Below the pieces are notes generated by a model. The model was not told the origin of the DNA. It saw only the letters and a program-made list of their open reading frames with translations, and ran no database searches. From positions 1,463,346 to 1,527,345 of the forward strand of contig NZ_HE978574.1 of the NCBI RefSeq assembly GCF_000311845.1: a DNA stretch of 64,000 nucleotides, given 5' to 3'. The stretch's first letter is position 1. Each line of letters opens with the position of its first letter. The position numbers were made by a program, and so were the translations under genes. This document shows, piece by piece, positions 1 to 64,000 of this stretch. The stretch is from Enorma massiliensis phI. GTDB taxonomy: Bacteria; Actinomycetota; Coriobacteriia; Coriobacteriales; Coriobacteriaceae.

Positions 1-438
1 ATCCTGCTCGACGCACCCTGCACGGGAACGGGAACGTTTCGCCTGGACGACGATCGCGCGGAGAGCCGCATGACAGGCAAGCTCCTCGCCAAGACGGCCC
101 GTTCGCAGCGTGCGCTTCTCGACCGTGCCCTCACCGTCCTCAAACCCGGCGGCACGCTCCTTTACTCCACGTGCTCAATCTTGCCTGAGGAAAATGGCGA
201 GCAGGTGGCGGCCGCGCTGCGGCGGCATCGCGATTGCAGCATCGTGCCGCTCGCAGTGCAGCAAGCTGGGGTTACAGACGATGACGCCAAGCCCCTGCCT
301 GCCAGCACACGCGCGCTTGCTGGCGCATTTGAAGACGGGTCGATCCCCACGCTGAAAAGCGCCGTCGAGGGAACTGTTACCGTCTGCCCCTCCCAGCGCT
401 TCGAGGGCTTCTACCTTGCCCTCATCAAAAAGCAATAA
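1..438 (+). CDS. rsmB: RsmB/NOP2/Sun-family rRNA cytosine-C5 methyltransferase, 3' end
   Basis: Only the last 145 codons are in the window; the reading frame is open from base 1. The visible part is the SAM-dependent catalytic half. It has the motif IV DAPCTGTG loop at visible residues 4-11 and the motif VI YSTCS with the catalytic cysteine near residue 58, after the LKPGG turn. Paired cysteines in motifs IV and VI define the NOL1/NOP2/Sun family, which methylates C5 of rRNA cytosines in the cytoplasm. RsmB (16S m5C967) is the usual member of this length class. The N-terminal NusB-like domain that would confirm RsmB lies outside the window, so the subfamily is inferred. The following 250 bp hold REP-like palindromes. 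Confidence 0.85.
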   Translation: MLLDAPCTGTGTFRLDDDRAESRMTGKLLAKTARSQRALLDRALTVLKPGGTLLYSTCSILPEENGEQVAAALRRHRDCSIVPLAVQQAGVTDDDAKPLPASTRALAGAFEDGSIPTLKSAVEGTVTVCPSQRFEGFYLALIKKQ

Positions 439-513
439 AGCGCGCGCTGCCAGCGGGTGCCCACCTCGCCTCCTGGTGCCCACGGGACCTGCGGAGCAGC
501 TCCGGCCCATCCA

Positions 514-578
514 TCAAAATGGGACAGTCCCAAATTGACCCACGAAAGCGTCAAAATGGGACTGTCCCAAAATCAGCC
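514..578. repeat. Two REP-like palindromes with core GGGACAGTCCC
   Basis: Two near-identical units, 514-540 and 551-578, each begin TCAAAATGGGAC. The first carries TGGGACAGTCCCA, the second TGGGACTGTCCCA, and each is followed by AAA-rich sequence. Each unit can fold on itself. They lie just 3' of the rRNA methyltransferase. A related copy sits at 20818-20846. Such short intergenic palindromes resemble REP sequences mobilised by RAYT proteins, but no RAYT gene is present here. Confidence 0.65.
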
Positions 579-685
579 AAAAAGGATTAGCGTCGTGCAA
601 AAAAGCGAGCCAGCTGCCAAGGCAGCCAGCTCGCCTGCAACATAGCTGAGCGATCGATACTACGGCACCACTCGCCGCTTCATCG

Positions 686-835
686 CTACCGGCGGTGCCG
701 CCCACCGCGGCCCGACTGAGCACGGCGCTCTTCCCTGCGCGCCTTGATAGCCGTGCCAGCAAAGTAGACGACGGCAACGATCACGATCACGCCGACGACG
801 ATACCCAGCGGCTGGATGATATCCATGGCGCTCAT
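686..835 (-). CDS. Tiny single-pass membrane protein (49 aa)
   Basis: This short gene encodes 49 residues and I recognise no named family. Residues 6-28 form one strongly hydrophobic helix (IIQPLGIVVGVIVIVAVVYFA). The rest is a basic tail, KARREERR followed by an RGGRHRR end. This predicts an inner-membrane protein with the positive C-terminus in the cytoplasm. A good Shine-Dalgarno (AAGAAGGG) lies about 10 bp before the ATG, and codon use matches neighbouring genes. A second protein with the same size and plan is at 56786-56935. The gene is convergent with the methyltransferase and lies upstream of the DegV gene's 3' end on the same strand. Function is unknown. Confidence 0.6.
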   Translation of the reverse strand: MSAMDIIQPLGIVVGVIVIVAVVYFAGTAIKARREERRAQSGRGGRHRR

Positions 836-1004
836 AGTCACCGTCCCTTCTTGCAACCCCTATCGCCCGACAGCTTACCAGATACCGGAAGCCGAGGGCG
901 GCAGAACCATCGCATCAAGAAAAATCGAGTTCGCGTGGCAGCGGCCCGCAACACGGGCATGCGAAGCAGCGCGCGATGCCAGCTGGCAAGCAGCAGCGCG
1001 TTCG

Positions 1005-1892
1005 CTAATCGACGCGCTTATCGCCCATGAAGAACAGCGCAACGGTGCCCGGGCCCGTATGCGAACCGATGACGGTGCCGATATTGTTGATGGCGATGTT
1101 GCCCTTGAGCGCGGGAATCTGCTCACCGATGAGCCGCGCGACCTCTTCTGCATCCTCCCTGCAAGCAGAATGCGAGATCGAACATTTACCGGTGTACGCG
1201 GCGCCGTTCTCAACATGGGCCATCATGTTCTTCACAAGCTCGGTGATGGCCTTTTTCTTGGTGCGAATCTTTTCGCGCGGAATCAGTTTTCCCTGATAGT
1301 CGACGTTCATGACCGAGCAGATCTTGAGTGCCGTCGCAATGAGCGCGCTGGTGGAGGAAACGCGGCCGCCGCGCTTCAGGCAATCGAGGTCAGAGACGAA
1401 GAACCAATGGTTGACGTTAAGCTTATGCTCCTCGGCCCACGTAGCCGCCTCGTCGAGCGTTGCCCCGGCATCGCGCATGTCGGCAAGGTAATCCATGAGC
1501 AAACCGTAGCCCGCCGATGCGGCAAGCGAATCGACCACGCGCACCGTTCGATCGGGATACTGGGCCTCAAGGTCGCGCGCCGCAATGACCGCGGAGTTAT
1601 AGGTGCCCGAAATGCCGGAGGAGAGCGTGAGGTGCAGGACGTCTTTGCCCGCCTCGAGCATCGGCTTCCAGAACTCGGTGTACTCGCCCACGCTCACCTG
1701 CGAGGTCTTTGAGGTCGAACCCGCTTTGAGCGCACCGAAGAACGCTTCGGGCGTGACAGATTGGTACAGGTCGTCCTCATGAACGACGCCATCGAGCTCG
1801 TAGTGGAACATGATGTACTCGATGCCGCGCGCCTCGAAGAACGAGCGCGGATAATCCGCCGTCGACTCACAAGACAAGACGAAGGAACCCAT
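1005..1892 (-). CDS. DegV family fatty-acid-binding protein
   Basis: This is a 295-residue protein of the DegV family, soluble proteins that bind a fatty acid in a cleft between two domains and, in Firmicutes, present acyl chains to FakA-type kinases. Family features are the N-terminal strand ending in a Ser/Thr motif (CESTADYP near residues 8-15), the S-G-T motif LSSGISGTYNSA near 93-104, and the RGGRVSS turn near 180. A TTG lies four codons upstream, but the ATG at 1892 is chosen because GGGAG sits 8 bp before it. No fatty-acid kinase partner is adjacent. Its own role cannot be read from the context. Confidence 0.9.
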   Translation of the reverse strand: MGSFVLSCESTADYPRSFFEARGIEYIMFHYELDGVVHEDDLYQSVTPEAFFGALKAGSTSKTSQVSVGEYTEFWKPMLEAGKDVLHLTLSSGISGTYNSAVIAARDLEAQYPDRTVRVVDSLAASAGYGLLMDYLADMRDAGATLDEAATWAEEHKLNVNHWFFVSDLDCLKRGGRVSSTSALIATALKICSVMNVDYQGKLIPREKIRTKKKAITELVKNMMAHVENGAAYTGKCSISHSACREDAEEVARLIGEQIPALKGNIAINNIGTVIGSHTGPGTVALFFMGDKRVD

Positions 1893-2073
1893 AGCTACTC
1901 CCAACCATTCGAGGGCGGCTCACTCAACCCCGATCATCCGCCCAAGCGTTATTGACTATTCGTCATTATCCCACATAATAACTGTCCCGTTGCTCTCATT
2001 TCACCCGCAACGCGAACCGGAAACCCTTACCGCCCTCAACCATGGGGAAGCGGTCGCCATCCGCTCTGGAAAA

Positions 2074-2240
2074 GCCCGTGCAGAGGGGCAACGGCGCGCA
2101 GCGCCGAGCCCCTCCCACCGCCTCGTTTCCAGGGCCCGTGCACGGACAATGGCGCGAAGCGCCGAGTCCCTTCCCACACCCCATCCCCAAGGCCCGTGCA
2201 CGGGCGATGGCGCGCAGCGCCGAGCCCCCACCCCCATTTC
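2074..2240. repeat. Three imperfect 58-60 bp GC-rich tandem repeats
   Basis: Three units begin with GCCCGTG at 2074, 2134 and 2192. Each contains GGCGCGCAGCGCCGAG or a one-base variant. Unit lengths are 60 and 58. They fill most of the 505-bp gap between the DegV start and the end of argS. No open frame with coding character was seen through them. Confidence 0.7.
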
Positions 2241-2275
2241 TTTCTCTACATCCCCGACAACGAGCCCGAGACGCA

Positions 2276-2372
2276 GGAAGGCCCCGGAGGGATTCCTTCG
2301 CGCGTTTCCCGCAGCTGCTCGGCTCTGCCGAGCAGCGAGGACCACGCGCGGAGGAACCCTCCGGGGCCTTCC
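2276..2372. repeat. Nested-hairpin element (copy 1) downstream of argS
   Basis: A 29-30 bp outer stem pairs 2276-2305 with 2344-2372, with one bulge and one mismatch. It encloses a perfect 10-bp hairpin (2314-2323 with 2327-2336, 3-nt loop). The core carries TTCCCGCAG at 2306, TCGGCTCTGCCGA at 2319 and GCGAGGACCA at 2335. The same core, with a different outer stem, is found inverted at 40641-40678. It may end argS transcription (argS stops at 2398 on the minus strand), but it has no U-tract. Confidence 0.75.
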
Positions 2373-2397
2373 CATGGGAGCCGAAGGCTCGTTCAAC

Positions 2398-4242
2398 CTA
2401 CATCTGCGTAGGCGCGGACACACCGATGAGCGAGAGGCACAGGGCGATCACCGAACGCACGGCGTCGCAGGCACCAAGGCGCGCACGGACGACCGCCGGA
2501 TCAACCGGACGGCCCTCGCTCGGCAGCACCTGGCAAGCGGCGTAGAAGCTATGGAACGCAGACGCGAGCTCTTCGACATAGTGCGTGATACGGAACGGGG
2601 CACGGTCGCGGGCTGCGCCGGCGATGAGATCCTGAAGCTCAGAGAGCTTGCGGGAGAGCGCAAGCTCGGTGGGATCGGTGAGCAGCGAGTAGTCGACGTC
2701 GCCGTAGATGGCCTTGATGGCCACGTTCTCCATGCCCATGAGGTCGGCCTGCTCGGGCGTGACGCCTGCAGCCTTGCGCAGGATGGAGCAGATGCGCGCA
2801 TGAGCATACTGCACGTAGAAGACGGGGTTATCGGCCGTCTTCTCCTTGACCTTCTCGATGTCGAAGTCGATGGTCTGGTTGGAGGAACGGCTCACGAGCG
2901 TGTAGCGGGCCGCATCGGCGCCCACCTCGTCGATAAGCTCGCGGAACGTAATCATCGTACCCTTGCGCTTGGACATACGGATCGGCTTGCCGTTGCGAAG
3001 GAGGTTCACGAACTGGCCCAGCGGCACCTCGAACTGCCCGGGGTAGCCAAGAGCGTCGCACACGGCCTTCACGCGCGCGATATAGCCGTGGTGGTCGGCG
3101 CCCCAGATGTCGAGAACGCGGTCGACGCGCTGGAACTTGTTCCAGTGATAGGCGATGTCGGACGAGAAGTAGGTGTAGTCGCCATTGGACTTCTGGATGA
3201 CGCGGTCCTTGTCATCACCGAACTCGGTGGACTTGAACCACAGCGCGCCATCGTCGGTGCGGTAGAGATAACCCATCTTGTCGAGCTTGTCGTAGGCGCG
3301 CTCCACCGGCGAGGTGCCCGTCCAGTCCTTCTGGTACATGGTGCGCTCGCTCATCCACACATCGAAGTCGCAGCGCACGTCGTGACAGGTCTCCTTCATG
3401 TCCTTGAGCATCTTCTGGTAACCGCGCTCGCGGAAGCTGAGCATGCGCTCCTGGGGATCAGCGTTCACCCACTTGTCGCCGTCGGTCTTCCAGAAGGCAG
3501 CCGCCTCGTCGATGATGTAGGTGCCGCCATAGGAGTCCTTGCCCAGGTCGGCCGTGAAGTCATCCATGTAGGGATGGCTATCGGGGTGCTCGTCGGCCTC
3601 GTCCTGAACGTAGTTGTCGCGATCCTTGGCAAGGAAGTCGCGCGCGGCGTCGATATCGCAGCCCTGCTTCTCGATGATGTCGGCAAGCTGCATATAGCGC
3701 TTGGAGATCGAGTTGCCGAAGGTGTTCATCTGGTTGCCGTAGTCGTTGATCCAGAACTCGCGCTCGATGTCGTAGCCGGCGTGCTCCATGACGCGGCACA
3801 TCGAGTCGCCGAGCGCAGCCCAGCGGCCGTGACCCACGTGCATGGGGCCCACAGGGTTAGCGGACACGAACTCGACCTGGGTCTTGAGGCCGCCGCCCAC
3901 GTTGGACTTCGCAAAGTCCATGCCCTGCTCACGCGCCTCGGCGAAGACGGCGTTCTTCGCTGCAACGGAGAGGTAGAAGTTGATGAAGCCGGGGCCGGCG
4001 ATCTCGACCTTCTCCACGACGTCGCTCTCGGGCAGGTACTTCACGATCGCCTCGGCGATGGCGCGGGGAGCCTGGTGGGCGAGCTTGGCGGATTTCAACG
4101 CCATGGTGGAGGTCCACTCGCCGTGAGAGGTGTCCGCCGGTCGCTCGATGCCACAATCTTCCAGCTCGAATGCGGGCAGGTCGCCGGCTTCCTGGGCGGC
4201 GGCGAGAGCGGCGCGAACCAGCTCTTCGATCTTCTCGGGCAT
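2398..4242 (-). CDS. argS: Arginyl-tRNA synthetase
   Basis: This class I aminoacyl-tRNA synthetase (614 aa) charges tRNA-Arg in the cytoplasm. The order is an N-terminal Add-1-like domain, a Rossmann catalytic domain with the HIGH-equivalent HVGHGR at residues 135-140, the KMSKS-equivalent MSKRKG near 423-428, and a C-terminal DALR anticodon-binding domain (PVFYVQYAHARI near 467 onward) ending in a methionine. Length fits ArgS. The ATG at 4242 has an ideal AAGGAGGAATTG ribosome site; the frame stays open further upstream without a site. A likely promoter lies on the minus strand in the 250-bp gap shared with the divergent carD. No T-box leader was recognised. Confidence 0.97.
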   Translation of the reverse strand: MPEKIEELVRAALAAAQEAGDLPAFELEDCGIERPADTSHGEWTSTMALKSAKLAHQAPRAIAEAIVKYLPESDVVEKVEIAGPGFINFYLSVAAKNAVFAEAREQGMDFAKSNVGGGLKTQVEFVSANPVGPMHVGHGRWAALGDSMCRVMEHAGYDIEREFWINDYGNQMNTFGNSISKRYMQLADIIEKQGCDIDAARDFLAKDRDNYVQDEADEHPDSHPYMDDFTADLGKDSYGGTYIIDEAAAFWKTDGDKWVNADPQERMLSFRERGYQKMLKDMKETCHDVRCDFDVWMSERTMYQKDWTGTSPVERAYDKLDKMGYLYRTDDGALWFKSTEFGDDKDRVIQKSNGDYTYFSSDIAYHWNKFQRVDRVLDIWGADHHGYIARVKAVCDALGYPGQFEVPLGQFVNLLRNGKPIRMSKRKGTMITFRELIDEVGADAARYTLVSRSSNQTIDFDIEKVKEKTADNPVFYVQYAHARICSILRKAAGVTPEQADLMGMENVAIKAIYGDVDYSLLTDPTELALSRKLSELQDLIAGAARDRAPFRITHYVEELASAFHSFYAACQVLPSEGRPVDPAVVRARLGACDAVRSVIALCLSLIGVSAPTQM

Positions 4243-4490
4243 GCAATTCCTCCTTGAAAAATGCTTCGGTACCCTCCCAGGGCACGCACATACAAGTAGT
4301 TGAACTATAGCACACCCCATGCGAGCTGCGCGGGAGCTGAGGAATCTCGAACGCGCTATACACAAAGGAGCGGGGCCCGCCCGATGCATCCGAATCGTGC
4401 CCTTCGTGTTCATTTTGAGGGACATCGGCATAAATCCGCACGTAAACGTGGTATTCTATATATCAAGGTAGCTTAATAGTTGGAGGAAGC

Positions 4491-4994
4491 ATGTTCAGTA
4501 TCGGAGAGCACGTTATTCACCCCGGGCAGGGAGTCTGCACCGTCACCGGTTTCGACGAAGACGCCCCCACGCCCATGATCATCCTTGAGTGTAAGCAAGG
4601 GCACGCGAAGACGCGCATGATGTACCCGCTCGCGCAATCCGATCGACTGCACCTGGCCATCTCGCGCGAGGAGGCCGAAAACCTCATCGAGCATTACGGC
4701 GACCTCGAATGCGACCCCTTTACCGAGCGCAACAGCTCGCTTGAAGAAACCCATTTCAAACAGCTCCTCAAAGAAGGAGCGCCCGAGACGGTGCGTGTGG
4801 CGAAGACGATGCACCACCGCATCCGGCTTGCCGAGCGCCAAGCAAAGAAGCCGAGCAGCTACTACGCGCGCGTGCTCAAGGAGGCGCGCCGCCGCTCGCT
4901 CGAGGAGCTCGCTGTGGCCATCGGCTGCCCTGAGGAGGATATCGAGCAACGCCTCTCGGCTGCGGAATCCGCAATCGACGCAAGCTTGAACTAG
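4491..4994 (+). CDS. carD: CarD-family transcription regulator
   Basis: The 167-residue product opens with the CarD/TRCF RNA-polymerase-interaction domain (GEHVIHPGQGVCTVTGF, residues 5-21, then MMYPLAQSD). It continues into a basic helical C-terminal half (residues ~95-160). CarD proteins bind the RNAP beta subunit and the upstream edge of the transcription bubble, stabilising open complexes at rRNA and housekeeping promoters, and they are typical of Actinobacteria. The start has GGAGGAAGC immediately upstream. It is divergent from argS. The -10 region is probably within the TATTCTATATAT stretch around 4451-4462. Confidence 0.93.
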   Translation: MFSIGEHVIHPGQGVCTVTGFDEDAPTPMIILECKQGHAKTRMMYPLAQSDRLHLAISREEAENLIEHYGDLECDPFTERNSSLEETHFKQLLKEGAPETVRVAKTMHHRIRLAERQAKKPSSYYARVLKEARRRSLEELAVAIGCPEEDIEQRLSAAESAIDASLN

Positions 4995-5146
4995 CCAGCA
5001 CATAGCCAAGCCGCTGCCGTGGCGAACGGCCACTTTTCCGGCAATCCCATCGCCAAGAGGACGGGTCCTTCGTTCGGCCAGACGGGTGGCGGACGCATGG
5101 CATGGCAACTCCCGAAGAATATGGGATGCGCGGACGGCGCCTGAGC

Positions 5147-5289
5147 AAAACTATCGCCAAAGGATCGGATTTTCGGGGACTGCCCGAGTACACCTCATGA
5201 ACGTTGCGTAGAAACCGCAGGTAAACGCGATGGGGTGAAACCGTCTACTTCGCTTGACCCTCAAAATCCAGTCCTTTGGCGATAGTTTT
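5147..5289. repeat. 143-bp inverted-repeat element (copy A)
   Basis: A 27-bp left arm (5147-5173, beginning AAAACTATCGCCAAAGGA) is matched by the right arm (5263-5289) in inverted orientation at 25 of 27 positions. The interior carries CGCAG at 5216 and GTCTACT at 5243. Both lie at exactly the same offsets (69 and 96) as in copy B at 48878-49020, which is also 143 bp. The interior has no open frame. This is MITE-like in form, and it occupies most of the gap between carD and the AraC gene's 3' end. Confidence 0.8.
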
Positions 5290-5361
5290 GGCCTTTTCCA
5301 TTACTCCAGGGCCATTTTGGTTGCAATCGAACGTGCCAAACGGCCGGCCCCGAGGTCGCCT

Positions 5362-6306
5362 TCACTCTCCTATCGCACTCGGCGGCATTCCGAAGGCACG
5401 CTCGAAGGCAACGGTGAAGCTCGAAACGCGAGGGTATCCGACGCCGTGAGCGACCTCGGAGACGCTGAGCCCGCCCCGTTCGAGCAGCTGACGCGCGCGC
5501 TCCATCTTCGACCTGCGGATATACGCCCCCAAGCTCTCTCCCGTCTCCTGGCGGAACACGGCGCACAGGCGCGTCCTACTTGTGAGCAGAGCGCGCGCGA
5601 GCTCGTCGAGCGTCAACATCTCATCCATGCGCATCGCAACGAGACGCTCGGCCGCGCGCACGAGCCGCGCCTGCTCACGCGTGCCCGCGGCGCGCTCAGC
5701 ACGACTCCGCTCCTCGAACCAGGCTATCGCGGTCCGCGCTGCGGTCTCGGCGCCCCGCAGGGCGGACGCGCCGTCGAGGAGCCGTCCGCCAAACAGCGGC
5801 GTCATGGAGCACAGGCATCGGTCGAGCGCGCAGGCGAGCTCCGCATCGCAGGCACTCCCCGGCTCATCGATAAGCTCTAGAGCGGAGCGCTGTTCGCGCG
5901 CCTCGAGACGCGAGAACCACTCGGGCAGGAACGTAACCGAGACCGCATCGTGCACATCCCCCGCGCGAAGTACGCACCGCTGGGGGTCATCGGCATGTCC
6001 GAATACGGCCACGTTGCCAGCGCGCTGCGCTCGGATCGGCTGGGCCACCGGGCAAAGCGAGAGGCTGTCGGCCGACAGCGTGCACACGCAGAGGCCCGGC
6101 ACGCTGCGCTCGTGAAATGCCATGTCGCTTCTCACCTCGATACGATGGGAGGTCACGACGCAAAGCCCTTTCAGCCGATACACGACCACGCACGCCCGCG
6201 CCCGCTCATCCGAGACCGCGCCGGTAAGCGCGTCGCCCGCTTCTTCGAGCGTGATGCCGAACTGCTCAATCTGAGGTCTGTAGAGCTCATCGAGCCGATC
6301 TGTCAC
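5362..6306 (-). CDS. AraC-family transcription regulator
   Basis: The last ~100 residues of this 314-residue protein are a two-helix-turn-helix AraC/XylS domain. The first HTH is at LTLDELARALLTSRTRLCAVF. It is followed by GESLGAYIRRSKMERARQLL and the second HTH around LSVSEVAHGVGYPRVSSFTVAFERAFG. The N-terminal ~210 residues are a poorly conserved sensor region. The GTG at 6306 is preferred for its GGAGGGAGG ribosome site; an in-frame ATG at 6363 has none. The gene is divergent from a two-gene ABC transporter, an arrangement known from siderophore regulators such as YbtA/YbtPQ, so control of that operon is likely. The effector is unknown. Confidence 0.85.
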   Translation of the reverse strand: MTDRLDELYRPQIEQFGITLEEAGDALTGAVSDERARACVVVYRLKGLCVVTSHRIEVRSDMAFHERSVPGLCVCTLSADSLSLCPVAQPIRAQRAGNVAVFGHADDPQRCVLRAGDVHDAVSVTFLPEWFSRLEAREQRSALELIDEPGSACDAELACALDRCLCSMTPLFGGRLLDGASALRGAETAARTAIAWFEERSRAERAAGTREQARLVRAAERLVAMRMDEMLTLDELARALLTSRTRLCAVFRQETGESLGAYIRRSKMERARQLLERGGLSVSEVAHGVGYPRVSSFTVAFERAFGMPPSAIGE

Positions 6307-6382
6307 CGCGCCGCCTCCCTCCGCTTTTCGAATTCGTACCAAGCTTCTGCATGCGCAGCGCATCGTCTTGTCCTCATGATAA

Positions 6383-6398
6383 GTTAGTCGATGCTAAC
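6383..6398. promoter_or_regulatory. Operator-like palindrome GTTAG-N6-CTAAC
   Basis: A perfect inverted repeat, GTTAG tcgatg CTAAC, lies between the AraC gene and the ATG of the ABC transporter (6422). The same design with CTAAT recurs at 10201-10216 ahead of a truncated ABC permease. Placement and symmetry suggest a repressor site, perhaps for an iron- or manganese-responsive regulator of the DtxR family. The identity is an inference. Confidence 0.45.
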
Positions 6399-6421
6399 AG
6401 TTCAAGGGAACGGAGGCTTCT

Positions 6422-8314
6422 ATGGAAGGACAGGCTGCTGCGGACGCGCGGCCCAACAAGACGGCGCATCCCGTAGGGAGGCTGCTCGCCTTCGCCGGCC
6501 CGCGCCGAGCACTCACCTACCTAGGCTGCGTGCTCTCAGCCATCTCGATGCTCGTTTCGTTCGGACCGTATGTGTGCATATGGTTCGCCGCGCGCGACCT
6601 CATCGCCGCAGCTCCCAACTGGGACGCAGCGACAGACATCGCAACCTACGGATGGTGGGCGCTCGGATTTGCGATAGCGTCCATCGCACTCTACTTCATA
6701 GGCCTCATGTGCACGCACCTCGCCGCATTCCGTTGCGCATCGAACATGCGCAAGCGCGCGACCGAACACCTCATGCACGCGGGCCTAGGCTACTTCGATA
6801 CGCATGCGAGCGGAGCGCTCCGGCGCGTGGTGGATGGCTGCGCCCTCGAGACCGAAGGCCTACTCGCCCACAAGCTGCCGGACACCGCGGGCTCAATAGC
6901 CATGATCGCAGGCATGTTCGCGCTGTTCTTCGTCTTCGATTGGCGACTGGGCGTGGCCTGTCTCGTGCCGGTCGTCATCAGCCTCGCCTGCATGTTCTAC
7001 ATGATGGGTGGGCGAGGCATGGACTTCATGACGCGCTACATGGAGTCGCTCGTGAAGATGAACAAGACGGGCACCGAGTACGTGCGAGGCATTCCCGTGG
7101 TCAAGGTCTTCCAACAGACGGTATACAGCTTCCGCGCGTTCCACGACGCCATCGAGGAGTTCACGGTGCTCGCTCAGGATTACGCCGTGAAATGGTGCCA
7201 GACGCCGCAGGCGCTCTCGCTCACCGTCATCAGCGCGGCGGCGGCCTTCCTCGTGCCAGTGGCAGTGCTTCTCGCTCCCGGCGAGACCGACCTCGCCCAC
7301 TTTGCCGCCAACTTTGCCTTCTACGCGATCTTCTCAGCGGTGATCCCTACGGCCATGACGCGCGTAATGTTCATGTCCGATGCATTCCAATCGGCGACGG
7401 ACGCCGTGAACCGTGTGGAGGAAGTGCTCGCCGCCCCCGTGATTGAAGCGCCCCTAAGCCCGCGCACGCCAGCGGACAACTCCATCCGCTTCAACGACGT
7501 CACCTTCACGTACGAAGGAAGCGGGGAGCCCGCACTCGACCATGTCTCCTTCGATGTGCCGGCAGGGGCCACCGTGGCGCTCGTAGGGCCCTCTGGAGGT
7601 GGGAAGACAACAGCCGCGAGCCTTGTGCCGCGTTTCTGGGACGCAGACTCCGGGCACGTCCTCGTGGGCGGCACCGATGTTCGTGACATGGACCCCGCCG
7701 ACCTCATGGGCCGCGTGGCCTTCGTCTTCCAGGCGAACCGGCTCTTCTCGCAGAGCATCCTGGAGAACGTGCGCGCCGCGCGCCCCGATGCCACGCGCGA
7801 ACAAGTAATGGCCGCGCTCGAGGCCGCGCAGTGCTCAGACATCATCGCCAAGTTGCCGAACGGAGTGGACACCGTCTATGGAACCGATGGCTCCCACCTC
7901 TCGGGAGGCGAGGTACAGCGGCTCATGCTCGCCCGCGCAATCCTAAAAGATGCACCCATCGTGGTGCTCGACGAGGCCACAGCCTTCGCCGACCCCGAGA
8001 ACGAAGTGAAGATCCAGGCCGCCTTCAAACGCCTTGCGCGAGGGCGGGACGGCTCGCCGCGAACGGTGCTCATGGTGGCGCACCGACTCTCCACCGTGAG
8101 GAACGCCGACAAGATCGTTGTGCTCAACGAAGGATGCGCGGCCGAGCAGGGCACCCATGAGGAGCTCCTCGCCGCAGGAGGGCTCTACGCGTGCATGTGG
8201 GCCGACTACGAGAAGGCTGTGAGCTGGAGAATCACAAGCGTAGAGCAAAGCTCGAAGGAGCCGAAAGGGACAGAGCCCCATCGCGCCGACCGGGTTGAAG
8301 GGAGCGTGGCATAG
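6422..8314 (+). CDS. ABC transporter, fused permease/ATPase, subunit 1 (siderophore-importer type)
   Basis: This 630-residue half-transporter has a six-helix exporter-fold membrane domain (roughly residues 30-310), then an ATPase domain. Walker A is GPSGGGKTT near 389, the signature LSGGEVQR near 494, and Walker B is VVLDEATAFADPENE near 513-527. The DEATAFADPENE form is characteristic of YbtP/YbtQ- and IrtAB-like transporters that import ferric siderophores in spite of an exporter fold. The N-terminus is short and cytosolic. GGAGG lies 6 bp before the ATG. Its stop codon touches the start of the partner gene, so the two are translated together and very likely form a heterodimer. The substrate is inferred, not shown. 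Confidence 0.9.
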   Translation: MEGQAAADARPNKTAHPVGRLLAFAGPRRALTYLGCVLSAISMLVSFGPYVCIWFAARDLIAAAPNWDAATDIATYGWWALGFAIASIALYFIGLMCTHLAAFRCASNMRKRATEHLMHAGLGYFDTHASGALRRVVDGCALETEGLLAHKLPDTAGSIAMIAGMFALFFVFDWRLGVACLVPVVISLACMFYMMGGRGMDFMTRYMESLVKMNKTGTEYVRGIPVVKVFQQTVYSFRAFHDAIEEFTVLAQDYAVKWCQTPQALSLTVISAAAAFLVPVAVLLAPGETDLAHFAANFAFYAIFSAVIPTAMTRVMFMSDAFQSATDAVNRVEEVLAAPVIEAPLSPRTPADNSIRFNDVTFTYEGSGEPALDHVSFDVPAGATVALVGPSGGGKTTAASLVPRFWDADSGHVLVGGTDVRDMDPADLMGRVAFVFQANRLFSQSILENVRAARPDATREQVMAALEAAQCSDIIAKLPNGVDTVYGTDGSHLSGGEVQRLMLARAILKDAPIVVLDEATAFADPENEVKIQAAFKRLARGRDGSPRTVLMVAHRLSTVRNADKIVVLNEGCAAEQGTHEELLAAGGLYACMWADYEKAVSWRITSVEQSSKEPKGTEPHRADRVEGSVA

Positions 8315-10090
8315 ATGTCCATCAAGGAGAAGTACGCCCTCACCGACGAGGGCGTGAGAAACGTCAAGCTCGGCGCAGCGTGGACGACCGTCGCCAACCT
8401 CGTGGTCTTCGCGAGCGTGGGATTCGTCTACGTCATCATGAGCGCGATCGTAGCACGGCTCACGGGAGAGCCTGCCGTGCTGGGGCCGTTCGGAGAGCTG
8501 GGATTTGACCCGCTGTCCGTGCCCTTGGTCGGCTGGATCGTCGCGATCGCGGTCTACCTTGCGGTCCTCTTCGTGTGCGAGCGCCTCGCATACTACTATC
8601 AATACGGCGTCATCTACAAGGAGAGCGGCCGTCAGCGCATCGCGCTCGCCGAGCGCCTGCGGAAGCTACCCCTGGGCTTCTTCGGCCGTCGCGACCTCGC
8701 AGACCTCACCGAGACGCTCATGGGTGACGTCAAGACCACCGAGCACGCCTACAGCCATGTACTCCCCGAGCTCTATGGCGCCTACGCCACCATGGCCATC
8801 GCCTTCGTGTGCCTCGCCGCGTTCGACTGGAGACTCGCCGTGGCGTCCATGTGGTCGGGTCCGGTAGCGCTGCTCATGCTCTTCGGCGTGCGCTCCAAGC
8901 TCCAGCCGCTCATGCACAGGACGCGCATGGCGGGGCTCAAAACGTCCGAGTACATCCAAGAGGCTCTCGAGTGCGTGCGCGAAGTGCGCGCCACCAATCA
9001 GGAGGAACGCTACCTCCAGCACATCTATAAAAGCGTAGACACCGCGGAACGCACCGCTATCCGCGGCGAGCTTGCAACGGGCCTCTGCGTGAACGGCGCG
9101 CAGATCGTGCTGCGCTTGGGCTTTGCCACCACGCTGCTCGCCGGCGCCACCCTCATCGCCGACGGCACCTGCGACTTCCTCACCCTTTTCTGCTTCCTTC
9201 TCGTGGTGAGCCGCATCTATGCACCCTTCGACCAGGCGCTCATGCTCATCGCCGAGCTGTTCTCGGCACGCACCGCTGCGGCACGCATGAAGAGCTTCTT
9301 CGAGGAGCCGCTGGCCGACGGCGGAACCGAGTACTCTCCTTCCGGCCATGACGTGGTCTTTGAACACGTGGGCTTCGCGTACGAACAGGACGGCGAGAAG
9401 GTGCTGGAGGATGTTTCCTTCACGGCACGCGAGGGCGAGGTCACGGCGCTCGTGGGCCCGTCGGGCTCCGGCAAGTCAACCTGCGCGCGGCTTGCGGCCA
9501 GACTCTGGGACGTGAGCTCCGGCCGCGTGAGCGTGGGCGGCGTGGACGTAAGCACGGTGGAGCCCGAGTCGCTGCTCGCTGATTTTTCCGTCGTCTTTCA
9601 AGATGTGACGCTCTTCGACGATACGGTTATGGAAAACATCCGCTTGGGCAAGCGCGGCGCCACCGACGAGGAGGTCCTTGCAGCGGCACGGGCCGCCAAC
9701 TGCGATGAATTCGTCTCGCGCATGCCGGAAGGGTACGGGACCATGATTGGCGAGAACGGAGCGCGCCTCTCGGGCGGCGAACGGCAGCGCATCTCGATTG
9801 CGCGAGCGCTCCTCAAGGGCGCGCCGGTGGTGCTCCTCGATGAGGCCACAGCAAGTTTGGACGTAGAGAACGAGACCAAGGTACAGGAGGCGCTCTCGCG
9901 GCTGCTTGCCGGCAAGACGGTCATCGTAATCGCGCATCGCATGCGTACCGTCATGAATGCGGACAAGGTTGTGGTGCTCGATGACGGGCGCGTCGCCGAA
10001 CAGGGGCACCCTGCTGAACTCATGAAACGCGACGGCCTCTTCGCTCGCATGGTGCGCCTCCAACGCGAGAGCGCCGAGTGGACCTTGTAG
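8315..10090 (+). CDS. ABC transporter, fused permease/ATPase, subunit 2
   Basis: This 591-residue partner has the same exporter-type layout as the preceding gene: a membrane domain in residues ~20-300, then an ATPase with Walker A GPSGSGKST near 380, signature LSGGERQR near 485 and Walker B VVLLDEATASLD near 505. The ATG follows directly on the TAG of subunit 1, and its ribosome site (GAAGGGAG) lies inside that gene, so expression is coupled. Both subunits have intact ATP sites, unlike the degenerate pairs of many heterodimeric exporters. With the divergent AraC regulator this looks like a siderophore or metallophore uptake unit. A GC-rich hairpin follows (10098-10141). Confidence 0.9.
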   Translation: MSIKEKYALTDEGVRNVKLGAAWTTVANLVVFASVGFVYVIMSAIVARLTGEPAVLGPFGELGFDPLSVPLVGWIVAIAVYLAVLFVCERLAYYYQYGVIYKESGRQRIALAERLRKLPLGFFGRRDLADLTETLMGDVKTTEHAYSHVLPELYGAYATMAIAFVCLAAFDWRLAVASMWSGPVALLMLFGVRSKLQPLMHRTRMAGLKTSEYIQEALECVREVRATNQEERYLQHIYKSVDTAERTAIRGELATGLCVNGAQIVLRLGFATTLLAGATLIADGTCDFLTLFCFLLVVSRIYAPFDQALMLIAELFSARTAAARMKSFFEEPLADGGTEYSPSGHDVVFEHVGFAYEQDGEKVLEDVSFTAREGEVTALVGPSGSGKSTCARLAARLWDVSSGRVSVGGVDVSTVEPESLLADFSVVFQDVTLFDDTVMENIRLGKRGATDEEVLAAARAANCDEFVSRMPEGYGTMIGENGARLSGGERQRISIARALLKGAPVVLLDEATASLDVENETKVQEALSRLLAGKTVIVIAHRMRTVMNADKVVVLDDGRVAEQGHPAELMKRDGLFARMVRLQRESAEWTL

Positions 10091-10097
10091 CCACCAA

Positions 10098-10141
10098 CGC
10101 GACGATGGGTTTGAGGAGCCGAGCTCGCCTCCATCGTCGCG
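10098..10141 (+). terminator. Hairpin after the ABC transporter operon
   Basis: CGCGACGATGG (10098-10108) pairs perfectly with CCATCGTCGCG (10131-10141) eight bases after the operon's last stop. There is no clear U-tract, so termination is inferred. Confidence 0.5.
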
Positions 10142-10200
10142 CCCCGGCCTGCCTGTCACCAAGGGCAACCTCTCCCAAAGCAGGCACCTTCGGCAAAAAA

Positions 10201-10245
10201 GTTAGGGTCTTCTAATTTATAGCCGCTTAGTTTACCATGCCTAAC
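10201..10245 (+). promoter_or_regulatory. Operator-like palindromes ahead of the truncated ABC gene
   Basis: GTTAG ggtctt CTAAT (10201-10216) repeats the design of 6383-6398. CTTAG at 10226-10230 and CTAAC at 10241-10245 form a second, wider symmetric pair. The surrounding bases are AT-rich against a GC-rich genome, as expected for a promoter. The binding protein is unknown; a metal-dependent repressor is plausible. Confidence 0.4.
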
Positions 10246-10303
10246 TACATGTTACGCCGCGGCCGGACCGGTGCCCGGCCGGCAGACGGGAGAATCCATA
10301 GGC

Positions 10304-10600
10304 ATGATGATTAACAAGCGGCTCATAGGGTTGGTACCCGAGAGCAGGAGATTCGTCGCCCAGAACGTCGCATTCCAGTGGGTCTCTCTCGTTGCGAACA
10401 TCTGCTTGATCTCGGTCGTTTGCCGAATGCTCGGAAGCATTTTCGAGCATTCGGCGTCAACGGGTGATTTCGTCCTCACCGCCGGCGCGGCCCTCGCCGC
10501 CATCGCCGTGCGCGCTCTCTGCACGACCAGCGCGGCGAAGGCGAGCTTTCGCGCGGCCCGATCGGTGAAGCAGCGGCTGAGGCCCATCATCTACGAGAAG
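10304..10600 (+). pseudogene. Truncated ABC transporter permease (CydD/CydC-like N-terminus)
   Basis: An ATG at 10304 with a GGGAG-like site opens about 99 residues that look like the start of an exporter-type ABC permease. They begin INKRLIGLVPESRRFVA, followed by two hydrophobic helices and the coupling segment AARSVKQRLRPIIYEK. The frame then runs into unrelated Arg/Pro-rich sequence instead of the expected continuation, and no ATPase domain follows. This is a gene remnant cut off near 10600. It has kept its likely regulatory region (10201-10245), so it may once have been a metal-regulated transporter. The deletion joins it to the toxin-antitoxin module that follows. Confidence 0.6.
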
Positions 10601-10723
10601 AGGCCGGCAAAGACGGGCCGCGCGCCGCGCCCATGGCTGGGCCGGACGCGTTCGCCTGCAACTGGCTGCAACCATTACAAGGTGCGAAATTCATATGAAC
10701 GCCCTAGCCCACAGATGCATATA

Positions 10724-10758
10724 TTGACTAACAAATTAGTCAATCTTGTAGGTATACT
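10724..10758 (+). promoter_or_regulatory. Promoter and operator of the toxin-antitoxin pair
   Basis: TTGACTAA (10724-10731) and TTAGTCAA (10736-10743) form a perfect 8-bp inverted repeat, followed by a -10-like TATACT at 10753-10758. Antitoxins of the Phd/YefM type repress their own promoters by binding such palindromes, so autoregulation is likely. Confidence 0.6.
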
Positions 10759-10791
10759 GTTGTTGATCGAATCGATTATCGGGAGGACGCG

Positions 10792-11079
10792 ATGGGTTCC
10801 GTCTCTATCGACATGCATCGGGCTGAGAAGTACGGCTTGGCAGACGCCAAGGCTCACCTGAGCGATCTGGTTGCTACGGTCGAACGAACCGGTGAAGCCT
10901 GCATCATAATGCGCTATGGGCGCCCGGCGGCATGCATCGCGCCGGTACCAGAGGAGCGTGCGATGCCAGCAAAGCGCGCAAAAGGCCTTCTAGCCCCATA
11001 CGCAGACAACAGCAAGCGCGCGCTTGAGAAGAGCGCATTCGAGCAAATGATGGTGGAGAAGCATGGAGAAGCTGCTTGA
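10792..11079 (+). CDS. Phd/YefM-type antitoxin
   Basis: This 95-residue protein has the Phd/YefM fold signature in its first 55 residues (LADAKAHLSDLVATVERTGEACIIMRYGRPAACIAPV). That segment dimerises and binds operator DNA. The charged C-terminal tail would wrap the toxin. The start follows GGGAGGACG. It overlaps the PIN toxin gene by 17 bp, the usual antitoxin-first order, and a palindromic operator lies just upstream. It would neutralise the downstream RNase and repress the operon. Some Phd proteins pair with other toxins; the partner here is clearly PIN-type. Confidence 0.85.
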   Translation: MGSVSIDMHRAEKYGLADAKAHLSDLVATVERTGEACIIMRYGRPAACIAPVPEERAMPAKRAKGLLAPYADNSKRALEKSAFEQMMVEKHGEAA

Positions 11080-11431
11080 TGCCAACGCGGTTCTCCGGTA
11101 CCTCCTCGAAGACATTCAGGAACAATCGGATTGCGTCGCAGAAACAATAGAAGCAGGTGCCGAGGTTACCGTCGAGGTGCTGGCCGAGTGCGTATATGTG
11201 CTCTCTGGCGTGTACCACGTCAGCCGTTCGGACATTGCCGAGAGCCTTGGCATCCTGCTCGATGAGGTAACATGCCGCCGTAAACGCGTTGCCGCCGCAG
11301 CCCTGGGCCTTTACAGCGGAAGTTCGTTCGACTTCGTCGATTGCGTGCTGGCAGCCGAAGTTTCCGAGAACGGACGAAAGGCCCTCACATTCGACAAGAA
11401 GCTACAAAGCCTCTTTAGTCGTGTTGCGTAA
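11063..11431 (+). CDS. PIN-domain toxin (VapC-like ribonuclease)
   Basis: This 122-residue protein is a PIN-domain endoribonuclease, the toxin of the pair. The acidic metal-binding residues expected of the family are visible: Asp in LLDANAVLRYLL (residue 6), Glu in VLAECVYVL (near 40), Asp in FDFVDCVLAAE (near 95) and Asp in LTFDKKL (near 110). VapC-type toxins cleave specific tRNAs or rRNA when the antitoxin is degraded. The ATG lies inside the antitoxin gene in another frame. All catalytic positions are intact, so the module is probably functional. The target RNA cannot be told from sequence. Confidence 0.85.
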   Translation: MEKLLDANAVLRYLLEDIQEQSDCVAETIEAGAEVTVEVLAECVYVLSGVYHVSRSDIAESLGILLDEVTCRRKRVAAAALGLYSGSSFDFVDCVLAAEVSENGRKALTFDKKLQSLFSRVA

Positions 11432-11531
11432 GGCGACCCACGTCCGATTGCGTGCACGAAGATCGGGTCGCGACGATTGAGAGCCATGCACTATGCGGGC
11501 GCCCCGCCCCTCTCGGCTCCACCCCATCGCT

Positions 11532-11981
11532 TTACAAACTTCGCCGCAGGTAAACCATATCTTTAAGCAGAACGCCTGCCTCCACGATAGGGTGGTCGTA
11601 GTTGTCGATGAAGAAATTCTCGATGCGGTGGTGGCGCACGAAACCGCATGCCTCGTAAAAGGGCACCGTGAGCGGGCTGTCCCCCGTACCCACCTGCAGC
11701 GCGTCATAGGCACCCTTTGCGTTTCGCACGATGAACTCGATGAGCGCACGACCAAGGCCACGGCGCTGGTAGGCTGGATCGACGGCAAGGTTCTTGATCT
11801 CGAGCATGCGATCCCCTTCATCGGCTACCACGCAGACCCCAACCGTCTTCCCCGCTATATCGAAGGCAAACATGGTACCGCGCCCCAGATAGCGGTCTAT
11901 CATATCCTCCTGCTCGTCGGCAAGCAGAAGCAGCTTAAGGTAGTCGCGCTTGGAGCGCTCAGAGACGCGTCGAATGCTCAT
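11532..11981 (-). CDS. GNAT-family N-acetyltransferase
   Basis: The 149-residue protein has the GNAT acetyl-CoA fold. Motif A is LEIKNLAVDPAYQRRGLGRALIEFIV near residues 60-85, with the Q/RxxGxG/A pyrophosphate loop QRRGLGRA. A C-terminal FYEACGF motif precedes VRHHRIENFF. Such proteins acetylate amines of small molecules or proteins; the substrate is not predictable. The ATG at 11981 gives an N-terminus typical of the family. An in-frame ATG 19 codons upstream is possible, and neither has a strong ribosome site. It is convergent with the toxin gene. Confidence 0.85.
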   Translation of the reverse strand: MSIRRVSERSKRDYLKLLLLADEQEDMIDRYLGRGTMFAFDIAGKTVGVCVVADEGDRMLEIKNLAVDPAYQRRGLGRALIEFIVRNAKGAYDALQVGTGDSPLTVPFYEACGFVRHHRIENFFIDNYDHPIVEAGVLLKDMVYLRRSL

Positions 11982-12113
11982 GGCACCATTGTACCAACGC
12001 GTCTTGAACACCGCCCGGCTTTCTTGAGCGCAACGCATCGCCGAAAGAATGTTAGACTAGTATTACTTTTATCGGCAAGTTTCGCATCACCCAGAAGAGT
12101 CATGGAGGCAAGC

Positions 12114-12488
12114 ATGGTCGACTACCTTATCGTTGGAGCCGCTTTAGCGCTCGCGGTTTTTATTCTCGTCCGGCAAGCGATGCGCATTGGGCGCGGCGGA
12201 GGCTGTGGTTGCGAGGGCGGAGGAGCCCGGCCCGTCCGGCAAAGGCGACGCCGCGTGCGCCATATCGATGCCAAACGCTACCCATATGCACTAGAGCTGC
12301 AGGTAAGCGGCATGCACTGCGAGAACTGCGCACGCCGTATCGAGGATGCCCTTCAGTCGCTCGACGTCATCGCAAAAGCAGAGCTACCTAGTACGGTAAT
12401 CGTTCGCAGCAAGCATCCGGTCGACAAGGAAGCATGCTCGAAGGCGGTGCGCAAGGCAGGATACGAAGTGATTGAAACGCAGTTATAG
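12114..12488 (+). CDS. Membrane-anchored heavy-metal-associated (HMA) protein with Cys-rich segment
   Basis: This 124-residue protein has an unusual composite plan. Residues 1-23 are a hydrophobic anchor, followed by a GRGGGCGCEGGG cysteine/glycine stretch like those of FeoB-associated Cys-rich membrane proteins. After an RRRRV linker, residues ~58-124 form a heavy-metal-associated domain with the metal-binding GMHCENCARR (CxxC near 66-69). The domain would bind Cu(I) or Zn(II) and hold it at the membrane face. The ATG at 12114 is chosen for GGAGG eight bases upstream; another ATG lies at 12102. No transporter is adjacent, so the partner is unknown. A soluble HMA chaperone is encoded separately at 49666. 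Confidence 0.75.
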   Translation: MVDYLIVGAALALAVFILVRQAMRIGRGGGCGCEGGGARPVRQRRRRVRHIDAKRYPYALELQVSGMHCENCARRIEDALQSLDVIAKAELPSTVIVRSKHPVDKEACSKAVRKAGYEVIETQL

Positions 12489-12577
12489 GCATGCCCGGCC
12501 GCATGCGCCAACAGGCACCTCCCCCTCCATACGTTGTCCTATAATGAGCACACTCGACACACGACGAAGGGGGATTC

Positions 12578-13192
12578 ATGGCAGAGAAGCTTTCCGCCGG
12601 TATGACGCGCGACGAGGCATTCGCGCTTCTGACCGAGCACAACAAGGATGCCTTCCATATCGAGCACGGTGAGACCGTCGAGCAGACCATGCGCTACTTC
12701 GCGCGCGAGTTCGATCCCGAGAACGAGGAGTTCTGGGGCATCGTGGGGCTGCTCCATGACCTCGATTGGGAGGAGCATGACGACGAGCCCGCCATGCACA
12801 CCCTCTACGCCACCCCGCTCATCGAGGCGGCCGGTGGAACGCCCGAGCTCGTCCGCGCCATTCAAAGCCACACCTCGGATTTCAACCCCGAGCTGCCAAA
12901 ACCGGAGCTCCAGATGGAGAAGATCCTCTTCGCCACAGAGGAACTGACCGGCCTCATCGGCGCCGCCATCGTGATGCGCCCCAGCAAGAGCGTTATGGAT
13001 TTCAACGTTAAGTCGCTCAAGAAGAAATTCAAGGATAAGCGCTTTGCCGCCGGCGTGAATCGCGACGTCATCCGCTCCGGCGCCGAGATGCTTGGCTGGG
13101 AACTTGACGAGCTCTTTGCCCGCACGATCGAGGCCATGCAGAGCTTCGCGCCCGATCGCGACACCTTCGGAAAGGAAAACACCGAAGCCTAG
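12578..13192 (+). CDS. HD-domain protein (putative metal-dependent phosphohydrolase)
   Basis: This 204-residue soluble protein belongs to the HD superfamily. The defining HD pair is in GLLHDLDWEEH (near residues 58-68). Upstream comes HIEHGETVEQTMRYFA, whose first helix supplies another metal ligand, and later AIQSHTSDF. Such proteins hydrolyse nucleotides or other phosphate esters. The short single-domain form is common in Coriobacteria and Clostridia, usually annotated only as HDIG-type. The start follows GAAGGGGG. A strong rho-independent terminator follows (13217-13260). The substrate is unknown. Confidence 0.85.
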   Translation: MAEKLSAGMTRDEAFALLTEHNKDAFHIEHGETVEQTMRYFAREFDPENEEFWGIVGLLHDLDWEEHDDEPAMHTLYATPLIEAAGGTPELVRAIQSHTSDFNPELPKPELQMEKILFATEELTGLIGAAIVMRPSKSVMDFNVKSLKKKFKDKRFAAGVNRDVIRSGAEMLGWELDELFARTIEAMQSFAPDRDTFGKENTEA

Positions 13193-13216
13193 GCATACCC
13201 AAACGCTGACCACACG

Positions 13217-13260
13217 CCGGGCCGGGTTCCGTTACACATAGGAACCCGGCCCGGTTTCTG
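13217..13260 (+). terminator. Rho-independent terminator after the HD gene
   Basis: A perfect 14-bp GC-rich stem (13217-13230 with 13241-13254) has a 10-nt loop and is followed by TTTCTG. It lies 25 bp after the HD stop codon. Confidence 0.85.
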
Positions 13261-13445
13261 CTTTAGCAGCACGTATCCTGAAAATGGCGCGCAATCCCTT
13301 TTAATACACCCACTAGTCAGCAAAAAGCCCCGCACCGGCACAATCGACCGCTTCCCATCTTTTGGAGCGTTATTTCCCTGTCCAAGAAATAGAAAGCGGT
13401 TCAGTGCACGGGTACGGAGCAATCGCTCAATCCGCTTTGTGGCGT

Positions 13446-13856
13446 TTATTCCTCACCGAAGAACAGAGCGATTTCGCGCTCGGCAGCCTCGGGGGAATCT
13501 GAGCCGTGAATCACGTTCGCCGCAACGTCGAGGCCGAAGTCGCCGCGAATGGTGCCCGGTGCCGCGTCGATGGGATTCGTCGCGCCCATGAGCGTGCGCA
13601 TCTTCTTGATGGCGCTCTCGCCCGAGACGACCATCTTCACAACCGGTCCCGAGGTGATGAAGTCAACGAGCTCGCGGAAGAAGGGCTTCTCCACATGCTC
13701 GGCATAGTTCGCCTCCGCCTGTTCCTCGGTCAGCACGGCGAGTTCCATGCGCTCGATGGAAAGGCCGGTACGCTCGATGCGCGCGATGATATCGCCTACG
13801 TGGCGCTCTGCCACGGCATTCGGCTTGATCATGATATAGGTGCGCTCCAGGGCCAT
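13446..13856 (-). CDS. ndk: Nucleoside diphosphate kinase
   Basis: This 136-residue enzyme transfers the gamma phosphate from ATP to other NDPs via a phosphohistidine. The family signature is complete: [16 protein letters not shown] at the N-terminus, [14 protein letters not shown] in the middle, and the active-site [20 protein letters not shown] near the C-terminus, with His at about residue 117. Length matches the family (130-150). The ATG at 13856 follows GAGGAGATACC; a second in-frame ATG five codons earlier lacks a site. The gene stands alone, with a ~250-bp gap to the HD gene and the proA stop on the other side. Confidence 0.96.
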
Positions 13857-13895
13857 GGTATCTCCTCTCAATCGTTTGGCAAATTGTACCCTACC

Positions 13896-15188
13896 TTATG
13901 GCCTAATTTGCCCCGCCCCACGAATCTCGTATTTATACGTGGTAAGCGCCTCGGCCGCGAAGGGTCCGCGTGCGTGGAGCTTCTGGGTGGAGATGCCGAT
14001 CTCGGCGCCCAAGCCGAACTCGCCGCCGTCGGTGAAGCGCGTGCTCGCATTGGCATAGACCGCGGCAGCGTCGACCTCGGCAAGGAAGCGCTCGCATGCT
14101 TCCCGGTCCTCGGCAACGATGGCCTCAGAATGATGCGTGCCGTGCGCATTGATGTGGGCAATCGCCTCGTCTAAGCCGCTCACGCACTTGACGCTCATCT
14201 CGAGGGCAAGATACTCGCGATCCCAGTCCTCTTCCACCGCGGGAACAAACCGCTCGCCCACGACGGAATCGGCCTCCGCGACCGCCGACGCAGCAGCGTC
14301 GCCATGAATGGTGACCCCGGCTCCGGCCAGGTCCCGCAAGATGAGCGGCAGGAGCGCGGGCGCAACCGCTTCGTCCACGAGGAGCGACTCGGCGGCGTTG
14401 CACACTCCCACGCGCTGGGTCTTCGCGTTCATCACGATCGCGCGCGCTTTATCGAAATCCGCGCTCTCGTGCACGTAGATATGGCAGTTGCCCGTCCCCG
14501 TCTCGATGACCGGCACTTGCGCCTCGCGCACGCAACGGCTGATGAGCCCCGCGCCACCGCGCGGGATGAGCACGTCGACGATGCCGCGCAAGCCCATGAG
14601 CGCACCCGTGGCGGCGCGGTCCGTGGTCTCGATGATGGAAACGGCCTCCCGCGGGAAGCCCTGCGCCTCCACGGCGTCGGCGAGCGCATGGGCGATGGCC
14701 ACGCATGAGCGCTGCGCGATGGAGCCCCCGCGCAGGATGCAGGCGTTGCCCGTGCGGATGCAGATGCCCGCGGCGTCGGACGTCACGTTGGGGCGCGCCT
14801 CGTAGACCATGGCAACAAGCCCCAGCGGCACACTCACGCGGGTAAGGTCGAGCCCTTCGCTGATGGTGCGGTGCTCGAGCACGCGCCCCACGGGATCGGG
14901 CAGGTCGGCCAAGGCCTCGAGCCCGGCCGCCATGCCCTCGATGCGATCAGGAGTGAGAAGCAGCCGGTCCAGGAGCCCATCGCTCGTGCCCGCAGCGCGG
15001 GCAGCCTCCATATCCTGGGCGTTTGCGGCAAGAATCTCGCCTGTGCGGGCCCGGAGCTCTTGGGCCATGGCGCGCACCGCCGCTATGCGCTCGGCATCGG
15101 TGGCGCGGCCGAGCGGCAGGCTCGCCGCCTTGGACGCCTTCGCAAGCTCGGTAACGTAGCGTGGGATATCTTGGATGTCGTGGGACAT
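13896..15188 (-). CDS. proA: Gamma-glutamyl phosphate reductase
   Basis: This NADPH-dependent enzyme of 430 residues reduces glutamyl-5-phosphate to glutamate semialdehyde, the second step of proline synthesis. The aldehyde-dehydrogenase-type signature is visible: VYEARPNVTSDAAGICIRTGNACILRGG near residues 118-145, RGGAGLISRCV, the catalytic-cysteine region TQRVGVCNAAESLLV, and EFGLGAEIGISTQKLHARGPF near the end. The ATG at 15188 is preceded by AAGGGGAG. It starts back to back with the iminopeptidase gene. The first-step enzyme gene proB lies 2.3 kb away on the same strand instead of adjacent. Confidence 0.97.
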   Translation of the reverse strand: MSHDIQDIPRYVTELAKASKAASLPLGRATDAERIAAVRAMAQELRARTGEILAANAQDMEAARAAGTSDGLLDRLLLTPDRIEGMAAGLEALADLPDPVGRVLEHRTISEGLDLTRVSVPLGLVAMVYEARPNVTSDAAGICIRTGNACILRGGSIAQRSCVAIAHALADAVEAQGFPREAVSIIETTDRAATGALMGLRGIVDVLIPRGGAGLISRCVREAQVPVIETGTGNCHIYVHESADFDKARAIVMNAKTQRVGVCNAAESLLVDEAVAPALLPLILRDLAGAGVTIHGDAAASAVAEADSVVGERFVPAVEEDWDREYLALEMSVKCVSGLDEAIAHINAHGTHHSEAIVAEDREACERFLAEVDAAAVYANASTRFTDGGEFGLGAEIGISTQKLHARGPFAAEALTTYKYEIRGAGQIRP

Positions 15189-15293
15189 GGAACTCCCCTT
15201 CGGATCGTTCTCGTAAACTCGTATTGAGTGTACCCTGTTGTCAACAATCACGTTGTCACGTTCCGCGCCGCGCGGCGTACCCGAGGAGAAACC

Positions 15294-16859
15294 ATGACCA
15301 AACTCGCCAGCTACTACGTTCCCGGACTCTACGTCGAGGACTTCTCGATCGATGTGCCGCTCGACTGGCGCGGGCTCGAGCCGGCAACGCTCGCGGTAGG
15401 CATCGGCGTGCGTCACGGCGCCTTCCCCGACCCCATCCCCGGGGCACCCGAGAGCATCAAGCTCTTCTATCGAACCCTCTGCGCTCCCGAACATGCCCAC
15501 GATGACCTGCCGCTCCTCGTCTTCCTGCAGGGAGGGCCGGGCGGCGAGGGGCCGCGCCCCACCTCGCCCACGGCAGACGGATGGATCGCCGAGGCCATCA
15601 AGCACTTCCGCGTGGTGCTTCCCGACCAGCGCGGTACGGGCCGCAGCTCGCGCGTGAGCGGTCAGACGATGGCGAGGCTCGCGGCGGCATGCGGCGCCGA
15701 CATGGCCCACGGCGCGGGTGGAACCGCAGCCGGCACGGCCATGGCTGCCGGTAAGAGCGCGGCGAGCGCCGTACGCGACAACGCAGGAACCGAAGCCGAG
15801 GCCGCTACGCTCCCGGCCAAGGGCACGCTCGCCGCCACCGCCGCTCGCGCACAGGCCGATTTCCTCAAACGCTTCCTCGCCCGTTCCATCGTTTACGATT
15901 TCGAATATCTGCGCCTCACGGCCTTCGGGGGAAGACCGTGGACGACGCTCGGCCAGAGCTACGGCGGCTTTCTCACCCTCACCTACCTCTCGCTCTTCCC
16001 TGAAGGCGTAGCGGCGAGCTTCACCTGCGGTGGCATCCCCCACGTGCCGGCGAGCGCCGCTGAGGTCTACGCTCACACGTTTCCGCGTATGGCCGCTAAG
16101 ACCGGGCAGTACTACGCCCGCTACCCCGAGGACGCCATGCGCGTTGCCGCGGTGGCGGACCGTGTTGCCGCAGGCGGCGTGGCCCTGCCCGACGGCAGCC
16201 CGCTCACCGTGGAGCGTCTACAGCTCCTGGGCAGCGATTTTGGCATGAAGCCGAGCTTCGAGAGGATGCACTGGCTCTTTGACCACGCGTTCGAAGAGGG
16301 CGACGGCTCGGTGCCGACAAAAGACCCCGCGGGGCTTGCGCTCTCGGACGGCTTCCTCATGAGCGTGCTTGAGCGTACAAGCACCGCAGCCAACCCGCTC
16401 TACTGGACGCTCCAGGAGTTCATCTACGCCGACGGCATGACCAAGCCCATAGGATGGGCGGCCGAGCATGAGAAGGCGTCGCGCGCGGCGTTCGGCACCA
16501 GCGAACGGCCGCTCCTCTTTACCGGAGAAGCCTGCTTCCCTTGGATGTTCGCCCAGATGCCCGAACTCAAACCATTCGAGGCGGCGGTTTCGCTCCTCAT
16601 GGAAGACGACCAGTTCGACCGCATCTACGACCAGGTGCGCCTTGCGGCCAACGAGGTGCCGCTCCAAGCGGCCGTCTACTTCGACGACATGTACGTCGAC
16701 TCCGGCCTGCAGCTCGACACGCTCAGCCGTGTGGGCGCAAGCCACGCATGGGTCACGAACGAGTTTGAACACGACGGCCTCCACGGCGATGCCGTCTTCA
16801 AGCATCTCTTCGAAGAGGCCCTGAACCGCGGAGACCTCGAGCGGGCCCTCCGCTCATAA
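15294..16859 (+). CDS. Alpha/beta hydrolase, proline iminopeptidase-like (S33)
   Basis: This 521-residue protein of the S33 prolyl aminopeptidase class releases N-terminal proline from peptides. The oxyanion-hole turn GGPGGEGPRP is near residue 81, DQRGTGRSS near 108, and the nucleophile elbow GQSYGG near 220. A C-terminal helical cap and a His in EFEHDGLHGDAVF follow. No signal peptide is present, so it is cytoplasmic. An Ala/Gly-rich insert around residues 130-185 is longer than usual. The ATG follows GAGGAGAAACC. It sits between proA and proB, on the opposite strand, which ties proline salvage to proline synthesis by position. Confidence 0.88.
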   Translation: MTKLASYYVPGLYVEDFSIDVPLDWRGLEPATLAVGIGVRHGAFPDPIPGAPESIKLFYRTLCAPEHAHDDLPLLVFLQGGPGGEGPRPTSPTADGWIAEAIKHFRVVLPDQRGTGRSSRVSGQTMARLAAACGADMAHGAGGTAAGTAMAAGKSAASAVRDNAGTEAEAATLPAKGTLAATAARAQADFLKRFLARSIVYDFEYLRLTAFGGRPWTTLGQSYGGFLTLTYLSLFPEGVAASFTCGGIPHVPASAAEVYAHTFPRMAAKTGQYYARYPEDAMRVAAVADRVAAGGVALPDGSPLTVERLQLLGSDFGMKPSFERMHWLFDHAFEEGDGSVPTKDPAGLALSDGFLMSVLERTSTAANPLYWTLQEFIYADGMTKPIGWAAEHEKASRAAFGTSERPLLFTGEACFPWMFAQMPELKPFEAAVSLLMEDDQFDRIYDQVRLAANEVPLQAAVYFDDMYVDSGLQLDTLSRVGASHAWVTNEFEHDGLHGDAVFKHLFEEALNRGDLERALRS

Positions 16860-16860
16860 C

Positions 16861-16991
16861 GTGAAACCGGGGACAGAGGCTCTCGACCGCAACGCTGTGG
16901 CAGAGACTTTCACATCGTTGCGGCACCCCGCGCACATAGGCAAAATCGCCTCTGTCCTAGTTTTGCAAAATCGCCTCTGTCCTAGTTTTGC
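16861..16991. repeat. CCTCTGTCC hairpin repeats (two tandem units plus a related palindrome)
   Basis: Two overlapping hairpins, 16940-16966 and 16965-16991, each have GCAAAA and TTTTGC arms around a CGCCTCTGTCCTAG loop. Just upstream, 16861-16911 has GTGAAA and TTTCAC ends and contains GGGGACAGAGG, the complement of the loop. A single related hairpin is at 29689-29715. Confidence 0.75.
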
Positions 16992-17080
16992 ATGGCGTCC
17001 GGACACGGCGCTCGAACGCGCACGGAGAATCCACGCCATGTTCGCTAGCAAAATGCAAACGGTTGTTCGATACTAGTGCC

Positions 17081-17419
17081 ATGGACTATGTGACGACGAC
17101 ATCTGGGGAACGGCGGCGCATCCACCGCGAGTACGTCGACGTCGTGGCCCGGTTCGGGCGCGACGGCGCGATCGAGCCCGTGTGCGTCGCATGGCGGGAC
17201 GGCCGCAGCTTCCCCATTGACGAGGTGCTTGAAGCCGGTCGCTTTGGCGCAGAGGCGGGCGGTCGGCAGATGGCGCGGTACCGGGTGAGGCTCGGCAGGC
17301 ACGAAACCGACCTGTATCTCGAACGGCGGGGCGCACAGCCCGCCCTGGGAACCGATGAGAGCCTGCGCTGGTGGGTCTACGCCTACGATCAGGTTAAGCC
17401 CGGCCACGCCCCCGCATAG
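17081..17419 (+). CDS. Conserved small protein of unknown function
   Basis: The 112-residue product has no named domain I can assign with confidence. It resembles a small family found in Firmicutes and Actinobacteria. Family traits are an N-terminal strand pair (HREYVDVVARFGRDGAIEPVCVAWRDGRSFPIDEVLE), a central YRVRLGRHETDLYLER strand pair, and a final RWWVYAY. It looks like an all-beta soluble domain. The ATG at 17081 has no strong ribosome site. The gene lies between REP-like hairpins and the 3' end of proB on the other strand. Function is unknown. Confidence 0.6.
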   Translation: MDYVTTTSGERRRIHREYVDVVARFGRDGAIEPVCVAWRDGRSFPIDEVLEAGRFGAEAGGRQMARYRVRLGRHETDLYLERRGAQPALGTDESLRWWVYAYDQVKPGHAPA

Positions 17420-17478
17420 ACGGGCCTTGAGGCCACGTCCTAAAGCTTGGGACGGCAAAACAGGCTGCCCGAAAACGG

Positions 17479-18603
17479 CTAGGCGAAAACGATGAGATTA
17501 TCCCGGTGAATGGCGGGGCGGCCGGCGAGGGCCTGGAGCAAGTGGTTCCCAGCGATCTCCCTCTGCTGGCGGCCCGCAGCAAGCTGCAGCTCATCGGAGC
17601 CGGCCTCAGCGATGCCTCGCGCGAGCACGAAACCGCCCGCATCGCGCACATCGAGTACATCGCCCGCCTTGAACTGCCCCTCAACTGCCGTGATGCCCAC
17701 CGGCAGAAGCGACGAACCGCGCTCGACGAGCGCCCGAGCCGCCCCGTCGTCCACCGTAACCGAGCCATGGGCCGCATCACCGAGTGCGATCCAAAGCTTG
17801 CGCGGAGCGATGTCCGTGCGCGCATGCGGTGGCACGAAGAGCGTACCCACCTGTTCGCCGCGAGCCAGACGCGCAAGCGCCCCTTCGTCCGCACCGCTGC
17901 AGATCACGCTCGGAATGCCCGCCGTCATGAGGATTCGGCTGCTCCGAATCTTGGTAATCATTCCACCCGTACCCACCGCGCTCGATGAATCGCCCGCAGA
18001 AGCGATGATCGCCGCATCGATCTTCTCGACGCGCGGTACGAAACGGGCATTGGGGTCTATGGACGGGTTCGCGGTATAGAGCCCCTCGATATCCGAAAGC
18101 GTAACGCAGAGATCGGCCGAGACGAGACAGGCCACGAGCGCCGCGAGCGTGTCGTTGTCGCCGAAGCGAATCTCGTCAACCGAAACGGTATCGTTCTCGT
18201 TCACCACGGGCACCACGCCGAGCTCCACGAGCCTGGTGAGCGCGTCGCGCGCATGCAGGTACGACTGGCGGCGCGCCGTGTCATGGCGGGTGAGGAGCAC
18301 GAGCGACGTGGCGAGCCCGCAGGCGCGGAACTCCTCGTCATAGGCCGCAGAAAGCACGCACTGCCCCACCGAGGCGCAGGCCTGCAGGCTCGGCATGTCG
18401 GCAGGCCGGGTGCTAAACCCGAGCACCGGCGCACCGCATGCGATGGCCCCCGAGCTCACCACGACGAGATTCCACCCGAGCGAGCGCAGCTCGACCGCCT
18501 CATGCGCAAGCCGCGCGATGAAGGGGCGGTTCACGCCTGCACCCGGCTCGGTCACCGTGCTCGAACCGATCTTCACGACCATGGTCTTGGCAGCAGCGGG
18601 CAT
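17479..18603 (-). CDS. proB: Glutamate 5-kinase with C-terminal PUA domain
   Basis: This 374-residue enzyme phosphorylates glutamate, the first and feedback-controlled step of proline synthesis. The amino-acid-kinase domain covers residues ~8-255, with VVKIGSSTVTEP, VVSSGAIACG, VNENDTVS and FGDNDTLAALVA, then GTGGMITKI. A PUA domain follows from ~270 to the end (GSSLLPVGITAVEGQFKAGDVLDV). Length matches the two-domain form. The ATG at 18603 is chosen because GGGAG lies 5 bp before it; two more in-frame ATGs lie just upstream. It is not joined to proA as in most genomes. Confidence 0.96.
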   Translation of the reverse strand: MPAAAKTMVVKIGSSTVTEPGAGVNRPFIARLAHEAVELRSLGWNLVVVSSGAIACGAPVLGFSTRPADMPSLQACASVGQCVLSAAYDEEFRACGLATSLVLLTRHDTARRQSYLHARDALTRLVELGVVPVVNENDTVSVDEIRFGDNDTLAALVACLVSADLCVTLSDIEGLYTANPSIDPNARFVPRVEKIDAAIIASAGDSSSAVGTGGMITKIRSSRILMTAGIPSVICSGADEGALARLARGEQVGTLFVPPHARTDIAPRKLWIALGDAAHGSVTVDDGAARALVERGSSLLPVGITAVEGQFKAGDVLDVRDAGGFVLARGIAEAGSDELQLAAGRQQREIAGNHLLQALAGRPAIHRDNLIVFA

Positions 18604-18723
18604 GGCATCTCCCATCAGATTTTGCATAAGCGGTTACAACGACCAGGCTGGATAGTATCACGTCCGAGGCCATCCAGCCGGATCGCGGGCGATAACGATG
18701 CCGAGCGACCGGGCCGCGCGCCG

Positions 18724-20247
18724 CTACCGCCTCGTCTTGGGAGCCTTCCACGGCATCGCGGAGCCCGCCTGCTCCATGCGCTCGCGCACGAGCTCGTCGC
18801 GCACGCGCGCAAGGCCGGACTCCATGCCCACGATATAGGACTGCGGGTACAGGAAGCGCTTGTACTCTTCGTCGAGGCCATCGATGGCCGCCACGCAACG
18901 AGCGCGGGCATCGGCAATCGGCTCGCGCGGGGCAACGGCGCTGCCGCCACGCACCACGGGAGCGAGCAGCTCCCGGTATGGCATGCCCGCCACGCTCGTT
19001 ACGAGCGCGGCGTCGTTCACGGCCACGAGCGTCGTACCGCGGGCCTCGCCCTCACCCTCCATGAACGCCTCATCGTAGATGAGGTCGCACACGGGGCTGC
19101 CCGACTCGTCCATATAGCGACGCACCTGCTGAACACCAGGAATCGTGCGCTTATAGGGCTGCTCGGAAAGCTTCACCACGGGCGTCCAGCCCTCGTCACC
19201 GGGGTCGCGGCGTGCGGCGAGCTTGTAAACGCCGCCGAGCGCCGGCTGATCGTAGCAGGTCGCGAGTTTGGTGCCCACACCGAACGAGTCGATGGGCGCG
19301 CCCTGATCCAAGAGGCTCTGGATGGTGTACTCGTCAAGGTCGTTGGAAACCGAGATCTTCACGTACGGCAGGCCCTCCTCGTCGAAGCGTCCGCGCACAT
19401 AGGTCGAAAGCTTCGCCAAGTCGCCGGAGTCGATGCGGATGGCGGCAAGCCGCTCGCCGCGCTCCTCCATCTCATGTGCCACGGTGATGGCGTTCTCCAC
19501 TCCCTCGCGCACGTCGTAGGTATCGATGAGGAGCGTGCAGTTGTTGGGGCTGGTGCGCGCGAAAGCACGGAACGCCTCGAGCTCGGAATCGAAGCTCATC
19601 ACCCAGCTGTGCGCGTGCGTGCCGAAGACCGGAATACCGTACTTGCGCCCGGCAAGGACGTTCGAGGTGCTCGAGCAGCCGGCCACGTAGCTCGCGCGGG
19701 CCACGGCCATGCCGCCATCGGGTCCCTGAGCTCGGCGCAGGCCGAACTCCGCTACAGGGCGCCCCTTCGCCGCCTGGACCACGCGCGCGGTCTTGGTGGC
19801 CACGAGCGTCTGGAAGCCAACCGTGTTGAGAAGCGCCGTCTCGAGCATCTGGCACTCGAGCGCCGGGCCGCACACGCGCACCATGGGCTCGCGCGGGAAC
19901 ACGAGCTCGCCCTCGGGCACGGCGTCGATATCCACATGCATACGGAAGTCGCGCAGGTAGTCGAGGAAGCCGGGCTTGAACAGCGCGCCGCCCGCAGGCG
20001 CTTCGAGCGACCCAAGGTAGGCGATGTCCTCGTCGGTGAAGCGAAGGTTCTCCACCAGGTCGGGCAGGTCGGAGGTGCCGCACATCACCGCGTACGCGCT
20101 CCCAAAGGGATGGTCGCGGTAGAATGCGGTGAAGCAATCCTCCTCGTCCACCTTGCCGCTCTCCCAGAGCCCCTGGGCCATGGTGAGCTCGTAGAGGTCC
20201 GTGAGGAGCGCTACGTCCGTGGGGCGCGATTCGTCCGTCAAAGCCAT
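18724..20247 (-). CDS. pncB: Nicotinate phosphoribosyltransferase
   Basis: This 507-residue enzyme makes nicotinate mononucleotide from nicotinate and PRPP in NAD salvage. Recognisable segments are the N-terminal LLTDLYELTMAQGL near residue 14, VEFGLRR-like VAEFGLRRAQGPDGG near 165, STSNVLAGRKYGIPVFGTHAHSWV near 190-215, LLIDTYD near 240, IRIDSGDL near 265, and DSFGVGTKLATCYDQPALGGVYKL near 315. These cover the PRPP- and substrate-binding loops. The family's length is 400-510. The start follows AAAGGAAGC. It probably stands alone; the next minus-strand gene upstream is a small membrane protein 71 bp away. Confidence 0.95.
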   Translation of the reverse strand: MALTDESRPTDVALLTDLYELTMAQGLWESGKVDEEDCFTAFYRDHPFGSAYAVMCGTSDLPDLVENLRFTDEDIAYLGSLEAPAGGALFKPGFLDYLRDFRMHVDIDAVPEGELVFPREPMVRVCGPALECQMLETALLNTVGFQTLVATKTARVVQAAKGRPVAEFGLRRAQGPDGGMAVARASYVAGCSSTSNVLAGRKYGIPVFGTHAHSWVMSFDSELEAFRAFARTSPNNCTLLIDTYDVREGVENAITVAHEMEERGERLAAIRIDSGDLAKLSTYVRGRFDEEGLPYVKISVSNDLDEYTIQSLLDQGAPIDSFGVGTKLATCYDQPALGGVYKLAARRDPGDEGWTPVVKLSEQPYKRTIPGVQQVRRYMDESGSPVCDLIYDEAFMEGEGEARGTTLVAVNDAALVTSVAGMPYRELLAPVVRGGSAVAPREPIADARARCVAAIDGLDEEYKRFLYPQSYIVGMESGLARVRDELVRERMEQAGSAMPWKAPKTRR

Positions 20248-20317
20248 GTTGATCCGCTTCCTTTCCTATCGCGCGGTGCGGCACGGACCACGTCGGCTCG
20301 GCCGCAGGCAGAATGTG

Positions 20318-20743
20318 CTATCCGAGCATGCCGAGGTTACTTAGGGCGATATAGGCGACTACGCACAAGGCGACAACAAGACAGATGCCGATGGTGATCT
20401 TCTGGGCAGGCGGCATCGAGGGCATGCCGTCATCGTCCTCGCCCTCCGAAAGCACCATGCGCTCGCCGAATGTTCGCTCATGGGTCTTTTTCCCGGTGGA
20501 CCCGGAAGGAGCACCGTGGGCGGCCTCGCCGGCAGCGGGCTTCGGCGCTCGCGACGCTGGCGACGCGGCGGGCTCGGCCGCAGGCGCTTCCTCAACCTCA
20601 CGCCGCTCGGCACGGAGCGCCTCAAGCTCAGCGCGCTCACGACGTGCGCGCTCCTGCTCTTCGCGATGCGCTTTCTCGGCGCGAAGCGCTTCGAGCTCGG
20701 CACGCTCCTCATCGGTAAGCGGACGAGCATCTCCATCTGCCAT
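20318..20743 (-). CDS. Tail-anchored protein with charged coiled-coil N-terminus
   Basis: This 141-residue protein is not from a family I recognise. Residues ~10-55 are a Glu/Arg/Ala-rich helix with repeated ELEALRAE blocks, predicted coiled coil. Residues 55-100 are Ala/Pro/Ser-rich and disordered. Residues ~115-136 form a single hydrophobic helix (KITIGICLVVALCVVAYIAL) that anchors the C-terminus in the membrane. The start at 20743 has GAGAGGACC upstream. It precedes pncB on the same strand by 71 bp, so they may share a transcript. A structural or scaffold role is possible but unproven. Confidence 0.65.
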   Translation of the reverse strand: MADGDARPLTDEERAELEALRAEKAHREEQERARRERAELEALRAERREVEEAPAAEPAASPASRAPKPAAGEAAHGAPSGSTGKKTHERTFGERMVLSEGEDDDGMPSMPPAQKITIGICLVVALCVVAYIALSNLGMLG

Positions 20744-20817
20744 GAGTGGTCCTCTCAAAAAGGCGGCACCGTGCCGCACGGGCAATCATCGGGTTGAAGT
20801 ATACCCCGCTGTGTCAC

Positions 20818-20846
20818 GTCAAATGAGGAACAGTCCCCAATTTGAC
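20818..20846. repeat. REP-like palindrome GTCAAAT...ATTTGAC
   Basis: GTCAAAT and ATTTGAC flank GGAACAGTCCCC, so the unit mirrors those at 514-578. It lies upstream of the tail-anchored protein gene. Confidence 0.6.
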
Positions 20847-20861
20847 ATTCCCGGGCAATGT

Positions 20862-20990
20862 GCAAGTTTTGGGCACTCCAGAAGCGATTCCTTGAATACA
20901 CGAAGACAATACGCCAAAGAAATAGCAGGTAGATGAATTGCCGGTCTTCCGTATACTTTGAAGATGCCCCGCGAAGTGCCCAAAACTTGC
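20862..20990. repeat. Inverted-repeat element (copy C), related in its interior to the 143-bp element
   Basis: Perfect 16-bp arms, GCAAGTTTTGGGCACT, lie at 20862-20877 and 20975-20990 (inverted). The right half of the interior starts with GCAGGTAGATGAATTGC at 20925 and aligns without gaps to GCAGGTATATGACTTGC in copy B. The arms are different from those of copies A and B. It fills the gap before the radical SAM gene's 3' end. Confidence 0.65.
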
Positions 20991-21033
20991 ATTCAGCCAA
21001 ATCCGAGAATGCCGAAAGGCCCCAATCGGCACC

Positions 21034-21981
21034 CTATCGCGCATCCGCGCGCTCAAGCACGCCCGTGGTATCGAAGGGCGGGGTGAAGCTCTCGTCCACC
21101 GCTCCGCCTTCTTGCCAGAACATCTGCGTGAACCCGAGGTCGTCGGCATGATCGAGCACGCGCTCGTACTCCTCCCGGGTAACCGCGCGGGCGAGCTCGC
21201 CTCCCGCCGCGCGCATCGCAGCGTTCGGCGTGTATTGGTTCATGACGGAAATGGGGACGTCGCCAACCGCGTCCCAGATCAAATCGAGCACACGGCAAGA
21301 ATCCTCGGCATGCCCCGGCAGCACCAGATGGCGCACGATGATCCCGCGCGTCCAGGTGCCATCTGCGCGAGCGGCTCCTCCCCCATGGCGCTCAAGCTGC
21401 CGCGCCATCTCAATGAGCGCGCTCTGAGCGACTGAAGGGTAGTCGGGCACATGCGAAAGAGCACGGCCCAGCCCGGCATCGGCATACTTGAAGTCGGTGA
21501 GCCAGATATCAACGAGATCGTCCAGCTCGCGCACTGCCTCCACGCGCTCGTACCCGCTCGTGTTGTAGACGATGGGGATAGCGAGCCCCTGCGCACGGGC
21601 GGCAGCGATTGCCTCCGGCAGCAGGTGCGCATAGTGAGTCGCGGTCACGAGGTTGATATTGAGGGCGCCCTGATCCTGAAGTTCCAGCATGATCTGGGCG
21701 AGTCGCTCGGGCGAAACATCGATGCCGAAGTTTCCCGTCGAAATCTCGTGATTCTGGCAATAGACGCATTTGAGCGGACATCCGCTGAAGAACACGGTGC
21801 CCGAACCCGCCTCGCCCGAGATGGGCGGCTCCTCCCAAAAATGCAGCGCCGCGCGGGCAAGCCGCAGCGTGTCGGTTGCCCCGCAAACGCCACGCTCGCC
21901 CGCCGCTCGATCTGCACGGCACCTGCGCGGGCAGAGTTCGCACGCGCTAAGGGTTGAGGGGAGCAATAGAGAGCGCGTCAT
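21034..21981 (-). CDS. Radical SAM protein, PflA-like activating enzyme
   Basis: This 315-residue radical SAM enzyme binds a 4Fe-4S cluster through CPLKCVYC (Cys 68, 72, 75). It has an extra N-terminal cysteine set, CELCPRRC at 14-21 and C33. That pattern matches the COG1313-type proteins often annotated as pyruvate-formate-lyase activating-enzyme homologues. The SAM-binding FFSGCP and a following GNFGIDVSPERLA segment are intact. The glycyl-radical or other partner is not nearby, so its target is unknown. The ATG overlaps the stop of the upstream GNAT gene by 4 bp (ATGA), which indicates translational coupling. Confidence 0.88.
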   Translation of the reverse strand: MTRSLLLPSTLSACELCPRRCRADRAAGERGVCGATDTLRLARAALHFWEEPPISGEAGSGTVFFSGCPLKCVYCQNHEISTGNFGIDVSPERLAQIMLELQDQGALNINLVTATHYAHLLPEAIAAARAQGLAIPIVYNTSGYERVEAVRELDDLVDIWLTDFKYADAGLGRALSHVPDYPSVAQSALIEMARQLERHGGGAARADGTWTRGIIVRHLVLPGHAEDSCRVLDLIWDAVGDVPISVMNQYTPNAAMRAAGGELARAVTREEYERVLDHADDLGFTQMFWQEGGAVDESFTPPFDTTGVLERADAR

Positions 21982-22595
21982 CGCTTCTCATCTGTCTCAC
22001 GCAGGTCGAGCTCCATGAGATGCGAGGGATGCCGCAATCCGCCCCCGACCTCGATATCGAAGATGCCAAGATCGGCAAATCCCGCACGGCGATATGCCGA
22101 AATCGCAGGGGCGTTGTTGTCGAATACGTCGAGGCGGAGAGACCATGCACCGCGCGAGCGCGCCTCCCGAACGGCAGCGCGCAACAGGGCCCGGCCGACG
22201 CCGCGCCCGCGGTCCCCTGGCGCCACGGCGAGCAGGTGAATGACGGCCACGCGGCCAGAGGGGGCGTCAACGAGCCAGGACGCGAGGCTGTAATCGGTCC
22301 CTTGCCGAGCATCGAGCACAAACGCGCCGAGCACCGACGGCTTGCAGCCGAGGCCTGCGACCGGCCGGCCCGCTTCGCACTCGGGCTCATCGCCGAAAAG
22401 CTGTTCCTCTGGAGCTTGTGCAACGGCAACGAACAAATTGCCCGAGCGGGCTGCTTCAAGCAGCCCCTCGTGGGTCGGATGCACGCCGAAGTCCCACCAG
22501 ACGTCGTGGGGAGCACCGTTCATCTCGTCGGCGACACCCCGGTAGAGCCGCTCGACAGCCGGAAGGTCGTGCTCCGTTGCAGCAACGATGTCCAT
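21978..22595 (-). CDS. GNAT-family N-acetyltransferase
   Basis: This 205-residue protein carries the GNAT fold. The acetyl-CoA loop is in VIHLLAVAPGDRGRGVGRALLRAAVREA near residues 120-147 (RGRGVGRA). It is followed by LRLDVFDNNAPAISAYRRAGFADLG, the C-terminal motif B. Residues 60-95 form a longer N-terminal sensor or substrate lobe than in minimal GNATs. The ATG at 22595 follows GGGGCGGGGGCG. The gene is coupled by a 4-bp overlap to the radical SAM gene, so the two may act on the same peptide or metabolite. Substrate unknown. Confidence 0.85.
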   Translation of the reverse strand: MDIVAATEHDLPAVERLYRGVADEMNGAPHDVWWDFGVHPTHEGLLEAARSGNLFVAVAQAPEEQLFGDEPECEAGRPVAGLGCKPSVLGAFVLDARQGTDYSLASWLVDAPSGRVAVIHLLAVAPGDRGRGVGRALLRAAVREARSRGAWSLRLDVFDNNAPAISAYRRAGFADLGIFDIEVGGGLRHPSHLMELDLRETDEKR

Positions 22596-22699
22596 AGCGC
22601 CCCCGCCCCGCGCCCCGCCACGCCATCCGAGGCAGGATGCAAAAACGATTAAAACAAACGAACCCGCAGGCACTCCTACGGGTTCGAGTAAATTGCTTG

Positions 22700-22775
22700 T
22701 GGTGGAGACGAAGGGAATCGAACCCTCGGCCTCTGCCATGCGACGGCAGCGCTCTCCCAGCTGAGCTACGTCCCC
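22700..22775 (-). tRNA. tRNA-Ala (anticodon CGC)
   Basis: A full cloverleaf reads on the minus strand from 22775. It has the acceptor GGGGACG with its complement, D-arm AGCTCAGCTGGGAGAGC, anticodon stem CTGCC/GGCAG around the loop GTCGCAT with anticodon CGC, T-arm GAGGGTTCGATTCCCTT, and an encoded CCA end. It decodes GCG. It borders a decayed, low-GC region on its 5' side. Confidence 0.95.
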
Positions 22776-23040
22776 AAGCAGAAAGATATTCTACCAAGCC
22801 ACGGGCGAGTGTCAACAGACAATTTGGATCTCTCCCGCGGGAGCGTGGCCCATCGAACGATGAAGCCTCTTTACGCGGCGGCGATGACCAGCTCAGGCAC
22901 CAGCGGCGGCCGCAACGAGGCCGCAACAACCCCGGCGGCAACCGTCGCATGCGCGACGGCACCGGCCTCACGGCCGTGGACACCGCACGCCGCAAGCAAG
23001 CACACCGCCGCGCCCCGCCATTCCCGCCGGCACCGCCCCC

Positions 23041-23081
23041 ACCTGCCGCCGCCTGCCCCCACCTGCCGCCGCCTGCCACCA
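23041..23081. repeat. Two 20-bp GC-rich tandem repeats
   Basis: The unit ACCTGCCGCCGCCTGCCCCC (20 bp) occurs twice in succession at the edge of the broken glucosidase. It has no coding sense that I can see. The rest of 22776-23040 is a GC-rich stretch in which I see no gene. Confidence 0.6.
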
Positions 23082-23440
23082 TCAGAAGCGCTGGTAGCGC
23101 TCATCGCCGGCAAGCGCCCGCTGGAACCAGGCGTGCTCCACGGAGGTATGGCAGAGCACCATGTCGCGCATGATGCCGAGGCTCGCGCTCGGGCCTCGCT
23201 CACAAGCTCGTCGAAATCGCCCATCGTTCCGTAGACCGGATCTACCGCGCAGTAATCCGAGACGTCATAGCCGTTGTCGCGCTGCGGGGAGGGAAAGAAC
23301 GGCGTGATCCACACATAGTCGATTCCCAGCGAGGCCAGGTAGTCGAGCTTCGAGGTGATGCCCGGCAGGTCGCCGATGCCATCGCCATCGCTATCGCAAA
23401 AGCTCTTGATGTAGATCTGATAGGCCACGATCTTGCCCAG
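23082..23440 (-). pseudogene. Broken GH13 alpha-glucosidase (N-terminal fragment, frameshifted)
   Basis: The minus strand encodes the conserved start of a GH13 oligo-1,6-glucosidase/trehalose-6-phosphate hydrolase: VAYQIYIKSFCDSDGDGIGDLPGI, LASLGIDYVWITPFFPSP, NGYDVSDY and the DPVYGTMGDFDEL region. The frame then shifts near 23180. The remainder reads GIMRDMVLCHTSVEHAWFQRALAGDERYQRF in another frame and stops at 23082. Only ~120 of ~550 codons remain, with no catalytic Asp/Glu region. Upstream sequence is replaced by short repeats instead of a start codon. This is a clear gene relic; the enzyme would have cleaved alpha-1,6 or trehalose-derived glucosides. Confidence 0.85.
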
Positions 23441-23521
23441 ATCGGGCTTATAGGACAAACCCCACGCGGCGATCAACCGTTTCGATGAGTAGAGGACAAA
23501 ACCCCAAGCGGCAATCGACTG
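23441..23521. repeat. Duplicated AGGACAAA segment at the glucosidase break point
   Basis: Two ~28-bp copies start AGGACAAA at 23452 and 23493 and share ACCCCA-GCGGC with few changes, 41 bp apart. The stretch ATCGGGCTTATAGGACAAA at 23441-23459 recurs with one change at 63378-63396 beside an IS3 transposase relic. It therefore looks like an insertion or recombination scar. Confidence 0.55.
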
Positions 23522-23579
23522 ATTCTGTTGATAGAGAGCTGTGAAGAAGGCCCGGCCATCGCAAGCCGACACAAAAGGA

Positions 23580-23870
23580 CCGCACCCCGTTTATGCGTAA
23601 ATGAACCCACCTCTACAAGGTGGGTGCCCTCATCGCCCGTTCCAGCTTCCTTAACAACGAAGGATGCCTGTACTGAGTACGACTGTGTGGGCTCCCTGAA
23701 AAAACGTGACGGTTCACCCAGTTGCTCCACGGGGTGCGGAACACCATCATCATATCGTGCCGAATACCGATTACCAGTCTTGACTTATCTCCCTTCGTGT
23801 TAGATGATGGGCGTGGTAACGTGCGTCGTCACATACCGCCATTTTTGCAGGTCATAACCTGTATTTCATC
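23580..23870 (-). other. AT-richer decayed stretch, possible insertion-sequence end
   Basis: Base composition drops below that of the neighbours, and no intact gene is present. A hairpin with CCCACC and GGTGGG arms (23606-23624) lies at one end, similar in kind to the subterminal hairpins of IS200/IS605 elements. The minus strand upstream of it keeps a short open frame without recognisable domains. The assignment to an IS200/IS605 or TnpB relic is a guess. From 23870 to 24157 I see only short GC-rich repeats with ACGGCATCCCCT and no gene. Confidence 0.25.
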
Positions 23871-24157
23871 ATCTCATCTCAAATTGTGAATACCTATCGC
23901 CCGCTTGCGGGGCACAGCCGCCGTGTTGCCGTCTGCTCGCCCTGCCACCAGACCGCGCCGCCAACACCCCCGCGCACACCAAACGGCATCCCCTACGCGC
24001 CCGACGGCATCCCCTGCACGCCGGTCGCGTATCTGCTGTGACGGTGAGGAATCGCCGCGACTGGCGCCCCACTTCCGCCTTTCCGGTATGATGTATCGCG
24101 TTATGCCCGCACGATGCGGGCGATGGTTATCGGACACGTCTTGGTGGTAGCGCCCTC

Positions 24158-25408
24158 ATGGATTCGTTCTTCCCCTACATCTGCATTGCGGGCGCCGCAT
24201 GTGCAACCACCTACGCCCTCGTGCCGCTGGCCAAGCGACTCGCAATCCGGGTCGACGCCGTCGACTACCCCTCCAAACGCCGCATCAACAAGACTCCCAC
24301 ACCGCGCATGGGCGGCGTCGCCGTGTTCTTCGGCCTCGTCGTTGCTCTCATCCTGCAGGTTATCGGTACATGGTGCTGGGGCTGGCCCTCTGCGCTCGTC
24401 TCGCACCCGAGCATGCCCGTGAACTACTACCTGCTCGCCGCCGCCTTTTGCATCATCTTTATCACCGGCGTCGTGGACGACATCGTAACCCTCAAGCCGT
24501 ACGCTAAACTAGCAGGCCAAATCGTCGCTGCAGGCGTCGCCGCCGCGGGCGGGCTCCTCATCGGAAGCATCGTCAACCCCTTCGTCGCGGGCGCCTTCAT
24601 CGACCTCGGCTGGCTCTCCTACCCCATCACGATCATCTACCTCGTGGCGTTCGCGAACATCATCAACCTCATCGATGGCCTCGACGGGCTCGCCACGGGC
24701 ATCTCGGCAATCGCAAGCATCACGATGTTCAGCTTCTCCATCTTGGCCGGACGCACCGATGCTGCTGCGCTCTCGATCGCGCTCTTCGGCTCCTGCCTTG
24801 CCTTCCTGCGCTTCAACTTCCACCCGGCGAGCATCTTTCTCGGAGATTCGGGCGCCCTCACCCTGGGCTTTGCGCTCGGTACGGTGTCGCTGCTCTCGGT
24901 GAGCAGGACCGCTGCGCTCACATCGCTGCTCATCCCGCTCATCGTGGCCGGGGTACCCATCATCGACACCCTCGCCGCCATCGTACGGCGCAAGCGCGCG
25001 CACGTGAGCATCGGACAAGCCGACAAGGGCCACATCCAGCACCGTCTCATTCAAGAGGGCTTCGACCAACGGCAAGCAGTGCTTCTCATCTACGCATGGT
25101 CCATCATGCTCTCGATCGGTGCGTCCATCATCAACCAAGTTCGCATCGAGCTGCGCATCGTCATCTTCATCGTGCTGCTCGTCTGCTCGGCTGCCTTCGC
25201 GCTGCGCCTCCATCTTTTCGAGCCGGTGCTGCGCCACCACTACAACCCCAAAACCCATGAGGACGAGATCGTCACCCCCGACGACCCGGCCTTCACCGAA
25301 GCGAAGCTTGCCGAGGAGCGCGAGCACGAGCGCCGCCGCGAGGAGCGCCGCGAAGAACTCGAGCGCCTTCAGAGCCATCTGCGCGATAATGATGCCGCTA
25401 AAAAGTAA
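24158..25408 (+). CDS. Undecaprenyl-phosphate N-acetylglucosaminyl-1-phosphate transferase (WecA/TagO family)
   Basis: This integral membrane enzyme (416 aa, about 10-11 helices) starts cell-wall or surface glycopolymer synthesis by moving a sugar-1-phosphate from UDP-GlcNAc to undecaprenyl phosphate. The family signatures are present: KRRINKTPTPRMGG near residues 39-52, the Mg-binding GVVDDI near 108, NIINLIDGLDGLATG near 168, FLGDSGAL near 229, and the cytoplasmic RRKRAHVSIGQADKGHIQHRL near 276-296, which includes the HxxH sugar-binding segment. A charged C-terminal tail of ~60 residues is cytoplasmic and longer than usual. The gene is 77 bp upstream of trpS. Confidence 0.92.
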   Translation: MDSFFPYICIAGAACATTYALVPLAKRLAIRVDAVDYPSKRRINKTPTPRMGGVAVFFGLVVALILQVIGTWCWGWPSALVSHPSMPVNYYLLAAAFCIIFITGVVDDIVTLKPYAKLAGQIVAAGVAAAGGLLIGSIVNPFVAGAFIDLGWLSYPITIIYLVAFANIINLIDGLDGLATGISAIASITMFSFSILAGRTDAAALSIALFGSCLAFLRFNFHPASIFLGDSGALTLGFALGTVSLLSVSRTAALTSLLIPLIVAGVPIIDTLAAIVRRKRAHVSIGQADKGHIQHRLIQEGFDQRQAVLLIYAWSIMLSIGASIINQVRIELRIVIFIVLLVCSAAFALRLHLFEPVLRHHYNPKTHEDEIVTPDDPAFTEAKLAEEREHERRREERREELERLQSHLRDNDAAKK

Positions 25409-25485
25409 AGCCTCTTCCTGAGCGCGTTCGCCTACCTCGCAAAGACGCAATGTGCCGGAACGAAGATGAACGAACGGAGTCGACC

Positions 25486-26535
25486 ATGCCCAACGAACGC
25501 AGCTACGAGACCGCCTGCAAGCGCAGTGACGAGATTCGCGCCGACCTTCCGCTCCACCCCGAGAAGTACACGATGCTCACGGGCGACCGCCCCACGGGCC
25601 GCCTGCATCTGGGCCATTACTTCGGCACGCTCAAGGGGCGCGTCGACCTGCAGGACATGGGAGTCAAGACCAGCGTGCTCATAGCCGACTACCAGGTCAT
25701 CACCGACCGCGATACCACCGAGCACATCCAAGACAACGTCTACAACATGGTCATGGACTACCTGGCCTGCGGCATCGATCCGGAAAAGACCATGATCTAC
25801 ACGCATTCCGCGGTGCCGGCGGCCAACCAGCTCATGCTGCCCTTCCTCTCGCTGGTGAGCGAGGCGGAGCTGCAGCGCAACCCCACCGTGAAGGCCGAGA
25901 TGGAGGCCTCGGGCCACGAGCTCACCGGGCTCCTCCTCACCTATCCGGTGCACCAGGCGTGCGACATCCTCTTCTGCAAGGGCAACGTGGTGCCCGTGGG
26001 GCGCGACCAGCTGCCGCATATCGAGCTCACCCGCCTCATCGCGCGCAAGTTCAACAACCGTTACGGCAAGGTATTCCCCGAAGTCGACGCGCTGCTTTCC
26101 GACACGCCGCTCCTGCCGGGCCTCGACGGCCGCAAGATGAGCAAGAGCTACGGCAACGCCATCTCCATCTCTATGACCGCGGAGGAAACGGCGAAGCGCA
26201 TCAAGAAGAGCCAGACCGATTCCGAGCGCATGATCACCTTCGATCCCGAGGGGCGCCCGGGCGTGAGCGGCCTGCTTTCGACCGCCGCCATCTGCACGGG
26301 CCGCGCGCCGGAGGAGATTGCCGAAGAGATTGGCATGGGCGGGTCTGGCCAGCTCAAGAAGTATGTAACCGAAGCTGTAAACGGCTACTTCGAACCTATC
26401 CGCGAGCGCCGTCACGCCTTTGAGCAGGATCTCGACTACGTGAAAGACGTGCTCCACGAGGGCAACCGCCGCGCGAACGAGATTGCCGAAGCAACCCTCG
26501 CCGAGGTCCGCGAGGCCATGGGAATGGTGTACTAG
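25486..26535 (+). CDS. trpS: Tryptophanyl-tRNA synthetase
   Basis: This class I synthetase of 349 residues charges tRNA-Trp. The HIGH-type motif is GDRPTGRLHLGHYFG (HLGH at 41-44), and KMSKS is in DGRKMSKSYGN near residue 217. The tryptophan-pocket stretches LTYPVHQACDILF and VGRDQLPHIELTR lie between them. The start at 25486 follows CGGAGTCG. The length is typical. A nested inverted repeat begins 15 bp after the stop codon. No T-box was seen upstream. Confidence 0.96.
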   Translation: MPNERSYETACKRSDEIRADLPLHPEKYTMLTGDRPTGRLHLGHYFGTLKGRVDLQDMGVKTSVLIADYQVITDRDTTEHIQDNVYNMVMDYLACGIDPEKTMIYTHSAVPAANQLMLPFLSLVSEAELQRNPTVKAEMEASGHELTGLLLTYPVHQACDILFCKGNVVPVGRDQLPHIELTRLIARKFNNRYGKVFPEVDALLSDTPLLPGLDGRKMSKSYGNAISISMTAEETAKRIKKSQTDSERMITFDPEGRPGVSGLLSTAAICTGRAPEEIAEEIGMGGSGQLKKYVTEAVNGYFEPIRERRHAFEQDLDYVKDVLHEGNRRANEIAEATLAEVREAMGMVY

Positions 26536-26549
26536 CTAGTTGACGCTGC

Positions 26550-26648
26550 GCGCGCCCCAGGCGGGGAATCTTGCCGCTCACTCGTCGGGCGCGACCCCTA
26601 GGTCTACGTCCTCCTCGTTCACGGCAACCTTCCCCGCCTGGGGCGCGC
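26550..26648. repeat. Long inverted repeat after trpS (possible copy of the nested-hairpin element)
   Basis: A perfect 19-bp stem (26550-26568 with 26630-26648) continues, after a small bulge, into TTGCCG and CGGCAA (26571-26576, 26622-26627). It encloses ~45 nt with only a weak inner hairpin. It is placed like the elements at 2276 and 40583, right after a gene. The core resemblance is weak, limited to GAGGAGGAC-like sequence on the minus strand. Confidence 0.65.
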
Positions 26649-26744
26649 TCGCTGTCGTGAACTGGACCTAAAGCCCCTTTCATGCTGGTAACCTATAACA
26701 GGGAGTCCCATTCCCAAATCGTCTCTGGACCTAAAGGAGCGCCG

Positions 26745-27584
26745 ATGTACAAGCTGATCGCAAGCGATATGGACGAGACCTTTCTCGACGGCACCCACAG
26801 CATTCCCGCGGCGAACGTCGAGGCGCTCCGCCGCCTGCGCGAGCTCGGCGCGCTCTTTGTGCCGAGCTCCGGCAGACCCTATCAATCTATCATGGACAAC
26901 TTCGCCAATGTCGATCAGTCGCTCATGGAAGGGTCCTATATCATCTCGTACAACGGCGGCTTCATCAACCGCTACGGCGATCCCGAGCCGCTGCTCGCTA
27001 CCACCGGGGATCGTGCCTCGATCGAGCGCCTCTACGCATGGGGCGTCGAGCATCGCCAAGCGCTGCACCTCTATACCACGAGCGGAGAGACCTATGTGCA
27101 GTTCCTCCCACCGGAAGAGCAGGAGTATCTGAAGGGTTTTCCAGGATGCATCGAGCTCGACAATTCGGTAAGCAGCCTCGATGATTTCTTCGGCGATGAG
27201 GAGCTCATGAAGATCATCTTCATGGATATCGATTTCGATCGCTGCCGTCGGATAGGCGAGGAGCTTGCGCCCACCCTCGATCCCGGCAACGTCGCTATCA
27301 CATACTCATCGAATCGCTATGTCGAATTTGTCCCCGCCGGCGTGAACAAGGGCACGGGGCTGGCGCACCTAGCCAAGCTCTTGGGCATCGACATCTCCGA
27401 AACGATTGGCTTTGGAGACGCCGCGAACGACCTCGACATGCTAAAGCGCGCGGGCCTCGGCGTTGGCGTTGCGAACGTCTCCGATGACGCCCGCCCCTTC
27501 TGCGACGTCGTACTGGATACCCGCGCCGAGGACGGTGCCCTAGCCGAGCTCGTCACGCGCATCATCGAGCCGGAGCATCGGTAA
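26745..27584 (+). CDS. HAD-superfamily hydrolase, Cof type
   Basis: This 279-residue soluble phosphatase belongs to the Cof/IIB branch of the HAD superfamily. Motif I is SDMDETFLDG (residues 7-16), motif II VPSSGR near 42, motif III lysine in VNKGTGLAHLAK near 200, and motif IV GFGDAANDLDML near 225. The large cap between motifs II and III fits sugar- or cofactor-phosphate phosphatases. Physiological substrates of this branch are often flavin or sugar phosphates, which cannot be decided here. The start follows AAAGGAGCGCC. A strong terminator follows. Confidence 0.9.
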   Translation: MYKLIASDMDETFLDGTHSIPAANVEALRRLRELGALFVPSSGRPYQSIMDNFANVDQSLMEGSYIISYNGGFINRYGDPEPLLATTGDRASIERLYAWGVEHRQALHLYTTSGETYVQFLPPEEQEYLKGFPGCIELDNSVSSLDDFFGDEELMKIIFMDIDFDRCRRIGEELAPTLDPGNVAITYSSNRYVEFVPAGVNKGTGLAHLAKLLGIDISETIGFGDAANDLDMLKRAGLGVGVANVSDDARPFCDVVLDTRAEDGALAELVTRIIEPEHR

Positions 27585-27637
27585 CAGAACCTACCCCGCC
27601 CGCCGGCGGAACAAAACGCTCGGCAGATTGCGCGCAC

Positions 27638-27682
27638 AGGAAGAGGCCCCTGCATCCTACGTGGACGCAGGGGCCTCTTCCT
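27638..27682 (+). terminator. Strong hairpin terminator after the HAD gene
   Basis: A perfect 16-bp stem (27638-27653 with 27667-27682) lies 54 bp after the HAD stop. It is symmetric and could also act on minus-strand transcripts. The stretch 27683-28017 is AT-richer. It contains a GTTAG-N6-CTTAC palindrome at 27834-27849 but no gene that I can support. Confidence 0.75.
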
Positions 27683-28017
27683 GAAGTACACCAATCGCAC
27701 AGAGGGGAGGATGCGATCGAACACGCCGCGAGAGGTTTTCTCATCGCCTTTACCTCTCGGTCGTTGAGTTAACTTTAGTAAACTATATGGGCGTCGTCCA
27801 GATTCCCAGGACACCTTCATAGGTCTTTCATAAGTTAGCTAGAGCTTACCTTCTGCTTGCCGAAGCACGACGCCCCTGCGCCAAACCGCATTGACGAATT
27901 GAAGTCTGTGTATTTGCCGTTTTGGAACGCAAAACGTCCAAATTGCGACCTCGATCGGCACTTCAGCCCGGCTTAGCAGCACGTTGTAAAAGCGACCCGC
28001 CAGCCAGACGTCCAGTT

Positions 28018-28239
28018 TTAGGCATCCAGATGCTTCAACGCGTGCTCGGCGAAGCCCTTGTAGGTCCAATCCTGCTCATCGCCGGGCAGCAAATCGGTCG
28101 AGATGTCCTTGAAGAAGCAGGTCGGGATCTCATGCTGCTTCAGGCATTTCGCAATGCACGGCGTGCAGCCAGAATTATGGTTGCACGGGTTATTCGGGCA
28201 TGTATGGTCGGTGCAGGTGCAAAACGGTACGTTCGCCAT
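28018..28239 (-). CDS. DUF6485-like cysteine-rich protein
   Basis: The 73-residue product has seven cysteines in its first half in CxC and CxxC spacing (FCTCTDHTCPNNPCNHNSGCTPCIAKC, broken by positions 7-32). It also has a histidine-containing tail ending EHALKHLDA. This layout matches the small DUF6485 family, probably a metal- or iron-sulfur-binding protein of unknown role that occurs widely in Clostridia and Coriobacteria. It lies 15 bp downstream of the alkyltransferase gene on the same strand, so the two are likely cotranscribed. No membrane segment or signal peptide is present. Confidence 0.75.
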   Translation of the reverse strand: MANVPFCTCTDHTCPNNPCNHNSGCTPCIAKCLKQHEIPTCFFKDISTDLLPGDEQDWTYKGFAEHALKHLDA

Positions 28240-28254
28240 GGCTCCCCCTCTTTG

Positions 28255-28578
28255 TCACGCTGTGCCTGCAGGCCAGCGGCACAGCCTCATATCAACATGC
28301 GTCTCGTCTTTGAAGGCGACTCCCTCGTCCTCAAGAAGCCTTCGTTGAGCTTCAGGACCGCCGAATGCGAACCCTTCGCAGATGCTTCCATCGGCGAACA
28401 CCACGCGATGGCACGGGACCTCGCCGGGGCGCGGATTGCTATGGAGCGCAAAGCCCACGTAGCGGGCCTTGCGGGGCTCGCCCACCAGGCGGGCGATTTG
28501 TCCGTACGTGGCAACCATCCCCTCGGGAATCTGCTCCACCATGTCGTACACGCGCTCGAAGAATCCCTCGCGCTCCAT
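28255..28578 (-). CDS. Methylated-DNA-protein-cysteine methyltransferase family protein, short form
   Basis: This 107-residue protein has only the C-terminal DNA-binding and acceptor domain of the AGT/Ogt family. The helix-turn-helix region is IPEGMVATYGQIARLVGEPRKARYVGFAL, and the acceptor motif PCHRVV is at residues ~55-60 with the cysteine retained. It removes alkyl groups from guanine O6 by suicide transfer, or may act as an alkyltransferase-like sensor, since many short forms flag lesions for other repair. The retained cysteine favours true transfer. The start has a strong GGGGGAGGAGG site. REP-like palindromes occupy its upstream region. Confidence 0.85.
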   Translation of the reverse strand: MEREGFFERVYDMVEQIPEGMVATYGQIARLVGEPRKARYVGFALHSNPRPGEVPCHRVVFADGSICEGFAFGGPEAQRRLLEDEGVAFKDETHVDMRLCRWPAGTA

Positions 28579-28605
28579 ACGGACCTCCTCCCCCGCCCCT
28601 CAGAT

Positions 28606-28685
28606 GAGACAGTTGTGCCAGGCATGAGACAGTTGTGCCAGGCACGATTGTCTCTGAGACAGTTGTACCTGGCACAACTGTCTCA
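28606..28685. repeat. REP-like cluster GAGACAGTTGTGCC (three direct, one inverted)
   Basis: GAGACAGTTGT starts at 28606, 28626 and 28656. The first two copies continue GCCAGGCA and the third ACCTGGCA. The last ends in CAACTGTCTC as the inverted partner. The cluster lies between the alkyltransferase start and the end of the B3/B4 gene. The same motif forms a single long palindrome at 32990-33056. Confidence 0.8.
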
Positions 28686-28692
28686 CATGCTA

Positions 28693-29421
28693 CTAATCGG
28701 CGATGACGACCTCCGGGTTTTCCGCGGTCACGAGGGCCTTCACGCGAATCGTGGCACCCAAGTAGCGCTCCACGAGCTGAGCGAGCTCGTCAACAGCCGC
28801 CTGGCAGTCGTCAGCGCGCTCAGGCTCAACACACTCGATGATAAGGAACGCATTGCTTGATTCATCGGTAAGCGCCGTACGAACGCCATCGCGCCAGTTC
28901 CAGCAACGACACACGGCTCCCGCGTCATCGCGGTAGCACACCTCTCCGGGAAGCGTCGGGTCGTCGTGCTCGTTTGCCCCGAGCGGCAGGAACGGGTCGC
29001 CGCCCTCCGTCACGCCCAGGCGCAGATCGCCTTCAAAGGCATCGATGTCCTCCCCGCCCACAGGCAACGCATATTTGAGCGAGATGGCGTTGTAGATATC
29101 CACCGAGGGCGTGATGCTTCCCACCGGATTGCCCTTAAGCACGCGCTTGAGCAGGTTCTCGATGGAGCAGCGCGCGCCCTTCTTCGTCTTGAAGGCCCGG
29201 TAGGCCTCGCGCCAGGCACGCACCGGCTCATTCTCTGAGATAACGTCGCTCGTGATGAAGCGCTCGGCCTGCACGTTGGCTCGGTCGAGCAGGCGCTCGA
29301 TCTCTGCGGCATCGTCGGCGGGAACGCTGGCCGCGGGCTTCATGCCCTCCGCGACAGCGATGCCGATCACCGCCTGGGGAAAGAGCTCCCAAAACGAATC
29401 CTCGACAACAAATCTCTTCAT
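28693..29421 (-). CDS. B3/B4 (PheRS-beta-like) domain protein
   Basis: This 242-residue protein consists of the B3/B4 domain seen in the phenylalanyl-tRNA synthetase beta subunit. Typical stretches are AWREAYRAFKTKKGARCSIENLLKRVLKG near residues 70-98, then SITPSVDIYNAISLKYALPVGGEDID near 102-127. In the synthetase this domain edits mischarged Tyr-tRNA. Free-standing copies such as this one are thought to edit aminoacyl-tRNAs or D-amino-acid products, though function is not established. The ATG at 29421 follows GAAAGGAGCG. Neighbouring genes do not clarify its role. Confidence 0.85.
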   Translation of the reverse strand: MKRFVVEDSFWELFPQAVIGIAVAEGMKPAASVPADDAAEIERLLDRANVQAERFITSDVISENEPVRAWREAYRAFKTKKGARCSIENLLKRVLKGNPVGSITPSVDIYNAISLKYALPVGGEDIDAFEGDLRLGVTEGGDPFLPLGANEHDDPTLPGEVCYRDDAGAVCRCWNWRDGVRTALTDESSNAFLIIECVEPERADDCQAAVDELAQLVERYLGATIRVKALVTAENPEVVIAD

Positions 29422-29545
29422 GTATGTCGCTCCTTTCGCAAGGCGCCCTTCGACCTGAACGCCATCAGGCACCCAAAACGAACGAACGCGCACCCGCCGA
29501 CCACCTTCTTTGCCCTACGGTGTCGGCACGCACGCGCTCGCGATG

Positions 29546-29563
29546 CCCCATCCGGGGATGGGG
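29546..29563. repeat. Perfect 8-bp hairpin upstream of the B3/B4 gene
   Basis: CCCCATCC pairs with GGATGGGG over a 2-nt loop in the 327-bp gap between the B3/B4 start and the end of pckA. No gene is visible in the gap. Its role is unknown. Confidence 0.4.
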
Positions 29564-29663
29564 CGGTATGTCGCGACCATGATACCGCAACAGACCTGAT
29601 AGAAGTGATGTAAGTCACCGGCTCTGCATCATCATCGCGGATTGAGCCAGCTTCAGCGAACGA

Positions 29664-29730
29664 CGCCCTGGCGAGACAGACTGCCTTTGCAAAATTCCCT
29701 CTGTCCTGATTTTGCATGCCCGCCAGGGCG
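29664..29730. repeat. Double hairpin with CCTCTGTCC loop after pckA
   Basis: An inner hairpin (29689-29715, GCAAAAT and ATTTTGC arms with CCCTCTGTCC in the loop) is enclosed by CGCCCTGGCG (29664-29673) and CGCCAGGGCG (29721-29730). The inner part is the same repeat as at 16940-16991. It lies 19 bp beyond the pckA stop codon and could end that transcript. Confidence 0.7.
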
Positions 29731-29748
29731 CCGCGCGGCGTCAACTCG

Positions 29749-31335
29749 CTAGCGAACGCGCGTCATGCTCTTAAGGTCGACGCCCGGATAGCGCTTCTCG
29801 AAGTTCTCCTTGAACTTGGACGCGAGCTCGGCCGCGGCCCTATCGTAGGCAGCGGGGTCGTCCCAGGTGCCGCGCGGGTCGAGCAGCTCGCGGGGCACGC
29901 CCGGGCACTCGTTGGGCACCTCGACGTCGAACACGTCGTTGTGCTTGTAGCCAGCGATGTCCAGCGAACCGTCCTGAGCAGCCTTGACGAGCGCGCGGGT
30001 ATGGTAGAGCGCGATGCGGTGACCGACGCCGTACGGGCCGCCCGTCCAGCCGGTGTTCACCAAGTAGACGCGCGTATCGTTCTGCGTGATCTTCTCGCCC
30101 AGCAAATAGGCGTAGACCATGTGGTCGAGCGGCATGAACGGCTCGCCGAAAAGCGCGGAGAACGTGGGCTGCGGCTCCTTGACGCCGAGCTCCGTTCCCG
30201 CAACCTTGGCGGTGTAACCCGTAAGGAAGTGGAACATTGCCTGCTCGCGGCTCAAGCGCGAGATGGGCGGCAGCACGCCGTAGGCATCGGCCGTGAGGAA
30301 GAGCACGACGCTCGGCACCTCGCCCGTCCCGGACTCCACCACGCGCTCGATGTGCGTGAGCGGGTAGGCGGCGCGGCCGTTCTCGGTGATGGAGCTATCG
30401 GAGTAGATGGGCGTACGGCTCTTACGGTCGAGCTTGACGTTCTCGGACACGCTGCCGAAGCGGATGGCGTCGTAGATATCTGGCTCGCGCTCGCGCGTGA
30501 GGTCGATGGTCTTGGCGTAGCAGCCGCCCTCGATGTTGAAGACGCCGCGGGGACTCCAGCCGTGCTCGTCGTCGCCGATCAAGAGGCGCGCCGGGTCGGC
30601 CGAGAGCGTGGTCTTGCCGGTACCCGAGAGGCCGAACAGGATGCAGGTCTTGCCGGTGTCGGGATCGACGTTGGCAGAGCAATGCATGGGGAGCACGCCG
30701 TCCTCGATGGGCAGGAGGTAGTTCATCATCGTGAAGACGGCCTTCTTGATCTCGCCGCAGTAGCCGGTACCGGCGACGACGATCTGCTTCCCGTTCATAT
30801 CGAGCATCACCGCAGCGGGCTCGACGCCATCGCGGTCGCGGGAGCACACGTACGTGGGCGCCGCGAGCACCATGATGTCCGGACGGCCGAAGACCTCAAG
30901 CTCATCCTTGGAAGGACGGACGAGCATGTTCTGGATGAAGAGCGCCTGGTGCGCGCGCTCGCATACGACCATGACCTTGCGCGCATACTGACGGTCGGCG
31001 CCCGCATAGCCGCGGATCACGAACAGGTGGCGGCGCTGCGACATGTAGCGCACCACGTTCTTGCGAACGCGCTTATAGGTGGCCTCGTCGATGGGCTTGT
31101 TGGTCTTGCTGTTCCAATTCACCTGCTCGTCGGCCTCACCGGCGTCGACGATGTAACGGTTCTCGGGGCTGCGGCCGGTAAAGGCGCCCGTCGACACGGA
31201 GAGCGAACCGGTCGAGGTGAGGTATGCCTCATGGTGCGACACGGAGTGCTCGATGAGCTTCGCGGGGCTCCAGTCCACATGGACGCGATCGAAATCGCAG
31301 TTGATTCCGTTTTCCAGCAGTATCGTCTCGATCAT
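29749..31335 (-). CDS. pckA: Phosphoenolpyruvate carboxykinase (ATP)
   Basis: This 528-residue enzyme interconverts oxaloacetate and PEP with ATP/ADP. In gut anaerobes it often runs in the CO2-fixing direction during fermentation. The ATP-type signatures are present: TGRSPENRYIVD near residue 53, the kinase-1a P-loop GLSGTGKTTLSADP near 234, the metal-binding LIGDDEHGWSPRGVFNIEGGCYAK near 250-273, and NTGWTGGPYGVGHRI near 436. Length fits the family (~530). The ATG at 31335 follows GAAAGGTACTG; upstream in-frame codons lack a site. It probably forms a single-gene unit, with a hairpin repeat after its stop. Confidence 0.97.
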   Translation of the reverse strand: MIETILLENGINCDFDRVHVDWSPAKLIEHSVSHHEAYLTSTGSLSVSTGAFTGRSPENRYIVDAGEADEQVNWNSKTNKPIDEATYKRVRKNVVRYMSQRRHLFVIRGYAGADRQYARKVMVVCERAHQALFIQNMLVRPSKDELEVFGRPDIMVLAAPTYVCSRDRDGVEPAAVMLDMNGKQIVVAGTGYCGEIKKAVFTMMNYLLPIEDGVLPMHCSANVDPDTGKTCILFGLSGTGKTTLSADPARLLIGDDEHGWSPRGVFNIEGGCYAKTIDLTREREPDIYDAIRFGSVSENVKLDRKSRTPIYSDSSITENGRAAYPLTHIERVVESGTGEVPSVVLFLTADAYGVLPPISRLSREQAMFHFLTGYTAKVAGTELGVKEPQPTFSALFGEPFMPLDHMVYAYLLGEKITQNDTRVYLVNTGWTGGPYGVGHRIALYHTRALVKAAQDGSLDIAGYKHNDVFDVEVPNECPGVPRELLDPRGTWDDPAAYDRAAAELASKFKENFEKRYPGVDLKSMTRVR

Positions 31336-31506
31336 TCGCAGTACCTTTCTAGCCCTTGGCGCGCACTCCGAGCGATCAAGTAGCCGCGCCGTCCGTAACA
31401 ACTGTGTACATCGCTCAACTACACTGGTAACTGATTATAATTGACGTTCACGCGTTGTCGCACCACGACACCGTGAACGGTCATGACCCCGATGAAGAGG
31501 AACGCC

Positions 31507-32970
31507 GTGTCCTTGAATCCCCTCGATACCCTCCGCCTTAAGCTCGCCGAGCGTCGCGGCACGCCGGCCGCGAGCCCCTCCCGCGCTGCGCGCGCCAACG
31601 CGGGCCACCCCGCTGCGCGGCGCCGCCGCCAGCCCTACCTCGCCCGCCTTGTCAACCAATGGTGGACGCGCCTGCTCCAGTCGGTGTACAAGGGCTCCCT
31701 CAGCGAGCAGGAAGAGGAATACGAATCGCACAGCGCCTCGCGCGACTACGTGTGGAACACCATCGGAACCACCGTATGGGGCATGTCGCTTCCCATCCTC
31801 TCGATCATCGCCACCCAGCTCGCCGGCACCGAGCAGGCGGGCATGTTCTCGCTCGCGTTCTCCACGGGCATGCTGCTCATGTACGCCGCCAACTACGGCG
31901 TGCGCAACTTCCAGGTTTCTGACATCGACGAGACGCATGCCTTCACCTCGTACCAGATCAACCGCTGGAGCTCCGCCGCGGCCGCGCTCGTGCTCGGCAT
32001 CCTCTACTGCACCGTGCGCGACTACCAGCCCTACATGGCAACCATCTGTGCCGGCGTGTACCTCTTCAAGCTCGTCGACGGCATCGCCGACGTTTACGAG
32101 GGGCGGCTGCAGCAGGCAGACAAGCTCTACCTCGCCGGCATCTCGCAGACGCTCCGATCGGGCGCGGTGTTTCTCATCTTCACGCTCTTCCTGCTCGTGA
32201 CGCACAACATCGCCGTGGCATCCGTCGCCATGGGCATCGCCGCGGTGGCATCGCTCGTGCTCGTCACGATTCCGCTCGCGCTGCTCGAGACCGAGAAGTC
32301 ACGCCGCTGGCGCATGGAGGAGGTCATCGATCTCTTCCGCCAGTGCTTCCCGCTCTTTGCGGCGCTCTTCCTCTTCAACCTCATCGAGACCATGCCGAAG
32401 CTCGTGATGGAGGGATCGCTCCCCTACGAGAACCAGATTTACTTCAATGCGCTGTACTTCCCGTCGCAAAGCATCCAGATCATCATCGGCTTCATCTATA
32501 AGCCCCAGCTCGTACGCTTGGCCAACATCTGGTCCAACCCGCGCAAGCGCCGCCGGTTCGACCTCATCATCCTCGCGATGGTGGCCGTTATCGTTGGCGT
32601 GACCGCAGCGGTGGGCATCCTCATGGCAACGGTCGGCATACCGTTCACGAGCTTCATGTACGGCGTTGACTTCGAGCAGTTCCGCTTCCTCTGCTACCTC
32701 ATGGTCATCGCGGGCGGCGTCATCGCGGCGATTGACTTCCTGTACGCCATCGTGACGGTGCTTCGTCGCCAAGGCTCCGTGATGCGCCTTTACCTGCTCG
32801 CATTCGTGGCGGTCACGGCGCTCTCGCTCGTGCTCGTGAACCTCATCGGGCTCACGGGCGCCGTGGTGAGCTATCTGGCGTCGATGGCCTTCCTGCTCGT
32901 GCTGCTCATTCTGGAATACCTCAACATTCGCCGCGCCATCCGCAAGGAGCGGAACCCGTTCTCGTCATAG
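31507..32970 (+). CDS. Polysaccharide flippase-like membrane protein (MOP superfamily)
   Basis: This 487-residue protein has a basic cytoplasmic N-terminus of ~75 residues and then about 12 hydrophobic helices in the Wzx/MATE-like arrangement, ending in EYLNIRRAIRKERNPF. Such proteins flip lipid-linked oligosaccharides across the inner membrane. Recognisable local traits are WGMSLPILSIIATQLAGTEQAGMFSLAF in the first two helices and FRQCFPLFAALFLFNLIETMPK at mid-length. A GTG at 31507 is chosen because GAAGAGGA lies five bases upstream; an ATG at 31483 is possible but has no site. No glycosyltransferase is adjacent, so the substrate is unknown. Confidence 0.82.
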   Translation: MSLNPLDTLRLKLAERRGTPAASPSRAARANAGHPAARRRRQPYLARLVNQWWTRLLQSVYKGSLSEQEEEYESHSASRDYVWNTIGTTVWGMSLPILSIIATQLAGTEQAGMFSLAFSTGMLLMYAANYGVRNFQVSDIDETHAFTSYQINRWSSAAAALVLGILYCTVRDYQPYMATICAGVYLFKLVDGIADVYEGRLQQADKLYLAGISQTLRSGAVFLIFTLFLLVTHNIAVASVAMGIAAVASLVLVTIPLALLETEKSRRWRMEEVIDLFRQCFPLFAALFLFNLIETMPKLVMEGSLPYENQIYFNALYFPSQSIQIIIGFIYKPQLVRLANIWSNPRKRRRFDLIILAMVAVIVGVTAAVGILMATVGIPFTSFMYGVDFEQFRFLCYLMVIAGGVIAAIDFLYAIVTVLRRQGSVMRLYLLAFVAVTALSLVLVNLIGLTGAVVSYLASMAFLLVLLILEYLNIRRAIRKERNPFSS

Positions 32971-32989
32971 CGGCCGGACGCGCGCAAAC

Positions 32990-33056
32990 GAGACAGTTTC
33001 ACCCGGCACAACTGTCTCATGCGGAGTGAGACAGTTGTGCCGGGTGAAACTGTCTC
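32990..33056. repeat. Long REP-like palindrome with GAGACAGTT ends
   Basis: A 29-bp left arm (32990-33018) is repeated in inverted form at 33028-33056 around a 9-nt spacer. Each arm is itself a hairpin, GAGACAGTT...AACTGTCTC around a ACCCGGCAC-type loop. It sits exactly between the convergent flippase and phosphoesterase genes and overlaps neither by more than a base or two. It may act as a bidirectional terminator. Confidence 0.8.
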
Positions 33057-33057
33057 A

Positions 33058-33897
33058 CTACTCGCCGTCCTTGATGGTGCCGTACCAAACGGCTCCGTCA
33101 TCGAGGCGTACGAGCCCCACGCGCCCCCTCGGCGCGCCCGCTGCCGCGGAGCAATCGATATCGATGCGATCGGCAACGCCGCCCGTCGCATCGCATGCTC
33201 CCACGGGGACCACGATGCCGCGGCCATCCTCGTTAACGCCTTCGTTTGCCATGCGGTCCGCGTAGCGCGAAAGCACGATCGACGGAGTATGGCCCACCAC
33301 CACGACGGGACCGGTGCCATCCTTGCCCACGAATCCGGTCGGTTGGCCCCAAAACTCCTCGCGCGTCCACAGCAGGGTTTCCGGCAGCTGGCGCGACATC
33401 ATATCGAGCAGCTGTTCTTCGGTGGCCTCCGCCGCACCGCGCCCTTCGCTCGTGTCTACTCCCGCCGTCGCCAGGTACCCGCGCGCCTCCATCGCGTCGA
33501 TGCCCGCATGCGTGAGGATGTAGCGACGGCTCTCGGTCTCTGCCACGGCGAACAGCGGCAACCCGCGCATCCAATCGATGAGCTCGGCGTATTCATCGCG
33601 ATCGAGCACGTCGAGGCCGGTCGCCGTAGCGAACCCGCCGTTGAGTGCCCAGGTGAAGCCATCCATCTCCCCCGTATCGAGAAGCACGTCGAGGAGCATG
33701 TTCTCGTGATTTCCCATGAGAACGTGGACGTTCGGAAGCGACCGCACGCAACGAATCACGTCGACGGGCGCGGGCCCGCGATCGACCATGTCGCCAAGGA
33801 CGTAGACCTCGTCGTCATCGCCCGGGGACGCAAGATCGAGCACCTCTTCGAGGGCACGGACATGTCCGTGAATGTCCGACATCACATAAATCGCCAT
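33058..33897 (-). CDS. Metallophosphoesterase (calcineurin-like, PrpE/ApaH type)
   Basis: This 279-residue enzyme has the full two-metal phosphoesterase set. Metal ligands are in SDIHGH (residues 6-11), GDMVDRGP near 34, GNHE near 64, a His in ILTHAG near 118, and VVVGHTP near 199. The order and spacing match the serine/threonine phosphatase-like and diadenosine tetraphosphatase branch. It may dephosphorylate proteins or hydrolyse Ap4A; the sequence does not decide this. The ATG at 33897 has GGAGGAGACGCC upstream. The next gene upstream is divergent (serC). Confidence 0.9.
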   Translation of the reverse strand: MAIYVMSDIHGHVRALEEVLDLASPGDDDEVYVLGDMVDRGPAPVDVIRCVRSLPNVHVLMGNHENMLLDVLLDTGEMDGFTWALNGGFATATGLDVLDRDEYAELIDWMRGLPLFAVAETESRRYILTHAGIDAMEARGYLATAGVDTSEGRGAAEATEEQLLDMMSRQLPETLLWTREEFWGQPTGFVGKDGTGPVVVVGHTPSIVLSRYADRMANEGVNEDGRGIVVPVGACDATGGVADRIDIDCSAAAGAPRGRVGLVRLDDGAVWYGTIKDGE

Positions 33898-34014
33898 GGC
33901 GTCTCCTCCGTGCATCGAACGCGTGCCATGCGCGCTCGTGCCTGTATTGTACCCGCTCCGCCACCCGTTCCGCACGGCATCGCTCACGCCCGGCTGGGTT
34001 CTCCCGCAGGCCTT

Positions 34015-34106
34015 CGCCGCCGGTGCCCCATCCTTGCCCACCGTGCCCCGTCGCCGCCGACGCTCCGGCCTTGCCCCCGCGCCCCGTCGCCGCCGGCGCC
34101 CCTCGG
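34015..34106. repeat. GC-rich tandem repeat with CGCCGCCG units (36-37 bp)
   Basis: Units begin at 34015, 34052 and 34088 with CGCCGCCGG or CGCCGCCGA, and the first two end in GCCCCGT. They lie in the 323-bp divergent gap between the phosphoesterase and serC. The rest of the gap holds no gene that I can support. Confidence 0.6.
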
Positions 34107-34220
34107 GATGCCCGAAATCTCGAGTGTTTCACTGGGATTAACTGAGCGACGGTCGCGTTGCGCCGTAGGGCATATGGTAGAGTTACGAGACTCCGATATT
34201 GCATAGACAAGGGGGTTTCG

Positions 34221-35321
34221 GTGCAACGCGTGCATAACTTCTCCGCCGGTCCTGCTGCGCTCCCAGAAAGCGTGCTCCAGGAGGCCCAGGCCGAACTGCT
34301 CGATTACCGTGGATGCGGCATGTCTATCCTGGAGATGAGCCATCGCTCCCACGCGTTCTCCGAAGTCATCCAAGACGCCGAGGACACGCTGCGCCGGCTC
34401 GTTAGCATCCCAAGCAACTATCATGTGCTGTTCCTTCAGGGCGGCGCTACGCTGCAGTTTGCCGGTATCCCCATGAACCTCATGCGCACAGGCCGGGCGG
34501 GCTACATCGTCTCCGGAAACTTCGCCAGGCTTGCATGGCAGGAAGCGCGAAAGTATGGTGAGGCCGAGGCGCTCTCCTCGAGCGAAGAGACCGGCTTCGA
34601 TCGCATCCCCGACCTTGCGCCCGCTGCGGAGCGGGCCGCAGCTGGAGACCTCGACTACGTCTATATCTGCCAGAACAACACAATCTTCGGCACGATGTTC
34701 TCCTCGCTCCCCGACTGCGGAGCCACCCCGCTCGTCGCAGACGTGTCGAGCTGCTTCCTTTCCATGCCGCTCGACGTCGAGCGCTATGGGCTCATCTATG
34801 CCGGCGCGCAAAAGAACGCCGGCCCTGCGGGCGTGACCGTCGTCATCGTCCGCGACGACCTGCTGGGCGAGGGCCCGGCGCTCGCATGCTGCCCCTCGTA
34901 CATGAGCTACCGCACGCAGGCGGACAAGGACTCGATGATGAACACGCCGAACACGTTCGGAATCTACCTGTGCGGCAAGGTGTTCCGTTGGGTCGAGAAC
35001 GAAGGCGGGCTCGCCGCCATGGAAAAGCGCAACCGCCAGAAAGCGAAGACGCTCTACGACCTGCTCGACCGCAGCGAGATCTTCGTGCCCACGGCGCAGC
35101 CGGAATCTCGCTCCATCAGCAACGTCACCTTCCGTTGCGCCACGCCGGAACTGGACGAAGCGTTTATCTCCGGTGCTCGCGAGCGCGGCATCGAGGGTAT
35201 CAAGGGGCACCGCCTCGTGGGCGGCATGCGGGCGAGCATCTATAACGCCGTTTCCCAAGCATCCGTCGACGCGCTCGCAGCCTACATGCAAGAGTTCGAG
35301 AAGAGCCGTCGATCTAACTAG
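34221..35321 (+). CDS. serC: Phosphoserine aminotransferase
   Basis: This PLP enzyme (366 aa) converts 3-phosphohydroxypyruvate to phosphoserine, using glutamate. The N-terminal NFSAGPAALPESVL is the family hallmark, followed by GMSILEMSHRS. The PLP lysine is in IYAGAQKNAGPAG near residue 197, and TPNTFGIYL plus RHxSNVTFR-like sequence lies in the C-terminal half. The GTG at 34221 is chosen for AAGGGGG eight bases upstream; the frame is open further 5'. serA follows 255 bp later with a nested-hairpin element between them, then a DUF1015 gene. This is the common serine-synthesis gene order of anaerobic Gram-positives. Confidence 0.96.
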   Translation: MQRVHNFSAGPAALPESVLQEAQAELLDYRGCGMSILEMSHRSHAFSEVIQDAEDTLRRLVSIPSNYHVLFLQGGATLQFAGIPMNLMRTGRAGYIVSGNFARLAWQEARKYGEAEALSSSEETGFDRIPDLAPAAERAAAGDLDYVYICQNNTIFGTMFSSLPDCGATPLVADVSSCFLSMPLDVERYGLIYAGAQKNAGPAGVTVVIVRDDLLGEGPALACCPSYMSYRTQADKDSMMNTPNTFGIYLCGKVFRWVENEGGLAAMEKRNRQKAKTLYDLLDRSEIFVPTAQPESRSISNVTFRCATPELDEAFISGARERGIEGIKGHRLVGGMRASIYNAVSQASVDALAAYMQEFEKSRRSN

Positions 35322-35330
35322 GCTAGCAGC

Positions 35331-35356
35331 CCCGGCCCGCAAGGCCGCTGCTAGCC
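35331..35356 (+). terminator. Hairpin after serC
   Basis: GGCTAGCAGC (35331-35340) pairs perfectly with GCTGCTAGCC (35347-35356) nine bases after the serC stop. It lacks a U-tract, so it may slow or protect the transcript instead of ending it. Confidence 0.45.
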
Positions 35357-35460
35357 TCCTGGCAGGATTCGCCCGCCGCGCCACCACAGGTCCAGCACCC
35401 CCTGCACCCAACGTGGCCCCCGCTCTCGAATTCCCGCCGACTTGTACGCGCGTGCGCAGG

Positions 35461-35561
35461 GTTCAGGGCGTGTCTCCTGCGCGAGTTCCGCACGAGCCGG
35501 AGGCGCCAGCGGCGCCTCCGAGCGAGCAGGACTGCCCGAGCGCAGGAGACACGCCCTGAAC
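35461..35561. repeat. Nested-hairpin element (copy 3) between serC and serA
   Basis: A perfect 22-bp outer stem (35461-35482 with 35540-35561) encloses a perfect 9-bp hairpin (35499-35507 with 35511-35519, 3-nt loop). TTCCGCA at 35486 and GCGAGCAGGAC at 35522 recall the core of copies 1 and 2. The right arm ends 15 bp before the serA start, next to its ribosome site. The structure could therefore affect serA translation or read-through from serC. Confidence 0.75.
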
Positions 35562-35576
35562 CTGACGGGAGCACTC

Positions 35577-36740
35577 ATGCGAAACATCAAAATCATCGAT
35601 GACATCACCAAAGACGGCCAGGTCACCTTCGGCGACGGCTATGCCTTTGTCGACGACACGGCCGAAGCCGACGCCATCCTCATGCGGTCGACCGACCTTC
35701 ACGGATACGACCTGCCCGCGAGCATCCGGGCCATCGCGCGCTGCGGAGCCGGTGTGAACAACATCCCTATCGACGATTACGCGAAGCGCGGCGTCGTGGT
35801 CTTCAACTCTCCGGGCGCTAACGCGAACGCTGTCAAGGAGATTGTGCTCTGCATGATGGTCCTCTCGAGCCGCGGCGTCGTGCAATCGATGGATTGGGTA
35901 CGCCAGAACGCCGACGACCCCGATATCCTCACCCACGCCGAGCATGTCAAGAAGGCGTTCGTGGGACGCGAGCTCAAGGGCAAGCGCGTGGGCGTGATCG
36001 GCCTGGGCAACGTGGGCTCCAAGGTTGCCAACGCCTGCGTCTACCTGGGCATGGATGTGTATGGCTACGACCCCTTCATCTCCGTTGAGCATGCCTGGGA
36101 GCTCAGCCGCGACGTGCAGCGCGTGGGCACCCTCGAAGACCTTTGCCGCGGTTGCGACTACCTGACCCTCCACGTGCCCAGCAAGGCGGACACCGTGGGC
36201 ATGATCGGCACCGACCAGCTTGCGCTCCTCGCTCCCGGCGCGGTGCTCATCAACTTCGCACGCGAGACCATCGTTGACGAGGATGCCGTCGACGCCGCCC
36301 TCCATGAGGGCAGGCTCTCGTGGTTCGCGACGGATTTCGCCACGCCCAAGACCGTGCTCATGCCCAACACCTTCATCACCACACACTCGGGCGCCGGCAC
36401 CGAGGAAGCCGAGGCCAACTGTGCCGATATGGCCATCTCGGAACTGAAGGACTATTTGGAGAACGGCAATATCGCGCACTCCGTGAACTATCCGAGCTGC
36501 TCCATGGGCAAGGCGCGCGCGGCGAGTCGCATTGCCTGCCTGCACGCGAACGTGCCCAACATGATCGGCCAGATCACGGCAATCCTCGCCAAGGACAACG
36601 CCAACGTGCAGCGCATGGTCAACGAAAGCGCCGGCGAGAATGCCTACACGATGTTCGACACCGACGAGCATCTCGAGAGCTCGACCATCGATGCCCTCAA
36701 GCGCATCTCGTCGATGTACCGCGTCCGCGTTATCAAATAG
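35577..36740 (+). CDS. serA: D-3-phosphoglycerate dehydrogenase
   Basis: This NAD-dependent enzyme (387 aa) oxidises 3-phosphoglycerate, the first step of serine synthesis. The nucleotide-binding GVIGLGNVGSKVA lies near residues 137-149. NSPGANANAVKEIVLCMM, the catalytic-arginine region LINFARETIVDEDAV, and the catalytic-His equivalent in TTHSGAGTEEAE follow. Residues ~315-387 form a C-terminal ACT domain (NVPNMIGQITAILAKDNANVQRM), the usual site of serine feedback. The start follows GACGGGAGC. It is the short PGDH form without the intervening domain. It lies in a cluster with serC and DUF1015. Confidence 0.95.
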   Translation: MRNIKIIDDITKDGQVTFGDGYAFVDDTAEADAILMRSTDLHGYDLPASIRAIARCGAGVNNIPIDDYAKRGVVVFNSPGANANAVKEIVLCMMVLSSRGVVQSMDWVRQNADDPDILTHAEHVKKAFVGRELKGKRVGVIGLGNVGSKVANACVYLGMDVYGYDPFISVEHAWELSRDVQRVGTLEDLCRGCDYLTLHVPSKADTVGMIGTDQLALLAPGAVLINFARETIVDEDAVDAALHEGRLSWFATDFATPKTVLMPNTFITTHSGAGTEEAEANCADMAISELKDYLENGNIAHSVNYPSCSMGKARAASRIACLHANVPNMIGQITAILAKDNANVQRMVNESAGENAYTMFDTDEHLESSTIDALKRISSMYRVRVIK

Positions 36741-36806
36741 CTGATATCCCTTGCCCGCATCGAATACAGCGCCGTAAGCCGTCCTCTTCGAGAGAAGGGC
36801 CGTTGG

Positions 36807-36837
36807 GTTCCGGGGGCAGCGCCCGCGCTCCCGGAAC
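36807..36837 (+). terminator. Hairpin after serA
   Basis: GTTCCGGG (36807-36814) pairs with CCCGGAAC (36830-36837) in the 236-bp gap before the DUF1015 gene. There is no U-tract, so it is only a candidate. Confidence 0.4.
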
Positions 36838-36976
36838 GTCCGTGACCGGCTGCGGCAAGCACCCAATAGCGAACGAACTGTTCCAAGCGCCGCATCAACC
36901 ATGTCAGCAAAGCGCCTACATCCGTCACGGTACAATAGAGCGGCCATCGTTTCCGCATGATTTGAAAGGGCCTACC

Positions 36977-38230
36977 ATGAAGGTCTTACCGTTTCCCTGC
37001 ACGCGACCGGCCCCGGAGGTTGCAGCCGAAGTTGCCGCCCCACCATACGATGTCTTTGACCGCGACGAGGCAGCGGCCTACGTGCAGGAGCGGCCGCTCT
37101 CGTTCGTAAACATCGATCGGCCCGAGACGCAGTTTCCCCCAAGCCAAGACATGTATGCGCCCGAGGTCTATGCGCACGCGGCGGAGCTTTTGCGCGAACG
37201 CATCGCCGACGGCACCTATCTCTATGATGCGGCGCCCTGCTACTACCTCTACGAGCTGAAGCGCGCGGGTCGCGCGCAGACGGGCATCGTGGCCGTATGC
37301 TCCGTCGCCGACTACGAGGAGGGCCGCATCAAGCGCCATGAGCTCACCCGGCCAGACAAAGAGCAGGACCGCGTCGACCACATCGAGGCGCTCGGCTACC
37401 AAACCGGCCCCATCTTCCTCGCCTACCGAGACGAGCCGGTGCTTCAGTTCATCTTAGACGCCGTGAAAACCGGCAAGCCCTTGTACCACTTCACCGACGA
37501 GGAGGGAATCGAGCAGACGGTCTGGCGCGTCCATCGTCCCGAGAGCATCGAAGCCATTCATGCCATGCTCGATCGTATGCCGAGTCTCTATATCGCAGAC
37601 GGCCACCATAGGACCGCTTCGGCCGTCCGCGCCGCCCACGACCTTCGCAGCAAGGCCCAGGCAGAGGGCACCTACACTGGCAAGGAGCCCTTCAACTACT
37701 TCCTCTCGGTACTGTTCCCCGCAAGCCAGCTCACCATCCTCCCCTACAACCGTGTAGTCGCCGACCGCGCGGGGCTCTCGCCAGCCGAGCTCATCGAGCG
37801 GGTGCAGGCAGCAGGCTTTCAGGTCGAAGAGCATACCGGCCCCGTCGAACCCGAGCAGCCAACCGTTTTCGGCTTGTTCAGCGCTGGACGCTGGTGGAAG
37901 CTCTCCTGTTCGCCCGAGCTCTTGGCAGAGGCGCAAAGCGCGGGGCCTGTTGCGGCGCTCGACGCATCCATCCTCCAAGAGCATCTTCTTGAGCCGATCC
38001 TGGACATTGGGGACCCACGACTCGACGAGCGCATCGCGTTCGTAGGCGGCATTCGCGGGACGACGGAGCTCGAAGAGCGAGCAGGCTCCCTCGGCGTAGC
38101 CTTCACCCTGCATGCAACAAGCATGGACCAGCTCATGGCGGTAGCCGATGCCGGGCTTCTCATGCCGCCGAAATCAACTTGGTTCGAGCCGAAGCTCAGA
38201 AGCGGCCTGTTCTTACATCGCATCGCTTAA
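36977..38230 (+). CDS. DUF1015 family protein (serine-cluster associated)
   Basis: This 417-residue soluble protein is of the DUF1015 family. The N-terminal FPCTRPAPEVAAEVAAPPYDVF matches the family opening, and conserved patches YYLYELKRAGRAQTGIVAVCSVADY near residues 88-112, KRHELTRPDKEQDRV near 118 and LYIADGHHRTASAV near 203 follow. The DGHHR motif and downstream ParB-like features have suggested nucleotide-dependent kinase activity. Members related to ParB-type serine kinase SbnI phosphorylate free serine, and this family sits beside serA/serC in many genomes, so a link to serine or phosphoserine is plausible. That link is an inference. The start follows GAAAGGGCC. Confidence 0.85.
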   Translation: MKVLPFPCTRPAPEVAAEVAAPPYDVFDRDEAAAYVQERPLSFVNIDRPETQFPPSQDMYAPEVYAHAAELLRERIADGTYLYDAAPCYYLYELKRAGRAQTGIVAVCSVADYEEGRIKRHELTRPDKEQDRVDHIEALGYQTGPIFLAYRDEPVLQFILDAVKTGKPLYHFTDEEGIEQTVWRVHRPESIEAIHAMLDRMPSLYIADGHHRTASAVRAAHDLRSKAQAEGTYTGKEPFNYFLSVLFPASQLTILPYNRVVADRAGLSPAELIERVQAAGFQVEEHTGPVEPEQPTVFGLFSAGRWWKLSCSPELLAEAQSAGPVAALDASILQEHLLEPILDIGDPRLDERIAFVGGIRGTTELEERAGSLGVAFTLHATSMDQLMAVADAGLLMPPKSTWFEPKLRSGLFLHRIA

Positions 38231-38381
38231 GAAAACGCTGCTGCACCTCGCGTGATGCGTGGGGCCGGCCCGCCTCTCGCTCAAGCCCGCCGGCGCCGGC
38301 CATCCCGCCCGTATCTCGGCTTTCCGCCCGCGCCAGCCACCACGCCCGCGCTGGCTTCCACAGCCGCACCGGCCCTCCGGC

Positions 38382-39401
38382 CTACATTCCCATACCGGTG
38401 AGCACGATGCCGCATAGGACGCCCACCACGTACAGCGCGACGAGGATGACCACGTTCTCTCGCAGGCTCCGATTGGTGCGGAAGAGCACCAGGAAGCCGG
38501 CACCGGCTCCTACGAGGGTACCCGCGAGCATAGCCCCAAACGAGAGCACTCCCTCAAGGTAAAGCTGGGTGATAACCACGCTGGCCGCGCAGTTTGGAAT
38601 GAGCCCCACGAGGGCAGAGGCGAAGACCGCGAGCATGCGGTTTCCGCTCAGGAACGCCTCGAGCGCCGGCTCCCCCACCGTTTCGAGCACCGCCACGAGA
38701 GCCATGGTGACGAGGAAGATGAACGCGGTCACCTGTACGGTATGCGAAAGGGCGCTGCGAACGACCGGCCACGCTCCGCCGTGGTGATCATGGCCGTGAT
38801 CATGACCCGAAGACCCTGCCTCATGATCGTCGTCGCAACCGCAGTGGTCGCGCTCGCACAGGCGATGGATATGGTCTGCGCCTTCCCCCGCCTCCGCGAG
38901 CTCGTCGATCACATCCTGCTCGACCGCGGAATCGCCCGCCACGGCAGCAGGCCCCAGCACACCGCGGCGCATGGCGGCATGGGCCCGCGCATTGCGACGA
39001 AGCGCACGCAGCGCGGCGTCGACAGCGAGGCCGACCACCGCGGCAACCGCCGCCTTCGCCAGAAGCACCTGTGCCAAAAGGCCCGCATCCACGCGCTCGG
39101 CCACGAGCAGGGGCAGCATCTCGTCGGAAGTCGAGAGGAACACCGCCACAAGCGTGCCGAGCGTGATGACGCGTCCCGCATAGAGCGTCGCCCCCATGGC
39201 GGAGAAGCCGCACTGCGGCACGATGCCGAGAAGCGCGCCCACCACCGGCCCCGCCGCACCAGCGCGCTTGACGACGCCATTCACCCGATCGCCCGCTGCG
39301 TGTTCCAGGAGCTCGAGCGCCAAATAGGTAATGAGCAAGAACGGCACGATGGGGAGCGTATCCTCCAGCGCGTGCGTCACGATATGTTCAAACAATTCCA
39401 T
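38382..39401 (-). CDS. ArsP-type heavy-metal/arsenic permease
   Basis: This 339-residue integral membrane protein has two homologous halves of about five helices. Each half has a conserved motif in its second half, GIVPQCGFSAMGATLYAGRV near residue 58 and GLIPNCAASVVITQLYLEGV near 270. These mirror-image repeats with a Cys after Pro are typical of the ArsP_2 (putative 10-helix metal or arsenic efflux) family. The linker (~residues 175-210) is rich in His, Asp and Cys, with DHCGCDDDHE and HDHGHDHHGG, and probably binds metal in the cytoplasm. The ATG at 39401 is favoured by family length. The substrate is not certain. Confidence 0.82.
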   Translation of the reverse strand: MELFEHIVTHALEDTLPIVPFLLITYLALELLEHAAGDRVNGVVKRAGAAGPVVGALLGIVPQCGFSAMGATLYAGRVITLGTLVAVFLSTSDEMLPLLVAERVDAGLLAQVLLAKAAVAAVVGLAVDAALRALRRNARAHAAMRRGVLGPAAVAGDSAVEQDVIDELAEAGEGADHIHRLCERDHCGCDDDHEAGSSGHDHGHDHHGGAWPVVRSALSHTVQVTAFIFLVTMALVAVLETVGEPALEAFLSGNRMLAVFASALVGLIPNCAASVVITQLYLEGVLSFGAMLAGTLVGAGAGFLVLFRTNRSLRENVVILVALYVVGVLCGIVLTGMGM

Positions 39402-39614
39402 CGGGAGCGTTCCCCTAACGTAAAGCGTGGCCGTCGTACGCAAAGCATAATCGTCGCGCGCACGGCGCGGCTATCTAGCGAAAAGCGTAGTTGTGAAAGG
39501 TTCATACCCTTCGCGCCGGTGCCATAGCGCGCCGAGCAAGTTGAGTTATTGTACCCATGCAAGTTTCATAGAGCAAACATAGATACTTTGATCGATCAGG
39601 GAAGGACGGCCCTC

Positions 39615-40586
39615 TTGAATACCCAGCAGGCACTTGATTACGCATACGCGTTTTATATCCCCGAGTTCATCTTCGGTGGCGGCTACGAGGTCATGGAGGC
39701 GGAACGCCAGAAGGGCGAGGAGGCGCTGAAGGCGCTCGTCGCCGCCTGGAATGAAGGCCAGGACACCTCGTTCGGCTTCGACGTGGTGCGCGAGCTCGGC
39801 GATCGCAACCGCGCGCTCTGCGATGCCATCGGCGAGTCGCGCCTCCGCAACACCGCGAGCAGCGTGCTCGCGCGCAGCCTCTCCGACCGCGACATCTGCC
39901 AAGGCATCGCAACGATGCAGGGCCGCACGCTCGCCTCGGTCGAGCGCGAGGTGCGCGGTGACCGCAACGCACTCGGCGTCGCCTATGTGCGCGAGAAGGT
40001 CAGTGGCACCGTGCTGGGTATCGACATAGAGACCACGGGCACCGCACCCGAGCGCGGCTACATCATCAACGTCGGCTGGGAGCTTATGGACCTCACGAGC
40101 ACCGCGGTGCCGCGCGACGGCGAAGCGCACTTCTTCGGCCTGCCCGAGAACCCCTACAAGGAAACCGGCGTCCCGCTCGAGAACATCCACCACATCAGCT
40201 GGTCGGACATCGAGGGCAAGCCGCTCTTCCGCGAAGACCGCGAGTTGCAGGCACGGCTCCTCGACCTTATGACGAGCCACCCCATCATGGCCCACAACGC
40301 CGCTTTTGAGGACTCCTGGTTCATGATGCACCTCGAGGGCTATGCCGAGGCGCGACGCGAGGGCAAGATCGTGGTCATCGACTCGCGCGACATCTGCCGC
40401 CGCCTCGACGGTGAAGTTGTCTCGCTGCCGCGCGAATCCGCTCCCGCCGCCCTTGAGAACTGGGCGCGCCGCCGTGGGACCCTTGCGGAAAACGAAGCCG
40501 AGCGCCATCAGGGCCTCGAGGATACCGATCTCATGCTTCGAACGGTGCAGGCAGAATTCAACCGAAAGTCAATGTTCGCAGCGTAA
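39615..40586 (+). CDS. DEDD-family 3'-5' exonuclease domain protein
   Basis: The 323-residue protein has an N-terminal helical region of ~125 residues without a clear match, then an exonuclease domain of the DnaQ type. ExoI is GIDIETTG near residue 135, ExoII falls in IMAHNAAFEDSWF near 223-236, and ExoIII is in HQGLEDTDLMLR near the end. The acidic metal ligands are all present, so it is probably active on DNA or RNA ends. The TTG at 39615 is chosen because GAAGGACGG precedes it; an ATG at 39549 falls within what looks like the promoter. No partner polymerase gene is nearby. Confidence 0.8.
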   Translation: MNTQQALDYAYAFYIPEFIFGGGYEVMEAERQKGEEALKALVAAWNEGQDTSFGFDVVRELGDRNRALCDAIGESRLRNTASSVLARSLSDRDICQGIATMQGRTLASVEREVRGDRNALGVAYVREKVSGTVLGIDIETTGTAPERGYIINVGWELMDLTSTAVPRDGEAHFFGLPENPYKETGVPLENIHHISWSDIEGKPLFREDRELQARLLDLMTSHPIMAHNAAFEDSWFMMHLEGYAEARREGKIVVIDSRDICRRLDGEVVSLPRESAPAALENWARRRGTLAENEAERHQGLEDTDLMLRTVQAEFNRKSMFAA

Positions 40587-40735
40587 GGCCTCGCTCCCCC
40601 TGGGCGTCCCTCTGCGCACGCGGCGGCCCTTGCCCCTCGCTGGTCCTCGCAGTTCGGCATGGCCGAACTGCTGCGGAAGCGCTCGGGGCAAGGGCCGCCG
40701 CGTGCGCAGAGGGATGCCATGCGCTTAGGCCTTAC
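40583..40735. repeat. Nested-hairpin element (copy 2), convergent intergenic
   Basis: A perfect 29-bp outer stem (40608-40636 with 40685-40713) extends with one G-U pair to 34 bp. A more distal GTAAGGCC/GGCCTTAC pair lies at 40583 and 40728. The inner hairpin is 40649-40658 with 40662-40671, 3-nt loop. Read on the minus strand, the core matches copy 1: TTCCGCAG (40671-40678), TCGGCCATGCCGA (40654-40666) and GCGAGGACCA (40641-40650). It lies between the convergent exonuclease and permease genes and includes the exonuclease stop codon. Confidence 0.8.
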
Positions 40736-40813
40736 AGGGCTGTCGGCGAGAGGGGATGCGGGTTACGGACGCTGCCCGTCCCCTCGATCCCTGACGGAAG
40801 CGTGCACCTTGCC

Positions 40814-43800
40814 TTAGTCCACGCTCTTGAGCGCTTCCAGCATGTCGACGTTTCTGAGCTTTCGGTTTACCACGAAGTACATCACGATCACCACGGCTGC
40901 CACCACGAGCACCGGCATCGTGAAGGCAAGCGCGCCGCATGCGGGGTTGAACATAAGCTCCTCCGGTGGCACCGCGCGAATGATATAGAGCTGCAGGATG
41001 CGCCCCGCGCCCCAGCCCACCGGCACGCCGATCAACGAGAGCAGGATGGTCTCGCGATAGATGTACATCGTCACCTCCCGTTCGTAGAACCCGAGCACCT
41101 TGATGGTCGAAAGCTCGCGGATGCGCTCGCTCACGTTGATGGTCACCAGGTTGTAGACGATCACCACCGCGAGCATCGCAGCGACTACGATGAGCACCCC
41201 CATGATCATGTTGAGCGATCGCACGATGGTGTTCACCTGGTTGATATACATCGTGTTCTGCACCACGCCCGCCACACCGTCGAGCCCCATGAAGCGGGCC
41301 GCCATGGTCTGCGTGTTCGAAAGGCTGCCGTCGGCTAGCTTGGCCACGTAGGCGTTCGAATCGAATACCTGCCCGAATACCTGCTCATAGCAGCTCTCGC
41401 TCATGAACATGAAATGCATGACGTACATCTCGCAGATGCCCGAAACACGCACCTCGTGGTCGGCCCCATCGGCATCTTTGAAGGTAAGCGTATCGCCCAC
41501 CTCGACACCCGTGAGGTCCGCCAGGCGTTCTGAGATCACGGCGCCGTCGGAGGGCAGATCGAGCGGTTCGCCCGTCACGCGGTTCCTGAGGTCGATGTAA
41601 TCCGAGAGGTCCATGCCGTCCTGCGCCACGAGCAGCGTGATGCTCTGCGTGTCGCCCTTGTCGCCCGCCTCTTTGGAGACGCTCTCGTAGCGGATGGGCG
41701 CATAGCTCGACACCTCATCCGATGCAAGGACCTCGCTGATCGCTGCCTGCTCCTCGTCCGACACGTGCGCGCCCTCGGCCACGATAAGATCGTAGTCGAT
41801 GAGCTCGCCGAACTGCCGGTCACCGATTCCGCCCACGGAGTGCTGCACCGAAAAGCCCGTGAACAGGAGCGCCGCGGCACCCGCCACGCCCACGATGGTC
41901 ATGAGCGCGCGGCTCTTGTAGCGGAAGAGGTTGCGCGCCGTGACCTTCTGCGTGAAGGAAAGGCGGCGCCACACCGGCCCCACGCGCTCGAGCAGAATCT
42001 TCGACCCCGCCGCAGGGGGCTTGGGCAACAGCAGCGCCGCGGGCTTCTCGCGCACTTCCCGCTTCGCCACGATGATGGCGGGAAGCACCGCGGCGATAAA
42101 GCAGAACGCGAACGCAAGCAGCGTCACCCCGGGGTAAATATGGAGCTCGATGAGCGGCATGGTGTAGGCATGCGCGTACGCGGCCCACACGATGAGGGGC
42201 AGAAGCGTATGGCCGGCAAGCACGCCGATCACCGTGCCCGTAAGGCCCGCGACCGCACCGTAGAACGAGAACTTCTTGATGACATCGCGGTCGTCGTAGC
42301 CGAGCGCCTTGAGCGTGCCGGCGTTGATGCGCTCTTCGTCGACCATGCGCGTCATGGTGGTGAAGGTCACGAGCGCGGCCACGAAGTAGAGGAAGTACGG
42401 GAAGATGCGAGCGATGGCATCGACGATCTCGGAGATGGTCGCGTAGACAGTATAGCCCTCTGAACCGGGGACCTCGCGGCGGTTATAAACGGTATACAGG
42501 GGCGAATCGATGCTGTCGCGCGCCTCGCGGGCGTCGGTAAGCTCCTCCTCGGCATCGGAAATCTCCTGCTCCGCCTCGGGAAGCTCCTCGTTGTACTGGG
42601 CAAGCCCGTCCTCGTAGGCCGTCTGATTCGCGGCAAGCTCCTCTCGCGCCGCGTCGATCTTTTCGGCGGCGGCATCATATTCGCCCGTCTTGGCGGCAAG
42701 CTCCTCCGCCCCGGCCTGCCATGCGGCGAGCCCGCTCTGGTAGGCACCGAGGTTCTCGTTGTACGAAGCGACGCCCTTCTGGTACGCCGCATATCCGGCT
42801 TCGTAGAGCTGTTGCTTTTGGGCGAGCTGCCGGCCCGCTTCTGCGAGCTGCTCGGCAGCCGATGCAAGCTCCGCCCGCTTGCCGTCAAGCTCGTCTTGCG
42901 CAGCATCGATCGCCTGGATGCAGGCGTAGTAGCCGCCATCGTCACCGGCGGTGCCTTGGTCGGCGTCCACGTTCATGAATGCCTCATACGCCGCCTTGAG
43001 TTGCGTGAGCTGCGCTTCGAGCGCCGTCGTGTCCTCGCCTGCCGCTCCCGCCTGCCCAATTGCGGCCTCAAGCTGGGCAATCCCCTGCTCGTACTGGGCC
43101 TTGCCCCCTTCGAGCTTCTTTCGCTCGGCATCGACCTGCTGCTGCGCGGCATCGGCTTCGGCCACGCCTTCGTCGTATTGCTGCTGCTTCTCTGCAAGCT
43201 CCCGCCGGCCGTCCGCCAGCTGCCGCGCCGCAACAGCAAGCTGCTGCTCGCTTGCATCAAGCTCGGCGCGGCCGGCATCCAGCTGGGCCTTCGCCGTCTC
43301 AAGCTGACCCCACGTCGCATCGAGCGCGGCACGACCATCCGCAAGCTGAGCAGCGGCGTCCGCGAGCTCGCCCTCGTAGGATGTGATCAGCTCGCGAGCA
43401 TCTGCAAGCTGGGCGGAGGCGCCCGCGAGCTCCGCCGCGGCGTCATCAAGCTGCGCACGCGCATCGTCGACCTGCGCCTGGCCGTCGGCGATCTGCTCGT
43501 CAAACTGACCTTGCACCACGGCAAGCCGGTGCGCCCCGCGGCCCTCGAGCAGCTTCTCGAGCTCCTCCTTATGCGCCGCGACCCTATCCAGATACTCCTG
43601 GCCATACGGGTCGAGGCCCTCGGTGTCGTCGAAACGCAAGCGCGCCACCATGTGATAGTCAACATCGAAGGCATCGTCAGTTACCACGGCAAAGCCGGCA
43701 AGATCGCCGGTGCCCGCCTGAGACTGGCCCATGTTGAGGTTCGAGACGATCTCCGACGAGTTCACCACACCCACCACGGTGAAATCGTGCCGCGTGAGCG

Positions 43801-44299
43801 CGTAATCACCGCTTACGTCTTCCTCCTCGGCGAAGACGATGGTCGAACCTACCGGATGCTCGTCCGCTATGGTCGTGGAGATCGCAACCTCGTCTGCTTC
43901 CTCGGGAAGCCTGCCTTCGACCACCTCATACTGCGAGATGCGCTCCGGCAGCGAGCTCACGCGCACCGCATTATGCGTGCCTGCAACCGTCACGTCCTTC
44001 ATGTAGCCATATTCGACATCCGAGATGCCCGATGCCCGCTCGATCACGGCCTCGTCGCTCTCATCAATTCCCAGACCTCCAATAATGGTAAGATCCGCCG
44101 CGTTGTATGTGTCGAAGTAATGCCTGCCCGTGATGCGCATATCCGGGCCCGCCACGTTGAGACCCACGAGCGCGAAGGCACCAAGGGCCATGAGCAACAC
44201 GATCGACACGAAGCGCCCGCGCGATTTGCCTACCGTGCGCTTGATGTCGCGCCAAAGCATGCGCTTGCCGCGCGGTACCTTCCTATTCTTCCTGCTCAT
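40814..44299 (-). CDS. Very large FtsX/MacB-type ABC permease with coiled-coil extracytoplasmic domain
   Basis: At 1161 residues this is far larger than a classical MacB permease. Residues 1-25 are a basic cytoplasmic start (KNRKVPRGKRMLWRDIKRT) before the first helix (~28-50). A long extracytoplasmic region follows. Residues ~250-610 within it are rich in Ala, Gln, Glu and Leu heptads (AQLDDAAAELAGASAQLADAR and similar), predicted coiled coil. Three helices follow near 640-760 and three more near 1050-1150, each preceding FtsX-like domains (VLAGHTLLPLIVWAAY; VLIVVAAMLAVVIVYNL). Such giant permeases often handle cell-envelope lipids or peptides. It is translated just after the ATPase gene (44309-45010), with AGGTGGGG as ribosome site. 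A TetR gene is divergent. Confidence 0.88.
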   Translation of the reverse strand: MSRKNRKVPRGKRMLWRDIKRTVGKSRGRFVSIVLLMALGAFALVGLNVAGPDMRITGRHYFDTYNAADLTIIGGLGIDESDEAVIERASGISDVEYGYMKDVTVAGTHNAVRVSSLPERISQYEVVEGRLPEEADEVAISTTIADEHPVGSTIVFAEEEDVSGDYALTRHDFTVVGVVNSSEIVSNLNMGQSQAGTGDLAGFAVVTDDAFDVDYHMVARLRFDDTEGLDPYGQEYLDRVAAHKEELEKLLEGRGAHRLAVVQGQFDEQIADGQAQVDDARAQLDDAAAELAGASAQLADARELITSYEGELADAAAQLADGRAALDATWGQLETAKAQLDAGRAELDASEQQLAVAARQLADGRRELAEKQQQYDEGVAEADAAQQQVDAERKKLEGGKAQYEQGIAQLEAAIGQAGAAGEDTTALEAQLTQLKAAYEAFMNVDADQGTAGDDGGYYACIQAIDAAQDELDGKRAELASAAEQLAEAGRQLAQKQQLYEAGYAAYQKGVASYNENLGAYQSGLAAWQAGAEELAAKTGEYDAAAEKIDAAREELAANQTAYEDGLAQYNEELPEAEQEISDAEEELTDAREARDSIDSPLYTVYNRREVPGSEGYTVYATISEIVDAIARIFPYFLYFVAALVTFTTMTRMVDEERINAGTLKALGYDDRDVIKKFSFYGAVAGLTGTVIGVLAGHTLLPLIVWAAYAHAYTMPLIELHIYPGVTLLAFAFCFIAAVLPAIIVAKREVREKPAALLLPKPPAAGSKILLERVGPVWRRLSFTQKVTARNLFRYKSRALMTIVGVAGAAALLFTGFSVQHSVGGIGDRQFGELIDYDLIVAEGAHVSDEEQAAISEVLASDEVSSYAPIRYESVSKEAGDKGDTQSITLLVAQDGMDLSDYIDLRNRVTGEPLDLPSDGAVISERLADLTGVEVGDTLTFKDADGADHEVRVSGICEMYVMHFMFMSESCYEQVFGQVFDSNAYVAKLADGSLSNTQTMAARFMGLDGVAGVVQNTMYINQVNTIVRSLNMIMGVLIVVAAMLAVVIVYNLVTINVSERIRELSTIKVLGFYEREVTMYIYRETILLSLIGVPVGWGAGRILQLYIIRAVPPEELMFNPACGALAFTMPVLVVAAVVIVMYFVVNRKLRNVDMLEALKSVD

Positions 44300-44308
44300 C
44301 CGCCCCAC

Positions 44309-45010
44309 CTACCACTCGATATCCGCGATGGCCTGCGGCCGCTCGTTGAGCTCGACCGCCGTCACGTGCCCGTCGTGCATATGGATCACGCGGTCGGCAA
44401 TGGGGGCAATCGCCGAGTTGTGTGTCACGATTACCGTCGTTGCCCCGCGCACCCTGCTCATATCCTGCAGAAGCTGCAAGATCTGCTTACCGGTGCGATA
44501 ATCGAGGGCACCCGTGGGCTCGTCGCACAAGAGGATCTTGGGGTTTTTCGCCACGGCGCGGGCGATGGCAACGCGCTGCTGCTCGCCGCCCGAGAGCTGC
44601 GCGGGGAAGTTGTCCATGCGCTTGCCGAGCCCCACCATCTGGAGCACCTCCACGGTGTCGAGGGCATCTGCGACGATCTCGCTCGCCAGCTCGACGTTCT
44701 CCTTGGCGGTGAGGTTCTGGACGAGGTTGTAGAACTGGAAGACGAAGCCCACGTCCTCGCGTCGGTAGCGGGTGAGCTCGCGGGCCGAATATCCCGCGAT
44801 GTCCGTCCCGTCGATAACCACGCGCCCCTCGTCGCAGGTATCCATACCGCCGAGAATGTTAAGCACGGTCGACTTCCCCGCACCCGACGCGCCGAGCACG
44901 ATAGCGAGCTCGCCGCGCTCGACCTCGAAGCTCACATGATCGTTGGCGCAGATTACGCCTCCTCCTGCTCGGTATCGCTTGCACTCATTCTGCACTTCGA
45001 TGTATGCCAT
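44309..45010 (-). CDS. ABC transporter ATPase (LolD/MacB type)
   Basis: This 233-residue ATPase powers the large permease that follows it. Walker A is [10 protein letters not shown] near residue 41, the Q-loop [13 protein letters not shown] near 88, the signature [15 protein letters not shown] near 141, and Walker [13 protein letters not shown] near 162, with the switch His in VTHNSAIA near 196. VFQFYNLV and DEPTGALD are diagnostic of the LolD/MacB/FtsE-like lipid and peptide exporter group. The ATG at 45010 follows GAGAGGACG. It is the upstream gene of the operon, divergent from tetR. Confidence 0.93.
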
Positions 45011-45126
45011 CAGCCACGTCCTCTCTTCTCGCGGGCCATGCCCGCGTGCCTGTCCGCCTACGAGTTCGAGCGCCCCGCCATCCATAGGGGAAGGTTGCAT
45101 CCGACACTCGTTGCGGAATAAAATAG

Positions 45127-45138
45127 ACAACGTGTTGT
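45127..45138. promoter_or_regulatory. Possible TetR operator, ACAAC-GT-GTTGT
   Basis: A 5-bp inverted repeat with a 2-nt spacer lies in the 211-bp AT-rich gap between the divergent ATPase and tetR genes. TetR regulators usually bind such a palindrome next to their own gene. Assignment is by position only. Confidence 0.35.
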
Positions 45139-45221
45139 TTTAAGTCCATCGACAGATATTCCTCACCTGTTGATTTAGGGTTCATCTCCACATGAAGAAC
45201 ACGCGCTTCGAGGAGGGCACT

Positions 45222-45863
45222 ATGGCAAACCAGATTCGTCGCACCACCACCGAGCCACGTCTCCGTGCGGCGCTTACCGAGCTCCTTGCAGAGCGCGGCC
45301 TCGAAACCATCTCCGTGAGCGACATCACGCGGCGAGCGGGCGTCAACCGTGGCACCTTCTACGCGCACTACACCGACAAACACGATCTTGTGCAGCAGCT
45401 GATCAACGGCGTGCTCGAGGACCTCACCAATATCGTGCTCGGAGAGGAAGGCGTCGCGGCCGATGCGGAAGGCGAGGACCGCGAGGTGCCGGCGGATGAG
45501 CCGGGCGCGGTGGAGCCCATACCCTTCGAGCGCGTGCAGGCCGCCCTCGTCTATGCGCGCGACCACTACGCCCTTCTTGCCGCCCTCACCGACAACGGCA
45601 CCGATCAGCGCATCTACGAGCAGATGAAGGCGCTCATCGGAGAGTTGGTCGAACGCAGCGCGCGGCAGCACGGCATCACGGTGGACTACGGAGACGTGCC
45701 CGAGGATTATGCGCGCGAAATGATGCTCTCGGGCGTGGCGTCGGTGATCTGGCTCTGGCTTCGGCGTGGCTGCCCCGAGAGCCCGCGCGGCATCGCCACA
45801 ATCATCTGGAAAGCGAAATCGCGCTCACTCGAAGAATGCGCGCAGCGCCATGTAAGCAACTGA
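45222..45863 (+). CDS. TetR-family transcription regulator
   Basis: This 213-residue protein has an N-terminal TetR DNA-binding domain at residues ~8-55, with LRAALTELLAERGLETISVSDITRRAGVNRGTFYAHYTDKHDLV. The C-terminal ligand-binding part is helical, with an acidic insert around residues 80-105. It is divergent from the ABC transporter operon and almost certainly represses it, with the transported or a related compound as effector. The ATG at 45222 is preferred for the GAGGAGGGC site; another ATG at 45192 lacks one. The effector is unknown. Confidence 0.88.
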   Translation: MANQIRRTTTEPRLRAALTELLAERGLETISVSDITRRAGVNRGTFYAHYTDKHDLVQQLINGVLEDLTNIVLGEEGVAADAEGEDREVPADEPGAVEPIPFERVQAALVYARDHYALLAALTDNGTDQRIYEQMKALIGELVERSARQHGITVDYGDVPEDYAREMMLSGVASVIWLWLRRGCPESPRGIATIIWKAKSRSLEECAQRHVSN

Positions 45864-45919
45864 TCGCAAGCCGCTTGCTACAATATCGCTAGGGAACAAC
45901 AAGAGGTACGGGGGCACCT

Positions 45920-47365
45920 ATGAACGACCGCACACCGCGGAGAGATGCGGGGCAGCATCCGCACATGCGACGGGCACCACGCGGCAAGCATGGATCGCCT
46001 TTGATGCACAGCGAGACACACCCTGCGGCGCGACCACGGCCTACCGGACGTCAACCACGCCGGGACCTCCGGAGCGATCAATCCGCTCACGGCTCTCGAC
46101 AGCTCCCAAACGCCCATCCCGCCCGCCCGAGGGCGCCGAGGAACCAGCAGGTTCCTTCGCTGCAGCAGCCTGGGCATAGGAGGCAACAGCCCGAAGGCAG
46201 CCAGCGCCCCGGGTACAGGCAGCAGCCCGGGTACAGGCGGCAACAGCCCGGACGCAGGACGGCGGCCGCACGGAGGAGAAGCGCGCGCGGCATTGCACCC
46301 ATCATCGCAGGAGCCTGCGTTCTCGCCGTGCTCGCCTTTGCCCTGTGGAACATTGGCGCGGTGGTCGCCGGCATCTTCTCGAGCGATGCCTCTCAAGCAC
46401 AAGATGGAAACGAGCCATCAACCATACAAGAAGCCGTTGCTGATCCCGGCGACATCGTAATCGGGCTCAATGGCGACGAAGACACCTATGTGCTCACCGG
46501 CGAGGAGTATCTTGAGGCCGGTGCCCACGCAGCAGAGCCCACGGACGGCATTCTGAATGACAAGATCGAGATCTCGGGCGATGTCGACACGTCCCAAGCG
46601 GGAGACTACACCGTCACCTATCGCGTCAAAGATTCCTCCGGCCACGTCGCCGAAGCAACACGCACGATACATGTGGTAGACGACATGGAGACCCAGCAGG
46701 ACGGCATCCCGATCGTCATGTACCACTATGTCTACAGCGCAGACAACCCTCCCGAAGACCTCAACGCCAACTATATTCTCGACACCGACCTCGATGCGCA
46801 GCTCGCCTACCTTTCCGAAAACGATTATTACTTCCCCTCCTACCCGGAGCTCAAGGCGTTCATCGAGGGCACCCACAGCTTGCCGGCCAAAAGCATCGTC
46901 CTCACCTTCGACGACGGGCAAAACGGCGTTTTCACGCTCGGAGGCCCGCTCTTCGAGAAGTACCACATTCCGGTGACATCGTTCATCATCTGCAACAACA
47001 GCGACGCGGGTGACGTCGTGGTAACGTACCAGAACCCCTACATCTCGTTCCAGTCGCACTCCTTCGGGCTGCATCAGCCTGGCGGTACCGTGGGGCACGG
47101 CGGTCTCATCAGCGCGCTTAGCAAAGACGAGATCGTCGAGGATCTGGAGCACGCACAGCAGATTCTCGGCACCACTGAGGCGTTCGCATACCCCTTCGGC
47201 GATGTGACCGACGATGGCCGTGCCGCGGTCGAAGAAGCCGGTATCCTCTGCGCTTTCACCACTAAAAACAGCTGGGCTCACATTGGCGACGACGTTCGCG
47301 CGCTACCGCGCGTACGCATGAACGGCGGAACCTCGCTCGATGGGTTTGTGTCACAAATCAGCTAA
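45920..47365 (+). CDS. Membrane-anchored polysaccharide deacetylase with Ig-like domain
   Basis: The 481-residue protein starts with ~120 residues of Arg/Pro/Gln-rich, probably disordered cytoplasmic sequence that includes QQPGYRRQQPG repeats. A single membrane helix lies at ~125-150. Residues ~170-250 form an Ig-like (DUF5011-type) repeat (DKIEISGDVDTSQAGDYTVTYRVKDSSGHVAEATRTIHVVD). The C-terminal NodB-like deacetylase begins with IPIVMYHYV near 268 and has the LTFDDGQNG metal site near 331 and AYPFGD near 425. It would act outside the cell on peptidoglycan or surface glycans. The ribosome site is GAGGTACGGGGG. It lies 56 bp after tetR, possibly in the same transcript. Confidence 0.87.
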   Translation: MNDRTPRRDAGQHPHMRRAPRGKHGSPLMHSETHPAARPRPTGRQPRRDLRSDQSAHGSRQLPNAHPARPRAPRNQQVPSLQQPGHRRQQPEGSQRPGYRQQPGYRRQQPGRRTAAARRRSARGIAPIIAGACVLAVLAFALWNIGAVVAGIFSSDASQAQDGNEPSTIQEAVADPGDIVIGLNGDEDTYVLTGEEYLEAGAHAAEPTDGILNDKIEISGDVDTSQAGDYTVTYRVKDSSGHVAEATRTIHVVDDMETQQDGIPIVMYHYVYSADNPPEDLNANYILDTDLDAQLAYLSENDYYFPSYPELKAFIEGTHSLPAKSIVLTFDDGQNGVFTLGGPLFEKYHIPVTSFIICNNSDAGDVVVTYQNPYISFQSHSFGLHQPGGTVGHGGLISALSKDEIVEDLEHAQQILGTTEAFAYPFGDVTDDGRAAVEEAGILCAFTTKNSWAHIGDDVRALPRVRMNGGTSLDGFVSQIS

Positions 47366-47480
47366 CGCGCGCACGGCGTACCCGATTTCGTTCGCGTGCC
47401 GCACGTGCTATGCTCATGGATTACAACGCGGGCGCAGCCGCCCGGCACGGTTCCATCGAGATCATGCATGAGGAGCATTC

Positions 47481-48224
47481 ATGACGTATCAGGCGCCGCG
47501 AGACGGGGCTCCGGTGTACGAGCTTAACACCCGCATCCGCTATAGCGAGGTCGATCACCGCGGCACGCTCACGATTCCCGCGCTCATCAACTGCTTTCAG
47601 GATTGCAGCACCTTCCAGTCGGCCGAAATCGGCATGAACATCGGGAAACTCCACGAAGAGCGTCAGGGCTGGGTGCTCACGCACTGGCAAATCGTTATCG
47701 ACCGCTACCCCGGCCTCTGCGAGCACGTCGTTGTCGGCACCTTCCCGAGCTCCTTCAAGGGTGTTGCGGCAACGCGATTCTTCTATATGCGCGGCGCGCA
47801 GGGCGAGCTCATCGCGCGCGCCCGTTCGACCTGGGCGTTCATGGATTTTAGGAAAGGCCGCCTTATGCGCCCCGATCCGGAGCTCGTCAAGGCATACGGA
47901 ACGGCGGAACCGCTCGAGATGCCCGACGAGGAGCGCCGCGTGCGGGTGCCCGCCGTGCCCACTTCCTGCGAGCCGCTCACGGTGCGCCTGCACCAGATCG
48001 ACACCAACGAACACGTCAACAACGGGCAGTACGTGCAGATGGCACTCGAAGTGCTCCCTCGCGAGCTCGACCCCGTGAGCATTCGCGTAGACTACCGGCG
48101 CGCCGCCGTCCTCGATGACACAATCTACCCGATGGTCGGGCAGGAAGACGGACGATTCGTCGTTGCACTCAACGGCAGTGACGGCGAGCCGTATGCCGTG
48201 GTAGAGTTCACATCAGCGGCATAA
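47481..48224 (+). CDS. Acyl-ACP thioesterase
   Basis: This 247-residue protein has two hot-dog folds in tandem, as in bacterial acyl-ACP thioesterases (FatA-like), which release fatty acids from acyl carrier protein. The first half has YELNTRIRYSEVDHRGTLTIPALINCFQDCSTFQS near residues 13-47. The second has the catalytic region VRLHQIDTNEHVNNGQYVQMALE near 167-189, with the Asn-His-Cys/Asp-type site DTNEHVNN. GAGGAGCATTC precedes the ATG. The gene is followed at 54 bp by the SixA-like phosphatase gene, so they may be cotranscribed. Confidence 0.9.
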   Translation: MTYQAPRDGAPVYELNTRIRYSEVDHRGTLTIPALINCFQDCSTFQSAEIGMNIGKLHEERQGWVLTHWQIVIDRYPGLCEHVVVGTFPSSFKGVAATRFFYMRGAQGELIARARSTWAFMDFRKGRLMRPDPELVKAYGTAEPLEMPDEERRVRVPAVPTSCEPLTVRLHQIDTNEHVNNGQYVQMALEVLPRELDPVSIRVDYRRAAVLDDTIYPMVGQEDGRFVVALNGSDGEPYAVVEFTSAA

Positions 48225-48278
48225 CGGCTGCGCCGCTGCCCCAGATCGCGGGTGCAGCGCGCTTACGAGGAGGCATGC

Positions 48279-48764
48279 ATGGTTAAGACGTTGATTCTTG
48301 TGAGACATGGTCAGGCCGAGCCGTCCTCGGCAGCAGTGCCGGATATTGAGCGGTCGCTGACCGACGCCGGTCGCGCCGCACTTGCCGGTCCGCAGGGATT
48401 CCCGCGTACTTTCGCATTGCTGAGCAGCGATGAACGCCGCGAAGCTGCGCTTTGGGCAAGCGAGGCGCTACGCGCCCGGCAGACGGCCCAAGAGGTTGCG
48501 GCAGTATTGGGAGAACGCACCATCACCTCATATAGCTACCTTTTCGACCAGGATGAGCAGCGATTCATCGAGCATGTGCGTCAAACCGATGCCGATTGCC
48601 TGATCGTGGTGGGGCACATCCCCTTCGTCGACCGCGTAACGGAATACCTTACCGGCTCGCGTCTCTCGTTCCGACCGGGCGCCGCGGCGGCGCTGCGCCT
48701 AGACCATTCGCTTGGCCCATGCCAATCTGAGGTCATCTGGTTCGTGCAGGGACCAGCAGTGTAA
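48279..48764 (+). CDS. SixA-like phosphohistidine phosphatase
   Basis: This 161-residue protein belongs to the histidine phosphatase superfamily. RHG lies at residues 9-11 (LILVRHGQAEPSS), a second catalytic His is in VVGHIPFVDR near 114, and a SxxxRAxxTA-like ASEALRARQTAQE near 66 is the family's other mark. SixA homologues remove phosphate from phosphohistidine in signalling or PTS proteins. The start at 48279 follows ACGAGGAGG. It lies downstream of the thioesterase, and no partner kinase is nearby. A cluster of repeats follows. Confidence 0.87.
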   Translation: MVKTLILVRHGQAEPSSAAVPDIERSLTDAGRAALAGPQGFPRTFALLSSDERREAALWASEALRARQTAQEVAAVLGERTITSYSYLFDQDEQRFIEHVRQTDADCLIVVGHIPFVDRVTEYLTGSRLSFRPGAAAALRLDHSLGPCQSEVIWFVQGPAV

Positions 48765-48877
48765 GCACCGCGCCTCAATCCCGTCACACCCACGACGCCG
48801 TCGCTTTTTTCGCAGCCATTTCGTCTTGCCACGAGCGTACTGTCTGCTAGCGCGCCTCCCCGATGCCGGGGAACATC

Positions 48878-49020
48878 AAAACTTTCCTCAAAGGATCGGA
48901 TTTTGGACCGCCATGCTCCTATCCCTCAACTCTTCGCTGGCGTTTTCGCAGGTATATGACTTGCGCATTCTTGGTCTACTCGCCTTGCTTCATAAAATTC
49001 GATCCTTTGAGGCAAGTTTT
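48878..49020. repeat. 143-bp inverted-repeat element (copy B)
   Basis: The left arm (48878-48904, beginning AAAACTTTCCTCAAAGGATC) and right arm (48994-49020) pair at 25 of 27 positions. Length and internal landmarks match copy A (5147-5289). The interior is otherwise diverged. The tandem repeats at 49021 start immediately after the right end. Confidence 0.8.
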
Positions 49021-49170
49021 GTCTGCATGCGCTCGAACCGCCGGGGTTCTGCCTGCACGCGCCCCAGCGCGCGGAGCTCTGCCTGCACGCGCCCCAGCGC
49101 GCGGAGCTTTGTCTGCGGCGCAAAGAGGTTTTGTCCGTGGCGCTAAAAGGATCTGCCTGCGGCGCAAAAA
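49021..49170. repeat. 30-bp tandem repeats (TCTGCCTGCACGCGCCCC...) followed by degenerate units
   Basis: Two identical 30-bp units, 49048-49077 and 49078-49107, begin TCTGCCTGCACGCGCCCC. A diverged unit precedes them at 49021-49047, and CTGCGGCGCAAA-type units follow to ~49170. They lie between the 143-bp element and the SmtB promoter. No coding sense is visible. Confidence 0.7.
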
Positions 49171-49197
49171 GAAATCGCGATTCTTACGATAATTTTC

Positions 49198-49259
49198 TTG
49201 ACATATGAGCATACGTTCATATAATCATAGTCATCTAATATCTGAACGCGTGTTCATAT
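49198..49259 (+). promoter_or_regulatory. SmtB/ArsR promoter and twin operators
   Basis: A near-consensus promoter reads TTGACA (49198-49203), 16 bp, TATAAT (49220-49225). Two palindromes of the SmtB/CzrA type lie on and just after it: ATATGAGCATACGTTCATAT at 49203-49222 and the TGAAC-N4-GTTCA repeat within 49240-49259. The first covers the promoter spacer and the second follows the likely start of transcription, so apo-repressor would block polymerase. Confidence 0.85.
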
Positions 49260-49275
49260 GAGAAGAGATGAGACT

Positions 49276-49611
49276 ATGACAGAAGAACTCCAGGAGCAAG
49301 GCGCATCCAACGAGACTCCGGAAGAAATGCCCGATGAGGAACTCCTCTATGACCTCGCCGACCTCTTCAAAATCTTTAGCGACACGACGCGCATCAAAAT
49401 TCTCTACGCCCTCATGGGCCGCGAGCTCAGCGTCTCCGACATCGCGGAGGCCACCGAGACCTCGCAAAGCGCCGTATCGCACCAGCTGCGCATCCTCAAG
49501 CAGTCGCGCCTCGTGAAGTTCAGGCGCGACGGGCGCAACATCAACTACTCCCTCGCCGACGACCACGTCTACACCATGCTCAACCAGGGCATGAGCCACA
49601 TCTGCGAGTAA
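49276..49611 (+). CDS. ArsR/SmtB-family metalloregulator
   Basis: This 111-residue repressor has the ArsR-type winged helix (LFKIFSDTTRIKILYAL, then the recognition helix ATETSQSAVSHQLRILKQ at ~59-76). Its C-terminal helix carries Asp95, His97, His108 and Glu111 in a DxHx10HxxE pattern. That is the alpha-5 zinc site of SmtB/CzrA with Glu replacing the last His. No CVC or alpha-3 cysteine site is present, which points to zinc or cobalt sensing over arsenic or lead. The ATG at 49276 is preferred because an upstream ATG (49258) lies inside the second operator. It heads an operon with an HMA protein and a P1B-ATPase. Confidence 0.9.
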   Translation: MTEELQEQGASNETPEEMPDEELLYDLADLFKIFSDTTRIKILYALMGRELSVSDIAEATETSQSAVSHQLRILKQSRLVKFRRDGRNINYSLADDHVYTMLNQGMSHICE

Positions 49612-49665
49612 GTTCCAACAGCTGGGAACCGCGCCGGGGCACCCGGCAGAAAGAAAGGGGCAACC

Positions 49666-49884
49666 ATGCGTAAATCATTCAAGCTCGACGAGATCGACTG
49701 CGCGAATTGCGCGCGGAAACTCGAAGACGCCATCAACGGGCTCGAAGGCGTGGAGAGCGCGAGCGTCAACTTCATGACCCAGAAGCTCACGCTTTCCGCG
49801 CCAGACAACATCTTCGACAACGTGCTCGACCGCGTGGTTAAGCTCACCGCAGACCTTGAACCGGATTGCGAGATCCTGCGCTAG
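49666..49884 (+). CDS. Heavy-metal-associated domain protein (metallochaperone)
   Basis: This 72-residue protein is a single HMA domain with the metal-binding site DCANCARKL (Cys12 and Cys15). It would carry Zn or another soft metal to the ATPase encoded downstream. That ATPase lacks its own N-terminal HMA domain, so this separate protein probably replaces it. The start follows AAAGGGGCAACC. It lies 54 bp after the regulator and 56 bp before the ATPase. Confidence 0.88.
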   Translation: MRKSFKLDEIDCANCARKLEDAINGLEGVESASVNFMTQKLTLSAPDNIFDNVLDRVVKLTADLEPDCEILR

Positions 49885-49940
49885 CAGCATCCCTGCGGCC
49901 TCACGTTTCAAGGCCCGTGTCCAGGAAGGAGCAACGTACT

Positions 49941-51839
49941 GTGAACAAGAAGCAACGGAGGTGGCGCAACCGTATCCTCGTCGCCATCGCGCTCTTCTTC
50001 GCCATAATGCTCGCCGAGAAGCTCGGCCTATGGAACGCGCTCTTCGGCAGCTACGCCACCTACGGGGAATTTGCGCTCTACCTCATCCCCTACCTTATCG
50101 CCGGCCATGACGTGCTGCGCAAGGCATGGCGCAACATTCGGCGCGGCGAAGCCTTCGACGAGGCGTTCCTCATGACCGTCGCCACCATCGGCGCTTTTGC
50201 CACCATCTGCTTCCCCGAGACCGAGCCTCAGCTTGCAGAGGGCTGCGCCGTCATGCTGTTCTACCAAGTAGGAGAACTCTTCCAAAGCTATGCGGTGGGC
50301 AAGAGTCGCAAGTCTATCGCCAGCATGATGGACATCGCCCCCGACTACGCCAACATCGAGCGCGACGGCGAGCTCGTCGAGGTCGATCCGAACGATGTCC
50401 CCGTCGGCGGCATCATCGTGGTCAAGCCGGGCGAGCGCGTGCCGCTTGACGGCGTCGTGGCAGACGGCGCAAGCCAGCTCGACACCGCCGCCCTCACCGG
50501 CGAGAGCGTCCCTCGCCATGTCGAAGTGGGCGACAACGTGATATCCGGGTGCATCAACATGACGGGACCGCTGCGCGTCCGCACCACAAAGCCGTTCGGC
50601 GAATCCACTGTGCATCGCATCCTCGAACTTGTGGAGAATGCGAGCGAGAAGAAGGCGAAGACCGAGAACTTCATCACCCGGTTCGCCCGCGTATACACCC
50701 CTATCGTCGTTTTTGCGGCGCTCGCCCTCGCCATCATCCCGCCGTTGCTTGGCATGGGGCACTGGAGCGACTGGCTGCTTCGCGGCCTCACCTTCCTCGT
50801 AGTGTCCTGCCCCTGCGCACTCGTCATCTCGGTGCCGCTCAGCTTCTTCGGCGGAATCGGCGGGGCCTCGAGACTCGGCATCCTTGTGAAGGGATCAAAC
50901 TATCTCGAGCTGCTTTCGAACGTTGACACCGTGGTCTTCGATAAGACCGGCACGCTCACCTCCGGCACATTCAAGGTCGTTGCCGTTTGCCCGGAAGAAG
51001 GCATCGACGAGGCAAGCCTTCTGGATGCCGCCGCTCACGCGGAAGCGTTCAGCGACCACCCCATCGCCGTTTCCATCAAGGAAGCGCTCGCCACCGGCAT
51101 CGACCAAGACCGCGTGCGCGACGTGCGCGAAGAGTCCGGCCACGGCGTCTTTGCCATGGTCGACGGGAAAGGCGTGCTCGTTGGCAACGATAAGCTCTTG
51201 TCCGAACACGGAATCGCCTGGCAGGAAAGTGAGCAGATCGGGACGATTCTGTACGTCGCCGTCGACGGCCGCTATGTTGGCAACATCGTGATCGCCGACA
51301 CGGTAAAAGACGATGCCGAGCAGACCATCCGCGACCTCCATGCCGCTGGCGTGAAATCGTGCGTCATGCTTACCGGCGACCGACGCGATGTTGCCGAGGA
51401 GGTTGGAGCCAAACTCGGACTCGACGAGGTGCACGCACAGCTGCTGCCGCAGGACAAGGTTGACGAGGTCGAGCGCCTGCTCTCGCTCGAGCGCGACGGC
51501 GCAAAGCTCGCGTTCGTGGGCGACGGCATCAACGATGCCCCCGTGCTCATGCGCGCAGACGTGGGCATCGCGATGGGCGCCATGGGGTCGGACGCGGCCA
51601 TCGAAGCGGCCGATGTCGTGCTCATGGACGACAAGCCCTCGAACATTGCCCGCGCCATGAACGTCGCCCGGCGAACAATGCGCATCGTCTGGCAGAACAT
51701 CATCTTTGCGCTCGGCATCAAGATTGCCATTCTCGTGCTTGCGGCGCTCGGCATCGCCAACATGTGGCTTGCCGTATTCGGCGATGTGGGCGTGGCGATC
51801 ATCGCCATCCTGAACGCCATGCGCGCCATGCGGGTATAA
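49941..51839 (+). CDS. P1B-type heavy-metal-transporting ATPase (ZntA/CadA type)
   Basis: This 632-residue membrane ATPase exports Zn2+, Cd2+ or related ions. TGES is at ~185, the intramembrane SCPCAL at ~288-293 (CPC, typical of Zn/Cd/Pb and Cu pumps), the phosphorylation motif DKTGTLTSG at ~334, the HP locus SDHPIAV at ~371, and GDGINDAPVL at ~527. Eight helices are predicted, and there is no N-terminal metal-binding domain. The CPC signature with the SmtB regulator suggests Zn/Cd/Pb specificity. A GTG start follows AGGAAGGAGC; an in-frame ATG at 49866 overlaps the HMA gene and is less likely. A GC hairpin (51847-51873) follows. Confidence 0.92.
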   Translation: MNKKQRRWRNRILVAIALFFAIMLAEKLGLWNALFGSYATYGEFALYLIPYLIAGHDVLRKAWRNIRRGEAFDEAFLMTVATIGAFATICFPETEPQLAEGCAVMLFYQVGELFQSYAVGKSRKSIASMMDIAPDYANIERDGELVEVDPNDVPVGGIIVVKPGERVPLDGVVADGASQLDTAALTGESVPRHVEVGDNVISGCINMTGPLRVRTTKPFGESTVHRILELVENASEKKAKTENFITRFARVYTPIVVFAALALAIIPPLLGMGHWSDWLLRGLTFLVVSCPCALVISVPLSFFGGIGGASRLGILVKGSNYLELLSNVDTVVFDKTGTLTSGTFKVVAVCPEEGIDEASLLDAAAHAEAFSDHPIAVSIKEALATGIDQDRVRDVREESGHGVFAMVDGKGVLVGNDKLLSEHGIAWQESEQIGTILYVAVDGRYVGNIVIADTVKDDAEQTIRDLHAAGVKSCVMLTGDRRDVAEEVGAKLGLDEVHAQLLPQDKVDEVERLLSLERDGAKLAFVGDGINDAPVLMRADVGIAMGAMGSDAAIEAADVVLMDDKPSNIARAMNVARRTMRIVWQNIIFALGIKIAILVLAALGIANMWLAVFGDVGVAIIAILNAMRAMRV

Positions 51840-51846
51840 TCGTGCG

Positions 51847-51873
51847 CGCCGCGCGGATGCCGCCCGCGCGGCG
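51847..51873 (+). terminator. GC-rich hairpin after the metal ATPase
   Basis: CGCCGCGCGG (51847-51856) pairs perfectly with CCGCGCGGCG (51864-51873) 8 bp after the ATPase stop codon. A short TTGT follows. It may end the metal operon before the next gene. Confidence 0.5.
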
Positions 51874-51893
51874 TTGTACGAGGAGGGGAAACC

Positions 51894-52898
51894 TTGGCAA
51901 AACGCATCGCGTTATTCGATAACATCAAGGGCGTGCTCATCATCCTTGTGGTCGCAGGCCACTTCATGCATCCCGTTCACAACGATAACCTTGCACTCAG
52001 CGCGGCATTCGACGTGATATACCTCTTCCATATGCCGCTCTTCGTGTTCATGTCGGGCCTTTTCGCCAAGGGAGCCTATCGCGAGGGGCACCTCAATGTG
52101 AACCGCATGATCTCCTTCCTTGTGCTCGGCCTTGCATACCAGGCGGCGTACCTCGCCATCAGCGGCATGCTCACGCCGCAACGCATGCTGCTCTTCACCT
52201 CCGCACCGTGGTACCTCATCGGCATGGCGTGGTGGTACGCGGCGACACCCATGCTCTCCCGCCTGCCAGCGCCCGCCGGGCTTGCGGTGAGCCTCTGTGC
52301 ATCGCTCGCCTCGGGCTGCATCGATCTTTCGAACGGCTTCCTCGCCATCAGCCGCTCGCTCGCTTTCCTCCCCTTCTTCAGCCTTGGATACTACTGCACA
52401 ACCGAGCAGCTCGAGCACCTCTCATATCGCCGAGAGCTCTGGGCAGCAGTCGTGGCGGCAGTCTGCATCGCGCTGCTGCGCATCGCAGACGCTCACGCCT
52501 ACGACTGGTTCTTCCAGATGGTCTATGGAGACAACCCGTATCGAAGCGGCATCGCTTCCGGCGTGGCGGCGCGGCTCACGGCAACCGCCATTGCCGTGCT
52601 ATTCTCGCTTGCCACCCTTAAGCTCGTACCGAAGGCCTCGAGCAAGCTCACCGTTCTGGGCGCCCGCACGCTGCAGGTCTATGTGCTCCATCGCCTCATC
52701 CGCGCCTGGCTTACCTTTCAAACGCCCTTCTACCACCTGCCCATTCTGCTCGACCCGCTCATCGGATCAGCCATCATCCTCGCTCTGAGCGGAGGCATCA
52801 CGGTCCTCTGCGCGATCCCGGCGCTCACCCCGCCATTCGATGCGCTCATGCGCATGCGCTGGATCCCCAAGCGCTCGGCAGAAGGCCACACCGCCTGA
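51894..52898 (+). CDS. Acyltransferase-3 family membrane protein
   Basis: This 334-residue integral membrane protein has about 10 helices and the acyltransferase-3 (OafA/fucose O-acetyltransferase-like) opening IALFDNIKGVLIILVVAGHFMHP, in which the GH pair is the catalytic mark. FHMPLFVFMSGLFAKG near residue 47 and PWYLIGMAWWYAA near 106 also fit. Such enzymes acetylate surface glycans or peptidoglycan with an acyl donor from the cytoplasm. A TTG start is chosen because GAGGAGGGG lies eight bases upstream. No glycan gene cluster is adjacent, so the acceptor is unknown. Confidence 0.85.
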   Translation: MAKRIALFDNIKGVLIILVVAGHFMHPVHNDNLALSAAFDVIYLFHMPLFVFMSGLFAKGAYREGHLNVNRMISFLVLGLAYQAAYLAISGMLTPQRMLLFTSAPWYLIGMAWWYAATPMLSRLPAPAGLAVSLCASLASGCIDLSNGFLAISRSLAFLPFFSLGYYCTTEQLEHLSYRRELWAAVVAAVCIALLRIADAHAYDWFFQMVYGDNPYRSGIASGVAARLTATAIAVLFSLATLKLVPKASSKLTVLGARTLQVYVLHRLIRAWLTFQTPFYHLPILLDPLIGSAIILALSGGITVLCAIPALTPPFDALMRMRWIPKRSAEGHTA

Positions 52899-53063
52899 TC
52901 AGGCACCGCGCGAAACGCCGTCGTACGAGGCTGCTCGGTCTATGCTTCAGCGCACCTGGCTTCCGGAGGTACCGTGTAATATCCGCCCCATTGCCATGCA
53001 TGGGCTACACTTTTCCAGGCAATTGGGAAGCCCGATCGGGGCTGCCCCTATGAAGGGATATCA

Positions 53064-53690
53064 ATGGAAGAGCTGTTCTTCAATTTCATCGACCAGTTCG
53101 GTTACTTCGCCGTGGGCGCACTTATCTTTATTGAGAATATTTTCCCGCCCATTCCGAGCGAGCTCATCTTGCCGCTCGGAGGCTTCTTCACCACTACGAC
53201 CGACATGGTCCTGCCCGGCGTCATCATCGCTGCGACCGCCGGGTCGGTGCTCGGCGCTTACATTCTCTACGGCATCGGCTATGTGCTGAACCGCGATCGC
53301 CTCATGCGGCTTTTCGAGACGAAGCCCATGCGTCTTTTGGGCTTCAAGGGCGACGATATTGCCAAGGCCATTGACTGGTTCGACCGACGCGGCCAGATCT
53401 CGGTGCTCATCTGCCGCTTCGTGCCCATCGTTCGCAGCCTTATCTCCATTCCCGCAGGCGTGGCGCGCATGAACATGGTCAAGTTCGCCCTGTACACGCT
53501 GTTCGGATCGGCCGTTTGGAACACGGTGCTCTGCTCGCTCGGCGCGGCGGCGGGAAGCGCTTGGGAAACCGTGACCGCTCAGGCCGAGTGGGTATCCGAC
53601 GTTGTGAAATACATCATTATCGCCATCGTGATCGTCGTTGCGATTTGGTGGATCGTAAAGCGCATCATTCCAAATCTAAAGAAGGACTAG
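53064..53690 (+). CDS. DedA/SNARE-associated family membrane protein
   Basis: This 208-residue membrane protein of the DedA family (now linked to undecaprenyl-phosphate or phosphatidylethanolamine recycling across the membrane) has the typical re-entrant motif ENIFPPIPSELILPLGGF near residues 24-41. It also has the second conserved block VLICRFVPIVRSLISIPAGVARM near 112-134, with the essential Arg and Pro. There are about 4-5 helices and a Lys-rich end. The start follows GAAGGGATATC. It ends in a rho-independent terminator. Confidence 0.93.
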   Translation: MEELFFNFIDQFGYFAVGALIFIENIFPPIPSELILPLGGFFTTTTDMVLPGVIIAATAGSVLGAYILYGIGYVLNRDRLMRLFETKPMRLLGFKGDDIAKAIDWFDRRGQISVLICRFVPIVRSLISIPAGVARMNMVKFALYTLFGSAVWNTVLCSLGAAAGSAWETVTAQAEWVSDVVKYIIIAIVIVVAIWWIVKRIIPNLKKD

Positions 53691-53729
53691 CGGCTCGAGC
53701 ACTTATAGGGTGCGGGGGCATTACTATTG

Positions 53730-53767
53730 ACCGGGCTTGATAGTCTAGCCCTAGCGCCCGGTTTTTA
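53730..53767 (+). terminator. Rho-independent terminator after dedA
   Basis: ACCGGGC (53730-53736) pairs with GCCCGGT (53756-53762) and is followed by TTTTT. It lies 40 bp after the DedA stop codon. Confidence 0.75.
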
Positions 53768-53854
53768 GCAATCCGACTCGACGCAACCTGACGGCCCCGC
53801 AGCATGAATGCGCCCCGTCGATCCCCATACGCACCCGCTAGCATATGAAGCACG

Positions 53855-54625
53855 TCACAGAAGGCCCAAACGGCGGCAAGCATGATAGATGCCGTCGTCG
53901 TCAACATCATTGGTTACGAACGTTGCCCGCTCCTTCACGGAATCCCAAGCGTTGCCCATAGCCACGCTCGTTCCCACCGCCTCGAACATGGAGAGGTCGT
54001 TCTCCCCATCTCCAAAGGCGACCGCTTCCTCGGGCTCAAGGCCAAATCGTTCCAGCGTGGCGGCAACGCCATATGCCTTACCGCCTTCTCGCGGCACCAC
54101 GTCGCAAAACAGCTCGGTCCAGCGTGTCGCCTTCACGTTGTGGGTGTAATCGAGAAACACGTGCTCCTCGCCCGGATCGACGAAAACGCAGAACTGGTAG
54201 ATCGGTGCCGAGAGCGCTTTCTCGTAGCTTTCCTCGTGGTACTGAATGCCCACCTTATCGCCAACCGTGCGCACACGATCGCTCAGGCGGCTCACGAAAC
54301 TTGCCTCGGGTTGCTGCACCAAGATATCGTAGCGACGCTCCCGGTACGCATGCTCCACAATGGTTCGGGCATCCTCGGCGTCAACCGGCACATCGCGATA
54401 CGCACCCGTCTCATCGAGGCAGAGCTGGCCGTTGAGCGTGATATAGGCATCGAACCCGTTCTTTAGCTCGTCAACGAGCTCGAGCATCGAGCGGCCTGTC
54501 GAGATGACCGTCTTGATGCCGCGCTCGCGCAGGGCGCGAAGCGCGTGCTTCGTAGACTCTGGCATGGCATGCGTCTTGAAGCTCAGCAGCGTACCATCGA
54601 TATCGAAAAAGGCGGCTTTAATCAT
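53855..54625 (-). CDS. HAD-superfamily hydrolase, Cof type
   Basis: This 256-residue phosphatase of the Cof/IIB HAD group has motif I FFDIDGTLLSF at residues 6-16, motif II ISTGRS near 41, the motif III Lys in EGGKAYGVAATL near 187, and motif IV FGDGENDLSMFE near 207. It is one of four HAD genes in this window, none closely alike. Substrates of this branch include sugar and flavin phosphates. The ATG at 54625 follows GGGGGAGC. It is transcribed toward dedA's terminator and is divergent from the ABC-F gene. Confidence 0.9.
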   Translation of the reverse strand: MIKAAFFDIDGTLLSFKTHAMPESTKHALRALRERGIKTVISTGRSMLELVDELKNGFDAYITLNGQLCLDETGAYRDVPVDAEDARTIVEHAYRERRYDILVQQPEASFVSRLSDRVRTVGDKVGIQYHEESYEKALSAPIYQFCVFVDPGEEHVFLDYTHNVKATRWTELFCDVVPREGGKAYGVAATLERFGLEPEEAVAFGDGENDLSMFEAVGTSVAMGNAWDSVKERATFVTNDVDDDGIYHACRRLGLL

Positions 54626-54834
54626 GCCTGCTCCCCCGTGCGTCCGACTGCGCAAACGCACCTATTGTATCCAAACGGCGCCGAGCGGGCGCGCGGCACC
54701 CCACTCTCGACCCTACGACCTCCACGCCAGTCTGCTAGGATAGGCAGTCGGATACACCACACGCGATCAGCCCAGCGCGCCGTTGAATCGGCGATTGCCT
54801 GGGCCTCCTCTCCAGCGCTTTCGAAAGGCATGAC

Positions 54835-56718
54835 ATGGCAATCCTTCTGGGCTGCGACAGCATATCTTTGGACTTTCCCACAAAACGCGTCTTTAAAAAC
54901 GTCACCCTCGGTGTTAATGAGGGCGATCGCATCGGCATCGTTGGCCGCAACGGCGATGGCAAGTCGACACTCATCAATTTGCTTGCCGGAATACTTGAAC
55001 CCGACGATGGGCGTGTAACCCACCGGCGGAACCTTTCCGTAGGGCTTCTTGGCCAGCGCGACAGCCTCGATGACTCCGATACCGTGCGCCACGCGGTGGT
55101 GGGGAGCGCACCCGAGTACGAGTGGGCCTCTTCGCCGCGCGTGCGAGAAATCCTTTCCGGGCTTATTCCCGACGTCCCGTGGGAGGGTGCGGTCGGCACG
55201 CTCTCGGGCGGCCAGCGCCGGCGCGTCGATCTTGCGCGCCTGCTCATCGGCACCTACGACGTTCTCATGCTCGATGAGCCCACCAACCATCTCGATATGC
55301 GCACCATCAACTGGCTCGCCCACCATCTGAAAACCCGCTGGCAGGCGGGCGCGGGCGCGCTGCTCATGGTCACGCACGACCGATGGTTCCTCGATGAGGT
55401 CTGCACCTCGATGTGGGAAGTCCACGATGGATCGGTCGACCCGTTCGAGGGAGGCTACTCTGCCTACATCCTTCAGCGCGTTGAGCGGGACCGCCGAGCT
55501 CAGGTAGAGGAAGAACGCCGGCGCAACATGGCCCGCAAGGAGCTCGCGTGGCTGAGCCGCGGAGCGCAAGCGCGAAGCACCAAACCGAAATTCCGCGTCG
55601 AGGCAGCGCGCGAGCTCATTGCCGATGTGCCGCCCTTGCGAAACGAACTTGAGCTCAAGCGCCTCGCTGTGGCGCGGCTCGGCAAGCAAGTTATCGATGT
55701 GCTCGATGTGACTGCGGGCTATCCCGACCCCCTGAAGGAGCGAAATGGCAGCGAGCACCGTCAAGAGGTGCCGAACGAGCGGGCAGACAAACCCGTGCTC
55801 GAGAATGTTACCTGGCTTATTGGAGCGGGCGACCGCTTTGGCTTGCTCGGCGAAAACGGAGCCGGGAAATCGACGCTGATCGACATCATTCAGGGCAAGC
55901 TCAAGCCGTTGTCTGGACGGGTGAAGATCGGGCAGACCGTGCGCTTCGGCGTGCTCTCACAACAGCTCGACGAGCTTCAGCCTCTCCTCAACGACACCAT
56001 TCGCGAAGTGCTGAGCCGCTATAAGCGCAGCTATATCATCGACGGCAAAGAGACAAGCCCTGAAAAGCTCTTGGAACGGCTCGGGTTCACCCAGGAGCAA
56101 CTCTGGAGCCGCATCGGCGACCTGTCCGGTGGGCAGCGGCGCAGGCTACAGCTCATGCTCACGCTCCTCAAAGAGCCCAACGTGCTCATCCTCGACGAGC
56201 CCGGCAACGACCTCGATACCGACATGCTCGCCATCGTAGAGGATCTGCTCGACGGCTGGCCCGGCACCCTCATCCTCGTCACCCATGACCGCTACCTCAT
56301 GGAGCGCGTAACGGACCAGCAGTTCGCCCTCATCGACGGGCACCTACGGCATGTCCCGGGCGGCGTGGACGAGTACCTGCGCCTCGCAAGCAGCGCGGGA
56401 TTGAGCGGTGGCCAAGGAGGATCGCCTACGTTTGCCCGCACTGGCGCCGGCAAGTCCGACGCGAAACCTGACGGAACTGCCTCGACCGGCCTCTCCAACG
56501 CCGAGCGCCAGCGCCTGCGCAAGGAAGCCGCTTCGCTCGAGCGCCGCATGGACACCCAGCGCAAGCGCATCGACGAGCTCGAAGCCCAGATGGCCGCCGT
56601 CGACCCGACCGACTACCTCGCGCTCGAAACACAGCAGCGCAAAATCGATGAAGCCCGTACCGCCATTGACGACCTCGAGACCGCATGGCTCGAGGTATCT
56701 GAACAGCTCGAAAGCTAA
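54835..56718 (+). CDS. ABC-F ATPase (Uup-like ribosome-associated)
   Basis: This 627-residue soluble protein has two ATPase domains and no membrane helices. The first has Walker A GRNGDGKST near residue 37, signature LSGGQRRR near 122 and DEPTNHLD near 146. The second has GENGAGKST near 337, DLSGGQRRR near 427 and DEPGNDLD near 454. The linker between domains is long and charged, and the last ~70 residues are coiled coil (LRKEAASLERRMDTQRKRIDELEAQMA), as in Uup. ABC-F proteins act at the ribosome E site or in DNA repair (Uup). The first Walker A has Asp in place of the usual Ala/Ser. The start follows GAAAGGC. Confidence 0.9.
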   Translation: MAILLGCDSISLDFPTKRVFKNVTLGVNEGDRIGIVGRNGDGKSTLINLLAGILEPDDGRVTHRRNLSVGLLGQRDSLDDSDTVRHAVVGSAPEYEWASSPRVREILSGLIPDVPWEGAVGTLSGGQRRRVDLARLLIGTYDVLMLDEPTNHLDMRTINWLAHHLKTRWQAGAGALLMVTHDRWFLDEVCTSMWEVHDGSVDPFEGGYSAYILQRVERDRRAQVEEERRRNMARKELAWLSRGAQARSTKPKFRVEAARELIADVPPLRNELELKRLAVARLGKQVIDVLDVTAGYPDPLKERNGSEHRQEVPNERADKPVLENVTWLIGAGDRFGLLGENGAGKSTLIDIIQGKLKPLSGRVKIGQTVRFGVLSQQLDELQPLLNDTIREVLSRYKRSYIIDGKETSPEKLLERLGFTQEQLWSRIGDLSGGQRRRLQLMLTLLKEPNVLILDEPGNDLDTDMLAIVEDLLDGWPGTLILVTHDRYLMERVTDQQFALIDGHLRHVPGGVDEYLRLASSAGLSGGQGGSPTFARTGAGKSDAKPDGTASTGLSNAERQRLRKEAASLERRMDTQRKRIDELEAQMAAVDPTDYLALETQQRKIDEARTAIDDLETAWLEVSEQLES

Positions 56719-56723
56719 GCGCG

Positions 56724-56758
56724 CGTTTCGCGGGGTCGCACCTAGGCCCCGCGAAACG
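56724..56758 (+). terminator. Hairpin after the ABC-F gene
   Basis: CGTTTCGCGGGG (56724-56735) pairs perfectly with CCCCGCGAAACG (56747-56758), starting five bases after the ABC-F stop codon. It is symmetric and has no U-tract. It could also serve the tiny membrane protein gene on the opposite strand. Confidence 0.6.
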
Positions 56759-56785
56759 ACGCGAATCCAAAGCGATCCAGGCCGG

Positions 56786-56935
56786 CTACGAGCGCTTCCT
56801 CGGGCGCGGCTTGCGCGTGCGACGCGCCACCGCATGCTCGTCGCCCTTACGCGATGCTTGCCGGCGCTGGCTGAGAAGCCAGCCGAACACCATGGCGGCA
56901 GCAATGACCGCTATATAGATAATCTGCTCCATCAT
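56786..56935 (-). CDS. Tiny single-pass membrane protein (49 aa)
   Basis: This short gene was found by reading the gap between the ABC-F and dipeptidase genes. The 49-residue product has one hydrophobic helix at residues 4-21 (QIIYIAVIAAAMVFGWLL), then a strongly basic tail (SQRRQASRKGDE... ending RKPRPRKRS). It would be an inner-membrane protein with a positive cytoplasmic tail. AAGGGCGGC precedes the double ATG. Another protein of exactly 49 residues and the same plan lies at 686-835, although their sequences are not alike. It lies 12 bp after the dipeptidase stop, on the same strand, so it may be its operon partner. Function unknown. Confidence 0.6.
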   Translation of the reverse strand: MMEQIIYIAVIAAAMVFGWLLSQRRQASRKGDEHAVARRTRKPRPRKRS

Positions 56936-56947
56936 GCCGCCCTTATG

Positions 56948-58366
56948 CTAAAGCTCTAAGCCCATAAGCCGTACGAGCGCCAGAATATAGATCTTAAGCG
57001 CCTCTTTGAGCGCCTCCTCACTTGCAGCCTCATTCGGTCCGTGCATCGAACCAGCCCAGGCTGGCAGCTCCAGCTCTTCGTCCTCTGGGCCGAAGGAGAC
57101 GGCTCGGGCGAAATTGCGGGCATAGGTGCCGCCGCCCATCGAGAAGGGCTCGGCCTCCCTTCCCGTTACCTCACGATACACATCGAGCAGCGCCTGAACC
57201 GCAGGGTGCCCGGCATCGACGGAGAAGGGATCCTTAGAACGCCCAAGCACGAACGATGCCCCGAAACGAGACGCGAGCTGGGTTAGCGTCGCCTCCATGG
57301 CACCGGTCGTCGTCGCATCCGGAAAACGAACATCGATCGTCTGCTCGATGCGGCCATCCGGCCGGACCGCGATCGTCCCAGCGTTCAAGGTGAGTGCACC
57401 GAACGCAGTGCTTGAACAGGCAATCCCCACCGCCTCGCCGGCCGTATCGGCGTGCACCAGCTCGAGCAGCGCAAGGTAGTCGCGCTCTGCAGGGGCAAGC
57501 AGCTCGCGAATCTCCCCAAGATAGGAGACGATCAAGCCGATGGCGTTGAGCGTTCCCTCAGGGAGCGAGGCGTGTCCTCCGATACCCCGAGCGAGGATGC
57601 GGGCCTCGCCGGGCGCCGTCGATTCGATGGTCAGACGGTCCGCATTCATGCGGGGCGCGGGCAATGCGGAGGCATCGACGCCCACGACAAGCACGGACTC
57701 ACTGGGGACAGCGTTGGTTGCCTCGGCACCGCTCCACGAGCGGATGACGCCATCCGCAATCGGTCCGCTCACAAAGGAACCGCCGAAGCAGCCCTTCTCG
57801 GCATTGCAGACCGGGAATGAGGCATCGGGCGTGAAAAGGAAGGCAGGGCACTCGTGTCCCGCAAGGTAATGCTTCACATCCGACATGCTCGCCTCCTCGT
57901 CGCATCCTAGAAGCGCACGGAAGCTGTAGCGTGGGGTGATGCCCTCATGCAGGAAGAACGCGCCCGCATAGAGCGATAGCACCGCCGGCCCCTTGTCGTC
58001 GATTACCCCGCGGCCAAGCAGCCAGCCCTCGCGGCGCTCCATGCTGAAGGGATCGGTCGACCAGCCAGGGCCAGCAGGCACAACATCCACGTGCGCGATG
58101 GTGGCAACCTGCTCGGGGCGCTCCCCCGCGATATCGCCCCATCCCAGATAGCCCTCGTCGTCGGCGGTGTCGTACCCCAACCTCCGCGCGATGCCCAGAG
58201 CGCAATCAAGCGCACGGCGAACGTCGGGACCGAAAGGCGCCGCGGGCTCCGCCAGCGAAGTATCCGCAACCGACGGGCAGCCCACCAATTCGGCGATGTC
58301 GGCAAGCACCTGGTCCCAGACCGTATCGATATAGGCGTCTACTCGTTCTTCAAGCGTCTTGTCCAC
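56948..58366 (-). CDS. pepV: M20-family dipeptidase (PepV-like)
   Basis: This 472-residue dizinc peptidase cleaves dipeptides in the cytoplasm. The first metal His lies in ATIAHVDVVPAG near residue 91, the bridging Asp in LLGRGVIDDKGPAV near 122, and the catalytic Glu pair in LLGCDEEASMSD near 153-158. The lid domain (IGGHASLPEGTLNA near 262) and MGGGTYARNFARAVSFGPE near 421 contain further ligands. Length and order match PepV/DapE-like dipeptidases. The GTG at 58366 follows GAGAGGAG. It lies downstream of the HAD gene at 58417-59115 with 50 bp between, so they probably share a transcript. Confidence 0.92.
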   Translation of the reverse strand: MDKTLEERVDAYIDTVWDQVLADIAELVGCPSVADTSLAEPAAPFGPDVRRALDCALGIARRLGYDTADDEGYLGWGDIAGERPEQVATIAHVDVVPAGPGWSTDPFSMERREGWLLGRGVIDDKGPAVLSLYAGAFFLHEGITPRYSFRALLGCDEEASMSDVKHYLAGHECPAFLFTPDASFPVCNAEKGCFGGSFVSGPIADGVIRSWSGAEATNAVPSESVLVVGVDASALPAPRMNADRLTIESTAPGEARILARGIGGHASLPEGTLNAIGLIVSYLGEIRELLAPAERDYLALLELVHADTAGEAVGIACSSTAFGALTLNAGTIAVRPDGRIEQTIDVRFPDATTTGAMEATLTQLASRFGASFVLGRSKDPFSVDAGHPAVQALLDVYREVTGREAEPFSMGGGTYARNFARAVSFGPEDEELELPAWAGSMHGPNEAASEEALKEALKIYILALVRLMGLEL

Positions 58367-58416
58367 TGTTTACTCCTCTCTGCCGGCACAACCGGCACCT
58401 TGAGCTTATGCAGGAA

Positions 58417-59115
58417 TCAGGCGAATCGCTCCATGAAACCACCGTCCACGCCCAGAAGCCAACCGAGCTCGGTAGCGTCGCGGCAAAGACCATCGGCTCC
58501 AGACCCAGCAAGTTCAGCGCGGGCAGGTTCGTCGCGCCAAACGCCGATGCATGGAAGCCCCACTTCGTGAGCGCCCAATACGTCATGGTGCCTATCGCCC
58601 ACCATCACGGCGTCTGAAGGGCCCATACCCAGCCCGTCGAGACAGGCCCTGATGCAATCCGCTTTTGTAGCGCGACCCGGCTCAAGGCGGCCGGCGATGA
58701 TGTCGAACGGCGGAAGATCGAGCGCGGCGATCATCTGGCGGGCGGTCTCATCAAGGCGCGACGTCGCAACCGCAATCTTGGTGCCGCGATCTGATAGGGC
58801 GCGAAGCAGCTCGGGGATGCCCGGAAACGGCGGATAGTCGTCTGGAGCAACGTACTCGTTGAAGAGCCCGCGATAGACATCGACAAGCTCAAGCGCCTCA
58901 TCGCGCGAACCGCCCGTGACGAGCATGAAGCCATCAACGAGAGGCGGACCTATGAGCTGGCGCAGATCGCCCACCGCTTCGAGGTCGTACCCCCGGGCAG
59001 CAAGCGCTCGCCGGGAGATAGAAAGCACCGCGGGCCCGGTATCTGCAATCGTCCCATCGAAATCGAAGAGCACAGCCGGACGCTCGAACGCGCCACGCTC
59101 ATATACCGTTTCCAT
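58417..59115 (-). CDS. HAD-superfamily phosphatase (phosphoglycolate phosphatase-like)
   Basis: This 232-residue HAD of subfamily IA has LFDFDGTIADT at residues 16-26 (nucleophile Asp18), motif II in VATSRLDETARQM near 113, the Lys of GRATKADCIRACL near 147, and MVGDRHHDVLGAHEVG near 165 as motif IV. The small four-helix cap fits phosphoglycolate, sugar-phosphate or pyrophosphate phosphatases; substrate is not certain. GGAGG lies close to the ATG. It is followed by the dipeptidase gene on the same strand. Confidence 0.88.
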   Translation of the reverse strand: METVYERGAFERPAVLFDFDGTIADTGPAVLSISRRALAARGYDLEAVGDLRQLIGPPLVDGFMLVTGGSRDEALELVDVYRGLFNEYVAPDDYPPFPGIPELLRALSDRGTKIAVATSRLDETARQMIAALDLPPFDIIAGRLEPGRATKADCIRACLDGLGMGPSDAVMVGDRHHDVLGAHEVGLPCIGVWRDEPARAELAGSGADGLCRDATELGWLLGVDGGFMERFA

Positions 59116-59172
59116 ACGCCTCCGTTTACGTTGCGTGCAACGCCAACCATCATACCTGAAGAAGATAAAAGA

Positions 59173-59205
59173 AAAGCGCCCCAGCGCAATGCACTGGGGC
59201 GCTTT
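59173..59205 (-). terminator. Rho-independent terminator of rpsA
   Basis: A 12-bp stem of GCGCCCCAG-type sequence around GCAAT (59173-59205) is followed on the minus strand by TTTTCTTTT. It lies 28 bp beyond the rpsA stop codon, between it and the HAD gene. Confidence 0.88.
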
Positions 59206-59232
59206 GATGCGCGAAAGAACGCGAGGCGCCTG

Positions 59233-60396
59233 CTACTCGGCGTCCTCGGCCTTCTCCTCGGGCTTCTCGAGCGGAGCAACCTCGATCTCCGTACCGAGGG
59301 TCTCGGCAGCGGACTTCATGGAGAGGGAGATGCGGCGACGCTCAAGGTCGATGTCCATGACCTTGACCTGAACCTTGGCGCCCACGTGGGTCACCTGGCT
59401 GGGCTGGTCAACGTGCTTGTGCGCCATCTCGGAGATGTGCACGAGGCCCTCGATGCCATCGCCCAGGTCGACGAACGCGCCGAAGGGAACGAGCTTGGTG
59501 ACGGTGCCCTCGACCACAGCACCCGTGGGGTACTTCTTGACGAGCGCGCGCCACGGATCCTCGGTGGTCTGCTTGAGGCCCAGCGAGATGCGCTCGCGGT
59601 TGAGATCCACGTCGAGCACCTCGACCTCGATCTCCTGGCCGACCTTGACGACCTCGGAGGGATGGTTGACATGGTTCCAAGAGAGCTCGGAGATGTGAAC
59701 CAGGCCGTCGATACCGCCGAGGTCCACGAAAGCACCGAAGTCCACGATGGAGGAAACGGTGCCCTTGAGGCGCATGCCGGGCTTGAGCTTGGAAAGAATC
59801 TCGGTGCGCTCGGCCTTGCGGGACTCCTCGAGCACCACGCGGCGGGAAAGCACGACGTTGTTGCGGTTGCGATCCATCTCGATGACGCGAGCCTCGATGG
59901 AGGTGCCCATGTAGCTGTGGAGGTCCTTCACGCGGCGAAGATCCACGAGCGAGGCGGGCAGGAAGCCGCGCAGGCCGATGTCGAGGATAAGGCCGCCCTT
60001 GACGACCTCGATGACCTCGCCCTCGACGTTCTCGCCGGACTGGAACTTCTCCTCGATGCGGCTCCAAGCGCGCTCGTACTCAGCACGCTTCTTGGACAGC
60101 ACGAGACGGCCGTCCGTGCCCTCCTTGGTCATAACAAGAGCCTCGATGGAATCGCCCACCGAAACGATGTCTGCGGGGTTAGCGTCCTTGCGGATGGACA
60201 GCTCGCGGACCGGAATGACGCCCTCAGACTTGAAGCCGATGTCGACCAGGACCTCGTCCTTGTCGATCTTCGTCACGGTGCCGCTCACGAGATCGCCCTC
60301 GTCGAAGTCGGTAATGGTACCGTCGACGAGATTGTTCATCTCCTCATCATTCATATCGTCTAGCGAGAAGATGGACGTGTTCTGAATCTCACTCAA
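59233..60396 (-). CDS. rpsA: 30S ribosomal protein S1
   Basis: This 387-residue protein has four S1 RNA-binding repeats, at roughly residues 35-105, 122-187, 208-277 and 294-362. The last two are most typical (GTVSSIVDFGAFVDLGGIDGLVHISELS; GTVTKLVPFGAFVDLGDGIEGLVHISEMA). Actinobacterial S1 has four repeats, compared with six in E. coli. The tail is acidic. It melts mRNA structure at the ribosome during initiation. A TTG start at 60396 follows GAAAGGGG. A promoter is readable at 60541-60569, giving a leader of about 135 nt. Confidence 0.95.
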   Translation of the reverse strand: MSEIQNTSIFSLDDMNDEEMNNLVDGTITDFDEGDLVSGTVTKIDKDEVLVDIGFKSEGVIPVRELSIRKDANPADIVSVGDSIEALVMTKEGTDGRLVLSKKRAEYERAWSRIEEKFQSGENVEGEVIEVVKGGLILDIGLRGFLPASLVDLRRVKDLHSYMGTSIEARVIEMDRNRNNVVLSRRVVLEESRKAERTEILSKLKPGMRLKGTVSSIVDFGAFVDLGGIDGLVHISELSWNHVNHPSEVVKVGQEIEVEVLDVDLNRERISLGLKQTTEDPWRALVKKYPTGAVVEGTVTKLVPFGAFVDLGDGIEGLVHISEMAHKHVDQPSQVTHVGAKVQVKVMDIDLERRRISLSMKSAAETLGTEIEVAPLEKPEEKAEDAE

Positions 60397-60540
60397 AGGT
60401 GGACCCCTTTCGAACAACGGGGCCCCGATTGCAAGGACCTGCGGATGGGCACAGGGCGAAACCGCGCCTACGCACACCCTCTGGAAAACACTCGGGGGCC
60501 AACAGATACGGATGTGAAGCGTATGCATTCACGAAGTAAT

Positions 60541-60569
60541 AGATTACGTGGAAACGCTCTGCTTTTCAA
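60541..60569 (-). promoter_or_regulatory. Probable rpsA promoter
   Basis: On the minus strand, TTGAAA (60564-60569) lies 17 bp before TAATCT (60541-60546). Transcription would start near 60534, ~138 nt before the TTG of rpsA. The long leader may allow autoregulation, as is known for S1 in other bacteria. Confidence 0.55.
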
Positions 60570-60685
60570 GGTTGAGCACGGATTTTTTCACGCCTTCTCT
60601 CGTTTTGCCAAAGCCGCTCCGCAAGCGGTCCGAACGGAACGGTAAGCGGCGCTCGCGTTCGGGCGCGGTGTTCGATGGCAGGGCA

Positions 60686-60862
60686 TTCTCGGGCGAGATT
60701 CGGACGCTTGCAGCGTTGCCGGGCGACTTTTGGGCATCGGCGGGCTGTCGGGCGACTTTTGGACAATCAGATAGTTCTCGGGCGAGATTTGGACGCGTAG
60801 AGGGGCCTGAACGTCCAGAAGTCGCCCGGGAACGCGGTGAACGTCCGAATCTCGCCCGACAA
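60686..60862. repeat. Six-unit direct/inverted repeat array in the rpsA-HAD gap
   Basis: Four direct units of 20-21 bp start at 60686, 60716, 60745 and 60775 (period 29-30). Two inverted units lie at 60812-60832 and 60842-60862. Every unit has TCGGGCGA or CCGGGCGA. Units 1, 4 and 6 continue GATTYGGACG, while 2, 3 and 5 continue CTTYTGGRC. The array can fold into one large stem. The rest of the 627-bp gap holds the rpsA promoter and no gene that I can support. Confidence 0.8.
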
Positions 60863-61023
60863 CGCAAACAAACGCTCATGCCAATAATCTGCATGACAGA
60901 ACCGTAAGAATCATCACGGGCACAAATGGGCATCATGTGGGGATAATAGAGCTCATAGGAGTTACCCGGCACTGCCGGGCTTTGGAAAAGGCGACGATTC
61001 GACGAGGAAAAAGGAGGTAGCTG

Positions 61024-61812
61024 GTGCTCAAAGCGGTGGTCTTCGACATGGACGACACGCTGCTCAGCATCAACCTGAGCGCATTTCTCGCCGTCTACGT
61101 GCGCGACGAGGCGCGGCTCCTCGGCGATATCGGGCGCAAGAACCCGTTTTCCGCGCTTGCAGCTCTCGGCGGGTCGCTCTACGACCTCAACGCGAACGAA
61201 CGAGACGAGGACGATGATCGCACCAACTATGCGTTTTTCGTAGACACCCTCAGGCAGCGGTGCGGCGTGCCCATCGATGACCCCGTGATCGCCGATGCAT
61301 TCGAATGCTACGAGCGCGAGGTTCTGCCGAAGCGCAACGACGCCATCATCGCCGCACGCCCCCGGGAAGGAGCGCGCGCGGCTATCGAGGAGGTCACGGG
61401 CCGAGGGCTCCGCGTGGCGCTCCTCACCAACCCGAGCTTCAGCCGCGCCTGCATCGAATGCCGCATGGGTTGGGGAGACATGCTCGACATGCCGTTCGAG
61501 CTCGTCACGACCATGGAAAACAGCACGCGCGTGAAGCCCAGCCCGCGCTATTACCTCGAGTCCATCGAATCGCTCGGTCTCAAGCCCGATGAGGTGCTCA
61601 TGGTTGGCAACGACCCTAAGCGCGACTTCCCCACCCCGGACTGCGGCATCCAAACCGCCTACGTGGGAACGGGCAGGCCGGTGCGCGCCACATGGTCGGG
61701 CTCCATGGCAGACTTCGCCTCCAGCTTTAACGAGATTGAAGAGCGATTCTACGAGCGCCAGGAGCGAGAGCTCTCCGATATCGTGCAGGATGTGACGCGC
61801 GGCCGCGCATAA
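61024..61812 (+). CDS. HAD-superfamily hydrolase
   Basis: This 262-residue HAD of subfamily I has a nucleophile motif VFDMDDTLLSINL at residues 6-18, motif II VALLTNPSFSRACIE near 137, a Lys in RVKPSPRYYLES near 170, and motif IV MVGNDPKRDFPTPDCG near 195. The Asp-Asp start (DMDDT) suggests an IA or nucleotidase-like enzyme. The GTG at 61024 follows an almost perfect AAGGAGGTAGCTG. It may form a unit with the cysteine desulfidase gene that begins 85 bp later. Substrate unknown. Confidence 0.87.
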   Translation: MLKAVVFDMDDTLLSINLSAFLAVYVRDEARLLGDIGRKNPFSALAALGGSLYDLNANERDEDDDRTNYAFFVDTLRQRCGVPIDDPVIADAFECYEREVLPKRNDAIIAARPREGARAAIEEVTGRGLRVALLTNPSFSRACIECRMGWGDMLDMPFELVTTMENSTRVKPSPRYYLESIESLGLKPDEVLMVGNDPKRDFPTPDCGIQTAYVGTGRPVRATWSGSMADFASSFNEIEERFYERQERELSDIVQDVTRGRA

Positions 61813-61897
61813 TCGCGGGGCGAACGGCGCGCGTCGCACACAAGCGGGCGCGGGCGCTACAATGGGGACGCCATAACCCCGTTGCCGAGGAGCACAC

Positions 61898-63226
61898 ATG
61901 TCCTGCGAGATCGATTCCACCACCGTTGCCGACCGTGACGAGCAGTACTGCAGCATCTTGAACCGAGAGCTCGTCTGCGCGCTGGGATGCACGGAGCCGA
62001 TTGCCGTGGCGTACGCGGCTGCGATCGCGCGCGAGACGCTCGGCAGCGAGCCCGAGCACCTTGAACTCGAATGCTCCGGCAACATCATCAAGAACGTGAA
62101 GAGCGTCACCGTTCCCAACTCCGGTGGCATGCACGGCCTTGAAGCCGCGGCCACCCTTGGCGCGGTTGGCGGCAACCCCGAGAACGCGCTCGAAGTCTTG
62201 GAATCGGTAGACGATGCGGCGCGCGCCCGCACGGCCGAGCTTCTCGCCGACCCTGCGTTCGCCGACGTCTCGCTCGCCGAGAACGTTCCAAACCTCTATA
62301 TCCGCGTGAAGGCCCGCTCCGAGGGGCACACTGCCGACATCATCATCTCAGACCACCACACCAACGTGGTCTGGCGCGCCCTTGACGACCGAAAGCTCTC
62401 CGGCTCCTGGGACGCGCCCGAGTGCGCTGCCGTGGTGGCCGATGCCGCCCGCACACAGGGAAGCTCGCTATCCCTTGAGGGCATCATCGATTTTGCAGAG
62501 CATGGAGAAATCACGGGCGCGCGAGCGGCGCTCATGCGCCAGATGGAACTGAACGACGCCATCTCGCGAGAGGGGCTCGAGCATGCCTGGGGCGCCGAGG
62601 TGGGACGCACGCTGCTGGCAAGCCGCCCGGATGACGTGGCGGACCGCGCCCGCGCCCGCGCCGCAGCCGGGTCCGACGCGCGCATGAGCGGATGCGCCAT
62701 GCCCGTGGTAATCGTATGCGGCTCGGGAAACCAGGGCATCACCACCTGCCTGCCCGTGCTCGAATACGCCGAGAAGCTGGGCGTGACGGGCGACCGACTA
62801 CTGCGCGCACTCGCGCTCTCCGACCTTGTCGCCATCCACGTGAAGAGCTATATCGGCGAGCTTTCCGCCTTCTGTGGCGCCGTGTGCGCGGCGTGCGGCG
62901 CGGGCGCGGCCATCACCTGGATGAGCGGGGGCACGCTCGAGCAGATCGGCGCCACCGTAGTGAACACCCTTGGCAATGTTGGCGGCATCGTGTGCGACGG
63001 CGCAAAGTCGAGCTGCGCGGCCAAGATCTCTGCCTCGGTGGACGCGGCGATTCTGGGGCACAGCATGGCCATGGCAGGCAAGAGCTTCCATGCGGGCGAG
63101 GGAATCGTGCAGGAGACCATCGAAGAAACCATCGCGAGCATGGGCTATGTGGGCCGCGTGGGCATGAAGCCCACCGACGTTGAGATCCTCAACATCATGA
63201 TCGGCAAGACGCAGGTAGATTGCTAG
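61898..63226 (+). CDS. cyuA: L-cysteine desulfidase family protein (UPF0597/CyuA)
   Basis: This 442-residue protein is of the UPF0597/YhaM family, oxygen-sensitive Fe-S enzymes related to the serine dehydratase alpha domain. They split L-cysteine to pyruvate, ammonia and sulfide. Characteristic sections are CALGCTEPIAVAYAAA near residues 27-42, GNIIKNVKSVTVPNSGGMHG near 58-77, GSGNQGITTCLPV near 276, and NTLGNVGGIVCDGAKSSCAAKI near 360-381, with cysteines as likely cluster ligands. The start at 61898 has GAGGAGCACAC upstream. Neighbouring cysteine transporters, common with cyuA, are absent in the visible part. Confidence 0.88.
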   Translation: MSCEIDSTTVADRDEQYCSILNRELVCALGCTEPIAVAYAAAIARETLGSEPEHLELECSGNIIKNVKSVTVPNSGGMHGLEAAATLGAVGGNPENALEVLESVDDAARARTAELLADPAFADVSLAENVPNLYIRVKARSEGHTADIIISDHHTNVVWRALDDRKLSGSWDAPECAAVVADAARTQGSSLSLEGIIDFAEHGEITGARAALMRQMELNDAISREGLEHAWGAEVGRTLLASRPDDVADRARARAAAGSDARMSGCAMPVVIVCGSGNQGITTCLPVLEYAEKLGVTGDRLLRALALSDLVAIHVKSYIGELSAFCGAVCAACGAGAAITWMSGGTLEQIGATVVNTLGNVGGIVCDGAKSSCAAKISASVDAAILGHSMAMAGKSFHAGEGIVQETIEETIASMGYVGRVGMKPTDVEILNIMIGKTQVDC

Positions 63227-63285
63227 AGCTGGCCACGCGCTACGAGGGAACTAGACTGCCAGGGTCCGCGCGCATATTCATTGCG

Positions 63286-63377
63286 CCCTATACGCTACAA
63301 ACGGTGCGAAGCGGCAACGCCGGGCAAATCCATAAGAAAGGCGCTGTCCAGCAGGTCGTTGCCGAGCAGCGCCTCGT
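63286..63377 (-). pseudogene. Short relic of an unidentified gene's 3' end
   Basis: The minus strand keeps about 27 codons that read EALLGNDLLDSAFLMDLPG and end in TAG at 63295, with no start. They look like protein but match no family I know. The relic abuts the 19-bp sequence shared with 23441-23459 and a broken transposase gene. Confidence 0.3.
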
Positions 63378-63407
63378 ATCAGGCTTATAGGACAAAATGT
63401 GTGCTTT

Positions 63408-63621
63408 TCAGTCGAGCCAGAAGGGGTACGGGTCCTTGCGGCGGAGCTCCTCCCAAACGGCCCTGTCGCCCCACTCCGGCCCGCCTGACCCAGTCGGCCA
63501 GGCTCGACGGGTCGACGCCTATCTCGCGGGCGACCTCCGCATAGGTGGTCCCCCTCTCGTTGTAGAGCTGCACGGCGCGCCGCTTGAACTCGGCCGTGTA
63601 CTTGGGGCACGGTTTTCCCAT
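63408..63621 (-). pseudogene. Truncated IS3-family transposase OrfA
   Basis: An ATG at 63621 opens ~45 residues that match the OrfA helix-turn-helix of IS3-type elements: KYTAEFKRRAVQLYNERGTTYAEVAREIGVDPSSLADWVRRA, broken here for clarity at residue 47. After that the frame is lost. A neighbouring frame continues GDRAVWEELRRKDPYPFWLD to a stop at 63408. Full OrfA has ~90-100 residues and is followed by OrfB, which is absent. This is a decayed insertion sequence at the border of an accessory region. Confidence 0.75.
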
Positions 63622-63719
63622 GATCCGCCTCCGTTCCCCCGCAACGGCAATGGTGCCGAAACGGAACTCGACCTGTCAACGGATTCGGGGCAGATTCGGG
63701 CTTCCAATGGTGAGGATAC

Positions 63720-64000
63720 CTAGCGTTCGCTCCAGAGGAGGAAGTCGACCTTCTTTACGGGGGTGAGCCAAGCGTAGTCGGGAAGGAGCTCGTCGAAGAG
63801 CCGTATGTTCTTCTCGGCATCCTCCGTGGCCAGGTAGGTCTCGTACCAGGAGGCGATCTGTCCGTACAACTCGACGGCGTTCTCGAGCTTGGCCTGCGCC
63901 GTCGTTCCCTTGAGCCTCAGGCCGAGCCTTGCGAGCACCAGGCTGTCCCATATCGGCCTGTCGGGGTGGAGCGTGGCGATCATCTTGCTGGTGAAGGACG
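63720..64000 (-). CDS. Hypothetical protein, 3' part
   Basis: The gene enters from beyond the window and ends at 63720. Its last ~93 residues are visible, starting SFTSKMIATLHPDRPIWDSLVLARLGL and ending KKVDFLLWSER. The FTSKMIATLHPDRPIWD stretch recalls uncharacterised accessory proteins in which a helix-hairpin-helix-like region is followed by an Asp. No firm family can be named. The ATG at 63983 is probably internal, since the frame stays open upstream. It lies next to an IS3 relic and may belong to a mobile region. Confidence 0.55.
   Translation of the reverse strand, partial: SFTSKMIATLHPDRPIWDSLVLARLGLRLKGTTAQAKLENAVELYGQIASWYETYLATEDAEKNIRLFDELLPDYAWLTPVKKVDFLLWSER

Follow-up and report, generated by a model that had tools for sequence, protein, structure and literature searches.

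Two long hairpins in a 64,000-nt stretch of the genome of Enorma massiliensis phI, a member of the Coriobacteriaceae (contig NZ_HE978574.1, positions 1,463,346-1,527,345; this whole stretch is called the window below), belong to a family of palindromes that share one conserved core. On balance, this family probably represents a dispersed non-coding palindrome that is seeded by its core at gene 3' ends and formed by fold-back template switching. The mismatch pattern of the arms and the inverted gene ends found beside the hairpins point to templated copying rather than to RNA-type covariation.

The core strand reads TTCCGCA-[small hairpin]-GAGGACCA and occupies the middle of a long palindrome with arms of free sequence. 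The conserved part comprises about 25 nt and a small apical hairpin; it is nearly invariant and is probably kept so by selection. In copy 1 (2276-2372) the core is TTTCCCGCAG-(10 bp, 3-nt loop)-CGAGGACCA within arms of about 28 bp, and in copy 2 (40583-40735, minus strand) it is CTTCCGCAG-(10 bp, 3-nt loop)-CGAGGACCA within a perfect 30-bp arm. Both fold into one plan, which on the core strand, from the outside inwards, is composed of: a stem P1; two mismatches, usually GA against GA (a position that is paired in copy 1); a short stem P2, of 2 bp in type B elements such as copy 2 and of 5 bp in type A elements such as copy 1; a 3x3 loop (KMT against CCA); YCC against GGA; an internal loop (GCA against GA); a stem P4; and a loop of about 3 nt. 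A covariance model was built from 11 type B copies of the E. massiliensis genome and gave 96 bits for copy 2, itself among the 11, and 62 bits for copy 1 (E 7e-12 in the window), which is outside them. Sequence, fold and model scores thus bear out the core and nested-hairpin plan described for both copies in the initial annotation. The same annotation held that the arms are unalike at every site; this is true of copies 1 and 2, whose arms have nothing in common, but not of the genome as a whole, where several copies share an outer GGAAGCCCC..GGGGCTTCC. The limits given for copy 2 include an outer inverted pair, GTAAGGCCT and AGGCCTTAC, which starts at the stop codon of a gene; with AGGCCTTAC 136 bp beyond GTAAGGCCT, copy 2 carries a short version of the inverted gene-end copies treated below.

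Features of the element family and of the adjoining genes in the window
Feature	Position	Strand	Basis or remark
Copy 1, outermost inverted arm AACGAGCC	2259-2266		Sequence; outer-stem scan, score 8; pairs with 2386-2393
Copy 1, left outer arm (P1 and P2), one bulged A	2276-2304	+	Fold; covariance-model alignment
Copy 1, core 5' side TTTCCCGCA	2305-2313	+	Alignment; CCGCAG at 2309
Copy 1, inner hairpin P4, 10 bp, loop TCT	2314-2336	+	Fold
Copy 1, core 3' side GAGGACCA	2337-2344	+	Sequence
Copy 1, right outer arm	2345-2372	+	Fold; covariance-model alignment
Copy 1, outermost inverted arm GGCTCGTT	2386-2393		Between argS stop and hairpin
argS-type ORF, taken to be arginyl-tRNA synthetase from a reading of the protein sequence	2398-4431	-	Copy 1 directly past its stop codon, core strand antisense to the ORF
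Third, diverged member, long palindrome with core TTCCGCA..GCAGGAC	35468-35553	+	Covariance model, 23.4 bits, E 0.005
ORF taken to be exonuclease-like from a reading of the protein sequence	39549-40586	+	Copy 2 starts at its stop codon
Copy 2, outermost inverted arm GTAAGGCCT	40583-40591		Contains the TAA stop of the upstream ORF
Copy 2, outer arm P1, gene side	40607-40636	-	Fold
Copy 2, core 3' side GAGGACCA	40641-40648	-	Read on the minus strand
Copy 2, inner hairpin P4, 10 bp, 3-nt loop	40649-40671	-	Fold; covariance-model alignment
Copy 2, core 5' side TCCGCA	40672-40677	-	Minus strand; covariance-model alignment
Copy 2, outer arm P1, far side	40685-40714	-	Perfect complement of 40607-40636
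Copy 2, AGGCCTTAC, inverted copy of 40583-40591 at the ORF end	40727-40735		Sequence

Another repeated module is present in the window at 2085-2250, where three tandem GC-rich small palindromes (GGCGCGCAGCGCCGAGCCCC and CCCGTGCACGG) follow one another 58 bp apart; it is also found 3' of the hairpin at several other genome sites (L002, L003, L010 and L018).

The initial annotation had described the copies as a family, and the covariance model found many more of them in related genomes, with arms that pair. Missing copies or unpaired arms, which the annotation had named as signs of chance similarity and of ordinary terminators, were not what the search returned. In the E. massiliensis genome 33 distinct places were matched at E<0.001, a count that rests on searches and may include some long hairpins in which the core has decayed. 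The model matched 27 of 61 genomes, E. massiliensis included, all of them Coriobacteriaceae, and none of 24 genomes from other families of the order. Scanning DNA from 85,000 species for the exact core gave, among the matches listed, Collinsella, Enorma, other Coriobacteriaceae and assemblies of mostly rumen Clostridia. The rumen Clostridia carry 3-19 exact-core copies per genome, against a single match of the reversed-pattern control over all 14 genomes. Across 390 further Clostridia genomes, sampled over the whole class, the exact pattern occurred four times, never with a hairpin, and Coriobacteriia outside the family gave single matches only, in numbers close to those of the reversed-pattern control. 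According to these scans, two distant lineages therefore possess the element and most of their relatives lack it; core and plan are common to both lineages, and the arms differ. Four matches were obtained in a viral collection, none with paired arms by eye. In one rumen Clostridia genome (L090, 2340-2600), three cores are arranged in tandem, 100 bp apart.

The elements are located directly 3' of stop codons, at dozens of genes that are unrelated to one another, and the core is antisense to the gene. For 106 of 145 elements, the end of the antisense gene lies within 110 bp on the right side of the core, at a median distance of about 44 bp; in 71 cases no 3' end other than that of the antisense gene is near, and in 14 cases none other than that of the sense gene (binomial p 2e-10), these counts being based on ORFs called by simple scripts and on elements of related species, which are not independent. 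In E. massiliensis the genes concerned include, as we read their protein ends, argS, groEL, rpsJ, rplX, pta, fba and ispG. A core-bearing hairpin follows groEL in most genera of the Coriobacteriaceae, and the orthologous rplX, rpsJ, fba and pta sites across the family are occupied either by a core-bearing hairpin or by a simple terminator. A-tracts and T-tracts occur in the arms of the Clostridia elements, with the longer T run on the sense strand in 43 cases and on the other strand in 13; the T tract is within the arm there, and the Coriobacteriaceae elements show only a TGCGTTT tail.

Several loci deserve separate mention. The elements L002 and L010 adjoin the 3' ends of rplX and rpsJ, which usually precede further ribosomal-protein genes; if these two elements terminate transcription, ribosomal-protein operons would be split. 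In genome G003, near-identical 190-bp 3' regions that include the element follow groEL and an argS-orthologous gene (L283 and L304), and one of the two contigs ends within the repeat. At L396, L403 and L405, two convergent genes end in similar residues across the element, where the palindrome possibly reached both coding ends. At L006 (1500-1650), a full type A element adjoins a type B element of which one half survives.

This placement suits another reading, in which the element is a vertically inherited structured RNA of mRNA 3' ends, either an elaborate terminator or a protein-binding hairpin, whose arm pairing is kept by RNA selection. The single orientation at 3' ends, the presence of the element in the groEL 3' UTR of most genera of the family, the nearly invariant core and the Clostridia arms, with A- and T-tracts as in bidirectional terminators and longer T runs on the sense strand, all argue for such an RNA. 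We nevertheless regard it as unlikely, while granting it an appreciable chance. Of 179 elements, 80 have an apical loop of the stable GNA type and 3 a TNC loop, and the mismatches of P4 on the core strand are mainly A.G; both features make the antisense (core) strand the better folder. Furthermore, the same core in a distant phylum is not predicted by a vertically inherited RNA, and neither are the inverted copies of coding ends described below.

The pairing of the arms bears on the same question. In the 11 aligned type B copies, 97.5% of the pair cells are standard pairs, a level reached by none of 500 shuffles. Of the 29 pairs, 19 vary on both sides; all 67 changes counted are double and none is confined to one side, and consequently these copies contain no G-U pair at all. 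Selection on the pairing of a transcribed RNA predicts mismatches that lean towards G-U on the transcribed strand. Among about 4,000 arm pairs from 171 element candidates (this collection, like that of 196 elements used for the attC comparison below, may contain some false members), 42 A.C and 34 G.T mismatches were counted on the core strand, which correspond to 42 G.U and 34 A.C on the sense strand, so that neither strand is favoured. Simple terminators at the same loci gave 34 G.T and 11 A.C isolated mismatches. The terminator-like G-U bias on the transcribed strand is thus absent from the elements, an argument of modest weight (Fisher p 0.03). Such a balance fits copying as the source of the matched arms, or their maintenance as DNA palindromes. 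The initial annotation had taken the kept pairing as direct evidence of a selected structure: the pairing is indeed kept, but the conclusion is weakened, because wobble pairs are not preferred and because template switching can match arms without selection.

Pairing between the two sides often extends beyond P1. Outer-stem scores of at least 8 were obtained for 19% of the Coriobacteriaceae elements and 28% of the Clostridia elements, as against 1-2% when the sides were exchanged between elements. When the last 36 nt of the CDS were compared with the 60 nt beyond the hairpin at a cut-off score of 8, an inverted copy of the coding end was detected in 10 of 55 and 16 of 84 elements, that is 26 of 139 (about 19%), a total that still includes L151; this ambiguous locus is not used as evidence, since a convergent gene ends on its downstream side. 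Controls gave 3% and 5% with gene ends and flanks exchanged between elements, and 2% and 5% with a window 150 nt further on. Only one of 94 simple terminators had such a copy (p 1e-5 against the elements); here too, the ORFs come from a simple script and the elements are not phylogenetically independent. The longest reach was examined by eye at L108, where the copy extends 27 nt into the CDS with 23 identities. At an mreB-like locus, two genomes (G062 and G065) have the element together with the copy, and in six relatives the site holds a simple terminator and no copy; since the coding end is identical in all these genomes, the downstream side is the copy. The loci L138 and L108 behave alike in this comparison of occupied and empty sites, and an 18-nt copy within coding sequence is present at L160 in a single genome (L376). 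The direction of copying is therefore established at the loci tested. The counts and the occupied and empty orthologous sites agree with an option that the initial annotation had raised, namely an element that makes inverted copies of the DNA beside it. About four fifths of the elements have no detectable copy of coding sequence, so that other routes may exist beside copying, or copying may mostly stop within the 3' UTR. Among near-identical genomes, no birth event came to light.

In brief, fold-back template switching could proceed as follows. The conserved core with its apical hairpin would arrive directly past a stop codon, and the core-carrying strand would fold back on the core hairpin. 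Its 3' end would then be extended with the adjacent upstream sequence (3' UTR and coding end) as template, which would place an inverted copy of that sequence downstream and yield a long hairpin with local arms around the common core. The new hairpin would replace the 3'-end or terminator hairpin of the gene and plausibly serve as one. Later template switching between the arms, or function, would keep the inner P1 matched without wobble, while the outer copied part would decay over time. Copying of this kind accounts for a common core with local arms, for the lack of wobble, for the direction of copying and for the replacement of terminators. Within this scheme, priming by fold-back from the core, correction of the arms by template switching, use of the element as a 3'-end signal, and transfer of the core from locus to locus and across phyla are each presumed steps.

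A related but rather improbable alternative dispenses with a mobile core: ordinary terminators would have been lengthened and perfected by quasi-palindrome template switching, and their cores kept alike by gene conversion between copies. Arm correction without wobble is expected here too, and near-identical elements at the two G003 loci are in agreement with it. P4 has 10 bp in 21 of 24 copies of E. massiliensis and in all six of genome G001, and 3-5 bp in most other genera, which indicates spread or homogenisation of the copies in these two genomes, as concerted evolution predicts. However, the core in Clostridia is left unexplained, and the near absence of inverted copies from simple terminators at the same loci implies that the core matters.

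Mobilisation of a REP/BIME-type palindrome by a Y1 transposase (RAYT) would agree with dispersed extragenic palindromes at gene ends, with the tandem copies at L090 and with the three Y1_Tnp genes of E. massiliensis, but it is very improbable, since PF01797 is absent from four Clostridia genomes with 9-19 copies (G061, G062, G065 and G068), no element core is found at RAYT genes, at least two of the three RAYT genes of E. massiliensis (L243 and L248, the third being L251) are flanked by other palindromes, and flanking direct repeats of at least 8 nt are not in excess (3.6% of elements, 1.5% by chance). The palindromes that accompany these RAYT-like genes are REP-like, for example GAGACAGTTGTGCCGGGTTAAACTGTCTC and GTCAAAATGGGACGGGGTTGTTTTGAC, and unrelated to the element. 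As a partner of the family, RAYT/REP was rejected, as it neither co-occurs with the element nor has the core at its loci; the direct-repeat frequencies gave no sign of the target-site duplication of a DDE transposon or MITE.

More tentatively, and with less than even chances, the family might be a new kind of mobile DNA, in which a tiny hairpin core spreads between genes and phyla, joins a strand end at a gene 3' terminus, primes fold-back copying, builds its arms locally and becomes the 3'-end hairpin of the gene. The family as such suggests a route by which a tiny sequence could spread and replace terminators of housekeeping genes in gut bacteria. When stem arms covary, this is usually taken to prove that an RNA structure is under selection; in the present family, the mirror-image gene ends indicate that copying is at least in part the origin of the matched arms, which makes the family a warning case for RNA-motif discovery and a natural collection of template-switch events.

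Known systems resemble the element in part. Rfam release 15 contained no family that matched at the gathering threshold, and permissive searches returned miRNA hairpin-type and other sub-threshold matches; a full-text literature search, with most subscription journals outside its scope, gave no description of the motif. Palindromic candidate RNAs have been discussed in general (PMC8040213). The best relevant Rfam match, obtained with the core strand, was DUF3800-VIII (26.8 bits for a gathering score of 40.2). The DUF3800 RNA motifs (RF03075 and others) also form a long hairpin, but the element scores below threshold and several carriers are devoid of DUF3800 genes. A DUF3800 partner was rejected, PF12686 being absent in G000, G061, G062 and G065, and no core being found near DUF3800 genes. 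Integron attC sites likewise have a folded strand antisense to the gene, a location at the gene 3' end and free stems; they were discarded, as RYYYAAC and GTTRRRY boxes at the base of the stem were present together in none of 196 elements. REP/BIME sequences with RAYT are likewise short extragenic palindromes, scattered at the 3' ends of genes and at times in tandem, whereas the element has site-specific arms and inverted gene-end copies, and the Clostridia carriers tested lack RAYT. In mitochondria of Nematomorpha, coding palindromes consist of long perfect inverted repeats (PMC6649704), and long perfect inverted repeats that involve coding sequence are likewise seen here; unlike in the element, the arms there lie within coding sequence, and the abstract of that source reports no common core.

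Bidirectional Rho-independent terminators are closer: they too follow stop codons, the Clostridia elements have A- and T-tract arms, and simple terminators occupy orthologous sites. The element differs from them by its internal-loop core, its arms of about 20-45 bp, its lack of wobble preference and, in Coriobacteriaceae, by what appears to be the usual lack of a U tract. Quasi-palindrome template-switch mutation is known in Escherichia coli (PMC7202029) and in yeast (PMC3820800), and there, as proposed for the element, templated copying matches the arms of inverted repeats. Unlike these mutations, the element is centred on one conserved core at many loci and enters coding ends. The mark of template switching, one arm that copies a pre-existing flank, is present in the family, as seen from the coding-end copies and the empty sites.
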